A DNA stretch of 64,000 nt. Source: Limnothrix sp. FACHB-406 (GTDB lineage: Bacteria; Cyanobacteriota; Cyanobacteriia; CACIAM-69d). The position numbers were made by a program, and so were the translations under genes. Positions 1 to 64,000 of the stretch are shown piece after piece. The notes below the pieces were generated by a model. The model made no database searches. It was not told the DNA's origin and saw only the letters and a list, made by a program, of their open reading frames with translations. The stretch lies in assembly GCF_014698235.1 (NCBI RefSeq), contig NZ_JACJSP010000019.1:1-64000 (forward strand). Reading direction: 5' to 3'. Positions within the stretch are counted from its first letter, which is position 1. Each line of letters opens with the position of its first letter.

Positions 1-1
1 G

Positions 2-100
2 CTACTAGATAAATTGCGATATTTGCAAGTTGTACTCGGTCGCTATGGCTCAATCAGTCATTGGAGCTATGATTTACTGCCAGAAACTCTTGTTGCCTAG
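2..100 (+). CDS. C-terminal fragment of an unknown protein (window edge)
   Basis: An open frame enters from the left edge and stops with TAG at 98-100, giving about 32 residues ending in the motif SHWSYDLLPETLVA. It has no start inside the window and I do not recognise the family. It faces the glycosyltransferase fragment on the opposite strand, and the two end within 25 bp of each other. That arrangement would fit a recombination junction that removed the 3' end of the glycosyltransferase. It could also be a chance frame, since it is short. Confidence 0.3.
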   Translation, partial: LLDKLRYLQVVLGRYGSISHWSYDLLPETLVA

Positions 101-123
101 AATATGAAGTTTTGTGTTTAGAT

Positions 124-702
124 TCAACACTTCTGATATTTTTGGTCTGCATATCTCTCATCTTCTTGGTGATCTAAGCACCATTCCAAGCAACAGTTGC
201 GCCACCAATCTAGGCACTTCAGTCCTTCATGGTCTCGTCGGAAGAAAATCCACCCAGCATTGTATAGACCGTACGACTTTGACTCTTCTAGCTTCGGAGG
301 AAATCGATGAGGAGTTAAGGCAATGGAGCTTCCATCTAACTCTGAGTAGACAGGGCTAAAAGCAGATAAGCAGTACTGATCTGCATCCAGATAAGTCAAA
401 GCACTTACATGCAAATTATGGTCAAAGATGCACTTCAACAAGCATGATTTGGCGGTGAAGTAATATTCAACTAAGGAGCGATTTGACTTGGAGTTTAAAA
501 ACTGATGATCAGTGGATTCAAGCTGATCTAGTCTGATTAGTTCAACATTGGCAAGCTTGAGTTTTTCTAAAATTGAGTAACATATGTCGCTAAGACAAAG
601 AATGTACATGAACGCATTCTTATTGCACCGAGTTAGCGAATCATAGAGAGCTAGTCCTTTAGATAGGTAGCGATGGTCGAAAAGAGTGCAAAAGTGGTAC
701 AT
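124..702 (-). CDS. Glycosyltransferase (nucleotide-diphospho-sugar transferase type), C-terminally truncated
   Basis: This 192-residue protein begins with the YHFCTLFDHRYLSKGLALYDSL type of N-terminus found in sugar-nucleotide transferases of polysaccharide loci. It has the metal and nucleotide motif YLDADQY in its middle (about residue 105) and an RHP-type TPHRFPPK stretch after it. Relatives typically continue past the motif DQKYL for roughly another 100 residues. Here the frame stops two codons after DQKYQ, so the C-terminal third is missing. No continuation is visible in the other minus-strand frames. It is the last gene of the minus-strand island, 44 bp or more after an SDR gene. Transfer of a sugar to a lipid-linked or polysaccharide acceptor is inferred from the family. 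Activity of the truncated form is doubtful. Confidence 0.6.
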   Translation of the reverse strand: MYHFCTLFDHRYLSKGLALYDSLTRCNKNAFMYILCLSDICYSILEKLKLANVELIRLDQLESTDHQFLNSKSNRSLVEYYFTAKSCLLKCIFDHNLHVSALTYLDADQYCLSAFSPVYSELDGSSIALTPHRFPPKLEESKSYGLYNAGWIFFRRDHEGLKCLDWWRNCCLEWCLDHQEDERYADQKYQKC

Positions 703-745
703 GGTTAGTCAGGTTTTTTGGAAAATTCAACAAAAATCGAATTCC

Positions 746-1681
746 TTATGAGATCGAGTACTGATCTTTTGCAGCGTTAAATGTCTGCAGTAAACCATGA
801 TCCAGAGAAACTCGAGGTTTCCAATTATATATTTCGTACGCCTCATGATTGGATAGTATGTTGACTTTCACATCATCCTCTCTTCCCTGAACGAACTCTT
901 TATCAACTACTGTTGATGATATTTCTTCAAGCTTATTAATGATTTCAATTGTCTGGTAGCCCTGAGCCGATGAAATATTAACGGTAGATGAGTAAGGTGA
1001 TTTGGCTGCCAGTACTAGCGCATCAACTACGTCATCGATAAAGATATAGTCACGGATTGCATAGCCCTGGTCATAAACGCGCAGAGTTCGGTTTTCTAAA
1101 ATACAGCCAATGGTTACCGCTACAATACCTTGGGTACGCCAGGAATGCTGTCCAGGGCCGAAGGGATTTGAGATTCTCAAAATATTGAAGGTGATTGGTG
1201 TGGTTCTTTCATAGAACTTGAGATAATTTTCAATAGTTAATTTACTTTGACCGTAAGCGGACTTCGGAATACAGGGGTGATCTTCTGTAATCGGTGTAAA
1301 CTGCGGCTCACCGTAGATTGTGCCTCCTGAAGAAGCATATACGATTTTTTTAACTCCAGCATCTACGCAAAGCTCAACTAGGCGGATGGTTGGTAAAAGA
1401 TTGGATAGGAGATCGTAGACCCCACTTTTTTGAGTATGGCTAGGAAATGTAGTTGAGATTAGATGAAAAACAGTTTCAACACCTTGGAGGGCTTGAGCAA
1501 GAGCAACATCATCCAGGAAGTCACCATAGACAATATCCAATCGGTGACTGATATCTTTAATGCGACTTAAAGACATGGTTGGACGGGTATATATCCTTGG
1601 ATTAGCACCTTGCTTGACTAGAGACCGCGCCAAGTTGCCACCAATGAAACCTGCTCCTCCTAAAATCAGTGCTTTTTCCAT
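746..1681 (-). CDS. NAD-dependent epimerase/dehydratase (extended SDR)
   Basis: Extended short-chain dehydrogenase of the GalE-like group, expected to epimerise or dehydrate a nucleotide sugar. The Rossmann motif GGAGFIG lies near the N-terminus, followed by the active-site serine region YASSGGTIYGE and the catalytic YGQSK (Tyr-x-x-x-Lys). The length, about 311 residues, is normal for the family. An upstream in-frame ATG exists at 1696, but the ATG at 1681 is preceded by GGAG at an ideal distance, so I prefer it. The gene sits in the polysaccharide island after a GT2-methyltransferase gene. The exact sugar cannot be told from sequence. Confidence 0.8.
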   Translation of the reverse strand: MEKALILGGAGFIGGNLARSLVKQGANPRIYTRPTMSLSRIKDISHRLDIVYGDFLDDVALAQALQGVETVFHLISTTFPSHTQKSGVYDLLSNLLPTIRLVELCVDAGVKKIVYASSGGTIYGEPQFTPITEDHPCIPKSAYGQSKLTIENYLKFYERTTPITFNILRISNPFGPGQHSWRTQGIVAVTIGCILENRTLRVYDQGYAIRDYIFIDDVVDALVLAAKSPYSSTVNISSAQGYQTIEIINKLEEISSTVVDKEFVQGREDDVKVNILSNHEAYEIYNWKPRVSLDHGLLQTFNAAKDQYSIS

Positions 1682-1834
1682 ATCTACTTTCTCCATACAG
1701 TTTTGTATCTAAATGAAATTTAAAGCATGGAGAAAGCCAGTGTCAGATTGATTCATCATGGAAGGTCTGTAAGTAGCTTTGCAAAGGTCAAGTCTAGGGA
1801 GTGATAGATAGTTAATCTACAAGCCCAACCTAGT

Positions 1835-3694
1835 TTACAAATTATCTTCTCCACTGATCATATAGCCTTTTAAATGCTCTGGTGTCTGCCAATTCACTCG
1901 TGGATCTGGAGTATGGTAGACCGGCCGAACGGTACCTCGCCAGGCAATTCCCATAATCTGCATCGTTTGGTAGATCATAGTTTGCCAGCCTTGACTACGA
2001 AGGTAGTGTAATCCTTCAGCAACTTCAGGGGAGGCTAAGTCATGGAAGACGATTGCAGCGTCGGGGGCAGCAAATTCTACGCAGGTTTGTGCATCTAGTA
2101 ATGGACCGGGGTGATCATGATTACCATCGATGAAAATCAAAGACCAAGGGTAAGATCTAGTTGATGCCAGATCTCGGACAGCCTGAGGACTATACCCAGG
2201 AATCAGGTGAACCCTTTCCAAAACACCAGCGGAATGTAGTGATTGAGATACAGATTGTTGAAATTCGGGGTTGAATAGGATGGGGTCAATGACATCCAGT
2301 AAGACACCTGCCAACGCCAAGTGACATGCTGACCAACCCATCCAGCATCCAACTTCTAGGGCAGGCAGTCCCCGGAACTGAAGTGCTATGTTATGCAGAA
2401 GTACAGCCTCATCGCGACTTAGGAAACCAGTGCTAGTCGCTCGGGAATCTACATACCAGTTATGTGGAGTGTCTCTCCGAAAATATTTCCAGGTCACCAA
2501 TTCTTTATTGCCAAGAATCATGTGAGGAAAACACTTGTCTGGCTGTACTACCTCTAGGTTTGGACTGGAGTAATCATAGCTTCTTAGTGAAACCAATGTC
2601 TTCCCCCACTGTAACTGAAAAGCAAGGCTTGCAGCCCTCTCTGCAGTTGTGGCTTGATTGCGCTGTTCCAGCAGACTTGACAGCTGTCGATAGACGAAGT
2701 AGTTAGTGGGATCTTGCAGCAACTGGTCACGTAAATCTTGCTCAAGTCCGCACCAATTTCTTACTTCAGAAGCAGACTTGCTATCTATCGCAAATGTGTT
2801 TTGAGCAACGAACTCCAGGTCTTGATGACTTTTTCTGAGTAGGGCGCTCCAATCTTCTGGTGATAAACTGCTGCGAAATTCACCAAGAGTCTTATCAGTT
2901 GCTAATGTTAGTGACATCAAGAGCCCGAGTTCGTCAAATGACGTGAATTCTCCCGAAAGGAGCTGTAGGGTGCCACTGGTGGGACTGTATCGGAAAAACT
3001 CTAGGACTTTGTCAAGGAATAAGCCGTTGTAGTTAAGATAGAGACGAAATAGGAAGTCCCAGTCTAAATGAGAAGCTGGTGCGCCCATTTCAATTCCTTT
3101 CCATCGGGTTAGTGGTAGACACCGCTTTCGGAATAAAAGACCGCAGAAGCCACCAAGTGAATATCCACTTACCCAATGATAAAGCAACTTTCTCGATCGT
3201 TCTTTGAGTCCAACAGTCTTAATTAAGTCTTGAATAGATTTCGGAAGAGTCACTAAAAAGTCATTTTCAACATCTTTTTGTGAAAGAGCATGAGAAACAC
3301 GTTCAAAAACAGGTTGAACCTTGCAGACAGTAAAATCCGTATCAGTTGATGCTAGCAACGGAGCAGTCATCTGTGCAACGAAATCTGGGGACAGATAATC
3401 ATCGGCACATTGGAGTTTCAGGATTTCGCCGTTAGCCAAAAGAATGGCACGACGGAAGCTTTCGTTAGCTGAAATGGTTGTTTCCGAACGGTATAATCTG
3501 ATCCTCGAGTCAAGATTGGCATATTCAGCAGCAATCTCCCAAGATCCATCAGTGCTCCCATTGTCACTGATAACAATTTCCAGGTTTTCATACGTTTGAG
3601 ATTGAATTGATTCAATTGTCTGCCTAAAAAATTCAGATTTATTGTACAGGGGTATACAGATCGAAACCAAGGGATACTGAGAGTTCCGCTTCAT
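1835..3694 (-). CDS. Fusion of GT2 glycosyltransferase and class I methyltransferase
   Basis: Two-domain protein of 619 residues. The N-terminal GT-A fold carries SICIPLYNK (res 11-19), SDNGSTDGS (43-51) and the metal-binding region CADD (96-99). A helical linker with a TPR-like look occupies roughly 320-390. The C-terminal 177 residues form a methyltransferase-like domain with glycine-rich motif I (LEVGCWMGWSACHLA, from about 446) and FIDGNHDH (521-528), as in the Methyltransf_24/CmcI type. The fusion suggests that sugar transfer and methylation (or methyl capping) of the glycan are coupled. The first 150 residues closely resemble the truncated gene at 4712-5170, so the two are tandem paralogues now separated by an IS element. 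Cytoplasmic face of the membrane is inferred. Confidence 0.8.
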   Translation of the reverse strand: MKRNSQYPLVSICIPLYNKSEFFRQTIESIQSQTYENLEIVISDNGSTDGSWEIAAEYANLDSRIRLYRSETTISANESFRRAILLANGEILKLQCADDYLSPDFVAQMTAPLLASTDTDFTVCKVQPVFERVSHALSQKDVENDFLVTLPKSIQDLIKTVGLKERSRKLLYHWVSGYSLGGFCGLLFRKRCLPLTRWKGIEMGAPASHLDWDFLFRLYLNYNGLFLDKVLEFFRYSPTSGTLQLLSGEFTSFDELGLLMSLTLATDKTLGEFRSSLSPEDWSALLRKSHQDLEFVAQNTFAIDSKSASEVRNWCGLEQDLRDQLLQDPTNYFVYRQLSSLLEQRNQATTAERAASLAFQLQWGKTLVSLRSYDYSSPNLEVVQPDKCFPHMILGNKELVTWKYFRRDTPHNWYVDSRATSTGFLSRDEAVLLHNIALQFRGLPALEVGCWMGWSACHLALAGVLLDVIDPILFNPEFQQSVSQSLHSAGVLERVHLIPGYSPQAVRDLASTRSYPWSLIFIDGNHDHPGPLLDAQTCVEFAAPDAAIVFHDLASPEVAEGLHYLRSQGWQTMIYQTMQIMGIAWRGTVRPVYHTPDPRVNWQTPEHLKGYMISGEDNL

Positions 3695-3955
3695 AGTGAG
3701 GTGGTTTTACTTACTTGTATGTAGCTTCATGGGTTTGCTCGCCAATAGAATTGATTCGATAATTTATCCCTGGAAAGTTTTGTGGTGAAACTTGTGAAGT
3801 TATGATTCTCATCAGTGAAAAGTTGTCTACCCGTAAAGGCTTTGACTTGCTCGCTGTCGCCGAAATACTCCTACATTCATATTACCATCTGAAATGTCTC
3901 TTCAACCCTTCATCTAAAATCTAATGGTGGGTAGTGCATGTGAAATAATGATGGA

Positions 3956-4390
3956 CTATGAAGCGATGGGCAATGAGGCGTTGTAGTGGTGCATGAATCG
4001 CCAAATTGCTGCTTCGTGATTCACCAAGGATTGGGAAAAAGATAGGGTATGCTGAACTAAACGACTGATCCGCTGACCCAAGGTGTTATTCAATCGCTCC
4101 ACGTAATTGGTTAATTCGGTCTCTTTGCCTACAGGTCGATGTTGCTTTCTGGGAATCACAGTTCGATAGGCTTCTCAAAAATCGGTATAGCGGACTGCAC
4201 ATTGGCGATAGCCCCCCCGGTAAGCCCTCCCACAGCTTTTGGGCTAACTGGGCTGAACGATTTCCCATGGATATTCCGACCACTTCGCGAGTCACGGCAT
4301 CCAAGGCCAGCCAGATTCAGACTTTCTGCTGCTTGGAACCGACAAATGACCAAAGCTCGTCCAGTTGTAGAATTAAACGGCCTTTTTTTT
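3956..4390 (-). pseudogene. InsB-like IS1 transposase catalytic part, frameshifted
   Basis: Read from the A8 run at 4383-4390, the frame gives KKGRLILQLDELWSFVGSKQ and then LDAVTREVVGISMGNRSAQL, typical of the DDE part of IS1 transposases. At 4212-4218 a run of seven G (minus strand) shifts the frame. Removing one G would restore LPGGYRQCAVRYTDF. In the restored frame a TGA at 4177-4175 stands where the family has Trp (DFW-EAYRTVIP). The C-terminal part, VIPRKQHRPVGKE through HHYNASLP, is intact again to 3956. Two independent lesions make this copy non-autonomous. Confidence 0.85.
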
Positions 4391-4672
4391 GGGGCGCACT
4401 TGCGCCTGACGAGGAATGCGACCGGCCTCGACCGCCACATAGGATTCAATCCAGGATTCAGAGACCTGTGCGACCCGCGCAATCGCGGACTGGGAGAGGC
4501 GTTCTAGGAGCAGACGATCAATGAGGGCGATCTGCTCAGGTGTGACTCGTTTCTGGGTGGGGTGCTCAATGAACTGACGGTCACAGGTTTTGCATTTGAA
4601 GCGTTGCTTGCCGTTGTGGATGCGACCATTTTTGACCGTGTGGCTGGATTGGCATTGAGGACAAGCAGGCAT
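4373..4672 (-). CDS. insA: InsA-like protein of IS1-family element
   Basis: A 99-residue protein with a four-cysteine zinc finger at the N-terminus (Cys4, Cys7, Cys27, Cys30 in ACPQC and KCKTC) and a helix-turn-helix region, QSAIARVAQVSESWIESYV. This is the DNA-binding regulator of IS1-type elements. In IS1 a -1 ribosomal frameshift on an A-rich slip site joins InsA to InsB. Here an A8 run at 4383-4390 sits just before the InsA stop and is a good slip-site candidate. This ORF itself is intact, although its InsB partner is broken. Confidence 0.75.
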   Translation of the reverse strand: MPACPQCQSSHTVKNGRIHNGKQRFKCKTCDRQFIEHPTQKRVTPEQIALIDRLLLERLSQSAIARVAQVSESWIESYVAVEAGRIPRQAQVRPKKKAV

Positions 4673-4711
4673 GAACTGGAGCTATGAATGATGACTTCTA
4701 GACTGGCATCA

Positions 4712-5170
4712 TTACTTCAAAGGCACTGCCAAATGTTGTTCGATAAGTGATGGATTGAGAATTTGGCTTGCCTCGTCGTCAAAGACAGGCTTTACAGTAC
4801 ATACAGAAAAGTCAGTCTCAGGTGACTTGAGAAGAGGCTGCACCATTGTCGAGATGAAGTCTGGTTCGAGATAATCATCTGCACACTGAAGCTTTAGAAT
4901 TTTACCGCGCGCTAAGAGAAGCGAATGACGAAAGTTTTCACCAGCTGATATAGTTTGACTGAGGTGGTAGTACTTGACTCGCACATCAGCGCTGGCGTAC
5001 TCCAGTGCCAGTTCTGAAGATCCATCCGAGCTTCCATTATCACTAATGACTATTTCAAAGTTTTCGTAAGTCTGAGATAGTATTGATTCAACTGTTTGTC
5101 TAAAGAATTCAACCTTATTGAACAAGGGAATACAAATCGAAATCAGTGGTAACTTTTCAGTGGTGCTCAT
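4712..5170 (-). CDS. GT2 glycosyltransferase, 3' end cut off by the IS element
   Basis: The 152-residue remnant has the GT2 N-terminus: ISICIPLFNK, SDNGSSDGS and CADDYLEPDF. It aligns along its length with the first 150 residues of the GT2-methyltransferase fusion at 1835-3694. The frame ends within the right inverted repeat of the IS1-type element, so the stop codon is IS-derived. The rest of the gene is not found on the other side of the IS (3695-3944 is open in no matching frame), so a deletion followed or accompanied insertion. A good GAGGAG ribosome site precedes the ATG. The product lacks the acceptor-binding half and is probably inactive. Confidence 0.75.
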   Translation of the reverse strand: MSTTEKLPLISICIPLFNKVEFFRQTVESILSQTYENFEIVISDNGSSDGSSELALEYASADVRVKYYHLSQTISAGENFRHSLLLARGKILKLQCADDYLEPDFISTMVQPLLKSPETDFSVCTVKPVFDDEASQILNPSLIEQHLAVPLK

Positions 5171-5195
5171 GGGTTAACTCCTCGCGTTTACTGTC

Positions 5196-6257
5196 TCAGT
5201 TACGCATTAAGGCGAGATTCCATAAAATTGTTTTTCTAATAGATTCTTTAATATTGACTGTTAAGTCAAGCTTTAATTCTTTGGAAGCCAAAGAAGTGTC
5301 TGGGACTAACTTGGATCGCTTGAGTTTAGTTATCTCTGAAGAGCCAACTGTTATCTCGGGCGGATTCGCAAAGTTACTGCAGATGATGGATGCCAATGAC
5401 TTTAGAGTAATGCCGTGTGAACTACCTATATTGTAGCTAGCTCCGATTCGTCCCTTGACCAAAGCTACCAGGAGCCATAGAGCCATATCACTAGGATACA
5501 TGTAACTCCTGATCGTTTCGCCATCTCCTAAAATGCGAATCTCACTCCCCAATAAACTGTCTCGAATAAAATTATTAATTGCCCAAGGTCTATCTAGAAG
5601 TTGGTAGGGGCCAATAAAAGCAAAAGGACGGGCATTGACTACCGGTAGCCTATGTTGATTTCGGTAAACAGCACACAAAGTTTCTCCCATCTGCTTTGCT
5701 TCTGCATAGGCAGAGTTAATGGAAGTAAAATCTAAGACTCCACGAAAATTCTCAGGGGTAACCTCCATCTCTAGAGGTTGTAGGCCATAGACTAAACCAG
5801 AACTGATGTTGAGAAATTTTTTTAAGTTTGGCAAACGAGTTGCTGCCATCAGAGCCGACTCTGTTCCCTTGATAATGACATCTATTATCTTCAATGGATC
5901 TGAAGCATGAAGACGGCTATCTGGGTTTGCAGCAGCGTGGATAATCCAATTTACGTCACTGGAAATATCCAAAAAAGCGCGAACATCTTGCTCTACAAGC
6001 AAGATATCTTTTCTCAGTGCCAGATGTGGAGCTTTAGCGCTGAAATTATAGGCTCGCGATGATAGCAAGACTAATTTTGTGTTAAAGCCATAGGCATCAT
6101 TCAAGAATACGATCAATTCGGTTAGCCACGTTCCAACAAAACCGGTGCCTCCTGTGATCAGGATACACTCACCTCTTAATACAGATAAATCATCAACAAA
6201 GTTCGCTGTTACTCGATCACAGTCCTCTTTGATAATATTAATCAAGTCTTGCCTCAC
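5196..6257 (-). CDS. NAD-dependent epimerase/dehydratase (extended SDR) of the dideoxysugar cluster
   Basis: A 353-residue extended SDR with TGGTGFVG (35-42), HAAANPDS (108-114) and the catalytic YAEAK (Tyr184/Lys188). It is a clear paralogue of the SDR at 10084-11163: same length, same SSG(L/A)VYG region, same RP/RCFAFxGP and NFIRD blocks. The start is GTG, overlapping the TGA stop of the aldolase gene (GTGA), so translation is coupled to the aldolase. In context it may reduce or epimerise the branched or keto-sugar made by the ThDP enzyme and aldolase pair. The substrate is not visible in the sequence. Confidence 0.8.
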   Translation of the reverse strand: MRQDLINIIKEDCDRVTANFVDDLSVLRGECILITGGTGFVGTWLTELIVFLNDAYGFNTKLVLLSSRAYNFSAKAPHLALRKDILLVEQDVRAFLDISSDVNWIIHAAANPDSRLHASDPLKIIDVIIKGTESALMAATRLPNLKKFLNISSGLVYGLQPLEMEVTPENFRGVLDFTSINSAYAEAKQMGETLCAVYRNQHRLPVVNARPFAFIGPYQLLDRPWAINNFIRDSLLGSEIRILGDGETIRSYMYPSDMALWLLVALVKGRIGASYNIGSSHGITLKSLASIICSNFANPPEITVGSSEITKLKRSKLVPDTSLASKELKLDLTVNIKESIRKTILWNLALMRN

Positions 6258-7267
6258 CTGGTAGCCCCTCCAGTCATTAGATTCATAACTATTTCGATGA
6301 TTAAATCTTCTTGACCTGCTACCACCTTACGACGACCAAGCTCAAGAAAAACATTCTTTGGATTCACTCCATATTCCCTGGAAATACGCTCAACATGCTT
6401 AGCGAATCCTGAAAAAACTCCAGATAGTCCGCTGATAACGCTAATAGATTGGATGCTGGGAATGACGGACATTAATTCTTTTTCAGCAATGTCAGCTGCA
6501 TCTAGCATCTTGTATAAGTCAACACCTGTTGAAAATCCCATTTTTTCTAAGACAGCGACTAGGACTTCAAGCTGGGTGTTACCTGAACCAGCACCAAAGC
6601 CACGTGCTGTGCCGTCCAAAATAGTGGCTCCTGCCTGGACGGCCGCTATTGAATTAGCAACTGCCATTCCCAAATTATTGTGTCCGTGAAAACCCACTGG
6701 AATAGTTAAGTTTGTGACTAACTCTGCTATTCTTTCAGTGACATCGCAGGGAAGATAAGTGCCTGCTGAGTCCATAATTATAATAGCCTCAGCACCATAA
6801 GATTCCATTTTTGATGCTTCTTCTGCTAAAAGTTCTTTTGATGCCATGTGGCTCATCATTAGGACTCCATAAACTTCTTTTCCTTTATCCCGAGCATAAC
6901 CGATATGTCGCTGAGTAATATCAGCCTCGGTGCAGTGAGAGGCAACTCTGACCAAATCTACGCCAATATCTATAGCTGTTTTTAGATCCTTGTTGATTGT
7001 GGCAAAACCAGGAATCACGTGGATGCTCAATTTTGCATTGACCAGGTTTTGTCTAGCTACCTCTAGAATTTCGTGATCACTGATCAAACTTTCTCCTACT
7101 TGCAGAGAAGAAGCACCAAGTCCATTGCCATGTCCAACTTCAATGATAGGGACACCAGCAGCATCGGCTGCTGATGCATAGAGAGCTACTTGTCGTGCGC
7201 TCAGTTGATGACGGACGGCGTGGTTTCCATCTCTTAGAGTAGGGTCACTAATCAATACAGTTGACAT
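6254..7267 (-). CDS. 4-hydroxy-2-oxovalerate aldolase family protein (HMGL-like)
   Basis: A DRE-TIM aldolase of 337 residues that normally cleaves or forms 4-hydroxy-2-oxoacids from pyruvate and an aldehyde using a divalent metal. DPTLRDGNHAVRHQ (8-21) holds the Arg-Asp pair and the catalytic His20 of DmpG-type enzymes. Metal ligands are Asp13 and the GFHGHNN histidines (194, 196). The start overlaps the end of the acetaldehyde dehydrogenase gene by 20 bp with GAGGAG just upstream, as expected for subunits of the channelling DmpF-DmpG-type complex. No meta-cleavage catabolic genes are present. The neighbours are sugar-nucleotide genes, so a biosynthetic role (making the 4-hydroxy-2-oxoacid) is inferred. 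Confidence 0.88.
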   Translation of the reverse strand: MSTVLISDPTLRDGNHAVRHQLSARQVALYASAADAAGVPIIEVGHGNGLGASSLQVGESLISDHEILEVARQNLVNAKLSIHVIPGFATINKDLKTAIDIGVDLVRVASHCTEADITQRHIGYARDKGKEVYGVLMMSHMASKELLAEEASKMESYGAEAIIIMDSAGTYLPCDVTERIAELVTNLTIPVGFHGHNNLGMAVANSIAAVQAGATILDGTARGFGAGSGNTQLEVLVAVLEKMGFSTGVDLYKMLDAADIAEKELMSVIPSIQSISVISGLSGVFSGFAKHVERISREYGVNPKNVFLELGRRKVVAGQEDLIIEIVMNLMTGGATR

Positions 7268-8177
7268 AAGGCTCCTCTACTGCATCACAGTTGTCGTCAT
7301 AGCTGGAAATCTTAATATATTCCTTTGCGTATTTTTCGGCAGTGGCGATTGCGGCACAGTTAATAATATCCAGATTGCCGGCATACGTTGGCAGGTAGTC
7401 ACCCAGCCCTTGAACTTTGACCGTCATGATAATTCGATCATTTTCAAGCATGGGAGGTACAATAAGCTGGTATCCAGGAACATACATCCGAATACTGTTA
7501 ACCATTTCGTCAACAACAGTCTTAAGTTTATCCAGATCAGGATTTTTGACTCTGGCAAAAATAGTAGTTTGCATATCAATACATGGCTGTGCCGGATTAA
7601 GTATAAGAATTGCTTTAGCACGGTTGCATCCCGAAAAATTTTTAATACCCTCTTCCGTTGTTTCGATATATTCATCAATATTTGCACGAGTAGCGGGGCC
7701 AGCACTCCGAGAAGCAATACTAGAAACAACCTCTATATACTCAACGCTTTGGTGAATACGGCCTACAAGATAGGCTAGAGGAATAGAAGCTTGCCCACCA
7801 CAGCTAACCATATTAACGTTTTTATACAAATTACATTTTTCTATATTTACAGCCGGAATACACATTTCACCAATTTTGGCAGGTGTCATGTCAATTACAA
7901 TCTTACCCAGCCTTTCCAACAAAGACCAGTGATGGATGTGATCTTTCGCTGATGTGGCATCAAAAACCAAATCACAACAATCTGGTTCTTTAACAATAGC
8001 TTCGATGCTAAGGTCAGAAATTCTCACCCCCAGGCTATTAGCCTTTGCCATACCGGGAGATGCCATGTTACGTCCAATAAATAGGGAGCACTCAAGGAGG
8101 GGTGATCGCATGATCTTGACCAGAAGATCTGTACCGATGTTGCCACTACCGAGTATTGCTACCTTTAGTTTGCGCAT
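7248..8177 (-). CDS. Acetaldehyde dehydrogenase (acylating), DmpF/MhpF type
   Basis: A 309-residue NAD(P)-dependent enzyme that interconverts acetaldehyde plus CoA and acetyl-CoA. The N-terminal Rossmann motif is GSGNIGTD (10-17). The catalytic cysteine is Cys126 in MVSCGGQASIP, the family signature. It is immediately followed and overlapped by the aldolase gene, the same pairing as the DmpF-DmpG complex, in which acetaldehyde passes through a tunnel between subunits. In this polysaccharide setting it may run in the reductive direction to supply acetaldehyde. That direction is inference. Confidence 0.9.
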   Translation of the reverse strand: MRKLKVAILGSGNIGTDLLVKIMRSPLLECSLFIGRNMASPGMAKANSLGVRISDLSIEAIVKEPDCCDLVFDATSAKDHIHHWSLLERLGKIVIDMTPAKIGEMCIPAVNIEKCNLYKNVNMVSCGGQASIPLAYLVGRIHQSVEYIEVVSSIASRSAGPATRANIDEYIETTEEGIKNFSGCNRAKAILILNPAQPCIDMQTTIFARVKNPDLDKLKTVVDEMVNSIRMYVPGYQLIVPPMLENDRIIMTVKVQGLGDYLPTYAGNLDIINCAAIATAEKYAKEYIKISSYDDNCDAVEEPYVNCID

Positions 8178-8233
8178 CTTATCATCTCCTGATTTTCGGG
8201 CATTTCCTATTTCTTACTATTTCGTCTTACCAA

Positions 8234-10021
8234 TTACACGATTTTTTCGCGAACGCAATTTCCTAAATATTCTTCGCGAGGAAGGAAAGGAAACATATCG
8301 TCATACGGCATCGATACCATTCTGCCATCATCCATCTTTTTAGAAGCAACTCTTGGAATCAGTAATTGATTCGGCGGTGTCATTACCTCACAGACTAAAG
8401 GCCCCTGATGATGGATAATCTCAGATAGTTTTTCATCCAAGTCACAGAGTCCCGAGATTCTGATGAACTTAATTCCATAGGCAGATGCAATTTTTTCCAT
8501 ATCGGGACAGCTCACACCGCTATCTTTATCAACTCCAATGAATCGCCCTTCTTGAAAATTTCTCTGAGTGAGGCGAATCAGCAAGTAACCATTGTTATTG
8601 AGGACAATTAATTTAATGGGTAGATCATTCTGAAAAATCGTTTGTAGCTCTTGGATGTTGAACTGAACTGAACCATCACCAGTGATACAGAATACTTCTC
8701 TCCCCTGATTAGCAGTTGCCACTCCGATAGCCCCAGGCATATATCCCATTGTAGATAAACCACCTGTGATGATGTGTCGTTGTCCAAATTTGACTTGGAA
8801 AGCCTGTGCAAAAACATGAAAGCAAGAGCCAGTATCAATCAAAAAGGACGAGTCCTTTGACACTTCTTTGGATAATCGGCTCATGAAATGATAAGAGTTA
8901 ACACCGTTTTTCTCTTGTTGATATTCCGGTAAATCAACAGGGTATTTTTGTTTCCAGACTTGAGTTTGCTTCCTCCACGAAGAGTTATCAAGTTGATAAT
9001 CGCCTAGTTTTTCAAGCAGTAGGTCTATAAAAAGTTTTGCATCAGAGCAAACTGATATATCGGGTAAAATAGAAGGCTTTATAAGCTCTTGTTCATCAAC
9101 ATCAACACAAATTTTTACTGCGTAACGTGCAAAATCTTGAAAGTCATAGCCAACAAGTCCAATGCCTAAGCGACAGCCGATATTGAGCAACAGATCGGAA
9201 TTTTGAATGGTAAAGTTAGCTGCTCGGTCGCCATAAGTGCCGGGTCTGCCAACAAATAAAGGATGATGATGATCTATTAAATCCATTCCTAGTCTTGACG
9301 TTAAGACCGGAATACGGGTTTTATCAATTAGTTTGTGGAAGGACTCAATAGCGTTGGAAAGCCGAATACCAGCTCCGCCTAAGATGCAAGGTCTTCTGCT
9401 TTGGAGGATCGTCTCAGCAACTTGATTAACCGTTTCTGTTAGAGAATTCACTGATTGGTCTAGCACTGGGGGATTGAATCCCTCAAACTCATCAGGATCA
9501 AAATACATACCCTGAATATCAATGGGAGACTCAATCCACACTGGGCCCACACGATGGGAGGTCGCTAAATAAATGCACTTTTCGACTTCATATCTTATTC
9601 TTGATAAGTCATTGAGTATTACGGCATATTTGGTAACCTGCTCAAATATCGGCAGGGTATTGAATCCTTGGAGTGCAAATTGCCTAGGCCCTGTAACCAT
9701 AGTTTGGGATACCTTGGATTGACCCGAAACGATGATACAGGGAGAAGAGTCTACATAAGCCCCTACAACTCCCGTTAGTGTATTCAATGCCCCAGGGCCA
9801 GCCGTGACGTAAGCAACTCCTAGTTTTCCTGTAAACCTTCCATAGGCTTCTGCTGCCATTACTGCGGATTGTTCGTGGTGACAGCAAACGAACTTCTGAT
9901 TTTCATGCTGATACAAAGCGTCGGTCAGGTGCATAATCATGCCACCTGTGACTAAAAATACGCACTCCCCTCCTGCTTCGTACAGCTTATTTGTTATAAA
10001 GTCTGCAACTCGGGTTTTCAT
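8234..10021 (-). CDS. ThDP-dependent enzyme, acetolactate synthase-like (YerE-like candidate)
   Basis: A 595-residue thiamine-diphosphate enzyme with the three-domain POX/AHAS architecture. Glu50 in HHEQSAVMAAEAYGR is the cofactor-activating glutamate. The ThDP-Mg motif runs from GDG (448-450) to NNNGY (475-479). Family members decarboxylate a 2-oxoacid and transfer the acyl unit. In YerE of yersiniose synthesis the acceptor is the C4 ketone of a CDP-3,6-dideoxy-4-keto sugar. The position between rfbH and an acetaldehyde dehydrogenase/aldolase pair makes such a sugar-branching role likely here. A housekeeping acetolactate synthase is less likely, since no regulatory subunit gene or ilvC is near. 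Confidence 0.82.
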   Translation of the reverse strand: MKTRVADFITNKLYEAGGECVFLVTGGMIMHLTDALYQHENQKFVCCHHEQSAVMAAEAYGRFTGKLGVAYVTAGPGALNTLTGVVGAYVDSSPCIIVSGQSKVSQTMVTGPRQFALQGFNTLPIFEQVTKYAVILNDLSRIRYEVEKCIYLATSHRVGPVWIESPIDIQGMYFDPDEFEGFNPPVLDQSVNSLTETVNQVAETILQSRRPCILGGAGIRLSNAIESFHKLIDKTRIPVLTSRLGMDLIDHHHPLFVGRPGTYGDRAANFTIQNSDLLLNIGCRLGIGLVGYDFQDFARYAVKICVDVDEQELIKPSILPDISVCSDAKLFIDLLLEKLGDYQLDNSSWRKQTQVWKQKYPVDLPEYQQEKNGVNSYHFMSRLSKEVSKDSSFLIDTGSCFHVFAQAFQVKFGQRHIITGGLSTMGYMPGAIGVATANQGREVFCITGDGSVQFNIQELQTIFQNDLPIKLIVLNNNGYLLIRLTQRNFQEGRFIGVDKDSGVSCPDMEKIASAYGIKFIRISGLCDLDEKLSEIIHHQGPLVCEVMTPPNQLLIPRVASKKMDDGRMVSMPYDDMFPFLPREEYLGNCVREKIV

Positions 10022-10083
10022 AAAAGACTCACTTTTGATTTGAGAGGAGAATGTAAATGATAAATATTTTGATTTTATTTTTC

Positions 10084-11163
10084 TTAAGATTTTCGTTTTA
10101 TTTCACATAGATGATTTACCTGAGAATCCATGAGTAGCCACGCAATTGTTCGTCGAACCGCATTTACTAAATCAACTCTGGGCTGCAAGTTTAGTTCAGA
10201 CAATGCTCTTTTACTAGATGGTACATAGCGGCTAGTTGCAGCGTTGGAGGCAGGACACTGACAAATTTCGACCTGAATATTTTGATGAAATATCTCTCTT
10301 ACGACATGAGCTACATTGGCAATACTTAGAGACTCTTCAGAACCCACATTGTAAGGGTAGCAGGATTGACCTTTCAGCAAAATCGTCCACAACCAAATAA
10401 CCAAGTCAGCCACATAAAGATAGGAGCGGTAAGGTTTACCATCGCCATTAACTAAAATGGAAGCACCTTGAAGTGCATCACGAATAAAGTTTCCTATTGC
10501 AAAATGGCTTTCTAGAGGCAAATGCGGGCCAACGAAGGCAAAGCATCTTGCAATTTTAGTCTCTATGTTACATTGCTGAGCATAAATTGTACATAATAGC
10601 TCTGCCATTCGCTTTCCTTCGCCATAAGCAGACTTGGCATCCATAGTGTCAGGTGCTCCCCGATAGTCTTCAGGGATATGGGTCATATCAGGTGGCTGCT
10701 GCCCGTAAACTGCCCCAGAACTAGTTAGCAAAAACTTCTTGGCCCCGCAGTGCCGTGCAAACTCTAGCACATGCCTTGTTCCCTGGACTATTGTATCTAA
10801 CATCAGTAGAGGGGCTTCCTGATTTAGCTGGGCGCTTGCTTCTGTTGCCGCGTGAATTATATGGGAAAAAGCACCGTCAGGGAAGGAAAACGACCTGACA
10901 TCACCCACATGAAACTCAATAGCCGGATGAGATACTAGGTGAGGGGCTTTTTTTGCAAATGCTGCTGGATTTCTGGTTAAGACCAGAGCCTTAACTTCTA
11001 GCGCTTGCTTATCGTTAGCCCAGACCAAGCTTTCTAATAGCCAGCGGCCGAAAAAACCTGTACCACCCGTAATGAAAATACGTTGTGATCGCAGGTCTTC
11101 CCACAGATCATGAGTAGTTTCAAGAATATAATCTAGGTCTTCTGCTAAGGGATTGATTTTCAT
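10084..11163 (-). CDS. NAD-dependent epimerase/dehydratase (extended SDR), rfbH-linked
   Basis: Extended SDR of 359 residues with GGTGFFG (33-39), HAATEAS (104-110), LTSSGAVYG and the catalytic YGEGK (Tyr180/Lys184). It lies 27 bp downstream of rfbH. Its paralogue is the SDR at 5196-6257, so the cluster keeps two diverged copies flanking the ThDP/dehydrogenase/aldolase genes. One could act on the ring C4 or C3 keto group and the other on the side-chain ketone that a ThDP enzyme leaves (the YerF-type step). This division of labour is inference. Confidence 0.8.
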   Translation of the reverse strand: MKINPLAEDLDYILETTHDLWEDLRSQRIFITGGTGFFGRWLLESLVWANDKQALEVKALVLTRNPAAFAKKAPHLVSHPAIEFHVGDVRSFSFPDGAFSHIIHAATEASAQLNQEAPLLMLDTIVQGTRHVLEFARHCGAKKFLLTSSGAVYGQQPPDMTHIPEDYRGAPDTMDAKSAYGEGKRMAELLCTIYAQQCNIETKIARCFAFVGPHLPLESHFAIGNFIRDALQGASILVNGDGKPYRSYLYVADLVIWLWTILLKGQSCYPYNVGSEESLSIANVAHVVREIFHQNIQVEICQCPASNAATSRYVPSSKRALSELNLQPRVDLVNAVRRTIAWLLMDSQVNHLCEIKRKS

Positions 11164-11190
11164 ACGTTGAGCGTTCTTTGTCTTTCAACT

Positions 11191-12549
11191 TTATAAACGT
11201 GCTGTAAAGTATTTAATTTTTTCGACAGCATATTCTAATGCTTCCTTTGTCAACCCTGGGAATGTACCCAGCCATAGTGTCTTGTCCATCACTTTGTCTG
11301 TATTTTGAAGCTCCCCAACAAATCGATAATTTAATCCTTGGTATAGAGGTTGTCGGAGTAAGTTTCCGCCAAAGAGTAACCGAGTACCGATCAAATTCTT
11401 CTCCAGATACTGCACGAATTCATTGCGAGTGAATGGTACGTTATCTCTTAGAGACAGCGGGAAGCCAAACCAGCTTGGATCAGCATCTTGGGATGATTCT
11501 GGCAGTACCAAGACATCCTCTAGCTCCTTCAACTGTTGATACAAGAAGCTAAAGTTCTGCTGGCGTTTTGCGATAAAGTCTGGCAACTTATCTAGCTGAG
11601 CAACACCAACTGCAGCCTGCATATCTGTCAGCTTTAGATTATAGCCAACGTGTGAGTAAGTGTATTTATGGTCATAACCAAACGGTAAGTCACCCAACTG
11701 CCAGTCAAATCGCTTGCGGCAGGTATTGTCTACTCCAGGAGGACACCAACAGTCTCGCCCCCAATCCCGAAATGACTCGACGATTTTCTTGAGCCGAGAG
11801 TCGCTTGTCAAGACAGCTCCACCCTCTCCCATTGTTATGTGATGAGCAGGATAAAAGCTAACAGTGGATAGATGCCCAAATGTGCCGGTTTTCCGACCTT
11901 TGTAGAGACTGCCAACAGCATCGCAGTTATCTTCAATGACCCAAAGTTGATGCTTCTCTGCAAAAGCTAAGACTGCATCGACATCAAATGGGTTACCCAA
12001 GGTGTGGGCAACCATAATTGCTTTCGTGCGAGTAGACAAGGCCAGTTCTAGCTGCGTGACATCTATATTGTAGCTAGGTAGGCTAATGTCAACAAAGACG
12101 GGAACGAGCTGGTTCTGAAAAATTGGGTTTACTGTTGTCGGAAATCCCGCAGCTACCGTAATGACTTCATCCCCAGGTTGCAAGCGGCGATCGCCCAATT
12201 GCTTTGAAGTCAGGGCACTCAGGGCTAACAAATTAGCAGATGACCCTGAGTTAACCAGTAAGCAGTGTTTTACACCAATCCACTCTGCGAATCGTTGCTC
12301 AAATAGCGCTGCGTAGCGCCCAGTGGTCAGCCAAAAATCAAGGGAAGAGTCAACTAAATTCAGCAGCTCTAACTCATCGAAAACTTTTCCCGACACAGGA
12401 ACTGGTGTTTGCCCCGGAAGGAAAGGTTGCTTTGCAAATTTAAACTCATAAAACTCGGCAACTGCTGCTAGAACGCGAGATCGAAGCTCCTGTTCGCGGC
12501 CAAGAATGCTAGCGGAACTTTGTGTAGAGGCAATTTCGCTAGAAGTCAT
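11191..12549 (-). CDS. rfbH: CDP-4-keto-6-deoxy-D-glucose 3-dehydrase (E1), RfbH
   Basis: PMP-dependent [2Fe-2S] dehydrase that removes the C3 hydroxyl of CDP-4-keto-6-deoxyglucose, in 452 residues. The aspartate aminotransferase fold is present, but the usual PLP lysine is replaced by histidine in [14 protein letters not shown] (His236/237), the hallmark of E1 dehydrases. Iron-sulfur cysteines appear as C267-W-C269 and C277 in [13 protein letters not shown]. The enzyme needs a reductase (E3/AscD type). None is encoded in this window, so a host ferredoxin system or a distant gene must serve. It is followed by the SDR and ThDP genes in the same direction. Confidence 0.95.
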
Positions 12550-12570
12550 ACTCGCTCGTCACTATCATCC

Positions 12571-13647
12571 TTAAGTTTGCCGATGGGTAACACCAACAAA
12601 TTCTAAAATCTGTTCCTGCGTAACTTGTTGCATCTCTCGCCCGTCATAATACGCACGATACCATGAAACTGTGGACTCTACTGCTTGATTCAGAGACCAT
12701 CGGGGTTTCCAATACAATCGCGATCGCGCTTTGCTAGAGTCCAGTTGCAATAATCCTGCTTCATGGTAATCCGGATTAATCTTGGCGATCTCAACTGTTC
12801 CTCCCCAAACCTCAGCAGCCAACTTTGCCACCTCGCCAACCGTCACCGTATCTACCGCATCTGGGCCAAAGTTCCAGGCTTCACAGAACTCCAGAGCACG
12901 GTCACCCAGTAATGCCTCTGCTAAGCGCAAATAACCCGACAGCGGTTCTAAAACATGCTGCCATGGACGAACTGCCTGCGGATAGCGCAACTTCAGTGGT
13001 TCAGCCGCCTGAAACGCCCGCACACAATCAGGAATCAATCGACCTGTCGCCCAGTCGCCACCACCAATGACATTTCCAGCCCGAGCCGTCGCCACTGCAA
13101 TACCCTGTGGCCCCAAAAAGCTCGATCGATAAGCCGAAACTACTAACTCTGCACAAGCTTTGCTGTTGCTGTAAGGATCAAATCCCCCCAGGCGATCATT
13201 CTCCCGATAGGGATACACCCACTCCTGATTTTCGTAGCACTTATCCGTTGTAACCACGATAATCGCCCGCACCGAATCAACTAGCCGCGCCGCCTCTAAC
13301 ACATGGGCCGTCCCCATCACGTTCGTGGCATAGGTTTTAACTGGAAGTTCGTAGCTACGTTTCACGAGAGGCTGGGCTGCCAGGTGAAAGATTACGGTTG
13401 GTTGGGTCTGGCAGATGGCTGCTTCAATCGCAACCCCATCTCGAACATCAACCCTCAAATCTGATTCGAGGAGTCTCTCAAAACTTACCACTTGGTAAAG
13501 GCTCGGGTTTGTTGGTGGGTCAAGTGCTAAGCCAGAAACCCTTGCACCTAACTGATGAAGCCACAGGCATAGCCAAGCTCCCTTGAAGCCTGTGTGTCCC
13601 GTCACCAAGACCGATTGTTCTTGCCAAATAGCAGGGCTAGGATTCAT
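12571..13647 (-). CDS. rfbG: CDP-glucose 4,6-dehydratase, RfbG
   Basis: Extended SDR converting CDP-glucose to CDP-4-keto-6-deoxyglucose. Key parts are [14 protein letters not shown] (res 13-26), [13 protein letters not shown], the TTDKCY active-site strand and the catalytic YSNSK (Tyr159/Lys163). I place the start at the ATG at 13647, whose ATGA overlaps the stop codon of rfbF (4-bp overlap, translational coupling). This gives 358 residues, the usual family length. An upstream frame extension inside rfbF is unlikely to be used. The higher GC and CGATCG content here differs from the genes further downstream. Confidence 0.95.
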
Positions 13648-14420
13648 GGCCAAACTTTCCAGGGCGCTTCGCCCGAGTCCCAAAGCTGCTCCAGATAGAC
13701 CTTATCTCGCAGAGTATCCATTGGCAACCAAAAACCATGGTGATCAAACGCTTGCAGTTGACCTGCCGCAGCCAGAGAGGCAAGCGGTTCCCCTTCCCAG
13801 CTGGTGAGATCGCCCTGAATATAGTTGATTACTTGAGGGGATAAAATAAAAAATCCACCATTGATGCGCCCTCCATCACCCTTAGGTTTTTCTAGAAAAC
13901 CCCTTACTTGATCGCCGTCACGTTCTAGTGCTCCATAGCGCCCAGGGGGCTGCACTGCCGTAACCGTAGCAAGCTTGCCATGTTGCCGATGAAAGGCAAC
14001 AGAGGCAGTGACATCAATGTCTGCAACCCCATCTCCGTAGGTGAAGCAAAATTCAGTGTCATCCTGCAAGTAATCGGCAACTCGTTTTAGTCGCCCACCA
14101 GTCAACGTGTTTTCTCCAGTGTCTACTAGCGTCACTCGCCATGGTTCGGCATAACGCTCGTGGACTTCCATCATATTTTTAGCTATATCAAAAGTCACAT
14201 CAGAGGTGTGTAGGAAGTAATTAGCAAAATATTCTTTAATTACGTATCCTTTATAGCCGCAGCAAATGATGAAGTCATTGATGCCATGGGTTGAGTAGAT
14301 TTTCATAATATGCCAAAGAATTGGCTTGCCACCAATTTCAACCATTGGCTTCGGTTTTAGGTAGGTTTCTTCGCTAATACGGGTACCTAGTCCACCGGCC
14401 AGAATTACACACTTCATCAA
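13644..14420 (-). CDS. rfbF: Glucose-1-phosphate cytidylyltransferase, RfbF
   Basis: First gene of the island. It makes CDP-glucose from CTP and glucose-1-phosphate. The nucleotidyltransferase signature [20 protein letters not shown] starts at residue 5, with GDGVADID and [10 protein letters not shown] further on. The length of 258 residues is typical. Tandem ATG codons at 14420 begin the frame. It is divergent from ldpA, across a 270-bp gap that should hold the promoter of the whole minus-strand cluster. I could not pick out a convincing promoter there. Confidence 0.95.
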
Positions 14421-14692
14421 CTTTTAGCTTTTTTTCGATAGTTTATGATTTGGTCAAAGTTTCTAGCCACTAAGAATTGGGTTCCCTAAGGTCAGCTAAT
14501 TACTCACAGCAGTGACAGTTTTTTTAGCACCTAGCATGGATCTAGTTCAACATAGCTTTTTCGGTGAAAACCAAGTATCCAAGACCAGCGTGTAATTGCT
14601 TCACCATTACGATGACTTAGTCGAGAGAAATCAGAGCAATATCCTGGGAGTTGGGCGATCGCAAAGTTGGCGGGGGGGCGTAGCATGGAAGG

Positions 14693-15757
14693 GTGAGTGT
14701 TTTTCCTTCGCCGCTGGTTTCATTGCAGTCGGGGTGCTGGTTCAAGCTAATTTGTGGCGCGAGTTTCCAGCATTTGCCGGCCATCCGGACTCTGGCCCTG
14801 GTCTATGGGCTAGCGGGGGCTGACTGTGTGGATGTGGCTGCTGATCCGGCGGTGATTGCGGCAGCACGATCGGGCTTGGAGGTTGTCCAGTCCCGATCGG
14901 GTCGATCGCCCTGGCTAATGGTTAGCCTGAACGATGGTGAAGACCCCCACTTTCGCAAAGCCCAGTTTAACCCAACTCAGTGCCCTAGTGATTGTTCTCG
15001 TCCCTGCGAGCGGGTTTGTCCAACGGGGGCGATCGACCCGGGCGGCGTAACCGAAAGCCTTTGCTACGGCTGTGGCCGCTGTTTGCATATTTGCCCGCTG
15101 GATTTGATTGGGGCCCGATCGTACGTGTCCACCCCCAGCGCGATCGCCTCGGTGGTGTTGCCCTTGGGCGTGGAGGCGATCGAGATCCACACGGTTCCGG
15201 GTCGCTATGATGATTTTGCACGGCTGTGGCGATCGGTGGAACCCCACCTCGATCAGTTGCAGTTGGTGGCGGTCAGTTGTCCCGATGGCCCGAATTTGGC
15301 AGATTACTTGCGATCGCTCTACGACTTGATGGCACCCGGCTTGCGAGCGGCCGGTTGCGCCCTGATTTGGCAAACGGACGGGCGGCCCATGAGTGGCGAC
15401 ATTGGTGCAGGGGCCACGCGCGCGGCGATCTCCCTGGGCCAGAAGGTTTTGCAATTGGGCTTACCCGGCTTTGTGCAGTTGGCCGGGGGCACGAACGATC
15501 GAACCGTGCCCAAACTCCGAGATTTAGATCTGTTGGGGCCCAATCGACTGGCCGGCGTGGCCTATGGCAGCTATGCCCGATCACACCTGAAGCCCGTGAC
15601 CGATCGGCTCGAGGCCCTGGAACTGGCAGCGGGCCAAGCCGTGCCGATCGAAACCCAACCGGAATTACTGGCCGAGGCGCTGACCTTGGCGCAACCGTTG
15701 TTCGCTCCGCTGAAAGCTCCCCATGCTCCGATTCCGCTGGCAGCGCTGCCGCCTTAG
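14693..15757 (+). CDS. ldpA: Light-dependent period protein LdpA (Fe-S, clock input)
   Basis: Cyanobacterial protein with two ferredoxin-type clusters that senses redox/light state and feeds it to the circadian clock (known from Synechococcus elongatus). The start of the family, GCWFKLICGASFQHLPA, is at 14-30. Two 4Fe-4S motifs follow: Cys97/101/105/109 (CPSDCSRPCERVCP) and Cys124/127/130/134 (CYGCGRCLHICP). The total of 354 residues fits the family. The start is GTG at 14693, since the nearby ATG at 14685 is out of frame, with GGAAGG just upstream. No kai genes are in the window. Confidence 0.9.
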   Translation: MSVFPSPLVSLQSGCWFKLICGASFQHLPAIRTLALVYGLAGADCVDVAADPAVIAAARSGLEVVQSRSGRSPWLMVSLNDGEDPHFRKAQFNPTQCPSDCSRPCERVCPTGAIDPGGVTESLCYGCGRCLHICPLDLIGARSYVSTPSAIASVVLPLGVEAIEIHTVPGRYDDFARLWRSVEPHLDQLQLVAVSCPDGPNLADYLRSLYDLMAPGLRAAGCALIWQTDGRPMSGDIGAGATRAAISLGQKVLQLGLPGFVQLAGGTNDRTVPKLRDLDLLGPNRLAGVAYGSYARSHLKPVTDRLEALELAAGQAVPIETQPELLAEALTLAQPLFAPLKAPHAPIPLAALPP

Positions 15758-15831
15758 CCCGTGGCTAGGTTTGTAGCGTTGCCTTGCTCCGAGTCCAACT
15801 TGCCGCGCCCTCTTGCTGTTAATTAGCTCTT

Positions 15832-17715
15832 ATGGTGATGTTTCCCGATACTGGCGATCGTCCCGTGACTTTGCAAACCGCCCAACAAGTTAAGGAAGGA
15901 ACTGACTTGGCAGCAATGGCTGATTCCGCTGGCGCACCGGCTGTGGGTAGCGAAGCGATCGATCTGGGTCGCACTCGCAGCACCGATGACCTGAGCCAAC
16001 TTCTGGGTATTTTGCCGCCTCACCTGCGGAAAGTTTTAGAAAATCATACGGATTTGAATCAGTTGGTGGAGGTGGTGATGGACTTTGGGCGGTTGCCCGA
16101 GGCCCGGTTCCCCGGTGCCCGCACCGAAAGCCTCAGCGACAAACCCGTCACCCGCGACGATTTGGACTATGCCACCGCTCGGGTTGGGCATTTTGGCGGC
16201 GACAACCGCGCCGGCATCGAGCAAACCCTGCACCGAATCAGCGCCATCCGCAACCGCCGGGGCGACGTGATTGGCCTCACCTGTCGCGTGGGGCGGGCCG
16301 TGTTCGGAACGATCGCCACGATCCGCGACCTGGTGGAAAGTGGCAAGTCGATTTTGATGTTGGGGCGGCCCGGCGTTGGCAAAACCACGGCCCTGCGGGA
16401 AATTGCCCGGGTACTGGCCGATGAGTTGCAAAAGCGGGTGGTGATTATCGACACCTCCAACGAAATTGCGGGTGATGGCGATGTGCCGCACCCGGCGATC
16501 GGGCGGGCCCGACGGATGCAGGTGGCCGAGCCGGAATTGCAACACAAGGTGATGATCGAGGCGGTGGAAAACCACATGCCTCAGGTGATCGTGATCGACG
16601 AAATCGGCACGGAGCTAGAAGCCTTGGCAGCTCGGACGATCGCCGAGCGGGGTGTGCAACTGGTGGGCACGGCCCACGGCAACCAGTTAGCGAACTTGAT
16701 CAAAAACCCGACTCTCTCGGATTTGGTCGGCGGCATCCAATCCGTCACCTTGGGCGACGAAGAGGCCCGGCGGCGCGGCTCCCAAAAAACCGTCCTAGAA
16801 CGCAAGGCCCCGCCCACCTTTGAGGTGGCGGTGGAAATGCAGGAGCGCAGCCGCTGGGTGGTGCATGAGGATGTGGCCACCACGGTGGATTCCCTGTTGC
16901 GCGGGCGGATTCCCGAGCGGCAGGTGCGCACCATCAGCGACACGGGCAAGGTGACGATTACCCACGAGCTGCCGGAAGCGGAAACGGCGGGCACCGATCG
17001 CTCCCTGGCTCCAGCGGGCCGCAACGGGGGCCCCAGCAAGGGCGATCGCGGCTGGCGATCGAGCGGGCAAATGACCCCTGTGCCCCCAAATCGGCGGGTG
17101 GTGGTGCCCCTGGGAGCCGCCACGCCCCATGAGGAATTCGCCCAACTGCTCGATCGCACCGACTACAGCCCCCGGGCGATCGACGAAACCGACGACCTGA
17201 AGCAAAACGGCTATCTCTACGTCTACCCCTACGCCGTCAGCCGCCACCAGCTCGAGCAGGCGATTCGGTTGCTGAATTTGCCGGTGGTTTTGACCAAGGA
17301 ACTGGACACGGCCGATGCGGTGCTGGCGTTGCGCACCCACTTGAAAAATCACACCAAGCTGCGCCACCTGGCCAAAACCCGCCAACTGCCGATCTATATC
17401 CTGAAGTCCAACAGCACGGCCCACATTGCCCGCACCCTGCGCCGGATTCTGAAGCTGGACGACGAGGGCGGCGAGGTGGAACCGGTGGATCTGCGGTTGT
17501 TTGCGGACAATGCCAGCGATGACGAGCTGGAAGCCCTCGAAGAAGCACGGCTGGCGGTGGAAAACATCGTGATTCCCAAGGGGCAACCGGTGGAGTTGTT
17601 GCCGCGATCGGCCCATGTGCGCAAAATGCAGCACGAGCTAATCGAGCATTACAAACTCACCTCCACCAGCTTTGGCGAGGAACCCAACCGCCGCCTGCGG
17701 ATCTTCCCGGCTTAG
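15832..17715 (+). CDS. Ycf45-like AAA ATPase with R3H nucleic-acid-binding domain
   Basis: A 627-residue protein conserved in cyanobacteria and related to plastid Ycf45 and the SpoIIIAA-type ATPases. Walker A is GRPGVGKTT (178-186), followed by a Walker B-like VIVIDEIG. The C-terminal 60 residues contain an R3H-type segment (RSAHVRKMQHELIEHY) expected to bind single-stranded nucleic acid. A Pro/Gly-rich linker at about 380-420 separates the two parts. The role in the cell is not established. The stop codon lies inside the left end of a MITE-like repeat. Confidence 0.82.
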   Translation: MVMFPDTGDRPVTLQTAQQVKEGTDLAAMADSAGAPAVGSEAIDLGRTRSTDDLSQLLGILPPHLRKVLENHTDLNQLVEVVMDFGRLPEARFPGARTESLSDKPVTRDDLDYATARVGHFGGDNRAGIEQTLHRISAIRNRRGDVIGLTCRVGRAVFGTIATIRDLVESGKSILMLGRPGVGKTTALREIARVLADELQKRVVIIDTSNEIAGDGDVPHPAIGRARRMQVAEPELQHKVMIEAVENHMPQVIVIDEIGTELEALAARTIAERGVQLVGTAHGNQLANLIKNPTLSDLVGGIQSVTLGDEEARRRGSQKTVLERKAPPTFEVAVEMQERSRWVVHEDVATTVDSLLRGRIPERQVRTISDTGKVTITHELPEAETAGTDRSLAPAGRNGGPSKGDRGWRSSGQMTPVPPNRRVVVPLGAATPHEEFAQLLDRTDYSPRAIDETDDLKQNGYLYVYPYAVSRHQLEQAIRLLNLPVVLTKELDTADAVLALRTHLKNHTKLRHLAKTRQLPIYILKSNSTAHIARTLRRILKLDDEGGEVEPVDLRLFADNASDDELEALEEARLAVENIVIPKGQPVELLPRSAHVRKMQHELIEHYKLTSTSFGEEPNRRLRIFPA

Positions 17716-17860
17716 TCGCACGACAGCCTTAATTCGTTGGGTCAAGTTGCGGAGTCAGTCGTGGTAACAAGGGGCTTAAGCCCCTTGCTGCCTAACGATT
17801 TGGTGGCGATAACAGCCCTGTAATTTAACCCAGCAAATTAAGGCAGCCACGCTACTAGGG
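17711..17860. repeat. MITE-like repeat, family A, copy 1
   Basis: About 150 bp with imperfect inverted ends: left CGACAGCCTTAATTCGTTGG and right, as reverse complement, CGTGGCTGCCTTAATTTGCT. The interior has the perfect palindrome GGGGCTTAAGCCCC (17771-17784). A second copy with the same order of blocks lies at 36296-36444. It carries no ORF. The left end overlaps the stop codon of the Ycf45-like gene. Confidence 0.7.
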
Positions 17861-17929
17861 CAGGCGACCCAATTCAAACCGGCCTCAAAAAATCAAAAAA
17901 TCAGAAAAAACAATTCGAGGGTTTTACCT

Positions 17930-18682
17930 ATGGCTCTCTCTCGTCGTGCGCTAATTCGGCAATCCTTAGCTGCGGCTGCGGGCTTCACCCTGGCGGACTG
18001 GTTGCTGTGGGCACAAGATGGGGCGATCGCCGCTCCAATCGCCCAAACCACCCCGACCGTACCCGAAATTTTCAAAGTACCGCCCTTACCCTACGCCTAC
18101 GACGCACTGCAACCGACGATCGATCGGGAAACCATGGAGTTTCACCACGACAAGCACCACGCCGCCTACGTCAAAAACCTGAATACCGCGATCGCGCCTT
18201 ACCCCGAACTGCACAAGCGCTCAATTGAAGATCTGATCAGCAATCTCGACGCGTTGCCCGCCGACATTCGCGCCGCCGTTCGCAACAATGGCGGCGGCCA
18301 CGACAACCACAGCCTGTTTTGGGAAAGCATGGGCCCCAACGCGGGCGGCCAACCTACTGGGGCGATCGCCCGGGCAATTACAGACACCTTTGGCAGCTTT
18401 GAAGCCCTGCAAACCGCGTTCAACCAAGCGGGAGCCAAGCGCTTTGGCAGTGGCTGGGCTTGGCTAGTGCTCGATCGCCAAGGAAAACTCACCGTCACCA
18501 GCACCGCCAACCAAGACAGCCCGCGAATGGAGGGGCAAATTCCCCTGCTCGGCAACGACGTTTGGGAACATGCCTACTACTTGAACTATCGCAACCGACG
18601 CGATCAGTATCTCCAGCAGTGGTGGAATGTGGTGAACTGGCCGGTAATTAACCAGCGCTACGAAGCCGCTAAAGCCGCTTAA
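17930..18682 (+). CDS. sodA: Exported Mn-superoxide dismutase (Tat-type signal)
   Basis: A 250-residue SOD that disproportionates superoxide outside the cytoplasm. The N-terminus [16 protein letters not shown] has a twin-arginine start (Arg5-Arg6) and hydrophobic core, ending near AIAAPIAQ. The mature enzyme has the metal ligands His72, His127 ([11 protein letters not shown]), Asp210 and His214 (DVWEHAYY). Gln195 in ANQDSP marks the Mn form rather than Fe, which usually has Gln elsewhere. Location in the periplasm or thylakoid lumen, or attached to the membrane, is inferred from the signal. A 215-bp repeat-bearing gap precedes it. Confidence 0.92.
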
Positions 18683-18729
18683 AACTCAAAGGTCGCGGGC
18701 ACCTTGATTTCCCATGTCCCAGCCGTCAG

Positions 18730-18943
18730 GACAAGGGGCTTAGGGCGTGTCGTCAAATTTCCTGAAACCCTTATGACCTCGTTCTTTAAACCAATCAGTC
18801 GTAGGGGCGGGGTTTCCCCGCCCAGTTCCCGTGATCCTCGGGTATTCCCAGGGGTGGACAGGGTTGTGGCGATCGCCCGGGTTAGGGTTGGGAGACCCAA
18901 CCCCTACGGCGATGGAAATGACGACAGGCCCTAAGCCCCTTGT
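18730..18943. repeat. MITE-like repeat, family B, copy 1
   Basis: About 214 bp bounded by about 31-bp inverted repeats: left ACAAGGGGCTTAGGGCGTGT (continuing CGTCAAATTTCC) and right, as reverse complement, ACAAGGGGCTTAGGGCCTGT (continuing CGTCATTTCC). Inside is a nested pair, GTAGGGG...CCCCTAC, holding the hairpin GGGCGGGGTTTCCCCGCCC. No protein is encoded. Part of it recurs at 53511-53618. It fills most of the gap after sodA. Confidence 0.75.
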
Positions 18944-18995
18944 TCGCTGAGATTTGGCACGGTTTCTGGGGGTTTGAGGCCCCAAATTGAGATGC

Positions 18996-19484
18996 CTAAA
19001 ACACCTCTAGGTTCAACACATAGCGACCTAAAGGCAAATTCTGGGCCCAAAGCTCATATTCCAAACGCACCCAATCGGGAACCGGCCGGCCCGACAGAGT
19101 GAGGCTGCGGGTGAAGTTGCGGAGGCGAATTTGTTCGTAGCCCTGGTCTGTGGCTTCCTGGAGCCAATAGCGACTGATGCCATAGACCCCCCGTTCCCAC
19201 AGGTGGCGGTAGTGGAAACCGCTGGCGCTTTGCATCGTTAACACAGCCCGCTGGGGGGAAAGTTCCAGCCACAAGCTGCGATCGCCCTGGGGTTCCGCAT
19301 TGGCCGCATAACCGGGCATCAGCACCGGTTCGATCGCCTTCACTGCCGGTTCCGCCAGCAGAATATGGAAGCGATCGCGCTCATTTTCGTAAATCGTGGC
19401 GGAAGTTTCGATCGAGGCGGCCGTTGGTAAATCTAACGACAACAGCGACAGGCTAATCGGACGGCGGTGACGAATCGGCGACAT
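18996..19484 (-). CDS. Conserved-looking protein of unknown function
   Basis: I do not recognise this protein. From the ATG at 19484 it has 162 residues: a basic start (SPIRHRRPISLSLL), a region rich in beta-type residues, and a C-terminus with RLRNFTRSLTLSGRPVPDW and LPLGRYVLNLEVF. No signal peptide or membrane segment is clear. A GTG at 19604 would lengthen it by 40 less convincing residues. It is divergent from aroA, 190 bp apart. CGATCG use matches its neighbours, so it appears native. Confidence 0.6.
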   Translation of the reverse strand: MSPIRHRRPISLSLLSLDLPTAASIETSATIYENERDRFHILLAEPAVKAIEPVLMPGYAANAEPQGDRSLWLELSPQRAVLTMQSASGFHYRHLWERGVYGISRYWLQEATDQGYEQIRLRNFTRSLTLSGRPVPDWVRLEYELWAQNLPLGRYVLNLEVF

Positions 19485-19674
19485 AGGTTGCGGCCTTGTT
19501 GGCTCAGGAGAAGCATCACGCGCAAAACCCGGAAAGCGATAGGATTGTCGGGCGAGCCTGGGCGATGGGTTTGCCAAGCCTTTAGGGCCCGGTAAGCCAA
19601 TCACTGCCTAGGGCAATTCTGCCTGTGGCAATTCTCCCGGCGCGATCGCGAGTCCGAACCCTGTCGATTTTCCG

Positions 19675-21024
19675 ATGCTCCACCCGATCGTAACATCCGA
19701 ATTTGTAAACGCCCGCCAACGGCTGATCCTTTCTCCCACTGCCGAGGGCTGCCCCCTCGTGGGTCGCGTGCGGATCCCCGGCGACAAGTCCATTTCCCAC
19801 CGGGCCCTGATGCTAGGGGCCTTGGCGGAAGGGGAAACAACCATTGAGGGCCTGCTGTTAGGCGAAGATCCCCGCAGTACCGCCGCTTGCTTCCGAGCCT
19901 TGGGAGCCGAAATCAGCGAGCTGAACACCGATCGGGTAACCGTGCGCGGCATTGGCATCGGCAATCTGCAGGAGCCGATCGGGGTGTTGGATGCGGGCAA
20001 CTCGGGCACAACCCTGCGGCTAATGTTGGGCATTTTGGCTTCCCATCCCGATCGCTTCTTTACAATTACGGGCGATGACTCCCTGCGATCGCGGCCCATG
20101 GGTCGGGTCGTGAAGCCCCTGACCCTGATGGGGGCACAAATTTGGGGCCGCCGTGACAACACCCTCGCGCCTCTGGCCGTGCGGGGTCAGGCCCTCCAGC
20201 CCATTCATTACCAATCCCCGATCGCCTCAGCCCAAGTCAAATCCTGCATTTTGCTGGCAGGGTTGATGACCGAAGGACAAACCACCGTCAGTGAACCGGC
20301 CCTGTCGCGCGACCACAGCGAGCGAATGTTGCGGGCGTTTGGGGCGGAAGTGATCGTGGATCCGGACACCATCAGCGCCACGGTGGTCGGCCCGGCCAAG
20401 CTCCATGGCCAGCGGGTAATCGTGCCCGGGGATATCAGTTCAGCGGCCTTTTGGCTGGTGGCGGCGGCGATCGTGCCCGGCTCTGACCTGACGATCGAGA
20501 ACGTGGGCATTAACCCCACCCGCACCGGTATCCTCGACGTGCTGCACCAGATGGGAGCCAACATCACCCTCGAAAACGAGCGCGACGCGGCGGGCGAACC
20601 AGTGGCAGATTTGCGGGTGCGCTATGGGCCCCTCAACGGTTGCGAAATTAGCGGGGCCCTGATTCCTCGGTTGGTCGATGAAATCCCCATTTTGGCCGTG
20701 GCGGCAACCGTGGCCCAAGGCAAAACCGTAATTCGCGATGCGGAAGAGTTGCGCGTGAAGGAGAGCGATCGCCTGGCGGTGATGGCGGCGGCCCTGCAAA
20801 AAATGGGGGCCCAGGTGACGGAACAGCCGGATGGGCTGGAAATTGCCGGCCCGGTGCAATTGCGGGGGGCCGATGTGGACAGCCACACGGATCACCGAAT
20901 TGCCATGAGCCTGGCGATCGCGGCGTTGGTGGCCCAAGGAACAACCACCATCGATCGGGCAGAGGCGGCGGCCATTTCCTATCCGGACTTTGTGCCCACC
21001 CTGGAGCGGCTCACCCAAGGTTAA
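19675..21024 (+). CDS. aroA: 3-phosphoshikimate 1-carboxyvinyltransferase (EPSP synthase)
   Basis: Shikimate-pathway enzyme joining shikimate-3-phosphate and PEP, in 449 residues with two pseudo-symmetric domains. [15 protein letters not shown] (39-53) carries the conserved Lys, and [15 protein letters not shown] is the PEP loop in the form usual for class II-like (GNSGT) enzymes rather than the class I GNAGT. Further motifs are [25 protein letters not shown] and RVKESDRL. The ATG used sits in GCTCCACCCG context without a strong ribosome site. The stretch before PGDKS is slightly long, so a later start is possible. Confidence 0.96.
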
Positions 21025-21124
21025 TCGGCCTGCAAGTGGATCAAACCCATCGATCGGGCGGGTGAGCCGGTTATGGTGAGTCAGTCAACTGATCGAGATC
21101 GGGCAGGTTGATCAGGCAGATTAA

Positions 21125-22048
21125 TCAAGCCGAGTTGGATCGCGCCCCAACCGCCAGGCTACGGCGCGTGATTTCCAAATACACCGCCTCCAGACCCACG
21201 GGCTGACGGGCCAAGCCATCGATCGGCAGGCCCGCCAGCCGCTCCAGCAACTCCGGCAAACTGAGGGACTCCGGCAACCACAACACCAGTTCCCCCCCAG
21301 CTTCCCGCCAAGGCCAGCCCAGTTGCTCCACCCGTTCAATCGTCCCGGCACGATCGGCCGTCGTTACCCGCACCAACTCAGCGGCGGGAATGGTCGATCG
21401 CAGTTCCGCCAAAGTTCCCTCCAGCGCGATCGCCCCCTGGCTCAAAATTCCAATTCGATCGCACAGGCGCTCCGCCTCCTCCAGCAAATGGGTGGTCAGC
21501 AGCACCGTCAAACCCTGCTTTTTCAGATCCCGAATCATGGCCCACAGGTCATAACGGGCTTCCAAATCCAAACCCGCTGTGGGTTCATCCAAAATCACCA
21601 ACTTGGGCCGATGCACCAGGGCGATCGCCACATTCAACCGCCGCTGCATCCCGCCGCTGAGGGTTTCCACGGGACTATCGGCGCGATCGGTTAAGCCCAC
21701 CCAAGCCAAGCACTGAGCCAAACGCGATCGCCGTTCCGATTGCCGCAAACCATACAAACTGGCAAAAAAATCTAAATTCTCAGCACAGGTCAGGCTTTTG
21801 TAGAGCAAGTTGTCCTGGGGGGCAATTCCCAACCAGTGGCGGGGAGCCTGGGCCAAGGGGCGATCGCCCAACCACAACTCACCCCCATCAGCCACCAACA
21901 GGCGACCCAGGATATTAATCGTCGTGCTTTTGCCCGCACCGTTGGGGCCCAGCAGCCCATAAATTTCGCCCGGTCGCAAGGACAAACTCAGTCCTCGCAA
22001 TACCGGGCGATCGTCATAGGATTTAGTTAACCGTTCAATTCGCAACAT
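21125..22048 (-). CDS. ABC transporter ATP-binding protein (ABC-2 type)
   Basis: A 307-residue ATPase subunit. Walker A is GPNGAGKST (34-42), the signature is LSGGMQRR (130-137) and Walker B is LVILDEP (150-156), with the H-loop in TTHLLEEAERLCD. The C-terminal 90 residues are the accessory region common in DrrA/CcmA-like exporters. No permease gene adjoins it, so its membrane partner lies elsewhere. It is convergent with aroA and ends 22 bp before the tRNA-Leu gene on the same strand. The substrate is unknown. Confidence 0.85.
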   Translation of the reverse strand: MLRIERLTKSYDDRPVLRGLSLSLRPGEIYGLLGPNGAGKSTTINILGRLLVADGGELWLGDRPLAQAPRHWLGIAPQDNLLYKSLTCAENLDFFASLYGLRQSERRSRLAQCLAWVGLTDRADSPVETLSGGMQRRLNVAIALVHRPKLVILDEPTAGLDLEARYDLWAMIRDLKKQGLTVLLTTHLLEEAERLCDRIGILSQGAIALEGTLAELRSTIPAAELVRVTTADRAGTIERVEQLGWPWREAGGELVLWLPESLSLPELLERLAGLPIDGLARQPVGLEAVYLEITRRSLAVGARSNSA

Positions 22049-22064
22049 GCTGCGCTGAACCCAT

Positions 22065-22145
22065 GCGGATAATAGGACTTGAACCTACACGCCTTGCGGC
22101 ACTAGAACCTAAATCTAGCGCGTCTACCAATTCCGCCATATCCGC
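22065..22145 (-). tRNA. trnL-UAG: tRNA-Leu (anticodon UAG)
   Basis: An 81-nt class II tRNA. The acceptor stem is GCGGATA/TATCCGC-like (GCGGAT pairs with ATCCGC at the ends). The D arm is GGCGGAATTGGTAGACGC. The anticodon stem CTAGA/TCTAG holds the loop TTTAGGT with anticodon TAG. A short variable arm (TGCCGCAAGGCGT) follows, then the T arm with GGTTCAAGTCC. The 3' CCA is not encoded. It decodes CUA and other CUN leucine codons. Confidence 0.95.
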
Positions 22146-22215
22146 TTAAGCCCAAATATCATAGCAAAATCCCCCCACTTCGGCAATCGTCATTTCATGC
22201 CAGTTGGGGAAGCCG

Positions 22216-23502
22216 TCACCGGTTCCGCACCGGCCGCGCCACAATCACATAATCATCCAGACCGTAATTCAGATCAAAGGTTGCACCAGCATAATCCCGC
22301 CGTAGACGACTAATCCTAGACTGCGGAGGCAAATTTTTAATCGCAAATTGTTTGAACTCTTGTTTGCCTAAGGGAGATCGCTGACCGGTGGAATTGAGAT
22401 AGCAATACCACTCCAAATCAAGATTCAGCATTCGCAAAAACGTGATGACGGCAGCTTTTTCTTGGGTATCCGTCAGCGATCGATTATTGAGTCCTTGAAA
22501 GGATCGAAACTTTTTATCTTGAATCACGAATAACACATAGCCCGCATCGCTCAAGCCATGGCTAATGATGCGCTGATATTGTTGTAGAAAAATTGCACGC
22601 TCCACGGAATCCCAGGGGAAGCAATGGGCGATTGTGATCCAATCAAAAAATTTCTGTGGCAACTGTGATCGGGAATCTTCCTGAAGGTTGAGCGTTTTGA
22701 ATTGGATATAACTTTGGTCACTCATTCCCATTGCCAGAGACCATTGCCTCAGCAGTTGATGCCCAATATCTTGAAAGGCAGATTGACAGTCAACAGAGCA
22801 ATAGTTCAAGACCTGATCGGGCGATCGTACCTCTGGATCAAGCAATTCCCGCAACAACAACAGCCCAAACAGCGTTGTTCCTGGCCCCGCCGCTAAGTCC
22901 AGAATTCGAGGTTGTCTTGGTAATTGTCGACGTTCATAAATCAGTAGCCAACTAATAAAGAGACAGAGGGTATTTTCTAGAAAATATTCTAATAAATAAG
23001 CTTCCGCAGAATATTGGAAGCAGTACGTGGGACTTGCTCCACCTTTTAGCAATCGTAAATCTCCTAAAGCATCCCTGAGAGCCTGCTTTTGAGCCGATGT
23101 CTTCCGGGAAGGAAGTCGTTGCTCAAGGTGTTTCGTTAGGATGATCTCCAGAGGGTGAAACACCGCCTCCGGCAGCCCGGTGGTTTGCCACAATCCCTGG
23201 TCGATCGCCCGTAGCTTCAGTTGTTGTTTTAGGTCTTGGCAGCAATCGGGATTTGGCTCGCAATAGGGGGAAGTTTGGGCGGCGGCGCGTTGGGCCTGTT
23301 GTAGGGTTTTGAGCTGCGATCGCGTTTCGCGTAAATCCTGCTCCTGTTGCAGAAAGTCTACACAAAGCTGCGCCAAAGGTGACTGAACTGAACCGCGCTG
23401 TTGCCGTTGTGCAATTAGCAGTCGCACCTGGCGAAAATCTCGCCGCTGGAGGGCCGCCGCCAATTGACGATCGCTCCACCATTGCCGCAGGACTTCAATC
23501 AT
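22216..23502 (-). CDS. Class I methyltransferase-like protein
   Basis: A 428-residue protein with an SAM-binding-like motif, ILDLAAGPGTTLFGLLLL (about res 200-217), and a following acidic strand, NYCSVDCQS. An N-terminal coiled-coil-like stretch (LRETRSQLKTLQQAQRAA) precedes it. The substrate is unknown and I cannot place it in a named subfamily. The ATG at 23502 overlaps the stop of the upstream radical SAM gene by 8 bp (ATGATTGA), so the two are translationally coupled. A GTG 24 bp upstream is an alternative. The coupling suggests a shared function, possibly modification of RNA or protein. Confidence 0.65.
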   Translation of the reverse strand: MIEVLRQWWSDRQLAAALQRRDFRQVRLLIAQRQQRGSVQSPLAQLCVDFLQQEQDLRETRSQLKTLQQAQRAAAQTSPYCEPNPDCCQDLKQQLKLRAIDQGLWQTTGLPEAVFHPLEIILTKHLEQRLPSRKTSAQKQALRDALGDLRLLKGGASPTYCFQYSAEAYLLEYFLENTLCLFISWLLIYERRQLPRQPRILDLAAGPGTTLFGLLLLRELLDPEVRSPDQVLNYCSVDCQSAFQDIGHQLLRQWSLAMGMSDQSYIQFKTLNLQEDSRSQLPQKFFDWITIAHCFPWDSVERAIFLQQYQRIISHGLSDAGYVLFVIQDKKFRSFQGLNNRSLTDTQEKAAVITFLRMLNLDLEWYCYLNSTGQRSPLGKQEFKQFAIKNLPPQSRISRLRRDYAGATFDLNYGLDDYVIVARPVRNR

Positions 23503-24439
23503 AGCCAAATCCCGCTTGACGTTCACAAAGCTCTAGATCATATTGCCCTTCAGCAATTAAGCGTAAAATATCATTTTTAAGCAGCTCATAATGTTTTTCT
23601 TCACAGTCGTACCACCAAGCAAAGCGCTGTTTTAGGGCTGTAGCGATGGGGCGGGTAGAAGCCTGGCGCATCCGATTGCCCCGATCGGGATGGAAGGGTT
23701 GCAACACCACCCGATCGGCAATGGCCAACCGCTGCACCAATCTGGGCAAATCGGCCGGCTCCGTGGGCAACAGCGGTGTGAGGGTGACGGATAGTTTGGG
23801 AATATAAACGTCGTGATCAGGTGATAGGGCAATGCCATAGCGAAAATGCTGCAACGCCTGAAACCGAGAAGTAATGCTGGGCGATCGCTCCTCAAACACC
23901 CGCCGCACAGTCTCGGAACCGGTGGGAATACTCATGTTGATTCGCAACCGCTGGAACCGCTGCAACAGATCGAGATCACGCACGATCGCCGGGCTGCGAG
24001 TTTGGATCACGAGTGTCGGTTGATAGGGAAGCAGGGTTGCTAATAGGGCCCGTGTGAGTTGGGTTTTTGCCTCGATCGGCTGGTAGGGATCAGTGCTAGT
24101 ACTCATATAGATGCTGGGCGGTTGGTCGTGATGCCGAAACCAGCGTTCTAGCTCTTTTTCCAGCACCGCCACGGCGTTGGTTTTAACCACCACCCAATTG
24201 CCCCAATTATCCCGCCACCGAGCCGTAGGGCTAAAAGCTGCCGCATAGCAGTAGGTGCAAGCGTACTGACAGCCTTGGTAGGGATTGAGCGTAAAGTCGT
24301 AGGCTCCGATGAAGCCAGATGCGGGCATCAGCAGCGATCGGGCTTGGGTTTGATAGACCTGGGCTGTGCCAAAGGCAGCACCCGACGGCGGCGCGGGTGA
24401 TCGAGCAGGAAATTCCGGCAGAGCAGTAAAGTCGGCCAT
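23495..24439 (-). CDS. Radical SAM protein, SplB-like (COG1533 type)
   Basis: A 314-residue radical SAM enzyme with the cluster motif Cys57-x3-Cys61-x2-Cys64 in YQGCQYACTYCYAAAF. MSTSTDPYQP and RDLDLLQRF-type blocks follow, as in the family related to spore photoproduct lyase. Most such proteins have no assigned reaction. It is followed by the overlapping methyltransferase-like gene, so a two-step modification is plausible. The upstream gene, pyrF-pyrE, is on the same strand, about 100 bp away. Confidence 0.85.
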   Translation of the reverse strand: MADFTALPEFPARSPAPPSGAAFGTAQVYQTQARSLLMPASGFIGAYDFTLNPYQGCQYACTYCYAAAFSPTARWRDNWGNWVVVKTNAVAVLEKELERWFRHHDQPPSIYMSTSTDPYQPIEAKTQLTRALLATLLPYQPTLVIQTRSPAIVRDLDLLQRFQRLRINMSIPTGSETVRRVFEERSPSITSRFQALQHFRYGIALSPDHDVYIPKLSVTLTPLLPTEPADLPRLVQRLAIADRVVLQPFHPDRGNRMRQASTRPIATALKQRFAWWYDCEEKHYELLKNDILRLIAEGQYDLELCERQAGFGYD

Positions 24440-24540
24440 CGCTCAAAAATCTCAGAATCAATCGACTCATCATCCGTCGATAAACTTGCGCCAGTTTATG
24501 CAATTTCAACCCGGTCGGATGCCAACCCACATCCCCTGCG

Positions 24541-26070
24541 CTAAGCATGGTCGATCGCCTTGAGGGCGGTGTATTGGGGTTCAGCAATTTTGTTTGCTGC
24601 AAATAGGGTGTCGGCAATTTCGCCAAGGGTGAGCACCGCGTGCGATCGATAGCCTTTGGCGGCCAAACGTTCCTTGGCTCCCGTGTTGTGGTCAATGAAC
24701 ACCACCAAATCAGTGACCCGCAGCCCCACCGATTCCAACTTGCCAATTCCCTCGATCGCGCTTTTGCCGGAAATCAAAATGTCATCCACCACCACCGCCG
24801 TTTCGCCAGGGGTGAAATTTCCTTCCACCACCCGCTGAGTGCCGTGGGCCTTCACTTCCTTGCGCGGAAAAATCATGGGGCGGTTCAGGTGCAAGGCCAA
24901 GCCGGTGGCCGTGGGCAAGGAGCCGTAGGGAATGCCGGCCAGGCGATCGAATGTTAGGGGAGCCACCCGATCGGCATAGGCCAACAGGATTTTGTGAAAG
25001 ACTTGGGGATTCGAGATGATTTGCCGCAAGTCCACGTAATAGGGAAAGGTGGCCCCGGAGGCCTGCACATAGTCACCAAACAGAATGCAACCCAAGTCGA
25101 AGAGCTGCACAATCAATTCCGCGTGGGGATGGGCGCTGGTGTTGGTGCTGGCGGGCGCGGGCAACCAAAGGGGGCAGGCTTCCGCGATCGGCCCGCAAAC
25201 GGCCGTCTGAGCTTGGGTGAGTCGATCGCGCAGTTGCATAATCTGGCGACGGGGTTCCGGGTGGCTGAGGGCCGCCCGAGGCACCAGCACAATCAATCCA
25301 TCACCATCGGCCGCCAGGCCCGCTTGCAGGGTTTGGCGCAGATTGGCATCCAGTCGATCGCCCGTGGCCGCGTCCAGGTCTTGGCTGTAGTCCACCGTTG
25401 CCAGCCCCGCCCCTGACCAAGCCCCCCGCAACAAAATGGGCGCTTCTGGAGCCACCGCCCGCAGCCGCCGCAAGATTTCCGGATCCGCCGCTTCCAGTTC
25501 CAAGCCCATTTGGCTGGGAATGCCCCAGGTTTGCACCTCGCGGGCCAAGCTGAGGTAGCGGGGTTCGGCCTCGGGGGCCGGGTCTTGCAAAACGCGGGCG
25601 GAGGGGTTTTCGGTGTAACACAGGGCAAAAAGGGCGCGATCGGCTTGGAGCAAAAAGGGCGCGGCATGGTCTTGGCCCGAAAAGGGCACGATCGTTACGG
25701 CATCCACCTGCCAGCGATCGAACGCTGTGCGGGCAAACAGGCCGCTGTTGATCCAGTCCGCATGTTTGGCATCCAAAATGACGGGCAATTCTGCCGGAAT
25801 CCTGTGCCGCAACAGGTCTTCTAATAGGGCCAAGCCCGCCGCCCCAAATAGCAAATAGGGATCGATCGCCACCTTATAGGCACAAACCAAATCTGCCGTT
25901 TGGGCCACCATCGTTCGCAGCCAGTCTCCCAAGGCCGTCAGGGGGCGATCGACTCCGGCCGCAATGTCGGCCACAGCCGCTTCCAAAAAGTCAGAACTCG
26001 GATCCAAACTGAGGCATAGCAAACTCCCGCGCGATTGGGTCGCCCGGTGTAATTTATCGATAAATGTCAT
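24541..26070 (-). CDS. pyrF-pyrE: Fused orotidine-5'-phosphate decarboxylase / orotate phosphoribosyltransferase
   Basis: Bifunctional enzyme of the last two UMP biosynthesis steps, 509 residues. The N-terminal 280 residues are a type 2 OMP decarboxylase with the catalytic DAKHADW array (about 97-103). The C-terminal 190 residues are OPRTase with the PRPP-binding motif VVVDDILISGKS. The order (PyrF then PyrE) is the reverse of animal UMP synthase (OPRT then ODC). The linker around residues 280-320 is Ala/Pro-rich. It is transcribed toward the radical SAM gene. Confidence 0.93.
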   Translation of the reverse strand: MTFIDKLHRATQSRGSLLCLSLDPSSDFLEAAVADIAAGVDRPLTALGDWLRTMVAQTADLVCAYKVAIDPYLLFGAAGLALLEDLLRHRIPAELPVILDAKHADWINSGLFARTAFDRWQVDAVTIVPFSGQDHAAPFLLQADRALFALCYTENPSARVLQDPAPEAEPRYLSLAREVQTWGIPSQMGLELEAADPEILRRLRAVAPEAPILLRGAWSGAGLATVDYSQDLDAATGDRLDANLRQTLQAGLAADGDGLIVLVPRAALSHPEPRRQIMQLRDRLTQAQTAVCGPIAEACPLWLPAPASTNTSAHPHAELIVQLFDLGCILFGDYVQASGATFPYYVDLRQIISNPQVFHKILLAYADRVAPLTFDRLAGIPYGSLPTATGLALHLNRPMIFPRKEVKAHGTQRVVEGNFTPGETAVVVDDILISGKSAIEGIGKLESVGLRVTDLVVFIDHNTGAKERLAAKGYRSHAVLTLGEIADTLFAANKIAEPQYTALKAIDHA

Positions 26071-26409
26071 AGGAATCGCAGGGAAATCTCAACAGAAATT
26101 TCAGAGAATGTCTGAAAAGGAGCTTAGATTATTGGCAAAACACCTGAACCCGGATCACCGGCTAAGAAGCTTTGAATTGTAGAGAGTTAGGCCCCTCCGC
26201 TCCGTCAATTGCCATACGGACAGAATGCCCCGGAGTGGCCCAGGGTTCCCTGGTTAATGGAGTAGGATAGGGGCACTTTTTCCGCTGAGCGCCGTTGTGG
26301 ATGGGCCGGGGATTTAACCTTGGGGTTGAATTCAGGAATTCCAGTCAACGGTGCTGGCTTTGGGCGTTGCGCGCGCCGCTAAATCTTCACCCTGCGGGGC
26401 ACGTTGTCG
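26071..26409. other. Non-coding gap between divergent pyrF-pyrE and the Pro/Ala-rich gene
   Basis: A 339-bp intergenic stretch that should hold both divergent promoters. It contains an isolated 24-codon frame starting at 26108 that has no ribosome site worth calling. I see no clear hairpin, repeat or RNA gene here. Confidence 0.4.
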
Positions 26410-28743
26410 ATGGAGTATTGCGAGTTTTTGCTGCAAAAGGAGGGCGATCGGGCTTGGTTGCCACTGGAGTCGCCCAGCGTCGAAGTTTTGGAAGGACGCT
26501 ATCGCCTGATTGCCCGATCGAGCTATCCCGATGCGGCAGTGGAAATTCGTGTGGGCTACCAGCCGGATGGGGCGATCGGGGGCACTAGCCAACGCACCCA
26601 GTCCCGATCGGCCCAAACCAATGTCAATGGGCTGGTGGTGGTGATTCCGTTCACGGTGTTGCGGCCGGGGCTTTGGGAATTTAGCTGTCGGCAATCGGTG
26701 GGCGAGGAGGCGGATCCGACAACCACGGGGCCCGCCTGGCACTATGCGGTGACGCTGCAAGTGTTGGCCGTGGAGGCGGAAGATTGGGTGGATGTGGAAC
26801 CACAACCGGCGACGGATGCGCTGGCCCAGGAATCCAACGGGTCGGAAGTGGTGAGCCGATCGCCCGATGAATTCTCCCCGTCCCATGGCATGAATGGTGC
26901 TGAGGGGGCCGTTGAAGAGGTCATGCCGGAGCTAGTGGCGGAAGCGAACGCAGCGAACGGGCTGGCCGATTCGATCGCCCCGAAAATTCCCCAGGCCACG
27001 GAGCCAGAGCCTATCACTTCAGAAATCGCTTCAGGAATCGCTTCAGAAGTTGCTCCAGAAATTACCCCAGAGAGCACCCCGAAAAACACTCCAGAAATTA
27101 CCCCAGCAATTGCCCCAGAGCCAGCCTCGGCCAAGCCCCCATCGATTCCTCTGCCGGCCTTACCGCCCACGGAACCCTTCACGCCCCCGATCGAGCGGTT
27201 GATTCAAGTGGAAGACGATCGCCTGTTGCGCATTGCCGATCGCCTGTTGCAGCAAATGGTGGAACCGGCGGAACCGGATCCCATGGAAGCGATCGACCCG
27301 CTGGTGGCCGCCAGCCAGCTTCCTCCCTTGCACTTACGACTCGATCGCACCACCTACATCACCGCTTGGGGCGATCAGTTGGTGTTGCAAGGCAGCTTGG
27401 ATTGGGCCGAACCAACCAAGGCTCCCATGCTGGCTCAACTGCCGCCCACCTTGGAATGGCGGGTAACCCTGCGCGATCCCAACAGTCAGCGGGTGTTGGT
27501 GCGGTTGCGCCAGCCGATCGCCGGGTCGCGCTGGAGCCGGCCAAGCGATCGACCCTTGCCGGGTCAGTTCACCTGCACCGTGGAATTGCCCCTGGAAGCC
27601 AGCACCTTTTTGATGTTGGGCGAGCTGGCTTTGTATCCCCACAGTTTGCCCAGCGCCGAACCCCTTACCAGCCAGGCCTTCGCGGTAGCCGCCGATGCCG
27701 ATGCCCTGTTGCGGGCGATCGAGCCGGATTTTCGCCCAGAGGATTGCACAGAGGACGATCGGGCCCCGGCCGCGTTGCCGCACGAATCCCTGCCGTTTCG
27801 GCCCAATGCCCAAGCCCCCGCCAAAAAGAGCTTGGATCTGAAGCTGCTGAACTTTGTGCAACCGGCGAAAGCGCCCATGTTGCCATCGATGTCGCCGTCC
27901 ATGTCGCCGTCCATGGACTCCGCGCCGTCCATGCCCGAGGTTGCCCCCGCCCCGATCGCCGGTGTTGAGTTGCCGGAAGCTGCCATTTTGCAAGGGTTGC
28001 CCCCCGCTGCGCCAATTCCCACCGCCAACGGCCCGGCCCCTTGGGCGATCGACCCCTTACCCAGTGAGCCTTCACCTTTTGACGCGCTGCCCAAGGGTCA
28101 CCGGTTCTGGTCAAGGCTCACGGCCTTGGCTGATGACCAAGATTTACGGGCCTGGATGCGGGCCCGAGGAGAGGGAGTTGCGCCCGCCCCGGAGCCACCG
28201 GATCCCGATGCGGACTGGACGGCCGGTGAAGTGCTGGTGGATGACCTGTTGCCGCTGCAAAACGGATCCAATGGCTGGCCTGTTCAGGCCAGCCCACCGC
28301 CGCCGCCGCCCGCCGAGGCCACCTTGCCACCCACGATGCCGATTCCACAGCCCACGATCGAGCTGTTGACCCATCCCCTGGTGGCGGAAACCACGGCCAC
28401 CTTGCGGTTGCGAGTGACGGAGGTGCCCTCACGACTCTGCATTAAGGTTTGGACGAGCGATCGACAAACGCGCCAAATCTTGGAACCACCGCGCTGGCTG
28501 TTGGAATTGCCCCCCAATGGCCTGGGGGAATTGGAAACCCGTGTCACCTTGACCGTGCCGGCCCTGGTGGCGGAACTGAGCATTGAGGCGGTGGTGATGG
28601 AGTTGGCAACCCACCGCGAAAGCCGCAAGGCGGTGATTGTTGCACCCGTGTTGCCCCCCGAGGCCCATCCCGATCGCCCCACATTGGATCCATTGGCGAT
28701 CAACAACCTGTTTGAGGCCCTGTCGCCCTCCCGTTGGGATTAG
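26410..28743 (+). CDS. Large Pro/Ala/Glu-rich protein of unknown function
   Basis: I do not recognise a named family. The 777-residue protein has a conserved-looking N-terminal domain (MEYCEFLLQKEGDRAWLPLE to about 125). A low-complexity linker follows, whose core (TSEIASGIASEVAPEITP and on) is encoded by consecutive 12-bp repeats. A middle beta-rich domain (about 295-440) comes next, then a second Pro/Met/Ser repeat (SMSPSMSPSM) and a C-terminal beta-rich domain (LTHPLVAETTATLRLRV...). No signal peptide is seen. It may be a cytoplasmic scaffold or Ig-like-domain protein. The ATG at 26410 is preferred to a TTG two codons upstream. Confidence 0.6.
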   Translation: MEYCEFLLQKEGDRAWLPLESPSVEVLEGRYRLIARSSYPDAAVEIRVGYQPDGAIGGTSQRTQSRSAQTNVNGLVVVIPFTVLRPGLWEFSCRQSVGEEADPTTTGPAWHYAVTLQVLAVEAEDWVDVEPQPATDALAQESNGSEVVSRSPDEFSPSHGMNGAEGAVEEVMPELVAEANAANGLADSIAPKIPQATEPEPITSEIASGIASEVAPEITPESTPKNTPEITPAIAPEPASAKPPSIPLPALPPTEPFTPPIERLIQVEDDRLLRIADRLLQQMVEPAEPDPMEAIDPLVAASQLPPLHLRLDRTTYITAWGDQLVLQGSLDWAEPTKAPMLAQLPPTLEWRVTLRDPNSQRVLVRLRQPIAGSRWSRPSDRPLPGQFTCTVELPLEASTFLMLGELALYPHSLPSAEPLTSQAFAVAADADALLRAIEPDFRPEDCTEDDRAPAALPHESLPFRPNAQAPAKKSLDLKLLNFVQPAKAPMLPSMSPSMSPSMDSAPSMPEVAPAPIAGVELPEAAILQGLPPAAPIPTANGPAPWAIDPLPSEPSPFDALPKGHRFWSRLTALADDQDLRAWMRARGEGVAPAPEPPDPDADWTAGEVLVDDLLPLQNGSNGWPVQASPPPPPPAEATLPPTMPIPQPTIELLTHPLVAETTATLRLRVTEVPSRLCIKVWTSDRQTRQILEPPRWLLELPPNGLGELETRVTLTVPALVAELSIEAVVMELATHRESRKAVIVAPVLPPEAHPDRPTLDPLAINNLFEALSPSRWD
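27019..27126 (+). repeat. In-frame 12-bp tandem repeat in the Pro/Ala-rich gene
   Basis: About nine degenerate units of the type CTTCAGAAATCG / CCCCAGAAATTA, each coding four residues (x-Ser/Pro-Glu-Ile/Ala...). The register never breaks the frame. A second smaller array, ATGTCGCCGTCC, lies near 27893-27916. Confidence 0.65.
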
Positions 28744-28820
28744 GGCGGCATTGAGCCTCCGGTCAAGGATCCAAAACCCAATCACAGGGCATGTTGGGGG
28801 CGATCGGCTCCCCGCGTTGA

Positions 28821-28856
28821 TTCAAGCCTTGGTTCAAGCCTTGGTTCAAGCCTTGA
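28821..28856. repeat. 12-bp tandem repeat, three units
   Basis: Three copies of TTCAAGCCTTGG, the last ending in GA, in the gap before psaI. There is no ORF. Confidence 0.7.
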
Positions 28857-28964
28857 TTCGCTTGTTTGTTAAAAATCTTTAGCAACCCCACGCCACACCG
28901 GAGGCCAGCTCGTACAGTTAATGGGAAATCCTCTGAATTCGATTAAGAATAAGGATCTTTTCCC

Positions 28965-29069
28965 ATGGCAGCCTCTTTTCTTCCTTCGATTTTCGTGCCG
29001 ATTGTTGGCTGGGTATTTCCTGCTGTAACAATGGCCCTGCTGTTCCTGTATATCGAAAGCGACGCTTAA
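28965..29069 (+). CDS. psaI: Photosystem I reaction centre subunit VIII, PsaI
   Basis: A 34-residue single-helix thylakoid protein too short for common ORF cut-offs. The sequence starts [20 protein letters not shown] and ends LFLYIESDA, the well-known PsaI pattern with its conserved Pro-x-x-Gly-Trp and acidic C-terminus. PsaI helps dock PsaL and stabilise trimers of photosystem I. An AAGGA ribosome site lies about 10 nt upstream of the ATG. A strong hairpin terminator follows at 29199. psaL is not adjacent in this window, so psaI appears monocistronic. Confidence 0.93.
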
Positions 29070-29198
29070 CAAAAAATCGCAAGCGAAGCTGTGCGTAGCC
29101 TGCCAAATTCCCCGATCACGGCCCTGAATCACAGCGAGGGCAATGACTGGGGAGATTGCAGTTTGCCTTCTCCTTGAATCGAGTTGATTAAATCCAGA

Positions 29199-29231
29199 CC
29201 GCTGGCTGTCTAAGATAGTTAGCGGTTTTTT
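29199..29231 (+). terminator. Rho-independent terminator downstream of psaI
   Basis: A 12-bp stem (CCGCTGGCTGTC with GATAGTTAGCGG, three G-T pairs), a TAA loop and six T directly after. It lies 130 bp after the psaI stop and 25 bp before queE. Confidence 0.8.
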
Positions 29232-29255
29232 GCGGGCGAACAGCGCCTGAAGATC

Positions 29256-30044
29256 ATGAGCGATCGGGTGGCGACGGCACGGTTAATTGAAGTTTTTTCA
29301 GCAATCCAGGGTGAAGGGCCGATCGTGGGCACGCGGCAACTGTTCATCCGGCTTGCCCAATGCGATTTGCGCTGTGACTATTGCGATAGCGATCGCACCT
29401 GGGTGGCTCCCGATCATTGCGACATTGAGCAAACCCCTGGCCTACGGGATTTTGTGACTGTTGCCAACCCCGTGAGCCAATCGCAGCTCCTGGACTGGGT
29501 GCAACAGCTCGATCGCCCCCATCTACACGACAGCATCAGCATCACGGGGGGTGAACCCCTGTTGCACAGTCGTTTTTTGCAAGATTTCTTACCAGCCTTG
29601 AAGACCGTTTCCAGCCTGCCGGTTTATTTGGAAACCGGGGGCCATCGGCCACAGCAGTTGGAACCCCTCTTGCCTTGGCTGGATTGGATTGGCATGGATT
29701 TGAAGCTGCCCAGTGTCAGCGGCGAAACCCACTGGGAGGCCCATGGGGAGTTTTTGCGGTTGGCGGTGGCAGCGCAAAAGTGGGTGTTTGTGAAAGCGAT
29801 TGTTTCCGAAGCAACCACGCTGGCGGATCTGACTCGATCGGCTGAGTTGGTGGCGGCGATCGATCCCCATTTGGTTTACGTGATGCAACCCGTTTCGCCC
29901 TTGCCCGCACCGATTAAGCCCGATCGCCAACCCCCGCAAGCGCCCCAGCCCGAACAAGTGTTGGCCTGGCAACAACACCTGAAACAGTGGTTACCGCAGG
30001 TGATTGTGATTCCACAAACCCACAAGGCGATCGGGCAACTTTGA
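29256..30044 (+). CDS. queE: 7-carboxy-7-deazaguanine synthase, QueE
   Basis: Radical SAM ring-contraction enzyme of queuosine/7-deazaguanine synthesis (converts 6-carboxytetrahydropterin to CDG), 262 residues. The N-terminus SAIQGEGPIVGTRQLFIRLA is diagnostic, and the cluster cysteines are Cys36, Cys40 and Cys43 in CDLRCDYCDS. SITGGEPLLH and ETGGH follow. It is convergent with rsmI, only 7 bp between stops. No other que genes are in the window. Confidence 0.93.
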   Translation: MSDRVATARLIEVFSAIQGEGPIVGTRQLFIRLAQCDLRCDYCDSDRTWVAPDHCDIEQTPGLRDFVTVANPVSQSQLLDWVQQLDRPHLHDSISITGGEPLLHSRFLQDFLPALKTVSSLPVYLETGGHRPQQLEPLLPWLDWIGMDLKLPSVSGETHWEAHGEFLRLAVAAQKWVFVKAIVSEATTLADLTRSAELVAAIDPHLVYVMQPVSPLPAPIKPDRQPPQAPQPEQVLAWQQHLKQWLPQVIVIPQTHKAIGQL

Positions 30045-30051
30045 CCGGGCC

Positions 30052-30951
30052 CTAATCGGGAATTTTGAGGGATAGCTCGTAGACCGATCGCTTGGGCAGG
30101 TTCAGTTGGCCGGCAATCTCGCGGCTGGCGGCCGATCGGCTCATCCCTTGGGTCATTCGATCGGCCAGAGCGGCGATAATCTCCGCTTCCGTGGGTTGGT
30201 GGGCCACCGGGAGCACTCCGCCCAAAATGAGCACAAATTCCCCCTTAATGGGACAGGCGGGATTCTCGGGAGTCCAAGTGGCGATCGCCTCCGAGAGGGA
30301 ACCACGCCAAAACTGTTCGTAGCGCTTGGTCAGTTCCCGGGCGATCGCGATCGGTCGTTGGTCGCCGCCGTGGTTGGCCAGGTCTTGCAGGGTTTCCCGC
30401 AGGCGGTGGGGCGCTTCGTAAAGAATCACGGTGCGGGCCTCTTGGGCCAGTTGAGCCAGTCGATCGCGCCGTTCTTTGCCCTTGGTGGGTAAAAATCCTT
30501 CAAAACAAAAGCGATCGGTGGGTAAGCCGGAGCCAATTAGCCCCGCGATCGCCGCGCAGGCTCCCGGCACTGGCACAACGGACAACCCCGCCGCCCCGCA
30601 AGCCGCCACCAATGGCACGCCCGGATCGGAAATGCCCGGCGTACCTGCATCGCTGACTAGGGCGATCGCCTGGCCCGCCCGCAGTCGATCGAGAATTTCG
30701 GGAATCCGTTTGGTCTGGTTGTGTTCGTGATAGCTCAGTTGGGGCTTGCTGATTTGGAAGTGGGCTAGCAGCTTGCCCGTGTGCCGGGTGTCTTCCGCCG
30801 CGATCGCATCCACGGCCTGCAAAATTCGCAAAGCTCGGTAGCTGATATCTTCCAAATTCCCGATCGGGGTGGCTACCAAATACAGGGTTCCCGGCTGCAC
30901 TGTTGTGACTTCGCCCACGGTGGTCGGCGCTGGGGAAGGCGTTGCCGTCAT
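30052..30951 (-). CDS. rsmI: 16S rRNA (cytidine1402-2'-O)-methyltransferase, RsmI
   Basis: Tetrapyrrole-methylase-fold enzyme that 2'-O-methylates C1402 in the decoding centre of 16S rRNA. Motifs are LYLVATPIGNLEDIS, AAEDTRHTGKLL, LVSDAGTPGISDPG and PVPGACAAIAGLIGSGLPTD. The 299 residues are a normal length. A short Thr/Pro N-terminal extension precedes the domain. The next gene upstream, the CsoR/RcnR-type regulator, ends 15 bp before it on the same strand. Confidence 0.95.
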   Translation of the reverse strand: MTATPSPAPTTVGEVTTVQPGTLYLVATPIGNLEDISYRALRILQAVDAIAAEDTRHTGKLLAHFQISKPQLSYHEHNQTKRIPEILDRLRAGQAIALVSDAGTPGISDPGVPLVAACGAAGLSVVPVPGACAAIAGLIGSGLPTDRFCFEGFLPTKGKERRDRLAQLAQEARTVILYEAPHRLRETLQDLANHGGDQRPIAIARELTKRYEQFWRGSLSEAIATWTPENPACPIKGEFVLILGGVLPVAHQPTEAEIIAALADRMTQGMSRSAASREIAGQLNLPKRSVYELSLKIPD

Positions 30952-30966
30952 CTGCCGAACCTCCCC

Positions 30967-31431
30967 CTAGATTAAAAAGCGATCGAGCGCCGCTTTCAGT
31001 TCCGCCAATTCCGCGTCAATGTTGCCCTCGCGTGCTGCTCGCACAATGCACTCATTCAGGTGCTCATCCAAAATGGCCCGCGCCACCCGATCGATCGCAC
31101 CGCGCACCGCCGCCAACTGAATCAACACATCGGGGCAATCTCGCCCATCCTGCACCATGGCCTTGATGCCGCGCACATGGCCTTCAATCCGCGACAGACG
31201 ATTCACAATTTTGCGAATCGCTTCCGGGTTGTGGGCGTGGCTGTGGCTATGGGACGGGCCATGGCTATGGCCGTGAGCATGGCTGGGAGCGGGATTGGAG
31301 TCGAGATGCTGGGCAGAGCTGGGGGCGGGCTGATGGGACTGGTCGGAATCGGCGGCAGGGTGAGGGTGATTGTCGGGTTGTGCAGGGTCGTGATCAGGAC
31401 GATTCAAGGGATGGAACGCAGCCAGATTCAA
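30967..31431 (-). CDS. CsoR/RcnR-family metal sensor with His-rich N-terminus (InrS-like)
   Basis: Helical DUF156-type DNA-binding repressor. The core IRKIVNRLSRIEGHVRGIK, CPDVLIQLAAVRGAIDRVA and a C-terminal LDEHLNECIV contain the expected Cys/His metal site. It resembles cyanobacterial InrS, which senses nickel and controls an exporter. Before the core lies a stretch of His-Ser-His pairs (HAHGHSHGPSHSHSHAH) that could bind metal. There is no ATG near the likely start. TTG codons at 31431 and 31407 are candidates, and the start is therefore uncertain. Longer reading would run into the serine hydrolase gene. No exporter gene adjoins it. Confidence 0.8.
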   Translation of the reverse strand: MNLAAFHPLNRPDHDPAQPDNHPHPAADSDQSHQPAPSSAQHLDSNPAPSHAHGHSHGPSHSHSHAHNPEAIRKIVNRLSRIEGHVRGIKAMVQDGRDCPDVLIQLAAVRGAIDRVARAILDEHLNECIVRAAREGNIDAELAELKAALDRFLI

Positions 31432-31447
31432 AGGGGCAGTTTGGATT

Positions 31448-32410
31448 CTAACGCGATGGCTCCGGGTTTCCGAGCGATCGCACCGCTTCGAGGGCCCCGT
31501 GAGCAATTTGGGGCAGAATACTGCGATCGCGATCGCCCAAAGGCGCATCGATCGCCACCACCAGCCCAAAGGGCCGCCCATCCACCGGCTCCACATAGGC
31601 ACAATCCCACCGCACCCGGCTCATCCACCCCGCCTTAGACCACAGGCGCGTGGTGGGGGGCAACCCTTCCCCCAAAAAACCGGTGACTTGGTTGTAATCC
31701 GGATCCAAGCTGGCCACGGTGGCCGGATCGAGCGATCGCGCCAGGAGGTTCATCAGCATTTGCGATCGCGCCGCCGAAACCGCCACCCCACCCGCGATCG
31801 CGTGGAGCAGCCGCGCCACCGCATCCGTCGTTAAATAATTGCGATTGCTGTAGTCTGCCGCCAAAAAGACTCGCTCGCGGCCATAGGGCCCATCACCCCA
31901 AGTTTTTTGGCAAACATTAATGGTTTGGAACTCTTCCCAACCAAACGATTGCAAATAGCGATTCACGATTTGTCGTTGCTGTTGCCAGGTTTCAAAGGGG
32001 CCCGCTGGCAACTCCGGGCCGCTGGTGGTTCCCGACAACACATCCACCAAATAGCTCGTGGCATCGTTGCTGGAATTGACGATCGCATCATGCAGGGCCC
32101 GATCGACCTCTTCCGTGGGCGAAATCATGCCCTTTTCCAACCATTCCTGCACGGCCACCGCATAAAACAGCTTGACCACGCTGGCCGGATAAATGCGCTC
32201 CACACCTCGATAGCTGAACCCACGTACCGGATGGGCCCAAAAATCCGCCGGAGCCAGGGCCCCACCCGTGTTCACCATGTAGGGCGGATCGTAAACCCAC
32301 CAGGTCAGGGCCAATTGGTTGCGGGCTAACAGCGGATATTGGATCCATAGCCGATCGAGCAGTTGTTTTCCCAACCGCTCCAGTTCCCCATCCTGTTGGT
32401 AAAAAATCAT
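31448..32410 (-). CDS. Class A beta-lactamase-fold serine hydrolase
   Basis: A 320-residue protein with the penicillin-recognising enzyme motifs: Ser77-x-x-Lys80 in PASVVKLF, Ser-x-Asn at 113-115 in VNSSNDATS, and Lys-Ala-Gly in WSKAGWMS in the place of KTG. No signal peptide is evident at the N-terminus, so cytoplasmic location or uncommon export is possible. It may be a housekeeping hydrolase rather than a resistance enzyme. Its start is 80 bp from the NlpC/P60 gene, which is divergent. That pairing of cell-wall-type enzymes may be meaningful. Confidence 0.8.
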   Translation of the reverse strand: MIFYQQDGELERLGKQLLDRLWIQYPLLARNQLALTWWVYDPPYMVNTGGALAPADFWAHPVRGFSYRGVERIYPASVVKLFYAVAVQEWLEKGMISPTEEVDRALHDAIVNSSNDATSYLVDVLSGTTSGPELPAGPFETWQQQRQIVNRYLQSFGWEEFQTINVCQKTWGDGPYGRERVFLAADYSNRNYLTTDAVARLLHAIAGGVAVSAARSQMLMNLLARSLDPATVASLDPDYNQVTGFLGEGLPPTTRLWSKAGWMSRVRWDCAYVEPVDGRPFGLVVAIDAPLGDRDRSILPQIAHGALEAVRSLGNPEPSR

Positions 32411-32489
32411 GCCTACGGTGTTTGGCGTGAACCCAACGATTCTCGCCTATGCTTGGGGCGATCGTCCTTGTTTGCACCGGAGACCTTCC

Positions 32490-33314
32490 ATGACCTCGAT
32501 CGCCCTCGATCGCGTGCTGGCTGACTTGGGCCAACCGATTCCCGATCGCCCGGAGTATCGCTGCACCGAACCCCTAGACCTCTTCACCCGGCCCGACGGG
32601 GAAGAACTGAGCACCCAGGTGGCTCCCGGGCGACAACTGTGGTTTCGGCAACTATCGGCGGATTTGGCAGCAGGTTTGGACACTGGTGCAGGAGCCAATT
32701 CGGGAGCCAATCTAGAAGCCAATTCAGGAGCCAACGGGGATTTCAATCAAGGGGCGATCGAGGTGGTGCTTTGCGAGGATGACTATGCCGCTTGGTTGCC
32801 CCTGGCCGCTTTGGCTCACCTGGCCCCGGCCATTGGCCCCTATCGGGCCCCGATCGTGTCGCGATCGGCCATTGTCGATCGAATTCCCCAGGCGATCGCC
32901 TTTGCCCAAGCGGCCATGGCCGTTCCCCATTGCTATCTTTGGGGCGGCACGATCGCCCCTGATTATGACTGCTCTGGCCTCATTCAAGCGGCCTTTATGA
33001 GTGTGGGCGTTTGGTTGCCGCGCAATTCATATCAACAACAGGAATTCACCGAACCGGTTGAACTAGAAAACCTGCAACCCGGCGACTTGCTTTTTTTTGG
33101 AATGCCCACCAAAACCAACCATGTGGCGCTGTATTTAGGCAAAACCATCGGACAACATTGCTATCTTCACAGTTCCGGCTATGAACAGGGGCGGGGAAGA
33201 ATTGCCGTTGATTTTTTGTCTGATCAAGGCGATCGGGTGGCCCAAGCTTATTTTTCCCAATACAAAGGAGCCGGTCGCATCCACAGCAGCTATCAACCCA
33301 GCCTCAAGGGCTAA
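32490..33314 (+). CDS. NlpC/P60 cysteine peptidase with SH3-like N-terminus
   Basis: Probable peptidoglycan stem-peptide hydrolase (gamma-D-Glu-diamino acid type). The catalytic triad is Cys161 (YDCSGLI), His211 (TNHVALYLG) and His227 (YLHSSGY), counted from the ATG at 32490, giving 274 residues. The N-terminal 130 residues resemble the SH3b domain of cyanobacterial homologues. They contain an insert, GANSGANLEANSGANG (about 68-83), coded by 12-bp repeats. An earlier ATG at 32409 overlaps the divergent gene and gives a poorer start. Confidence 0.88.
   Translation: MTSIALDRVLADLGQPIPDRPEYRCTEPLDLFTRPDGEELSTQVAPGRQLWFRQLSADLAAGLDTGAGANSGANLEANSGANGDFNQGAIEVVLCEDDYAAWLPLAALAHLAPAIGPYRAPIVSRSAIVDRIPQAIAFAQAAMAVPHCYLWGGTIAPDYDCSGLIQAAFMSVGVWLPRNSYQQQEFTEPVELENLQPGDLLFFGMPTKTNHVALYLGKTIGQHCYLHSSGYEQGRGRIAVDFLSDQGDRVAQAYFSQYKGAGRIHSSYQPSLKG
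32693..32740 (+). repeat. In-frame 12-bp tandem repeat in the NlpC/P60 gene
   Basis: Four units of the type GGAGCCAATTCG (the third is GAAGCCAATTCA), coding Gly-Ala-Asn-Ser-like tetrapeptides within the N-terminal domain. Confidence 0.7.
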
Positions 33315-33384
33315 TTCACGGTTCATTCACCGATCTGCTTTGGCGCTTTGATGGCCCTCAAGCGAACAATTAGACTTCAAATTA

Positions 33385-33609
33385 ATGATGAAACTGGCCG
33401 TAAAAGTCAAACCCAACAGCAAACAACAGAAAATTGTTGAAGAAGCCGATGGGGGGCTAACCATTTTCTTAAAATCTCCCCCGATCGATGGCAAGGCTAA
33501 TCGCGAGTTAATTCAACTCCTCGCGACCCACTTAGGCGTTAGCAAATCAGCAATCACGATCAAAGTTGGCCAAGCGGGTCGCCAGAAAATCATTGAAGTT
33601 GCAGACTAG
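33385..33609 (+). CDS. DUF167/YggU-family protein
   Basis: A small 74-residue protein with the family core: [38 protein letters not shown] and a C-terminal [12 protein letters not shown]. The fold is known in E. coli YggU, but the function is not. Tandem ATG codons form the start. It stands alone in the gap between the NlpC/P60 gene and cysS. CGATCG use is normal. Confidence 0.85.
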
Positions 33610-33807
33610 CGAGCAAAGTCCAAGGCGGGCGAGGCGAGAAAATGAGGGATCCCTTGAAAGCAATCCCATAAAATTGAATCAGCATCGATCGCCCCAACGA
33701 CAAGCGCTAGGGCCCTCAGGATTGGGATAGGATAAGCGCGATCGCCCCTCTTGCTCCACATCGATACCATGATTGATTCATGGTCGATCCCCGACATTGG
33801 CATCCGA

Positions 33808-33871
33808 TCGAGCCTTGAGGTCGAGCCTTGAGGTCGAGCCTTGAGGTTGAGCCTTGAGATCGAGCATTGGT
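33808..33871. repeat. 13-bp tandem repeat upstream of cysS
   Basis: Four to five units of TCGAGCCTTGAGG with drift (TTGAGCCTTGAGA, TCGAGCATTGGT). They sit 41 bp before the cysS start in an otherwise featureless 302-bp gap (33610-33911). Confidence 0.75.
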
Positions 33872-33911
33872 TTAGATCACTTAGACCGTCAGACCGCCCC
33901 TCCAATTCCCC

Positions 33912-35339
33912 ATGTCGCTCCAGCTTTACAACACCCTCACCCGTCGCAAAGAACCCTTCGAGCCGATCGAGCCGGGTCGGGTGCGGATGTATTGCTGTGG
34001 CGTAACAGTCTATGACCACTGCCATTTGGGCCATGCCCGGTCATACATCGTTTGGGACACCCTGCGGCGCTTTTTGCAATGGCGGGGCTATGACGTGCGC
34101 TATGTGCAAAACTTCACCGACATTGACGACAAAATTCTTAATCGCGCCAGAAACGAAGGGGTTTCCATGGAGGCGATCGCCGATCGCTACACCGAAACCT
34201 ACTTTGAAGACATGGCCCGGCTCAACATTCGGGAAGCCGATGCCTATCCCCGCGCCACCCACACCCTGAACGGCATTCAGCGCTTGATTGCCGAATTGGA
34301 AGCCAAGGGCGTGGCCTATGCGGCCGGGGGCGATGTGTATTTTGCAGTGCGTAAATTTGCGGACTACGGCAAGCTCTCCGGCCGCAAATTAGACGACCTG
34401 CAAGCCGGAGCCAGCGGCCGCACGGACGACGAAGCCACCAAAAAGCAAGATCCCTTCGACTTTGCCCTTTGGAAAGGAGCCAAACCCGACGAACCGGCCT
34501 GGGAGTCCCCTTGGGGGCCCGGCCGGCCAGGCTGGCACATTGAGTGCTCCGCCATGGTGCGCCAAGAGTTGGGCGAAAGCATTGATATCCACGTGGGGGG
34601 CGGTGACTTAATTTTTCCGCATCACGAAAACGAAATTGCCCAATCGGAAGCGGCCACGGGCCATTCCCTAGCCCGGTTCTGGTTGCACAACGGCATGGTG
34701 AACGTGGGCGGCGAGAAGATGTCGAAATCCTTGGGCAACTTCACAACCATCCGCGCCCTGTTGGATGCACCGGAGGGGCCTCACCCGATGGCCCTGCGGT
34801 TGTTTGTGCTGCAAGGTCACTACCGCAAGCCCATGGACTTTACGGGGGAGGCGATCGAGGCGGCCAAAAATGCTTGGAACACGCTCAAAGAGGGGCTGTT
34901 GTTCGAGGGGCTAGGGGATTTCAACGGTGCGTCCACCTATGACCCCACGGCGCTCGATCGATTCCGGGCGGCCATGGATGACGATCTGAACACACCGGAA
35001 GCCTTGGCCTTGCTGTTTGAGCTGGCGAAGGAGTTGCGCCGAGAAAAGAATCTGCGCGTCCATGAGGGGCAATTTTCCCAAGATGCCGCCGCGATCGCCC
35101 AGCAGTGGCGAACCTTGGTGCATTTGGCGGATGTGTTGGGCCTGGTGGCCACAGCGGAAACTCCAACGGAAACCCCGGCCGGCCCCAGTGATGCGGAAAT
35201 TGAGGCCTTAATTGCCCAACGGACGGCCGCCCGCAAGGCCAAAAACTTTGCCGAGTCCGATCGGATCCGCGACGAGCTGAAAGCTCAGGGCATTGTGTTG
35301 ATCGATCGCCCCGGTGAAACCGCCTGGCATCGAGAATAG
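33912..35339 (+). CDS. cysS: Cysteinyl-tRNA synthetase
   Basis: Class I aminoacyl-tRNA synthetase charging tRNA-Cys, 475 residues. The HIGH-type motif is HLGH (38-41), with the zinc-type Cys29 just before in [14 protein letters not shown] occurs in [14 protein letters not shown]. Zinc-site residues appear in HIECSAM and in [10 protein letters not shown]. The C-terminal anticodon-binding helices end with [18 protein letters not shown]. It is followed after 10 bp by a small Cys-rich gene with a perfect AGGAGG ribosome site, so the two may be cotranscribed. Confidence 0.96.
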
Positions 35340-35349
35340 GAGGACGACC

Positions 35350-35673
35350 ATGGCCGATCGCGATTTGTTTCAGCGGGCCAATGCGCAGGGCATGAAGCGA
35401 TTTTGTGAAGGTTGGCATCGGGCCCAGAACCAACGCTACTTGCTGCGATCGCAACTGGGGTTTAGCCAAGCCAGCACCCCCCATCAACCGGCCGTCTGTC
35501 GGGGCTGCGAAAACTATCACGGCATCGCCTACGGTTACAGCCGCGATCGACGGGCAAGGCTGATTTGCGGCATTCACCCCTTTGGTTGGTCAGGAACCGA
35601 TCCTTGTCCCGATTGGCGCGGGGCGATCGAACCGGAATTTTCCACTGCGACCTCCGACGACCTCAACCGGTAA
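35350..35673 (+). CDS. Small four-cysteine protein, probable metal binder
   Basis: A 107-residue protein of unknown function. The spacing Cys50-x2-Cys53 (VCRGCENYHG) and Cys73 and Cys86 (LICGIHPFGW, DPCPDW) suggests a zinc or iron site. The start is ATG at 35350 because AGGAGG lies 7 nt upstream, overlapping the cysS stop. No membrane segment is seen. I believe similar proteins occur in other cyanobacteria. Cotranscription with cysS and the pentapeptide gene (6 bp on) is likely. Confidence 0.75.
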   Translation: MADRDLFQRANAQGMKRFCEGWHRAQNQRYLLRSQLGFSQASTPHQPAVCRGCENYHGIAYGYSRDRRARLICGIHPFGWSGTDPCPDWRGAIEPEFSTATSDDLNR

Positions 35674-35679
35674 TTGGCC

Positions 35680-36216
35680 ATGATCAATCTCCGAAACCTG
35701 GGAATCCAAAGCATCGGTCAAAACATTGGTAAAAACATCAGCAAACGATTAATCCTGGTGCTGGGGCTGGCCCTGTTGTGGGTTTTGTTGGGAGCCTTGC
35801 CCGCCCAAGCGATGGGCAACTACAGCAAAACCAACCAGGAAGGGCAGAATTTTGCCGGTGAAAACTTGGTGGGCGCAGCTTTTTTGGCCACCGATTTGCG
35901 CGATGCCAATCTGGCGGGAGCCAACTTGAGCAATGCCACCCTCACCCAAGCCACCTTGCTGCGAGCCAACCTGCAAGGTGCGGATTTAACGGGCGCTTTG
36001 ATCGATCGCGCGGTGTTGGAACGGGCGGATTTAACCCAAGCGATCGCCCGTGAGGCAATTTTTACGCGCTCAATTTTGGCCGACACCGCGATCGAGGGAG
36101 CCGACTTCACCGATGCATTGATCGATCGGTACGACGTGGCCCAACTTTGCAAAGTCGCCAGCGGCATCAATCAAAAAACCGGTGTCAGCACCCGCGAAAG
36201 TTTAGGTTGTGATTAG
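35680..36216 (+). CDS. Lumenal pentapeptide-repeat protein
   Basis: A 178-residue exported protein. The signal peptide has the core LILVLGLALLWVLLGAL and a cleavage site at PAQA-MGN. Pentapeptide repeats A(D/N)LxxA then run through the body (for example DLRDANLAGANLSNATL, ADLTGALID), forming a right-handed quadrilateral beta-helix. The C-terminus carries two cysteines (QLCKVASG, SLGCD) that may form a disulfide. Thylakoid lumen or periplasm is inferred, as for plant TL15/TL17-type proteins. The ATG at 35680 follows the previous stop by 6 bp. Confidence 0.88.
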   Translation: MINLRNLGIQSIGQNIGKNISKRLILVLGLALLWVLLGALPAQAMGNYSKTNQEGQNFAGENLVGAAFLATDLRDANLAGANLSNATLTQATLLRANLQGADLTGALIDRAVLERADLTQAIAREAIFTRSILADTAIEGADFTDALIDRYDVAQLCKVASGINQKTGVSTRESLGCD

Positions 36217-36270
36217 TGCCCATTGCGCTTGGAATCTCTGAACAGCAGATCAGCATGAACCTTATTGTTG

Positions 36271-36295
36271 TTGGGTTTTGTACCTCAACCCAACT
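36271..36295. repeat. Short dispersed hairpin GTTGGGTT...AACCCAAC
   Basis: An 8-bp perfect stem with a 9-nt loop, TTGTACCTC. Hairpins of this kind are common interspersed repeats in cyanobacterial genomes. It immediately precedes family A repeat copy 2. Confidence 0.6.
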
Positions 36296-36444
36296 TACTA
36301 GCGCGACAGGCTTAATGCATTGGGTCAAAGTTGCGGAGCCAGTCGTGGTAACAAGGGGCTTGAGCATCTTGCTGCTTAACGATCAGGTGACGGTAACAGC
36401 CATGTAATTCAACCCAACGGATTAAGGCAGCCACGCTACTACTA
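36296..36444. repeat. MITE-like repeat, family A, copy 2 with partial third copy
   Basis: Same block order as 17711-17860: CGACAGGCTTAATGCATTGG, then AGTCGTGGTAACAAGGGGCTT, then ACGGTAACAGCCATGTAATT, then GGATTAAGGCAGCCACGCTA. The central palindrome is decayed (GGGGCTTGAGCATC). At 36441-36470 another left end (ACTAGCACGACAGGCTTAAT) begins, so a nested or tandem partial copy follows. Confidence 0.7.
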
Positions 36445-36485
36445 GCACGACAGGCTTAATACATTGATCCGCGCAAGAGGTCTAA

Positions 36486-36674
36486 TTAACGAGCCTTCCA
36501 AGTGCCACCATAGCGATAGTGCGGATTGGTGGCGCTTTGCTGTTTTTGGCAACGGGGACAGGCCAAAACCCATTGATCGGTGCGATCGACCTGAATTCGA
36601 TAGCGCACCAATGACAGAGCCTGGCAGAGTTCACAGGGTCGTGGTTGGGGATTGGCTGTGCGACGACGCGGCAT
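36486..36674 (-). CDS. Small zinc-ribbon-like protein
   Basis: A 62-residue basic protein with two Cys-x2-Cys knuckles: Cys14/17 (CELC) and Cys39/42 (CPRC), and the aromatic C-terminus HYRYGGTWK. This resembles short conserved cyanobacterial zinc-binding proteins of unknown role. Its 3' end adjoins a family A repeat copy. Start at ATG 36674. Function cannot be assigned. Confidence 0.7.
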   Translation of the reverse strand: MPRRRTANPQPRPCELCQALSLVRYRIQVDRTDQWVLACPRCQKQQSATNPHYRYGGTWKAR

Positions 36675-36715
36675 GAGAATTAATAGAAATTAACAGTAAT
36701 CAGCAGCTATCAACG

Positions 36716-36850
36716 GCGATTCAAGACAATTTCAACCAACTCAAATCATTTCAATCAACAGCGATTCAAGACGATTTCAATCAACTCAAGTCATTTCAAT
36801 CAACAGCGATTCAAGACAATTTCAATCAACTCAAATCATTTCAATCAACT
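36716..36850. repeat. 45-bp tandem repeat, three units
   Basis: Three near-identical 45-bp units starting GCGATTCAAGACAATTTCAA, differing at a few positions. They fill the gap between the zinc-ribbon and ExbB-like genes and just reach the ExbB stop codon. Each unit itself contains smaller TTTCAA(T/C)CAA repeats. Confidence 0.85.
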
Positions 36851-37516
36851 TAAATCGAAGGGAACCCCGCCATTGGTTTCCCAATGATGACGATAGAGCA
36901 ATTCAAGCTGGCCGCAATGCTGGGCGATCGCCGCCACCTGCCGCCGATACAAACTCCGAAACACATTCGCCACCAGCAACGCCCCGATCGCCACCACCAG
37001 GCCCGTGGCCGTGGACACCAACGCCTCGCTCAGACCCGAACCGATACCCGCGCCATTGGGGCCGCCCGTGGAGCCGATGCTGTCCCAGCGGAGGGCCGCA
37101 AAGGATCCCATCAAGCCCAACACCGTGCCCAACAGGCCCAAGAGGGGCGCAATGCCAACGATCGTGTCGAAAGCCGTACCAAACCGCTTGAGTTGAGGCA
37201 GTTGGGCTTGGGCGGCGCTGTCAAGGGCTAATCGAAACTCCTCGGGGGTGGGGCGATCGAGCGTGAGCGCCGCCAGGAAAATTTGCACGATCGGCCAATC
37301 CTCTGGAGCCGATCGCAACAAACGCAGGGTGCGATCGGTATCGGGTTCCCGCCCGTACAACACGAGCGCCTCCCGAATTAGGAGCGGTTGTTCCTGGGCC
37401 AAACGCCACCAAAACCGGCCCCGCTCCACCGCCAGGGCGATCGTGGCGATCGCACAACCCGCCAAAGGAACCATCACCGCCCCACCGGCCACAAACCATT
37501 GCCATACCGACGACAT
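36845..37516 (-). CDS. exbB: MotA/TolQ/ExbB-family proton channel protein
   Basis: A 223-residue inner-membrane protein with three expected hydrophobic segments: near the N-terminus (FVAGGAVMVPLAGCAIATIAL), the middle (IVGIAPLLGLLGTVLGLMGSF, the family signature) and after it (LVSTATGLVVAIGALLVANVF). With ExbD and TonB it would use the proton gradient to energise outer-membrane uptake. ExbD and TonB are not adjacent. It ends in a 45-bp tandem repeat. Confidence 0.85.
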   Translation of the reverse strand: MSSVWQWFVAGGAVMVPLAGCAIATIALAVERGRFWWRLAQEQPLLIREALVLYGREPDTDRTLRLLRSAPEDWPIVQIFLAALTLDRPTPEEFRLALDSAAQAQLPQLKRFGTAFDTIVGIAPLLGLLGTVLGLMGSFAALRWDSIGSTGGPNGAGIGSGLSEALVSTATGLVVAIGALLVANVFRSLYRRQVAAIAQHCGQLELLYRHHWETNGGVPFDLS

Positions 37517-37890
37517 CGAGCACCTACTCCCCTTGCAACGTAGCGGGTTGATCTAGCGGCCAATCATGGCCCGTGGGCCAGCCGAAACTTAGCCAAACCC
37601 AAACCCAAACCCAATCAAGAACAAGCCTGGCCCTATGATGCCCGATTGGCGATGGCCGGAAGTTGCTGTGCCCCGTCCCGATCGGGGCGATCGGCCCCAG
37701 GCAATTGACTGTAGTGGGGATTGATCCTTACCATTGAGTTACATTAATGGACTGTAAAGAACTGTTGCGATTAATCAACGGTTTCCATCCTCCGGCCCCT
37801 TGATTGCCCCACAGACCAAGGGTTTTCAGTTCTTTTCCCCATTCGATTTTGTCCCCCATCCTTCCGCCCTGGCTTTTGGAGCGCGTCCCT
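37517..37890. other. Gap between divergent exbB-like and psb32-like genes
   Basis: A 374-bp region, apart from an in-frame upstream extension of the psb32-like reading frame that I do not think is translated. It has a short AAACCC run near 37590. No clear hairpin or RNA gene is visible. Confidence 0.4.
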
Positions 37891-38721
37891 ATGCAACAGG
37901 CAACACAACTGGTTTCCCGCCGCTGGTCGCAGTGGTTGATGGCCACGCTGGGATCGTTGGTGCTTTGTGCGATCGCCTGGATCGCCGCACCGGCCCCCGC
38001 CCAAGCCTTCGACAACCCCGACCTGCTGCCCAAGGAGTTCACCACCGTTGTGGACTTGGCCAACCAGTTGCCCAGTGGCCAAGAGCAAAAACTCGCCCAA
38101 ACCCTGGCGGACTTCGAGGCGGAAACCGGCTGGAAATTGCGTGTTTTGACCCAATTTGACCAAACGCCCGGCCTGGCCGTGAAGCGGTTTTGGGATGTGG
38201 ACAACAAGACCCTGCTGGTGGTGGCCGACTCCCGGGGGGGCAACTTGCTGAACTTCAATGTGGGTGGCGATTTTTATAGCGTCTTTCCGCGCACCTTTTG
38301 GATTGAGCTGCAAACCCGCTACGGTAACCAGTTCTTTGTGCGCGAAAACGGGGAAAATCAGGCGATCGTCCAATCCCTGGAATCGGTGATGGGTTGCCTG
38401 CGCCAAGGGGGCTGTCAGTTTGTGCCCGGTTTGCCCCAGGAGCAATGGATCCTAACCCTGGTGACTTCGGTGCTGGGCGGCGTGATTTGTGGTTTTGCGG
38501 CCCACCCGCGCAAGGCCGGCGAATGGATTTCCTGGCAATGGGCGCTGATTTTGTCGCCGCTGTGGGGCATTTTGTTCATTGCCTTTGGCATTGGCCCGGT
38601 GGTGACCCGCACGGCGGACTGGCTGCCCCTGGTGCGCAACATTGCCGGATTCGCGATCGGGGCGTTGGTGGCCTTCCTGTCGCCGGTCTTTGGTCGCCCC
38701 CCTTCAGAGGCCGAAACTTAG
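37891..38721 (+). CDS. psb32: TPM-domain thylakoid protein, Psb32-like
   Basis: A 276-residue exported or membrane protein. The signal peptide has the core LMATLGSLVLCAIAWIA and the site PAQA-FDNPD. The TPM domain follows (LLPKEFTTVVDLANQL to RTFWIELQTRYG, with a C-terminal CLRQGGC pair). Two or three hydrophobic segments lie near the C-terminus. This matches cyanobacterial Psb32 and plant TLP18.3-type proteins, implicated in photosystem II repair. The ATG at 37891 is chosen because the signal peptide then starts directly. An upstream frame from 37804 adds an atypical Pro-rich leader. Confidence 0.75.
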   Translation: MQQATQLVSRRWSQWLMATLGSLVLCAIAWIAAPAPAQAFDNPDLLPKEFTTVVDLANQLPSGQEQKLAQTLADFEAETGWKLRVLTQFDQTPGLAVKRFWDVDNKTLLVVADSRGGNLLNFNVGGDFYSVFPRTFWIELQTRYGNQFFVRENGENQAIVQSLESVMGCLRQGGCQFVPGLPQEQWILTLVTSVLGGVICGFAAHPRKAGEWISWQWALILSPLWGILFIAFGIGPVVTRTADWLPLVRNIAGFAIGALVAFLSPVFGRPPSEAET

Positions 38722-38765
38722 GATCAGGCAATGAAATCCAGTTTTGGGGCTACAGGTTAATCAAC

Positions 38766-38849
38766 CGTTTTCTAGCAGTCGTTTTCTGGCGATAGTTTTC
38801 TAGCAATCGTTTTTTAGCGGTAGTTTTTTAGCGGTAGTTTCCTGGCGAT
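38766..38849. repeat. 14-bp tandem repeat, six units, upstream of cobH
   Basis: Six 14-bp units of the type CGTTTTCTAGCAGT / AGTTTTTTAGCGGT. They lie about 120 bp before the cobH start. Confidence 0.8.
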
Positions 38850-38966
38850 CGGTGCTCCAATTCAGCATCGGGGCGATCGCGATCGTTGCCACCGTGTCTT
38901 TGGTGGGTGAAATTAGAGCAGGGTTGGGGCCATGGCCCGCCCAAGCTGAGTTGGCACGAGTTGTTG

Positions 38967-39599
38967 ATGATGGAGTGGCATATCACGGACGCACAGAGCC
39001 TGGCTCTGATCGATCGGGAGTTGGGCGATCGGGGCGATCGTTCACCAGCAGAATACGAGATGGTGCGTCGGGTGATCTATGCCACCGCAGATTTTGACTA
39101 TGCCAGTTGCCTGAGCTTTTCCGAGCGATCGCTCAGTGCGGGCGCGGCGGCCCTGGCGGCGCGGACAACGGTGATTGTGGATGTGCCGATGGTGCAGGTG
39201 GGGATTGCCCCTGCTATTCAGGCGACCTTTGCCAATCCGGTGTTTTGTGCCACGGAGGCGATCGTCCGGCCGCAACAGGCCCTGACCAAGGCCGCTTGGG
39301 GAATTCAAACCCTGGCCCGGCGTTACCCGGAGGCCATCTTTCTGGTGGGCGAGTCGCAAACGGCCCTGCTGGCACTAATTGAACTAATTGAGGCGGAAGA
39401 AATTAACCCGGCCCTGGTGATTGCCACCCCGGCCGGGTTTGTGGAAGTGGACACCACCAAGGCCCGATTGCGCGATGCCCAGGTGTCCCACATTTGCGTG
39501 GAAGGTCGCAAGGGCAGCCCAATCGTGGCGATCGCGGCCATGGGCGGGCTGGTGGATTTGGCTTGGCAGGCTTACGGGCCCAGGGCAAAGGGGCGCTAA
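38967..39599 (+). CDS. cobH: Precorrin-8X/cobalt-precorrin-8 methylmutase (CobH/CbiC)
   Basis: A 210-residue enzyme of cobalamin synthesis that moves the C11 methyl group to C12. Family blocks are RRVIYATADFDYAS (34-47), ARTTVIVDVPMVQVGI and TPAGFVEVDTTK. The position held by the catalytic His in CobH/CbiC (IHxTADF) is Tyr38 here. Tandem ATG codons at 38967/38970 start the frame. It overlaps the convergent TPR gene stop by 4 bp. Other cob genes are not in the window. Confidence 0.9.
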   Translation: MMEWHITDAQSLALIDRELGDRGDRSPAEYEMVRRVIYATADFDYASCLSFSERSLSAGAAALAARTTVIVDVPMVQVGIAPAIQATFANPVFCATEAIVRPQQALTKAAWGIQTLARRYPEAIFLVGESQTALLALIELIEAEEINPALVIATPAGFVEVDTTKARLRDAQVSHICVEGRKGSPIVAIAAMGGLVDLAWQAYGPRAKGR

Positions 39600-41263
39600 C
39601 CGGTTTGCAGGGCGGCGGCCTCTTGGGCCAAGCGATCGCTCAGCAGGCTGTGGTTCCGCTGGGCCCGCTCATGCTGCGGATTGAGGGCGATCGCCTGGTT
39701 ATAGGACTCGATCGCCTCGGGGTAGCAGTCTAACCGCACCAGCACATTGCCCCGGCTGTACCAAGTTTCCGGGTCGGCGCGATCGAGGTCGATCGCCTGG
39801 TCATAGCTGCTGAGGGCGGCGGCAAACTGGCCCAACTGGGTGAGCACAATGCCGCGATTGTGCCAGGCGCTGGCGTTTTGACCGTTTAGCTCGATCGCCC
39901 GATCGTAGGCTTGCAGGGCCTCTTGGGGCCGTTGCAGCCGCGCCAAGGCATTGGCCCGGTTATACCAAGCTTCGTGGCTATCGGGATTCAGGGAAATCGC
40001 TTGGTTATAGGACTTGAGGGCCTGATCGGTTTGCTGCAACTTACTGAGGATTAATCCCTGATGCAGCCACAGTTCCGGGTGATTGGGATTCAGGGCGATC
40101 GCCTGGTGGTAGGAGGTGGCGGCTTCTTCAAATTTGCCCAGCCGCATCAGCACCAGCCCGCGATTGTGCCAACTTTCGTAGCTGTCGGGCTTCAGGCGCA
40201 CGGCTCGATCGTAGGCAGCGATCGCGGCTGGATAGCGCTGCAATGCTTCCAAAACCACCCCTTTTCCCCACCAAGCGGCGTAGCAGTCCGGCTGTTGCTC
40301 GATCGCCTTGTCATATTCCGCCAAGGCCCCTTCCGGATCACCGTTACGGAACAGTTGTTCAGCCCGATCGGCAATATTATCGGCATTCGCGGGCAACGGC
40401 GTGGGAGCCAACATCGGCATCTGTTGCATCTGCAAAGACACCAACTGCTCCACCAAAGTGCGCAATTCCTGCTGAATTTGCGGCTGAATCAAAGCCAGCA
40501 ATTCTTGAGGCGCTTTTTGCGTAAATTCTTGGATGATGTAGGCCTTTTGGCGATCGGCTTGACCCGCCAAAATTTGCATATTTGAAATAAATTCCTTCTC
40601 CAGTTCCGCAATTTGGTGACGCGAAACCCGGCGATCACTGGCCAACCGTTCTTGAAACTGGGTTAGTTCCTGGTTGGCAGTTCCCTTGACGGCGGCCACA
40701 TGGGTTTCCAGCTCATGAATCAACGCGGCGGCCGAGATTTTGGTGCGTTCCACCTGGTCTTGCAGGTCTTGCAGGCTGCGATCGGCCCGATGGCGAGCCA
40801 CCTTCACCCGGGCTTCCAAATCGCCCAAATCCTTCAGGCTGCGGCGCACCGACTGCACCAAATGATTCACCACCTTGCGTCGCCCCAACCAGAGGGCCGC
40901 CGTCATGGCCAAGGGCGCCGTTCCCAAAGCAATCAGCAACCAACTGAGGCCCCCAAGGGTGCGCTCCAGGCCGATCGCTTCCCCGGTGCTGATGTTGGCG
41001 GTGGCAAAGGTCAGATCGGCGCGGTCGGTGGCCTCGGCGGCGGCGATCGGGGCTTCGGGTTCCGCCAAGCTGGCACAGGTGGCCTGGGGTTGGCCCGCTT
41101 CGGTCACAGGGCAAGGAACCGGGGTTGTGGCGCGGGTCACGGCTTGGGCGGGGCTGGCCGCCAAGGCCAGAGGAGCCACCAAGGGAACCACCAGGGCCGG
41201 AACCCAGACCGCTGCCCGGCCCCGATCGCCCGTTTCACCAAAATTGCTGCGGGAAGAACTCAT
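39596..41263 (-). CDS. TPR-repeat membrane protein
   Basis: A 555-residue protein: an N-terminal signal-like segment (VPALVVPLVAPLALAAS), a second hydrophobic segment (WLLIALGTAPLAMTAALWL, about 108-126), a long coiled-coil region (about 140-240) and seven or eight TPR units (for example AYDRAVRLKPDSYESWHNRG) to the C-terminus. It probably is anchored in a membrane with TPRs in the cytoplasm, acting as a scaffold. Partners are unknown. The N-terminal residue run also contains AVTRATTPVPCP, which is a possible lumenal part. Confidence 0.8.
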   Translation of the reverse strand: MSSSRSNFGETGDRGRAAVWVPALVVPLVAPLALAASPAQAVTRATTPVPCPVTEAGQPQATCASLAEPEAPIAAAEATDRADLTFATANISTGEAIGLERTLGGLSWLLIALGTAPLAMTAALWLGRRKVVNHLVQSVRRSLKDLGDLEARVKVARHRADRSLQDLQDQVERTKISAAALIHELETHVAAVKGTANQELTQFQERLASDRRVSRHQIAELEKEFISNMQILAGQADRQKAYIIQEFTQKAPQELLALIQPQIQQELRTLVEQLVSLQMQQMPMLAPTPLPANADNIADRAEQLFRNGDPEGALAEYDKAIEQQPDCYAAWWGKGVVLEALQRYPAAIAAYDRAVRLKPDSYESWHNRGLVLMRLGKFEEAATSYHQAIALNPNHPELWLHQGLILSKLQQTDQALKSYNQAISLNPDSHEAWYNRANALARLQRPQEALQAYDRAIELNGQNASAWHNRGIVLTQLGQFAAALSSYDQAIDLDRADPETWYSRGNVLVRLDCYPEAIESYNQAIALNPQHERAQRNHSLLSDRLAQEAAALQTG

Positions 41264-41420
41264 GTAGACAGCCTCCGAACCCGTTGCGAGTCAATTGCGA
41301 GTCGATGTTGATCCCCGGCTCTGACCGAGTGACTAGCTATTGTTTCGGAGGCGATCGTCCTAAATCCGGGAGTCCTTGGGTGTGGCAGCCCGTGGCCAAT
41401 CCAGCACCCTGGCCACCCCT

Positions 41421-41459
41421 TAGCTCAACCCCTTGGCTCAACCCCTTAGCTCAACCAAC
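41421..41459. repeat. 13-bp tandem repeat at the 3' end of the M50 protease gene
   Basis: Three units of AGCTCAACCCCTT with drift. The last one overlaps the protease stop codon region (41446). Confidence 0.7.
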
Positions 41460-42966
41460 TCAACAACAAACGCGGCGCAGGCAGCACCACCAATACCAAC
41501 AATGCCAAGGCCAAAAAGCCCAATCCATCCCGTCGATCGTCCAGCGGGGTCACATCATCCAAGGCCGGTTGGCTAATGGCAGGCAAAAAGAAGACCAACA
41601 GGGCCAGCGCCAGGAATTCGCTGCGGGCCAAGGCCAGGGCCAACACGGCAAACCGGGTGATGTGTCCCACCAGCATGGCTCCTTGGGTTCCCAACATGGC
41701 GCGAACAATGCGCCCCCCATCCAAGGAACCGAGGGGCAACAGGTGAAAGGCCCCTAACCAAAGGCCAATGTAGCCCGCCAGGGCGATCGGGTGGAGGGCG
41801 ATCGCCTTGCCGGGCGTGAGGGCCGCGCCGAGGGTGGCTTTGCTAATTAGGGTCAGGGCGATGGAGTAGCTAGGGTCGATCGAGCGCCAATTCAGCAACC
41901 CCGAGCCGGGCAAAGGATTCACCACCGTGGAGTGGGCTAACCCCCAAACCAACAGGGGCAGGGCCACCAACAGCCCCCCGATCGCCCCCCAAAAGCCCAC
42001 ATCAAACATGGCGCGGCGGTGGGGCATGGGCGATCGCAGGGGCGTGAACGCGCCCAAGGTTCCCAGCAGGGCGGGAATCGGAATAAACAACGGCAACGAA
42101 ACAGACACCCGATGGCGCTTAGCGGCCCAGTAGTGCCCCAGTTCATGGGCCCCCAAAACCAACAACAACCCGATCGCGTAGGGCGCACCGGACTGAATAA
42201 AGGCCCAATCTCGCACCAAATCTAGCTTCGGGTTCCGCAGCATCTCCGCCCCCATCAGGGTCATGGACAGCAGCGACAACCCCAGCAACCCCACCGACCA
42301 AACCACCTGTTTCCAGAGGGGCGGTTCTTTGCTCAGGGCCTGGCCCAAGGGCGTGCGCTGAGGATTCGGAACCAGGGCAAAGAAGGGCTTACCGTTTTGC
42401 CCTTCTTGGAAAATCACCAGGAATCGATCGCTAAACTTTTGGCGAATTTTGTCGCAAACCGTCCGGTAAGCCAGGGCCGGTTCCGCTCGCAATTGCCCAT
42501 AGCAGAGGGCCGCTTGGGGACGATGTTCCACGCTGCTGAGGTAAAACACCGACCAGGGAAAGCAATCTTGCAGGCTGGCTTCTTCGGTGCGATCGAGCAG
42601 GCGGGGCGAAATTTTGGCAGAGCCAAGGGCTTGGGCCAGGGCCAGGGCTTCGGCGGGACTGCTGGGATCCGCCAGCACCGAAATGGGGGATTCCAAATCC
42701 CCATTGGTGGGCTGTTGGGGCCGGGCCGATCGCCCCTGTTGCACCAACCACACATAAATCAACGGACAGGCAATAAACGGCGGCAGGGCCAACCAGGGCG
42801 GCACGGGCTGGCCGGGGCCATTGGCCAGCGTCCAAGCCGTCCAAATCAAGGCCGGAGCCATCATCACCAACCACAACACCCACACGGAGGCGCGTGTGAT
42901 GCCGCTAACGCTCTGGCGGACAATAAAATATGCGACGATGCCGATCAACACTAGCCAAACAATCAT
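41446..42966 (-). CDS. Site-2-protease-type (M50) intramembrane metalloprotease, EGY1-like
   Basis: A 506-residue membrane protease. Zinc site His-Glu-Leu-Gly-His at 274-278 in LVLGAHELGHYW, with the second ligand motif LGSLDGGRI later on (Asp about 424). About eight hydrophobic segments are visible. The N-terminal 100-200 region is soluble and resembles cyanobacterial and plastid EGY1 homologues. It probably cleaves membrane-bound regulators. The start is ATG at 42966, divergent from the MBL-fold gene 4 bp away, so their promoters overlap one another's coding regions. Confidence 0.9.
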   Translation of the reverse strand: MIVWLVLIGIVAYFIVRQSVSGITRASVWVLWLVMMAPALIWTAWTLANGPGQPVPPWLALPPFIACPLIYVWLVQQGRSARPQQPTNGDLESPISVLADPSSPAEALALAQALGSAKISPRLLDRTEEASLQDCFPWSVFYLSSVEHRPQAALCYGQLRAEPALAYRTVCDKIRQKFSDRFLVIFQEGQNGKPFFALVPNPQRTPLGQALSKEPPLWKQVVWSVGLLGLSLLSMTLMGAEMLRNPKLDLVRDWAFIQSGAPYAIGLLLVLGAHELGHYWAAKRHRVSVSLPLFIPIPALLGTLGAFTPLRSPMPHRRAMFDVGFWGAIGGLLVALPLLVWGLAHSTVVNPLPGSGLLNWRSIDPSYSIALTLISKATLGAALTPGKAIALHPIALAGYIGLWLGAFHLLPLGSLDGGRIVRAMLGTQGAMLVGHITRFAVLALALARSEFLALALLVFFLPAISQPALDDVTPLDDRRDGLGFLALALLVLVVLPAPRLLLSWLS

Positions 42967-42969
42967 CTG

Positions 42970-43935
42970 ATGCCCAAGCCACCGCAGGCTGTTTTCGATT
43001 CGATCTATGCCTTTCCGCCCAACCGCGACACGTTAGGCGGGACTGCTTATTTCATTGTAGGAAACTCGATCAACCCTGCTGACTCGGCCGACCATAATGG
43101 CCTACCGGCCAATTCATCAAATTCATCAGTTCCATCTGCTCATCAGCCGACTGGGTTCAAGCAACCGACTGATGATCCTACTCAATCGGTTCATAAGCTG
43201 ACGAATCCAACGGATCCATCAGATCACTCAAATCATTCAGATCATTCTTCAGCTCATCAACCAGCCCATCAACTGCCAGGCAATATTCTGATCGATTGTC
43301 CACCTTGGCACGAGGAAACGGCAGATTTTTTAACCCAGCATGGGGGAGTACGTTGGTGGATTTTTACCCACCGCAGTTCCTTTGGCCCGCTGCAAACCGT
43401 GCGGGCCTTGCATCGGGCCTTCAGCAATCCGGCCACAACCCTTGAGGAGGGCGAGCCGGCCGCCCAGTCCGCGGCCGCCCGCTGCGAATTGGTGGTGCAA
43501 GAACAGGAGGCCTATCTGCTGCCCAATTTGCCGGTGACCACGTTTCGGGAAGAAGTGATCCTGAGTCCAGAACTGCGCGTGATTTGGACCCCGGGCCACA
43601 CGCCCGGCTCGGCCTGCGTTTGGCTCGATCGGGCGGGGGGCATTTTGTTTAGTGGTCGTCATCTGTTGCCCACGCCCCAGGGGGAGTTGATGCCCCTCAA
43701 AACCGCCAAAACCTTCCATTGGTTCCGTCAATTGCGATCGGTTCAGGCCTTGATCGATCGCTTTTCGCCGGTCAACCTGGCCCATTGCTGCCCGGGGGCC
43801 AGTGTGGGCTTTTTGCGCGGGGCCCTGTCGGTCGATCGCGCCTATGAGCGGCTCACGACCTTGAACTTGGCGGCCGCTAAGCTGGATCCGGTTGCGCTTC
43901 AGTCGCCGAGCCTGAGCGAAACACCTGACCAATGA
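42970..43935 (+). CDS. MBL-fold protein with degenerate metal motif and Ser/His-rich insert
   Basis: A 321-residue protein. The fold start GGTAYFIVG is followed by an insert at about 36-104 rich in Ser, His, Asp and Pro (for example HSNHSDHSSAHQPAH). The normal HxHxDH motif is replaced by THRSSFG (133-139). The HTPGS motif in TPGHTPGSACVWL and the strand DRAGGILFSGRHLLP are kept. The insert is coded by short repeats of 9 bp and similar. Loss of metal ligands suggests altered or absent hydrolase activity. It overlaps the convergent ABC ATPase gene by 59 bp. Confidence 0.75.
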   Translation: MPKPPQAVFDSIYAFPPNRDTLGGTAYFIVGNSINPADSADHNGLPANSSNSSVPSAHQPTGFKQPTDDPTQSVHKLTNPTDPSDHSNHSDHSSAHQPAHQLPGNILIDCPPWHEETADFLTQHGGVRWWIFTHRSSFGPLQTVRALHRAFSNPATTLEEGEPAAQSAAARCELVVQEQEAYLLPNLPVTTFREEVILSPELRVIWTPGHTPGSACVWLDRAGGILFSGRHLLPTPQGELMPLKTAKTFHWFRQLRSVQALIDRFSPVNLAHCCPGASVGFLRGALSVDRAYERLTTLNLAAAKLDPVALQSPSLSETPDQ

Positions 43936-44881
43936 TGTCTTCGATCGGGGGTTCCGTCACGCTCAGGTCTTGCACCGGCAACTGCTCCAGCAGGCGAGCG
44001 ATCGTTGGGGTCAGCACCTCTCGTCGCACCAACAGTTGCACCGATCGCCCCTCGATCGCCACCACCTCCCCAAAATCCTGAAGTTGGGCCGTTGTCATCG
44101 GTTGGGCCAACTCTAACCGCACTTCCCGATAGGGCGCGAATCGATCGACCAACCCCGAGAGGCTGCCGTCATAGATCGACGACCCCTCATGGATCAACAA
44201 CACCCGATCGCATAGGGCCGTGATGTCGCCCATGTAGTGGGACGTAAGCAAAATCGTCGCCCCATAGCGCTCGTTATATTCCCGCAAGAAATCCCGCAAG
44301 TTGGCCTGGGCGTTCACATCCAGCCCCAAGGTCGGCTCATCCAAAAACAACACCGCCGGCCGATGGAGCAACGCCGCCAGCAACTCCGCCTTCATCCGCT
44401 CGCCCAAAGACAGCTTACGCACCGGCTGCGTCAGTTTGGACTCCAGCGCCAACAGTTCGCTCAGCTCGCCCACCCGCTGGGTCAGTTCCCGATCGCTCAG
44501 GCCATACACCGCCCCATTAATCCGCAATGAATCCCAGGCGGGCAAATCCCAAATTAATTGTTGCTTTTGCCCCATGACCAGGGCAATTTGATGTAAGAAC
44601 GCCGACTCTCTGGCAAAGGGTTCATGGCCCGCCACCCGCACCCGACCGCCGGAGGGATAAATCAAACCCGCCAGCATTTTCAATGTGGTGGTTTTGCCGG
44701 CCCCATTGGCCCCCAAAAAACCCACCACCTCGCCGGGGGCGATCGAAAACGACACGGACTTCACCGCCTCGATCGTTCGGTAGCGTCGTCGCCAAAAGTG
44801 GGCGATCGTCCCTTGCAGCCCCGGCGCTTTCAGGGCCACTTGATAGGACTTTTGCAGCCCCTCTGCTACCAACATCCCCAT
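43877..44881 (-). CDS. ABC transporter ATP-binding protein
   Basis: A 334-residue ATPase with GANGAGKTTTLKMLAGL (Walker A), the signature LSLGERMKAELLAALLH and Walker B VLFLDEPTLGLD. An extended N-terminal part (FWRRRYRTIEAVKSVSF) precedes the core, as in ABC-2 type polysaccharide or natamycin-like exporters. The ATG at 44881 is preferred because GGGAGAG lies about 5 nt upstream. An earlier frame start 54 bp upstream lacks this. No permease gene is adjacent. The C-terminal overlap with the MBL gene is 59 bp. Confidence 0.85.
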   Translation of the reverse strand: MGMLVAEGLQKSYQVALKAPGLQGTIAHFWRRRYRTIEAVKSVSFSIAPGEVVGFLGANGAGKTTTLKMLAGLIYPSGGRVRVAGHEPFARESAFLHQIALVMGQKQQLIWDLPAWDSLRINGAVYGLSDRELTQRVGELSELLALESKLTQPVRKLSLGERMKAELLAALLHRPAVLFLDEPTLGLDVNAQANLRDFLREYNERYGATILLTSHYMGDITALCDRVLLIHEGSSIYDGSLSGLVDRFAPYREVRLELAQPMTTAQLQDFGEVVAIEGRSVQLLVRREVLTPTIARLLEQLPVQDLSVTEPPIEDIIGQVFRSGSATEAQPDPA

Positions 44882-45579
44882 GATTGCTCTCCCGCATTCG
44901 CACAAACCCGATTCAACTCGCAAAAACCAGCACAAAGCTCAAAGAGGCTAAACCAAGCTGCACCCAGCGAAACCCCTGAGCGATCGGCGCTCCTAGCGTT
45001 CATCGGTCACAACTCGCGATTACAGCCGATGACGAAAACGACTCGTGGCCCAATTGAACATGTAACCACGCACTTCAGAGATTGAGGTAATCCAGACCAT
45101 TAGCCATCACAACTCACCACAGTCTGAGTATCCAGCCAGAGAATAAATCTCTGAATACTGCCTGAGCATTTCCCAAATATTTACGAGGCAATTACAATAT
45201 GTTTACAGACTCTTGATGAAGTTTTCCTAAGAGCAGTACAAAACTTTTCCAAAGAAATTAACCGCAATGCTCAAAGACTCGCAATATATCAGTCGCGGTT
45301 GCTTTGGGGGTGCTAAAATTTCGCGTTTAGGCGCTGTTGTTTGTTAGAATTTTTCAATCTTTGAAATTAATCGCATTACTTTCCTTAACAACCACTCATG
45401 CCAACGCCAAGACTTGATCTCCCTTGGCGACCCCTTGCCCAAACTTTCTCCGGGCCATTTTCTAACCCCTGTTGAGCGACCTGGAACCCGATCAAGCCAC
45501 CCGCTTTTGACGTTTCAAAGCACCTCAACATAACTGACACGAAGGTTATGTCTAGCCATCTTGCAGGAGCTTCAAAATC
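44882..45579. other. AT-rich non-coding region
   Basis: A 698-bp gap between divergent genes. The second half (about 45130-45400) is noticeably AT-rich and could hold the promoter of the Nif11-like gene. I see no RNA gene or strong hairpin. It is the lowest-GC gap outside the island. Confidence 0.4.
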
Positions 45580-45774
45580 ATGCACTTTATGAGCGATCTG
45601 GGTATTGATCTTATTTCTATGATCCATTACCTGCAATCCCAAACCCTAACTCATGAGGAAATGAGTTGGGTACGGAGCTTGAATATTCAACAAATTGTTG
45701 AGTTGGCTTCCCAAAAGGGTTATCACCTTGTGGGTAGTGATTTGATCAATTCTGACCCAATGCAATTGAAATAG
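45580..45774 (+). CDS. Small Nif11-like protein
   Basis: A 64-residue peptide whose second half, LNIQQIVELASQKGYHLVGSDLI, fits the Nif11 pattern (helix, then IVxLAxxxGY.fxxxdL). Nif11-type sequences serve as leaders of ribosomal peptide products in some cyanobacteria, but others have unknown roles. No GG/GA-type leader cut site followed by a core peptide is seen, and no modification enzyme is nearby. AGGAG lies 10 nt before the ATG. A shadow reading on the other strand is unlikely. Confidence 0.6.
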   Translation: MHFMSDLGIDLISMIHYLQSQTLTHEEMSWVRSLNIQQIVELASQKGYHLVGSDLINSDPMQLK

Positions 45775-46141
45775 TTGTGGGCGATCGTTGTTGGTAATTT
45801 CATCGGCGGCTGTATTAGCGATCCCAAGCAACCTCATCTCAAGCGATCTCAATAGACATAGGATTTGGGCGAGGCATCGCGATCGCGCCATCCCTCAGCT
45901 CACGGCCGTTCTTGAAAAATGCCTCAACCTGTATCCTTGTTGCGAAATGCTTTAGCTAAGCAATGTCTTGAGCTAAGCAATTCAGTAACCAATTCAATAA
46001 CAACGATCGCACCGCAGCAAGCGTGATCGTTATTATTGAATCCTCTCAAAAAGAATCGTCTCAGAAACCATCGATTCAGAGTGACGGGCGGTTGCTCAAG
46101 CCACCCGTCATTTCTAAGGGTCTGGCGACGACTGAGGCAGC
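45775..46141. other. Intergenic region with hairpins between convergent genes
   Basis: The 367-bp gap holds an imperfect AACGATCGC/GCGTGATCGTT hairpin around 45998-46041 and the terminator-like hairpin at 46082-46115. Nothing else is evident. Confidence 0.45.
46082..46115. terminator. Probable bidirectional terminator before hemA 3' end
   Basis: Stem TGACGGGCGG with CCACCCGTCA (one mismatch), loop TTGCTCAAG and TTTCT after. It lies between the 3' ends of the Nif11-like gene (plus) and hemA (minus). Confidence 0.55.
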
Positions 46142-47428
46142 CTAGGCGGCACTGTCGGCGGTTTCTAGATTGAACAGCACTTGCAGGGTTTGCATGGCCT
46201 GCTGGCGGGCTTCAATGTCTTGCTGGGCCCGCAGTTGCACCATGGGATCGTGCAGAATTTTGTTGACGATGCCACGGGTGAGGGCTTCGATCGTTTCCTG
46301 GTGCTTTTCGGCAAATTCTGATCCCAGGCGAGACAGGGCTTTTTCGAGTTCTTGGGTGCGGATGGTTTCGACTTTGCGGCGCAGGCTGTCGATGGTGGAA
46401 ACGGTGTCTAGGGATTGCAACCAGGCTTCAAAGGCTTCGGCTTCTTCGTCAAGCAGGGCTTCGGCTTCGATCGCCATTTTGCGGCGGCTTTCGTGGTTTT
46501 GGGCCACCACTTCTTTCAAGTCGTCCACGTCAAAGGCCTGCACGCCGGGCAATTCATTCACATCACTGGCAATGTTTCGGGGCACGGAAATATCAAAGAG
46601 CATCAGCGATCGATGTTCGGGCAAGATGGCTTCCAGCTTGGCGCGATCGAGAATGGGTTCCGTGGCGGAGGTGCTGGTGAACACGAGGTCTGAAGCGGCG
46701 ATCGTGCTCATCATGCTTGGCAGGGGGTGCAGATTCAACTTCGCATCCGGAAAACGGCGAGCCAGTTCTTCTGCCCGTTCGAGCGATCGGTTGACGATCG
46801 AAATTTGGGTTGCGCCCTTGGACAGCAAATGTTGCACCAGCAGGCGAGACATTTTGCCGGCCCCAACAATGGCCACGCGACAGGGCGACAAATCCGGCAC
46901 TTTCAGTTGCGCCAATTCCACTGCGGCGGAACTGATGGACACGGCTCCCGTGCCGATGCTGGTTTCAGTGCGGACGCGCTTACCGGCGGTGATTGCCTGT
47001 TTCAGCAATCGATTCAAGATGCGGGCAATTCCCTTGTAGTCTTGACCGAGTTTATAGGCGTTTTTCACCTGCGAGAGGATCTGACCTTCACCGAGCACCA
47101 AGCTATCCAAGCCAGCCGCCACCCGCATCAGGTGCATCACCGCATCCTGGCGCAACAGAACAAACAGGTGGTGGCGCAAGGCTTCCAAGGGCAGCTTACT
47201 GCGCTCTGCCAAAATTTCAACCACTTCCTGCACGCCGCGATCGACCTCACTCAGAACGCAATAGAGTTCTAGTCGGTTGCAGGTGCTGAGGATCGCCACT
47301 TCTTCCACATGGGAGCAACTCCTTAAGCTGGCGATTGCTGCCTCGACCTGTGGTTCGGGAATGCTCAATTTTTCGCGCACTTCAACCGGAGCCGTCTTGT
47401 GGCTCAGTCCGATCACAGCAATATTCAT
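46142..47428 (-). CDS. hemA: Glutamyl-tRNA reductase, HemA
   Basis: First committed enzyme of tetrapyrrole (chlorophyll and haem) synthesis, reducing glutamyl-tRNA to glutamate-1-semialdehyde, 428 residues. The N-terminus [19 protein letters not shown], catalytic Cys50 in [10 protein letters not shown] and the NADPH-binding stretch [12 protein letters not shown] are all present. The C-terminal dimerisation helices end with an Ala-rich tail. No glnA or hemL adjoins it. A 467-bp gap separates its 5' end from glpX. Confidence 0.96.
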
Positions 47429-47895
47429 ATGGCCTCTTGCTAAAACGTACTCAAACGGCGTTGAAAGTTCGACTTTAACGGATTTACCAATCGTCGGGCG
47501 ATCGGTCTATAGAAACTTTGACACTTGATTGGGCCAAGCTGGGTTTGGATTAGCCAAATTTCAGGGATTTTATGCCAGGGATTTTAAGAAAAGGGGGGAG
47601 CGATCGCCAACCGCTGGTTAGCTATACCCCCTGGTTGAGTCATGATCAAACGATTGCTGGGGGAGTTTGGTCTGAGGCTAAGGCTACCGAAACGGCGATC
47701 GACTTCGTGAATGCAACAAAACGTCAATTTCTGGTTTTCGGTTAACCATCTTTTGGCCATTGGCATCTGACCAAAACTTGCTGTTGGCAGTCTGAGGCGC
47801 GATCGACCCATAGATGGGGCGAGACCTGTAGACATGGCAATGGCTTGCCGCGATCGCCAAAGCAACCTCAGCAAGCCACTACAAACCGTCAGCCC
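47429..47895. other. Gap between hemA and glpX with no recognised gene
   Basis: A 467-bp region. It contains an open minus-strand frame (47584-47874, 96 codons) that looks like chance, with no ribosome site or recognisable domain. No hairpin terminator for glpX is clear in it. Confidence 0.4.
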
Positions 47896-48933
47896 TTACT
47901 TCAGTTGCAGAACCGAGGGCTTACCGAATTGGTGAATGGTGTCCACAAAGCGCACCGTGCGGGACTGGCTGGAGATGACCAAGCTTTGAGTCCGCGCACC
48001 ACCGCCAAAGAAGCGCACGCCTTCCATCAGCACACCGGGGGTGATCCCGCAGGCGGCGAAGAGGACGTTTTCGCCCGAAGCCAACTCGTCAGCGTTGTAC
48101 ACCCGATCAGGATCGGTGATGCCCATGCTGGCCAGGCGCTCCAGGTTTTTCTCCTTGCTTTCGCCAATTAGGCCGGTCTTCACGATTTCGGGATCGTAAA
48201 TCAGTTGGCCTTGGAAGTGACCATCAACGCAGCGCATGGCGGCGGCGGAAATCACACCCTCAGGAGCTGCCCCAATCCCCATCAGGGCATGGACGTTCGT
48301 CCCGGAGAAGGCACAGCAGATAGCGGCCGACACGTCGCCATCACTGATCAACCGAACGCGCGCACCGGCTTCCCGGATTTCAGCAATCAGATCCTTGTGC
48401 CGGGGGCGATCCATCACGATCACCACCAACTCCTCGATCGAGCGGTGCAAACATTCCGACAGGATCTTCAGGTTTTCGGTGGCCGACTTGTTAATGTCCA
48501 CCTTGCCCTTGGCTGCCGGAGGCGCTGCCAACTTCTTCATGTAGAAGTCGGGAGCCGCAAACAGACCGCCCTTATCGGCGATCGCCAACACCGCCATCGA
48601 ACCGTTTTGGCCATAGGCCACCAAGTTCGTACCCTCGCAGGGGTCAACAGCAATGTCAATTTCTACCAACTCGTCAGGGTTGCAGCTCTGGGCACCGTCG
48701 GGCGTTGCGCAGATCCCCACTTCTTCACCGATGTAGAGCATAGGCGCATCATCGCGCTCGCCCTCACCAATCACAATGCGGCCGCGCATATGAATCTTAT
48801 TCATCCGCTCCCGCATGGCTTCCACAGCCACTTCGTCAGCGGTGTTCTTTTCACCTTTGCCCATCCAACGAGCAGACGCAATTGCTGCTTGTTCGACGAC
48901 CTCAATAATTTCTAAACCGAGGGTAGTTTCCAC
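47896..48933 (-). CDS. glpX: Class II fructose-1,6-/sedoheptulose-1,7-bisphosphatase (GlpX)
   Basis: Calvin-cycle dual phosphatase of cyanobacteria, 345 residues. GlpX motifs include [17 protein letters not shown] (metal and phosphate site), [15 protein letters not shown], and [20 protein letters not shown] with DGDVSAAI. It is usually redox- and AMP-regulated in this lineage. The ATG at 48933 starts the family N-terminus [21 protein letters not shown] porin gene lies upstream on the same strand with its own terminator, so glpX probably has its own promoter in 48934-49090. Confidence 0.96.
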
Positions 48934-49271
48934 AAAAATCTCCTTCCCAAGTGCTGGCCAACGAAACCCCAGAGTCGTTCGGGCTTGCTCAGTTAGTCTA
49001 TCAAAGGGGGGCGATCGCGCCGAACTCTTCTACCAGAACCCGGCTGTAAAGATTTGTGGGAACTGGGATCGCTGCCCGCGGCCTGCCAACAAAGCAAAAG
49101 CCCCACCCGTGACAGGTGGGGCTAAAAGGGGGCTGAAATGACTGATTCAACAGAAGGCTGAGCCACCGTCATAGTCCGGGGAGCCGCCCTAAATCCAATC
49201 AAAAATTGTAGGTTTAGGGAAACTCACCATCAGCCTCAACAGCGCTAGCGGTTGCGCCAGCGCAAAGCGTT
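48934..49271. other. Gap between porin 3' end and glpX
   Basis: A 338-bp gap. The right half holds the porin terminator at 49090-49123; the left half would carry the glpX promoter. No gene is visible. Confidence 0.5.
49090..49123 (-). terminator. Rho-independent terminator of the porin gene
   Basis: A perfect 9-bp stem AGCCCCACC/GGTGGGGCT with a 7-nt loop. On the minus strand it is followed by TTTTGCTTTG. It lies about 150 bp past the porin stop. Confidence 0.75.
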
Positions 49272-50984
49272 CTAGAACACGAAGGTCGTCCGCAGCGTAC
49301 CAATCACGACATCATCGTTGTCGTTGTCTTGGTTCGGGTTCATCTGCCAGATCACACCCGGGGTGATCGAGATCCAGTCGTTAACCGCGTACTTGTAGAA
49401 CACTTCCACTTGCAGCGGGATATCGGTATCCACATCATCGCCATCGATGTTGGTCAGGTAGGGTTGAGCACCCACAAAGATGCCACCCAGGTTCCCTTCC
49501 TTACCGAGGTCAGGCAGGGCCAAGCCCAAAGCGTAGTACCAGATGTCGGCATCATCGAAGCGGCCGCCCTTCGAGTCAACACCCGTGTAGCCCACGAAGC
49601 CGGTCAGAGCCACCTTGGGGCTGAATTGGTAGTAACCTTGCAGACCAACCGAGTTGGAGGTTACAGCATCCTGTTGGGGCAACAGGTTGGCCGCCAGAGT
49701 GCCCGTGAAGCCGCTGACGAAACCGGCGTTATCAAAGCCGAACTCGCCTTCGCCAAAGTAGGAGTAGTTATAGGTCAGACCCAAGCCAAAGGTTTTGGCA
49801 TCGTTCGTGTAGGTCAACTGGGCCATGGCCGAGAATTGACCGTCGAACAGGCCACCTTCGCCCACACCGTCGCCACTGCGGGGGTTAGCCGCTTCACCGG
49901 CCAGGTAACCAGCCGACAGTTGCCAGTTTTCGCTGAAGTCATACTTCACGCCGATCCCAGCACCACCGCCCAGACGGTAGATGGGGCTGCGTTGGGAGAA
50001 GGTGGACAGGGAACCACGACCACCGTCGTAGTCTTCGAAGTAGGGGTTCAGGGTGTTGGAGATGTCATCCCACACGCCCGCGTTGGCCATCAGGTAGCCG
50101 CGGCCCTTTTCCCCGATCGGGAATTGGTATTGCAGCGTATCCAAGGTGAACTGGTTACCGGTGTCGCCAAACACTTGGTTGGTCAACACGGTTTCGCCAG
50201 CCACGCCGTTGAAGCCCTTGGAGTTACCCACTTGCAAGCGGGTGATCAACAGGTCTTTGCCGCTGAAGCTGGTGTTGAAGTTCAGGCGAACACGGTTTTG
50301 GAACACCACTTGGTTGTCGTCACCGTTGTTGCCGCTGAAGGCATCACCCAGATCATCCAGGTTGGCCGAAGTAGCGCCGGCCAGCATCATGATGGCTTCG
50401 CCGGTCAGCTTGGTGGTGGTGGAGAATTGGGTTTTCTCCAGGTAAGAAATCCGACCTTCCAAGGTGTCTACGCGACCGCGCAGGGCAGCCAGCTCGGTCT
50501 TGAACATGTCCTGCAATTTCTTCAGGACTTCCAGATCGGCCTTGGTGGCGTAGTCGGCCACGTTGGTCACGAGCAATTCTTGGATTCGATCGAGGCAAGC
50601 ATTCAAACCAGCCGCAAACTCGTAGCGAGTCATGGCCCGGTTGCCCTTGTAGGTTCCGTCGGGATAACCGGCGATGCAACCGTAGCGCTCAACCAGCGAT
50701 TGCAGGGCTTGGAATGCCCAATCGGTGGGTTGCACGTCCGACAGTTGCGACACGGAGGTCACTTGCTCGGCGCTGTTGGCGCGGCGAGCACGGCCCTCGC
50801 GGCCATACTGGTTGAGCTGGTCGAGGTTGCTCAGGGTCGAACCGTCGCCAGTCGCTTCCAGAGCGCTCACCGACGGCACGGTGGTTGAAGAAACTTGTTG
50901 GGCTGAAGCCGGCGAGGCTGCCACAACCGCAGCGCCCAGGATCGCCGGGCTAGCCAGCAGGGCTTTCCAAATCAACTTTGACAT
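49272..50984 (-). CDS. SLH-domain outer-membrane porin (iron uptake porin / Som type)
   Basis: A 570-residue outer-membrane porin typical of cyanobacteria. The signal peptide ends at PASA-QQV. An S-layer homology domain (about 80-140: VQPTDWAFQALQSLVERYGCIAGYPDGTYKG) would anchor it to the cell wall. A coiled-coil linker (KADLEVLKKLQDMF...) and an OprB-like beta-barrel (ending in TTFVF with terminal Phe) follow. Family members pass iron and small solutes. GC-rich codon use is like its neighbours. Confidence 0.93.
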   Translation of the reverse strand: MSKLIWKALLASPAILGAAVVAASPASAQQVSSTTVPSVSALEATGDGSTLSNLDQLNQYGREGRARRANSAEQVTSVSQLSDVQPTDWAFQALQSLVERYGCIAGYPDGTYKGNRAMTRYEFAAGLNACLDRIQELLVTNVADYATKADLEVLKKLQDMFKTELAALRGRVDTLEGRISYLEKTQFSTTTKLTGEAIMMLAGATSANLDDLGDAFSGNNGDDNQVVFQNRVRLNFNTSFSGKDLLITRLQVGNSKGFNGVAGETVLTNQVFGDTGNQFTLDTLQYQFPIGEKGRGYLMANAGVWDDISNTLNPYFEDYDGGRGSLSTFSQRSPIYRLGGGAGIGVKYDFSENWQLSAGYLAGEAANPRSGDGVGEGGLFDGQFSAMAQLTYTNDAKTFGLGLTYNYSYFGEGEFGFDNAGFVSGFTGTLAANLLPQQDAVTSNSVGLQGYYQFSPKVALTGFVGYTGVDSKGGRFDDADIWYYALGLALPDLGKEGNLGGIFVGAQPYLTNIDGDDVDTDIPLQVEVFYKYAVNDWISITPGVIWQMNPNQDNDNDDVVIGTLRTTFVF

Positions 50985-51207
50985 TACGCTCTCCTATCCT
51001 CACACCTGTCTGGAAGATGGTCTGAAAAATCGCAGCAAGGCGACTCGGGCCGATTTTTCCATATCACCTTTATAGAGTACCACTGAAAATTAGTGACCGC
51101 TGCCGAAAATCCCAATCGGTTTGTGGGCGGGCGATCGCAAGACTTTCCAAAGTTTTTAAAGTTTTCAAAAAATCTTTTGCGGAGGCTGGGCGGGTTTTCG
51201 GGCCCTT

Positions 51208-53058
51208 TCAGCTCCAGAACGGGCCGTCTAGCGCCGACTGGGGCCGGAGCAATTGATGGTCGAGTGCATGGCCGATCGCCTGGTAAACCGCTTTTTCCTC
51301 AAACAGGCTCACCAGCATCGAATCCAGCCGATTAATTTGGGCCTCTTGCCGCAGGATCGTGAGGGCAGAACTGGTGGAAATTGCCCGCTTGTAGGGGCGA
51401 TCGGCCGCCGTCAATGCATCGTAAACATCCGCGATCGACATGATGCGCGTTTGAATCGGAATTTCACCCGCTTGCAGTCCCCGGGGGTAACCCGAGCCGT
51501 CCAGCTTTTCGTGGTGGCCATAGGCAATTTCTGGCACTTGACGCAGATAGCTCGTCCAGGGAATGCGCTTCAGAAATTGGTACGTGTGGGTCACATGGGA
51601 CTGAATCGCGTTTCGTTCCGCACTGGTCAACGTACCTCGGGGAACGGTGAGCTGCTCAATTTCCGCCGCCGTCACCAGGGGTTTTTGTTGCCCATCCACA
51701 TCGCGATAGGTGTAACTCGCCAATTCCTGAAGCTGGGCCAGCGGTTCCGCTTCCAGCACCTGCGGCTCATTGGCTTCTAGGAGTAATGTCCAATATTGAT
51801 CCAACTCATCCAAGGCCGCCGTTAACTCCGAGTCCAGACGATCGAGCGGGTTCACCGCCACCGCATTGGCCATCGTTTTATGAGGGGTCTGGGGGGCCAT
51901 GGCTGGGGGCACCTTGGCGGCCGCTAGCCCATGGCCGTTCGACTCCGCCAGCTTAGAACCCCCAGGACTAGAAACCCCAGGACTAGAAACCCCATTCGGA
52001 GACTCAGGAACCAACGATCGGCTTTGATAAGCCGTTAACAATTCCGGGTGCTCAACCCAGTAGCGATACTTCACCTGCAAACAATCCAGCTCCAGCGTCC
52101 GCCGAGCCAGGGCAAACCGGTGACGAATCACCTCAAGCTGATCGGGATAAAGCTTTTTCTGTTTCACCAACACCGCTTCGGGCACACAGACCTTACCAAA
52201 GTCGTGCAACAGACTGGCGTAGCGAATTTCTTGAATTTGCCGAGGGGTGAAGTAGGTGGCCGCCAAGGGCCCCGTGTGGATTTCGTTCACCACTTCGCAC
52301 AGGCGCACTGCCAAGGTGGCCACCCGCTCCGAATGGCCGGAGGTGCAAGGATCTCGAGACTCGATCGCCTGAACCGCCGCCCGCACAAACCCCTCAAAGA
52401 GAGCTTCGATACTTTCCTGTAGATTGCTGCGCTCGATCGAAATGGCCGCCAAACTAGCCAGGGCCTGCACCACGCGCTCTTCCCATTCCGTATAGGGACG
52501 GGTCACCTCCATCGCATTCCAGGGATCCACGATCGCGCGGGGATCGATTTTGCGATTAATCAATTGCAACACCCCGATCGTTTCGCCATTGAGGTTTTGC
52601 ATGGGCACCACAATCACCGATCGGGTTCGATAGGAAAAGCCGCTATCGAAGTTGTGATTGAACTGGTAGGGAACCTCCGCTGGCAAACAGTAAGCATCGG
52701 GAATGCTCAGACTTTTCCCCGTGAGCGCCACATAGCCCGCCAAGCTGCGTCGGGCCAGGGGCATGGCGAATTCCCGAAACGAGGCATTGGGCTGCGAGGC
52801 ATTTTGGGCAACTTTGAAAATCAGCTTGGGCGTGTCGTCACTGCGATCAATCAAATAGACACTGCCCGCATCACTCCAAGTCAGCTCTCGGCAAGTGGTG
52901 AGAATCAGCGCCAACAATTCATCCAGGTCGCTAACCGCCGACAGGGCCGTGGCGATCGCCAGCAACTCTTCCACCAAAGAAGCTTGGCTGGCTGCTTCCT
53001 GTAAGAAATCCCGTTCGCCCCAGATAGAAACTGAATTCACCGATTCGCTCGATAGCAT
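51208..53058 (-). CDS. GAF/HD-GYP domain protein, probable c-di-GMP phosphodiesterase
   Basis: A 616-residue signalling protein. The GAF domain occupies about 35-215. The HD-GYP part has SGHSERVATLA, HD at 285-286 (LLHDFGKV) and the HHExxDGxGYP signature (HHEKLDGSGYPRG, from 515). Roughly 150-180 residues intervene between the two halves of the domain, containing repeats VSSPGVSSPG coded by 15-bp units. The ATG at 53058 is preferred to an upstream TTG at 53100. The ligand of the GAF domain is unknown. No cognate diguanylate cyclase adjoins it. Confidence 0.88.
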   Translation of the reverse strand: MLSSESVNSVSIWGERDFLQEAASQASLVEELLAIATALSAVSDLDELLALILTTCRELTWSDAGSVYLIDRSDDTPKLIFKVAQNASQPNASFREFAMPLARRSLAGYVALTGKSLSIPDAYCLPAEVPYQFNHNFDSGFSYRTRSVIVVPMQNLNGETIGVLQLINRKIDPRAIVDPWNAMEVTRPYTEWEERVVQALASLAAISIERSNLQESIEALFEGFVRAAVQAIESRDPCTSGHSERVATLAVRLCEVVNEIHTGPLAATYFTPRQIQEIRYASLLHDFGKVCVPEAVLVKQKKLYPDQLEVIRHRFALARRTLELDCLQVKYRYWVEHPELLTAYQSRSLVPESPNGVSSPGVSSPGGSKLAESNGHGLAAAKVPPAMAPQTPHKTMANAVAVNPLDRLDSELTAALDELDQYWTLLLEANEPQVLEAEPLAQLQELASYTYRDVDGQQKPLVTAAEIEQLTVPRGTLTSAERNAIQSHVTHTYQFLKRIPWTSYLRQVPEIAYGHHEKLDGSGYPRGLQAGEIPIQTRIMSIADVYDALTAADRPYKRAISTSSALTILRQEAQINRLDSMLVSLFEEKAVYQAIGHALDHQLLRPQSALDGPFWS

Positions 53059-53675
53059 AACAGGGTGGGAAGGGAAGCTTAGTTGTTGAAAACGATGCAA
53101 AACCCCCTCAGAGACTGGTCATCAATCTGCAATCCAACCTTGCAGTCAAGCCTTGCAGTTAAACACACTTACCAAGATCGTAGGAATAATGCATCAAAGA
53201 ATGACGAATGACAGGACTGGCACTGCTCAACGATTTGGCAATCAAGTCTGAAGTGAAGTGCAGATCATCAGCAGATCATCAATATGAGAATTGCAGTAAA
53301 ACATGAGAATGAGAATTGCAGTAAAACATGGGAATTGCAGCAAAACAGGATTCGATGGATTGGAGAAATAGGCAATTTCAGGCAATTTTTCCCCACTTTT
53401 CCTGTTTTCAGCCTCTCGCCGGGTTAGCCTCGGCAATTTGTCCTTACTCCGTTGATCCTTAAGAGGATGGCTGAAAAGCTTAAATGGCTACCTTGTGGGT
53501 CTTGCCAACCGACAACGACAAGGGGCTTAGGGCCTGTCGTCAAGTCGCCTGAAACCCTGACTTCACCGTTGGTGGATCGTGGGGGACAAGGGGCTTAAGC
53601 CCCTTGTTTACGACAACGATTATTATTTGACCTGTGCCAAGAAATACTTTTCAAACATCCTCTTAGCCTAACTGA
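53059..53675. other. Repeat-rich non-coding region
   Basis: The 617-bp gap holds a tandem GAGAATTGCAGTAAAACATG-type repeat (about 53283-53345, three units of about 20-26 bp) and the partial family B MITE-like repeat at 53511-53618. I see no gene in it. Confidence 0.6.
53511..53618. repeat. MITE-like repeat, family B, partial copy 2
   Basis: The left end GACAAGGGGCTTAGGGCCTG with GTCGTCAAG and CCTGAAACCCT matches 18730-18770. It ends in the palindrome ACAAGGGGCTTAAGCCCCTT. Internal parts of copy 1 are missing. Confidence 0.7.
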
Positions 53676-53954
53676 TTAGCCTAACTGATCAATCTTGGCA
53701 GCCAGATCAAAATCCTTAGCCGTCAAGCCCCCTTCATCATGGGTGCTGAGGGTGATCGTCACTTTGTTATAGCTGATTTCCAAATCTGGATGGTGGTTGG
53801 CCGCTTCGGCGGGTTCCACAAGCTGATTAACAAAGGCGATCGCTGTGATGAAGTCCGCAAACCGACGACGACAAACGATGGTGCTTCCCTCTAGCGTCCA
53901 GTTGGCCAGAGCGGTCAAACGGTCTTGAATTTCGGATGCAGTCAGAAGCGCCAT
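53676..53954 (-). CDS. Pterin-4a-carbinolamine dehydratase
   Basis: A 92-residue enzyme that dehydrates 4a-hydroxytetrahydropterin, a step in pterin recycling. The active-site block ANHHPDLEISYNKVTITLST and the C-terminal HDEGGLTAKDFDLAAKID are typical. Start ATG at 53954. No phenylalanine hydroxylase is nearby. It stands alone between non-coding gaps. Confidence 0.93.
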   Translation of the reverse strand: MALLTASEIQDRLTALANWTLEGSTIVCRRRFADFITAIAFVNQLVEPAEAANHHPDLEISYNKVTITLSTHDEGGLTAKDFDLAAKIDQLG

Positions 53955-54495
53955 ATTTTTGATTTCACCCCGCAGTGGTTTTGAAGTGATCTCGAACCCA
54001 AGGTTGAGTTGAGGTCTTCAATTAAAGTTACCGGGTCTGTCTTGGGGAAGGAAGATCGATCGCTTGGCGCAGAATTCAAGATTTTCAGCAAAAATACTGA
54101 ATAAGCGTCGATTTTGGCGATTTTTGGCAATTTGTAGAATCCCGCTTTGGTACAAGATCAAGAGCGCTGAAATTGGCAGATCCACAGCAGATTCACATCG
54201 GTGCTGATCCTGGATTGGTCATTAATTGGTCATTGATTGATCATTGCTCGGGGCTGGGGCGATCGCCCAGGGACGGCCACCACATGATCCCAAGACCTGA
54301 TGTAGGTGGCAGAACCTCAGGGAATTCGGCACAATCGTAGGCTAGGATTCGCGAGTGGCTGCAAAGAGGGAGCACCAAGCGCCCGCTGCACCACTTGGCC
54401 CTGTTGGCAACTCGGAAACCGGTTCCTGAACAAGTTCAAGAGCAAGTTCAGGAATTTGTGCCGTAACTTGTGCCGTTTACTGTCTTCCTTTCCCC
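53955..54495. other. Gap upstream of the flavoprotein gene
   Basis: A 541-bp gap between two divergent genes. It contains three 11-bp units ATTGGTCATTA/ATTGATCATTG at 54214-54246. No RNA gene or hairpin is clear. Confidence 0.45.
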
Positions 54496-56574
54496 ATGAC
54501 TCTTTTTCCCCAGCCGAATTCTGCGGATTCTGGATCAACGGACTCGGCATCAATGGATCCTGCATCAACGGATCCTGCATCAACGTTTTCGCGTCGCACA
54601 GCTTTGCAGTTGCTTGGTGTGGGTGCGGTGGGCAGCGCCCTCGGCTACTCGCGGTTCATGAAGCCGGAGCCTAGTCAATATCAACCCGATCGCCTGACAT
54701 TGCCAACGCGGTTACCGGACGATCGCCCTAAGCGGGTGGCTGTGGTCGGTGGTGGCTTGGCGGGCTTGGCAGCGGCCTATGAATTGAGCCGACGCGGATT
54801 TGCGGTGACATTACTGGAGCGATCGCCCCACTTGGGCGGCAAAATCGCCAGTTGGCCCATCACGGTCAATGGTGAATCGCTGATGATGGAGCATGGGTTC
54901 CATGGCTTTTTCCCGCAGTACTACAACCTGTGGGCCCTGACGGAAGAAATGAATATCCGTCAGGATTTTCTGTCCCTGGAGCGCTACTCAGTGCTCTACA
55001 AGGATGAAACCTACGCACCGGAAGTGTTTCGCCCCACCCATTCATCCTTCCCTTGGAATATTGTCGATTTGGCCATTTCTTCGCCGAATCGGTTTCGTTG
55101 GGGCTTAAATCTCACCAGCCCTGCCCATTGGGCCGTATTTCGGGCCATTACGGGATTTGAACCCACGAAGACCTACGAGGAACTCGATGCGATCGCCGTG
55201 ACAGACTGGGCGGCCAATGACTTCCCCAAGGGACTATATGACCTGTATTTCCTACCCTTTGGCAAATCCACGCTCAACTCGCCAGATGTGCTGAGTGCGG
55301 GCGAGTTAATGCAGTTTTTCCATTTCTATTTCTTTGGCAATCCGGAGGGGCTGGCCTTTAACGGCACCAAGCAGGACATGGGCCGCACGTTGGTGGAGCC
55401 GATGATGCGGGCGATCGAGGCCAACGGGGGCAAAGTCATCGCCAATGCTCAGGTCGATCAGGTGGCGTGGCAGGATCAACAAATCACATCCCTGAGCTAC
55501 CGCCAAACGGGATCCGCCATTCCAGTTCCGTTCTGGGTCGATCGCCACAGTTCGCTGAACGAAGCCAGTGCCCAAGCCACTTCCCAGCGCCCAGAAACCC
55601 AGGAGGTTACGGCCACCGAGCAGCCGGTCACAGCTCAACCGCTGGCGAATCGCCCGGAATATTTTGGGGGCGGCGATGAGGTCTATGCGGTGGCGGAGGG
55701 ATCGGCGCTGTCGTTAACCTGCACGCACCAGGGCTGTACGGTGGCTCCCCAGGCAGACGGCACGTTCCAATGTCCTTGCCATGGGGCCCGGTTCGATCGC
55801 GAGGGCAAGGTGCTTCAGGGGCCCGCCACCAAGCCCCTAGCTCGCTACAACGTGGAGCAGCGATCGGGCGATCGGGTGCAATTGGCGGCCGCAGCGGTCG
55901 ATCGGACTCCGAGCCAGGTGGTGGAAGCGGACTATTTCGTGTTTGCAGCGGATGTGAAAGGTATTCGCCATCTGTTTGACATTGCCGAAGGAGACGTGGC
56001 TGAACCCACGCGATCGCAAGTGGCCCAGCTCACCGTGGCGGATCCCTTTGCGGTGGCTCGCATCTGGTTCGATCGCGACTTTGATTGGGATCAAAGCGAG
56101 TTCACCTCCCTCTCGGGCTACCGCCTAACGGACAGCATCACCCGCTATCACAAAATCCAAGAGGACTACAAAGCCTGGGCCGATCGCACAGGGGGCAGCG
56201 TGGTTGAACTCCATGCTTACTGCTACAAAGAAGCCGAATTCCCCACCCAAGAAGCCCTGCTCACCACCTTTGAGCAGGAGCTATACGAGTTGGTGCCGGC
56301 CCTCAAAGGAGCCACAATTTTGCATCGCGAGCTGGTGAACCAAAAGAATTTCTCTGGCTTCCCCCCCGGCAGTTATTCCCAACGCCCTGCCACGCGATCG
56401 GGCGCAAGCAACCTCATGTTTGCGGGCGATTGGGTGAAAATGCCCTTCCCTTGCGGTCTGATGGAACGAGCCATCAGCAGTGGCCTGCTGGCAGCCAATG
56501 AAATTTGTCATGAGGAAGGATTACAACGCCGCACCCTGTTGACTGTTCGGCCGGAGGGGGTGCTGCAAATTTAG
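54496..56574 (+). CDS. CrtU/CruE-like FAD-dependent carotenoid oxidoreductase with inserted Rieske domain
   Basis: A 692-residue flavoprotein. A Tat-type signal ([20 protein letters not shown], Arg33-Arg34) follows a Ser/Thr/Pro repeat leader coded by 15-bp units. The FAD motif is [21 protein letters not shown]. The [22 protein letters not shown] region is as in CrtU-type carotene desaturase/methyltransferases. A Rieske [2Fe-2S] domain is inserted: Cys409/His411 in CTHQGC and Cys426/His429 in CPCHG. Related enzymes make aromatic carotenoid rings. Extracytoplasmic location is implied by the Tat signal, which is unusual for carotenoid enzymes, so the substrate may differ. Confidence 0.8.
54533..54585 (+). 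repeat. In-frame 15-bp tandem repeat in the flavoprotein leader
   Basis: Three units of GGATCAACGGACTCG / GCATCAACGGATCCT type, coding STDSA/STDPA-like pentapeptides ahead of the twin-arginine signal. Confidence 0.75.
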
Positions 56575-56942
56575 AGTCCTCAGTTCAGAGCCTTTCATAG
56601 GTGGCATAGTCTGCCGGGCAACTGGCCCAACCCCCTTAGCCCAGATGGGGGGCTGGCACTCACCCCATGGTGCGCTCAAGGGCAATTCCTATAATCGCGG
56701 CAACTGGAGGGACTGACCCCTCAGCCCACATCCATGGAGACCTGTTGAGACCTGGGGAACCCGGTTTTGGCCGCTGGCAACCCATCGCCCACGGTTCAAC
56801 CCATCACGATCGGGCAAGCGGCTCAACCTATCGCCCAACAAGTCTCCATGATGGGCTGCTCAACAGTTGCTGATCTTGAGTTGCTCGCCTTGAGTTGCTT
56901 GCCTTGTCGTCTGTTGCCGTTGATTGTGGAGGAGTGTAGACC
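56575..56942. other. Gap after the flavoprotein gene
   Basis: A 368-bp gap. It includes two 14-bp units CTTGAGTTGCTCGC/CTTGAGTTGCTTGC at 56875-56902. Nothing else is recognised. Confidence 0.45.
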
Positions 56943-57689
56943 ATGCCTTTGATGTTGGATCCCCTACGGGCTGGCTTGGCCCTGGCGTTCACGATCGGGT
57001 TAGGAGCCGTTGGCCAACCGGCCCAAGCAACCCCCGCTGCTGAGCTGACGGAATTGGCGGCAGACTTGCCCGCCACCGAGCAAGACAGCCGCCAGCCGAT
57101 CGCCCTTGATCAATTCGGTGCGCCGTCCACTCAGGCCAATCGATTGCAGGAAGCAGTGCCCACCCTCGCCGTTGCTCCTGCTGCTTTGGCAGCCGACTCG
57201 CATTTCGATGGTCAGCTTGCTCAACAGCCCGATCGCGCCGCCAATGGCCGCCGCACCAGCAGCAAATTTAGCTACATCGGTATTGGTGGGGCGATCGGCC
57301 TGAGCGGCGATGACGATTCCAGCGCCCTGGGTGAAGGCGGCTTTGCCCTTCTGAGCAAAACGGCTTTCAGCGAAAACCTTTCCCTACACAACGCCAGCAT
57401 TTTGGGCAATGGTGGCACTTCGGTGATTGCCCTAACCGCCGATTTTCCCATTCGCAATCAGGAAACGGGCGACATCTCGATCGTCCCCTTCGTGGGTGGC
57501 GGCTTGGCCATCAGTGACCTATTCGGCGATGACACAGACGTGGGCTTCGCGCTCACGGGCGGCATTGATGTCCCCCTCAGTTACCGCTGGACAGCCACCG
57601 GGCGAGTGGCCGCCGCCTTCTTAGACGACAACACCGATGTGGCCCTCCTGTTGGGTGTGGGCTACACGTTCACGGGCTTTTTCAAATAA
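56943..57689 (+). CDS. Small outer-membrane beta-barrel-type protein
   Basis: A 248-residue exported protein. A signal peptide core (ALAFTIGLGAVG) ends near PAQA-TPAA. An Ala/Gln/Pro-rich segment is followed by a C-terminal barrel-like region of alternating glycine strands (SYIGIGGAIGL, FVGGGLAISDLFG, VALLLGVGYTFTGFF). The terminal Phe-Lys and hydrophobic-aromatic strand pattern fit an outer-membrane barrel. The family is unassigned. An SD-like GGAGGAG precedes the ATG by about 10 nt. Confidence 0.7.
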   Translation: MPLMLDPLRAGLALAFTIGLGAVGQPAQATPAAELTELAADLPATEQDSRQPIALDQFGAPSTQANRLQEAVPTLAVAPAALAADSHFDGQLAQQPDRAANGRRTSSKFSYIGIGGAIGLSGDDDSSALGEGGFALLSKTAFSENLSLHNASILGNGGTSVIALTADFPIRNQETGDISIVPFVGGGLAISDLFGDDTDVGFALTGGIDVPLSYRWTATGRVAAAFLDDNTDVALLLGVGYTFTGFFK

Positions 57690-57690
57690 C

Positions 57691-57741
57691 GCCCCGTGGC
57701 TGATCGTGCCCCGTGGCTGATGATGCCCTGTGGCTGAAACC
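57691..57741. repeat. 17-bp tandem repeat, three units
   Basis: Units GCCCCGTGGCTGATCGT, GCCCCGTGGCTGATGAT and GCCCTGTGGCTGAAACC lie directly after the stop of the beta-barrel gene. Confidence 0.8.
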
Positions 57742-57863
57742 ATCCTGAACCCACCCAGGCCCCTATCACCCTAAAACATCCAAGATTGGGTGTGCATAGC
57801 TGGGAAAGGCCGCGACGGAACTTTTAAACTAGTTCTCTCGCAAGTTCCATGGAGCATGGGTAA

Positions 57864-58733
57864 ATGACGATCACTGCCAAACTGGATCGCCTTCGATCGT
57901 TGTTTCAAGAGATGGATCGCGCCCTCATTGCCTACTCCGGTGGCATTGACAGCACCCTCGTCGCAAAGGTGGCCTTTGATGTGCTGGGCGATCGCGCAGT
58001 GGCCATCACTGCCGAGTCCCCTTCCCTGCTGCCCGATGACTTGCTGGAGGCGCAAGCCCAAGCAGCGGCCATCGGCATTGCCCATGAAATTGTGCAAACC
58101 CATGAACTAAATAACCCCAACTACGCCGCTAACCCCACCAATCGCTGCTACTTCTGCAAGAGCGAACTACACGACACCTTGAAGCCGATCGCGATCGCCC
58201 GGGGCTATCCCTACGTGGTGGATGGGGTGAATGCGGATGATCTCCGGGACTACCGACCGGGGATCCAGGCCGCCAAGGAACGAGGCGCGCGATCGCCCCT
58301 GGCCGAGCTGGGGATCAGCAAGCTCGAAGTGCGCGAACTCTCGAAGCAACTAGCCTTACCCTGGTGGGACAAACCGGCCCAACCCTGCCTGAGTTCCCGC
58401 TTTCCCTACGGCGAAACCATCACCCTCGAAAAATTGCAGCGGGTGGGTCGAGCCGAACGCTATCTCCGACAGTTGGGCTATCGCGATTTGCGGGTGCGCT
58501 CGGAGGGCGACACGGCCCGCATTGAACTGCCGCCAGCGCTGATTAAGGACTTTGTGGGGGCGATCGACCTGCCCAAACTAGTCCAAGATTTCCAAGAACT
58601 GGGGTTTTTGTATGTTTGCCTAGACTTGGAAGGACTCGTGAGCGGCAAGCTCAACCGCGTCTTGAACTGGCCCCGAGGGGCTGAATCGGTTGCCACGTCA
58701 GGCGTTTCCGCCAGCGCAGGCCCACAGCGCTAG
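57864..58733 (+). CDS. larE: LarE-type ATP-dependent sacrificial sulfur transferase
   Basis: PP-loop ATPase that donates sulfur to pyridinium-dicarboxylate during nickel-pincer cofactor synthesis. SGGIDST (25-31) is the PP-loop. NRCYFCKSEL (93-102) and Cys175 in PAQPCLSSRFPYG, at the place of the sacrificial cysteine of Lactobacillus LarE, are present. The length of 289 residues is typical. larA, larB and larC are not in the window, so a stand-alone role or distant partners must be assumed. Confidence 0.88.
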   Translation: MTITAKLDRLRSLFQEMDRALIAYSGGIDSTLVAKVAFDVLGDRAVAITAESPSLLPDDLLEAQAQAAAIGIAHEIVQTHELNNPNYAANPTNRCYFCKSELHDTLKPIAIARGYPYVVDGVNADDLRDYRPGIQAAKERGARSPLAELGISKLEVRELSKQLALPWWDKPAQPCLSSRFPYGETITLEKLQRVGRAERYLRQLGYRDLRVRSEGDTARIELPPALIKDFVGAIDLPKLVQDFQELGFLYVCLDLEGLVSGKLNRVLNWPRGAESVATSGVSASAGPQR

Positions 58734-59038
58734 GCGAATTACAACCGATCGCTGAGGAAAAGTGCAAAATCGAACTACCATTGCACGAGAATGCCCCGCT
58801 TGTCGTACCAAAAGCGACAGGTCGATCTAGAATCAGCGTTAGGTTTCTTGGTTAACGATGGGTTAACGTGACCAAAACCCAATGGAGAGCGGTCACGACC
58901 TCCATTGCGGCGGTTGTCATAGAATCCTCAGGAATCTGATCTCCGCCAAATTACCCGGATTCCCGATCGCATCGTTTAAGATGACAGTCGGGTTCATTTG
59001 ACTACCCCATTTTGTGCTGTTGAGGAGTGACAACAAAC
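58734..59038. other. Upstream region of the small lipoprotein gene
   Basis: A 305-bp gap presumably carrying the lipoprotein promoter. No RNA gene is recognised. Confidence 0.4.
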
Positions 59039-59215
59039 ATGAAATCTACCCTGAAGACTTTGGTTTCCCGCGTTGCCCGTGGTGTTGTGGCTGCAAGCTT
59101 GGTTGCCGGTCTGGCAACCGCTTGCGGTGGTGGCGGCGGTGAAGCCCCTGCTAGCCCCGAAGCCAGCCCCGCTGCTAGCCCCGCTGCTAGCCCCAGCCCC
59201 ACCACGACTCCTTAG
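59039..59215 (+). CDS. Small lipoprotein with Ala-Ser-Pro repeat tail
   Basis: A 58-residue exported lipoprotein. The lipobox is GLATAC with Cys at the cleavage site, after a hydrophobic segment RVARGVVAASLVAGLA. Mature part: five Gly, then EAPASPEASPAASPAASPSP, coded by short repeats GCTAGCCCC. A GAGGAG ribosome site precedes the ATG at 59039. A terminator follows at 59355. It is a peripheral lipoprotein of unknown role. Confidence 0.7.
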   Translation: MKSTLKTLVSRVARGVVAASLVAGLATACGGGGGEAPASPEASPAASPAASPSPTTTP

Positions 59216-59354
59216 TCTGGCTAGGGTTGGCGATCGACCGCTGCTCTTCGCCGGATCACAGATCAATCGTGGGTGATGAGCAAGCGCGGCCGAATCAACA
59301 CAACCGAAATGGTGCAAGTTTGACTGAACAAACTTGACTAATCCAAACGTAATT

Positions 59355-59388
59355 GGGGATGAACTGATCACAGGTTCATCCCCTTTTT
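59355..59388 (+). terminator. Rho-independent terminator after the small lipoprotein
   Basis: A perfect 10-bp stem GGGGATGAAC/GTTCATCCCC, loop of about 8-9 nt, then five T. Confidence 0.8.
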
Positions 59389-59404
59389 AAGGCCGAGGCA
59401 CAAA

Positions 59405-59440
59405 GGATCAGGTGCAGCGGATCAGGTGTAGCGGGTCAGA
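59405..59440. repeat. 14-bp tandem repeat, 2.5 units
   Basis: GGATCAGGTGCAGC, GGATCAGGTGTAGC and a partial GGGTCAG, between the lipoprotein terminator and the RTX gene 3' end. Confidence 0.7.
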
Positions 59441-59470
59441 AGGAAACCCATCAACCCAGCACCCCAACCC

Positions 59471-60718
59471 CTAACCAACCGTAAAGTTAGCCGACTGATT
59501 CAGCGCCCCCGGCAACACTCCCAACACCACACCCAAATACTGACCATTCACCGCCGAAGTTGGGTCATTCACCTTGATGGCTGTGCCCGTTTTCACCCCC
59601 GTTGTGAGGGCCCCGGTGATCTCCGTGGACACATTAATCGCCACAAACTCAAAACTCAGCTTCTCCAGCGTCAGGCTATCGCTCGTGTTCAGCCGAATCT
59701 TGTCTGTTCCCAGCACAAAATCCGCCACAATATCGGCGCTGTTGGCACTGGTCGCCGTGTTGGACAAGCCCGCCGTGGTGTCACGATCAGCCCGCAGCAC
59801 AAAGGAATCAGCCCCCGCGCCCCCGGTCAAAATATCCTGGCCAAAATCGCCCGACAGTTGATCGTCCCCATTGTCCCCAAACAGTAAATCGGAGTTGCGG
59901 CCACCATTCACCGTGTCATTGCCTTCGCCGCCCCGCACTAAATCGTTGCCATCGTTGCCATTGAGAATAATTTCGTTGCCAGCGCCACCATCAATGCTGT
60001 CGGAGTCTTTGCCGCCCCGAATTTGATCAATGCCATCCCCACCCAGCAACACATCATTACCCCGGTTGCCGTTGAAGAAATCATTCTCCGAGGAGCCAGT
60101 AATGGTGTCGTTGCCATTCAGACCCACCACGAAAAAGCCCTTAGTTTCGACCCGCACACCCAAGTTGGTGTTGTCCGCATCGTCAGACAGGTAAAACAGG
60201 GGCAACCCCGACAGGTCATCGCGTCCTGTGGAAGGGCCGCTAGGAACGCCATTGGGCGAGGCCAGTTCCGCCGTTGTGGGGAAGGAGGGGAACGCGAAGG
60301 ATTGACTCGTGATGTCACCCACCGACAGATCGGCCGTCCCGGCGGCCGTGGGCCCCGCAATCACGGCGCTGGCATCATTGGTCACTTGTAGGTTGAACCC
60401 TCCAGCATCGGCGCTGCTGCGGGCAATGCGCACCACGTACTGAGTTCCCGCTTCGGCGGCAAATTGCACCAAGGAATTTTTGTTGGTGGGCGAAGAGTCG
60501 TAGTTATCGGCCACCAGGGTCAAGGTTGTGCCGCTCTTCTTAAAAACTTGCAAGTAGGGATCGAGGGTGCTGGCATTGGCTGAGGCGACAATTTGGGTGC
60601 TGCCTGCCGTTAATCCCGTGATCGTGTATTCCCCAAAGGGCACAGTGCGTAACGGATAGAGACCGCTGTTATTGGCATCAACGGCATTGATCGTCCCGGC
60701 AACAGTGACGGTAGGCAT
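59471..60718 (-). CDS. RTX-type calcium-binding repeat protein
   Basis: A 415-residue Asp/Gly-rich protein. The N-terminal part (about 20-115) has a PPC-like beta-sandwich look (YTITGLTAGSTQIVASANAS). Residues of about 205-300 carry RTX nonapeptides GGxGxDxxx (for example GNRGNDVLLGGDGIDQIRGG), which bind calcium. Proteins of this type usually leave the cell through type I secretion, with a C-terminal signal. AGGAG lies before the ATG at 60718. No ABC/HlyD secretion genes are nearby. Confidence 0.9.
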   Translation of the reverse strand: MPTVTVAGTINAVDANNSGLYPLRTVPFGEYTITGLTAGSTQIVASANASTLDPYLQVFKKSGTTLTLVADNYDSSPTNKNSLVQFAAEAGTQYVVRIARSSADAGGFNLQVTNDASAVIAGPTAAGTADLSVGDITSQSFAFPSFPTTAELASPNGVPSGPSTGRDDLSGLPLFYLSDDADNTNLGVRVETKGFFVVGLNGNDTITGSSENDFFNGNRGNDVLLGGDGIDQIRGGKDSDSIDGGAGNEIILNGNDGNDLVRGGEGNDTVNGGRNSDLLFGDNGDDQLSGDFGQDILTGGAGADSFVLRADRDTTAGLSNTATSANSADIVADFVLGTDKIRLNTSDSLTLEKLSFEFVAINVSTEITGALTTGVKTGTAIKVNDPTSAVNGQYLGVVLGVLPGALNQSANFTVG

Positions 60719-61724
60719 GATTCAACTCCTGGTGATAGGGAAAACTAAACGAAGGGGGGCAACAGGCGGGGGCAAACACCCGATCGGGAAGTCGATCGAG
60801 GACTGATCGCACCTGACATCTACAGATCGTCACCCAAAGATCGTCACCCAAGCGCCGCCACCCGCTGGCTGTCGTCCAAGGGCCAAGCGACCCCAGGACA
60901 GCCAGCGGAAGCGCGGAAGCAAGGCATCAAAGCGAGTGATGAGCGAGTGATGAAAGCTAATGATGATTGTCGCGAGTTGAGTTGGGCATGATGCGGACGA
61001 TTAGCCGCTTCCATGAACGCCACAGCCTGACCCAACGTTTAGCGGGCAAAAACCGGCTTTTTGAGCGGTTTTGCTCGGTAACTGCTGAAGCCAATGACGC
61101 AACTGTCCTAGGGTTTGTTTCAGTCGTCGATCTGGGGCTGCTTTTGGGCCTGCGGTCTGGGGCGGAAAACCTGTTCTCGGATCCTCCAAACTCTGGTTTT
61201 ACCGTTGCAAAATCTTGCGGGCAAGGGGGGGCAGCCTCTCGCCTGGGGCAGTTTTGCAGCTAGGAATAAGTGTTGTGACGATTTTTGAGGTGATGAACGG
61301 GAATTTTTTGCCGATCGCCCGGATCGATCGCCCCCTTGCCCCTTCGGCAGAGTCGATCGCCCTCCGCCCAGCAATACTCCCAAAGACTGATGGCATAAGT
61401 TTCTTTCTTTTGGAATGTCTTAAAAAGATCTGAGAATTTTGGCTCTGAAATGGGTCTCAAATCTTAAAGAATTATGAATTTATTAATTAACAATTGGAGT
61501 CAATCGGCATCAAGCATTAGCGGAATTTATACACAAAACAGCTTTTTTGAATCGCCAAAGCCTTCTGTTTTGATCAGAAATTTAGCGACAATGAAATGCG
61601 GGTTGAAGCGCTCAACTTGACCCCGCTTGACCCGACTTTTGGGCATCGGTTCCCTGACAACAGAACCGAACATAGCCAATTCGTTTTCAATACAAATCTC
61701 AATACAAAGCCAGGAGGGGTTGCT
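60719..61724. other. Long non-coding region
   Basis: A 1006-bp gap. It has GATCGTCACCCA duplications near 60823-60850 and an imperfect GCAAAA(A)CC/GGTTTTGC hairpin near 61048-61075. An AT-rich stretch at 61440-61500 could be the promoter of the small membrane protein gene. No RNA gene is recognised. Confidence 0.45.
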
Positions 61725-61907
61725 ATGGATAGCGGAGTGACGATTGCTACGCTGTGCGGCATTGGTAGCGGCGCGCTGTGCTTGGTTTTGCCGGGGTTGA
61801 TTGCCTGGAGCGCTCGCCAGCAGCGGGCTGAGGTGGAAGAGATGCCCTCGGGATCCCTGCGGTTAGAAGCGGAGTTAGTGGAAGTGGTGGCCCCGATCGA
61901 CCTGTAA
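61725..61907 (+). CDS. Small single-span membrane protein
   Basis: A 60-residue protein with one hydrophobic segment, VTIATLCGIGSGALCLVLPG, and an acidic C-terminus. The start is ATG at 61725 because AGGAGGGG lies 6 nt upstream. Longer versions starting at 61596 lack this support. The family is unknown. It is followed by a terminator-like hairpin and the convergent FhaC-type gene. It could be a small subunit of a membrane complex. Confidence 0.6.
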   Translation: MDSGVTIATLCGIGSGALCLVLPGLIAWSARQQRAEVEEMPSGSLRLEAELVEVVAPIDL

Positions 61908-61982
61908 TATTGCGCAACCCTTTTGCAGGGTGCTGGTCGTTGGTTTTGCCTGTCCCTTTTTTTCAAGTTTCCAGCTTATTGC

Positions 61983-62014
61983 TTCCCCGCCCGATCGACC
62001 AATTGGGCGGGGAA
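61983..62014. terminator. Hairpin between convergent genes
   Basis: A perfect 10-bp stem TTCCCCGCCC/GGGCGGGGAA with a 12-nt loop and TTGTTTTC after on the plus strand, a likely terminator for the small membrane protein gene. Confidence 0.6.
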
Positions 62015-62069
62015 TTGTTTTCAGCAGCAAACCCCATCAAACTCACAGGAAAAATGGCACAAACACGAT

Positions 62070-63878
62070 TTAGAACCGGTAGGTGACGCTGAAATAGACT
62101 CCGGAATCTTGAGCATTGGAGCCGCGATCGTCCAAATCCACCAACGGCAGACCGTAATCTAAACGCACCAGAAAATCCGTGAAGGGTTCCCACAACAGTC
62201 CCGCTCCCGCACCGATCAGAAACCGCTGATCTGGGATGGAGTTGGGGTTGTTGTCATGGTTCCAAACATATCCCGCATCAATGAAGGGAGCCAGGGTGAG
62301 GGTGGGTGCGCCAGAGGAGTCGCGCAGCAGGGTAATGCGATCTTCCACGGACAGTCGAAAGCCGCTATCGCCCGATCGCACGTTTTGGCGGAACCCGCGC
62401 ACGGACTGCCCCCCACCGATCACAAACTGCTGCGAGGCTAATAGCTCATCAAAGGCCAATTGCACATCCGCTTGCAGAATCAACAGATGGGTGGGATTCA
62501 GGCGCTGAATTCGCTGAACCGTGCCATTCCAGCTAAAAAACTGCCCGTCGGGGTCGTCGCCGTCGTTGGTGGTGGCATCAAACAGGCCGGTTCCTAGGTT
62601 GAACTGCGATCGCAACAACCAGGCCCCATTGGGGTCGCGGCGCAGGTAATCTTGCCCAAACCGCAACACGCTGGTGATGCTGCGGCCGTCTTCGTCGGGG
62701 CCAATGCCAAAGGGAAAGCCCACGTCATCAAACAGGAAGGTTTGGCCGCGCTGGTGACTGAATCCTAGGGAAAGGGCAAATTCTTCGCGGGGCGATCGCA
62801 CGAGGGGCTGGCGGTAAGTCACTTCATAAAGCTGGGATTTGCCGCGAATTCCCAATTCCGCAAACTGGGGCTGCACAATTTCGTTCCAGTTGGGCGAGAA
62901 CCGAAACTGGATCGTGCCTTCCATGGGGTTCACGGGCAGACGATAGCCAAAATCCAACACGTCGGCTCCGTCTTGCCAGGTGTGGCTGTAGCTGAAGCTG
63001 GCTTCATCGCCAATGCCCGTCAAGTTGCGATATTGCAGGGCAAGGATGCCGCGTTCGGAGCCAATACTGGGGGGTGAGTAGTTGTCGGTGCTGATGCTGC
63101 CGCGCAAGGCTTTGGCTTCGGTGACTCGGACGGTAAGGACGCTTTCGCCAGGATCGTTGCCGGCTCGCAAGCTGGCCTCGATCGTCTCTAGCAGTGGATT
63201 CGCTTTCAGCAGCCGCAGTTGGTCTTCCAGGTGGGCGGCGTTGAGGGGGCGACCGGCTCCCAGTTGAATGCGCGATCGCAGGTAGTTTTGGCTCAGGCGT
63301 TGGGTTCCTTCGATCCGAATATCTGAGAGATAGCCCTCAATAACGGCGATTTTGGCAATCCCATCGGGGCCGATCGTCTGTTCGGGCACGTAGGCGCGGG
63401 AGGTGAGATAGCCCGCGTCCAAATAGCGCTGGGTGATGCGGTCGGCCAGGGATTGCAGTTCACTGAGGGTGAGTTCGCGGCCCTCGCTGGGTTGGGTCAG
63501 GGCGGCCAGTTCGGCGGCCGAGAGCCAGGTGCTGCCTTCCACCACAATTCGCTTCACCAAAAAGCGGGGCGCATTGGGATCCAAGGGCTGGGGTGGCGTA
63601 ATCGGGTTGGGCGAGTCGATCGCGGGGAGATCGCCTGGCAGGGGTTGCAGCGGGTCTGGGCCCGTTTGGGGAAACCGATCGCGGTTGAGGTCGGGAACCG
63701 GGCGGGTGTCGGGGGGGAGTTGGGTCAGTCGTTGGGGCGTTTGGGCGGCTTCCGGCTCGATCGCCCAACCCGGCGCGATCGGCCCCCACAGCCCCCCCGA
63801 CCAGAGCAGAGATCCCAGGCCCTGGGCGATCGCAATTCGCCCTAACGCCGTCTTCACGTTCGTCCGTTTTGTTGCCAT
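62070..63878 (-). CDS. Two-partner-secretion outer-membrane translocator (FhaC/ShlB/HecB type)
   Basis: A TpsB-type barrel that exports a haemagglutinin/haemolysin-like partner, 602 residues. A signal-like N-terminus (GRIAIAQGLGSLLWSGG) and a Pro-rich segment precede POTRA domains (FLVKRIVVEGSTWLSAAELAAL...). The C-terminal barrel ends with GVYFSVTYRF, the terminal Phe being typical. The VRGF motif in SVRGFRQN lies in the L6 loop region. ATG at 63878 is preferred to a TTG at 63920. The exported TpsA partner is not in the window. Confidence 0.9.
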   Translation of the reverse strand: MATKRTNVKTALGRIAIAQGLGSLLWSGGLWGPIAPGWAIEPEAAQTPQRLTQLPPDTRPVPDLNRDRFPQTGPDPLQPLPGDLPAIDSPNPITPPQPLDPNAPRFLVKRIVVEGSTWLSAAELAALTQPSEGRELTLSELQSLADRITQRYLDAGYLTSRAYVPEQTIGPDGIAKIAVIEGYLSDIRIEGTQRLSQNYLRSRIQLGAGRPLNAAHLEDQLRLLKANPLLETIEASLRAGNDPGESVLTVRVTEAKALRGSISTDNYSPPSIGSERGILALQYRNLTGIGDEASFSYSHTWQDGADVLDFGYRLPVNPMEGTIQFRFSPNWNEIVQPQFAELGIRGKSQLYEVTYRQPLVRSPREEFALSLGFSHQRGQTFLFDDVGFPFGIGPDEDGRSITSVLRFGQDYLRRDPNGAWLLRSQFNLGTGLFDATTNDGDDPDGQFFSWNGTVQRIQRLNPTHLLILQADVQLAFDELLASQQFVIGGGQSVRGFRQNVRSGDSGFRLSVEDRITLLRDSSGAPTLTLAPFIDAGYVWNHDNNPNSIPDQRFLIGAGAGLLWEPFTDFLVRLDYGLPLVDLDDRGSNAQDSGVYFSVTYRF

Positions 63879-64000
63879 AGCCCGTGTCACCGTCTGCGCT
63901 AAGTACTGTGCCGCCGTCAACCATCATCGCGATTTTGACATGCGGCTTAGTAATTGCCTAGCGATGGATCCTCACGGATCCTGCGTGATTCTAACGATTG

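Follow-up and report, generated by a model that had tools for sequence, protein, structure and literature searches.

The closest described relatives of the gene pair studied here are the catabolic aldolase-dehydrogenase pairs DmpFG, BphIJ and MhpFE, which act at the end of meta-cleavage routes for pollutants, and those of its ThDP-dependent neighbour are the carboligases YerE, ErwE and JanthE. In the parts of a review drawn on here, YerE (yersiniose A) prefers pyruvate and adds a C2 unit from it to a CDP-keto sugar, a route in which DmpFG is not needed, whereas ErwE from Pectobacterium atrosepticum, a YerE-like ThDP enzyme, does not use pyruvate and prefers 4-hydroxy-2-oxo acids, the acid made by DmpG among its reported donors, for building erwiniose, a branched C10 sugar, on the same acceptor, CDP-3,6-dideoxy-4-ketoglucose (PMC12247030). 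Those parts do not state the source of ErwE's acid, and ErwE is compared here through its published description, its sequence and gene cluster being outside the comparison. JanthE from Janthinobacterium sp. HH01 (8rph) accepts 4-hydroxy-2-oxovalerate, and the portions of the 2025 paper used here call its physiological substrates unidentified (PMC12188165). We report on a DmpF-DmpG-like pair that very probably supplies the donor in a pathway to a CDP-linked, C4-branched sugar.

The pair lies in a 64-kb stretch of DNA, referred to as the window, where positions 14420-5196 are, judged from family matches, a CDP-3,6-dideoxyhexose operon. From 14420 down to 5196 the genes, all on the minus strand, are RfbF, RfbG, RfbH, SDR2, ThDP enzyme, DmpF, DmpG and SDR1, separated by short gaps or overlapping slightly:

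13644..14420, minus strand: RfbF, glucose-1-phosphate cytidylyltransferase (TIGR02623, 467.5 bits, cut-off 300)
12571..13683, minus strand: RfbG, CDP-glucose 4,6-dehydratase (TIGR02622, 478 bits, cut-off 278)
11191..12549, minus strand: RfbH (E1), CDP-4-keto-6-deoxyglucose 3-dehydrase (NF011936, 740 bits, cut-off 423)
10084..11163, minus strand: SDR2, extended SDR of the epimerase/dehydratase family, candidate reductase or epimerase (PF01370; YGEGK motif)
8234..10021, minus strand: YerE/ErwE/JanthE-like ThDP carboligase, 595 aa (TPP_enzyme N/M/C; GDG motif at 448, Glu50)
7248..8177, minus strand: DmpF-like acylating acetaldehyde dehydrogenase, 309 aa, with Cys126 (TIGR03215, 390 bits, cut-off 282; PF09290)
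6254..7267, minus strand: DmpG-like pyruvate aldolase of the sugar-type clade, 337 aa (TIGR03217, 392 bits, cut-off 286; DmpG_comm, PF07836)
6413..6415, minus strand: Phe285 codon (DmpG Tyr291, BphI Tyr290; residue alignment)
7019..7021, minus strand: His83 codon (DmpG Leu88, BphI Leu87; residue alignment)
7272..7277, minus strand: GAGGAG within the DmpF gene, resembling a Shine-Dalgarno site for the aldolase
5196..6257, minus strand: SDR1, an extended SDR that immediately follows DmpG and is a candidate for reducing the branch ketone (PF01370)

An earlier sequence-only reading had placed a DmpF-DmpG-like pair in a sugar-nucleotide operon, and this holds: both ORFs are as it described, the family cut-offs are passed and the Rfb genes are neighbours. 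The 20-bp overlap that it gave is also found (the two ORFs share 7248-7267), as is the GAGGAG ahead of the aldolase, 4 nt before the ATG. RfbH has His236 at what we take to be the position of the PLP-lysine of aminotransferases, and His occupies it in 67/67 loci that matched at E<=1e-40. No acetyltransferase family was detected among the operon proteins scanned. Beyond the operon, an InsA-like zinc-ribbon short ORF (IS1-type remnant, 4373-4672) adjoins a GT2 gene that is truncated (4712-5170) and similar to the 5' portion of the gene for a 619-aa GT2-methyltransferase at 1835-3694 (3380-3678 against 4856-5154); this GT2 copy is probably a duplicated glycosyltransferase broken by insertion.

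The window pair shares with DmpFG, BphIJ and MhpFE the fold family, the adjacent genes and the key residues. Cys126 of the dehydrogenase, claimed as intact, aligns with the known residue and is present in 84/84 sugar-type rows (the rows are defined below). Aligned to DmpG (PDB 1nvm), the aldolase keeps R12, D13, H16, H194 and H196, contains the communication domain DmpG_comm (PF07836) and is distinctive at N48, H83 and F285. Arg12, Asp13, His194 and His196 were thus correctly called intact; the choice of His20 as the catalytic His fails, since DmpG His21 aligns with His16 of the window protein and its His20 corresponds to DmpG His25. DmpG His21 (BphI His20) serves as the catalytic base. The overlap had moreover been taken as a sign of a channelling complex, and we reject it as such a mark: in 85 sugar-type rows the DmpF-DmpG gap takes values between -47 and +995, and the two genes overlap in 42 of these 85 compared with 5/25 other DmpG loci. 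An AlphaFold model of DmpG (5 sequences) was set aside (mean pLDDT 74; the active-site loops 14-20, 47-60 and 268-287 below 50).

Starting from DmpG, matches at E<=1e-60 occurred in 5/386 genomes of the window's phylum. All five adjoin DmpF and a ThDP carboligase; three (the window, L010 and L011) also have RfbF, RfbG and RfbH, in L008 RfbH is accompanied by a weaker match to RfbG, and the stretch of L009 that was examined shows just a weak RfbH match (157 bits). Within 19 kb L009 (G198) carries three ORFs for YerE-like ThDP enzymes, of which only one is adjacent to DmpG. Scanning a genome collection with an alignment of these five rows yielded 424 relatives, of which the best 80, chosen on DmpG alone, were kept; the scan patterns were derived from sugar-type rows, and the sample thus covers that clade. 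These best 80 of 424 loci come from 17 phyla, archaea included (since many are contigs of MAGs, individual phylum assignments may be in error), and with tblastn DmpF was found in 80, a ThDP match in 76, SDR1 in 72 and RfbF in 58.

Together with the window, the 4 other phylum loci and 3 loci of a control class (see below) they make up 88 sugar-type rows, or 87 loci, as L132 repeats L091 (same genome); L163, outside the 88, apparently repeats L119. A ThDP ORF lies within 5 kb of DmpG in 82/88 sugar-type rows (80 on the same strand), and a relative of SDR1 within 200 bp on the same strand in 73/88. In the 47 rows whose flanks reach 9 kb or more in both directions the numbers are RfbF 41, RfbG 41, RfbH 42 and ThDP enzyme 46. 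Six rows have no ThDP ORF within 5 kb: in L076, L096, L108 and L123 the contig ends near the pair, while L054 and L116 have longer flanks and the enzyme is absent from the stretch examined. L116 (Paenibacillus cellulositrophicus) has sugar-type DmpFG with neither a ThDP enzyme nor Rfb genes within ~10 kb. The Paenibacillus loci L090 and L103 have the ThDP enzyme, and RfbF/G/H are absent within ~10 kb; their ThDP enzymes are 63-64% identical to that of the window, and their pathway possibly uses a different acceptor. HpcH/HpaI-type aldolase ORFs adjoin DmpFG at L054:3958-4683 (by Pfam) and L118:11020-11796 (by eye).

As a control, DmpG was searched for in 369 genomes of another class and found at E<=1e-70 in 26 genomes at 29 places, three scoring 516-526 bits and the rest at most 360. 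The three high-scoring loci have ThDP and Rfb genes and lack any MhpA-D match; at the 26 other control DmpG loci neither a ThDP nor an Rfb match was found (0/26). The ThDP association, 82/88 sugar-type rows versus 0/26 others, gives a Fisher P of 3e-20, with the loci being related and not independent. A meta-cleavage marker is present at 20/26 of the other loci, MhpC or MhpD in 19 (in L155 counted ~9 kb off) and a BphC-like dioxygenase in L153, and was not found in the remaining six (L135, L145, L149, L156, L157 and L159); the neighbours in L145, L153 and L156 were assessed by Pfam scan of two proteins each. One genome, G386 (Rugamonas fusca), has one sugar-type DmpG and two other copies.

The association was also approached from the ThDP side. 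One family, sampled with 245 genomes, has sugar-type DmpG in 4 of them, all with the whole cassette, and a JanthE-like enzyme (E<=1e-150) in 3, all among these 4 and each on the same contig as DmpG, ~1.9 kb away (hypergeometric 1.7e-6). In the fourth genome (L161) the cassette contains another ThDP enzyme, with 42% identity to that of the window; N48, H83 and F285 were found in all three loci of this family that were examined. In the window's phylum a YerE-like enzyme (E<=1e-100) occurs in 47/386 genomes, and only 4 of those 47 have DmpG; DmpFG accompanies a subset of YerE-like enzymes, as expected if others use pyruvate or another source.

These data support the sequence-only reading in setting the pair in a sugar operon and outside aromatic catabolism. 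Its statement that meta-cleavage genes are missing is borne out, in that E. coli MhpA/B/C/D have no match in the window; in the whole genome neither MhpD (a search run without positive control) nor the extradiol-dioxygenase family BphC_D1 gave a match. It had held that relatives consistently beside aromatic-degradation genes would speak against it, and 5/5 phylum DmpGs are in sugar loci; the neighbourhood statistics that it proposed as a check show a conserved sugar context, with the other DmpGs, most of them catabolic to judge by their neighbours, on a separate branch. There is more here than an unusual location: a whole clade appears to have been recruited to one particular task.

In a DmpG tree of 45/88 sugar-type rows and all 29 others, a single branch (SH-aLRT 99) separates the sugar-type from the other DmpGs, with L011 and some others on long branches. 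Here the window clade differs from DmpFG, BphIJ and MhpFE, as it also does in its sugar neighbours and probably in working in the synthetic direction. The clade has Tyr291->Phe, Leu88->His and Asp53->Asn in DmpG numbering. Specifically, position 291 is Phe in 88/88 sugar-type rows and Tyr in 29/29 others, position 53 is Asn in 88/88 and Asp in 27/29 others, and position 88 is His in 81/88 and Leu in 28/29 others, the sugar-type exceptions being Leu (L075 and L077), Phe (3) and Tyr (2). BphI numbering was taken as DmpG minus one, an offset adopted because DmpG then has Leu88, Leu90 and Tyr291, and otherwise Thr87 and Val290.

In passages from three reviews, BphI is strictly 4S, its Y290F or Y290S variant takes both enantiomers, and L87N/Y290F and L87W/Y290F are 4R-selective (PMC3962088, PMC3962226, PMC4012138). 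By alignment, the natural clade has altered the same two positions, Leu87 and Tyr290, that were engineered in BphI to invert 4S to 4R. As both stereo-controlling residues are changed, the window DmpG probably sets the aldol carbon as 4R. The name of erwiniose contains D-gulo, as does that of caryophyllose. The latter, a related sugar, is described in the passage used here as a D-erythro-D-gulo-decose whose branch is an (R)-1-hydroxyethyl group (PMC9026286); worked out from this name, the geometry of its C-7, the presumptive aldol carbon, is like that of (4R)-4-hydroxy-2-oxopentanoate.

The YerE-like ThDP enzyme next door, which the sequence-only reading did not name, likely explains the job of the pair. 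Among solved structures JanthE (8rph) matches it best, at 430 bits compared with 236 bits for the runner-up. The ThDP enzyme of locus L111 (L111:7226-9058) is 98.6% identical to JanthE, and its gene adjoins sugar-type DmpFG and RfbFGH; JanthE differs in belonging to the CDG motif lineage and is 37% identical to the window's GDG enzyme. The motif is GDG in 35, CDG in 45 and GEG in 1 of 81 enzymes (the CDG/GDG counts may include the L132/L091 repeat), and with two ThDP lineages beside one DmpG clade the products may differ. Erwiniose is reported as a ten-carbon sugar, and its carbons, 6 from the sugar plus 4, fit a C4 unit from 4-hydroxy-2-oxopentanoate. Since this acid is the aldol product of DmpG (pyruvate plus acetaldehyde), the pair probably runs in reverse and supplies the donor.

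From the observed gene content, order, residues, clade and association we infer direction, substrates, stereochemistry and product as follows. RfbF, RfbG and RfbH would provide CDP-4-keto-3,6-dideoxyglucose, DmpF would convert acetyl-CoA to acetaldehyde, and DmpG would join this to pyruvate, the reverse of its catabolic direction, to give 4-hydroxy-2-oxopentanoate. The ThDP enzyme would decarboxylate this acid and attach what is left, a C4 unit, at C-4 of the keto-sugar, SDR1 or SDR2 would reduce the new branch ketone, and the predicted product is a ten-carbon erwiniose-type sugar for a surface glycan; the tie to erwiniose itself is a similarity of kind.

It is unlikely that DmpG instead joins pyruvate to another aldehyde, e.g. 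propanal, or a hydroxy-aldehyde as for the caryophyllose skeleton, giving a branch longer than C4. A smaller residue in place of Leu89 lets BphI accept longer aldehydes, and the caryophyllose chain is longer (PMC9026286), as the excerpts used here have it; however, by its family score the DmpF of the pair is an acetaldehyde dehydrogenase, so that acetaldehyde is the simplest partner, with propanal still compatible. Quite improbable, in our view, is a yersiniose-type route, in which the ThDP enzyme uses pyruvate for a C2 branch and DmpFG makes acetyl-CoA for O-acetylation or removes leaked acetaldehyde. DmpF can in principle run toward acetyl-CoA. This route would leave the aldolase without a role, although DmpG, DmpF and the ThDP enzyme co-occur, and the scanned operon proteins lack any acetyltransferase family. 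The preference of YerE itself for pyruvate would favour it, whereas the review, as far as it was drawn on, has ErwE not using pyruvate (PMC12247030). That the pair is an ordinary meta-cleavage relic in the operon by chance is hardly credible: its scores exceed the cut-offs of the catabolic models, but the separate clade (SH-aLRT 99), the distinct DmpG residues, the context conserved across 17 phyla (best 80 of 424 relatives) and the genome's lack of an MhpD or BphC_D1 match stand against it, and the context statistics already contradict it.

Supply of a C4 donor by DmpFG remains our preferred reading, and it extends to a broader proposal that we see as equally apt to hold or to fail: that the DmpG clade (17 phyla, best 80 of 424) is dedicated to branched sugars, is naturally (4R)-selective and feeds both ErwE-like and JanthE-like carboligases, and that the physiological donor of JanthE would therefore be (4R)-4-hydroxy-2-oxopentanoate. 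The donor preference of ErwE and the chemistry of DmpFG were already known; the link of DmpFG to branched sugars and the stereo-residue pattern were not found in the literature searched, the main erwiniose papers lying outside that scope, and the priority of the link is uncertain.

Since database models label this clade as pollutant-degrading, cyanobacteria, Bacteroidota and archaea that carry it may be mistaken for aromatic degraders. The proposal offers a testable answer to the natural role of JanthE, a structurally solved biocatalyst, and provides candidate natural 4R pyruvate aldolases for synthesis. Finally, it predicts that ten-carbon branched sugars would be present in many organisms.
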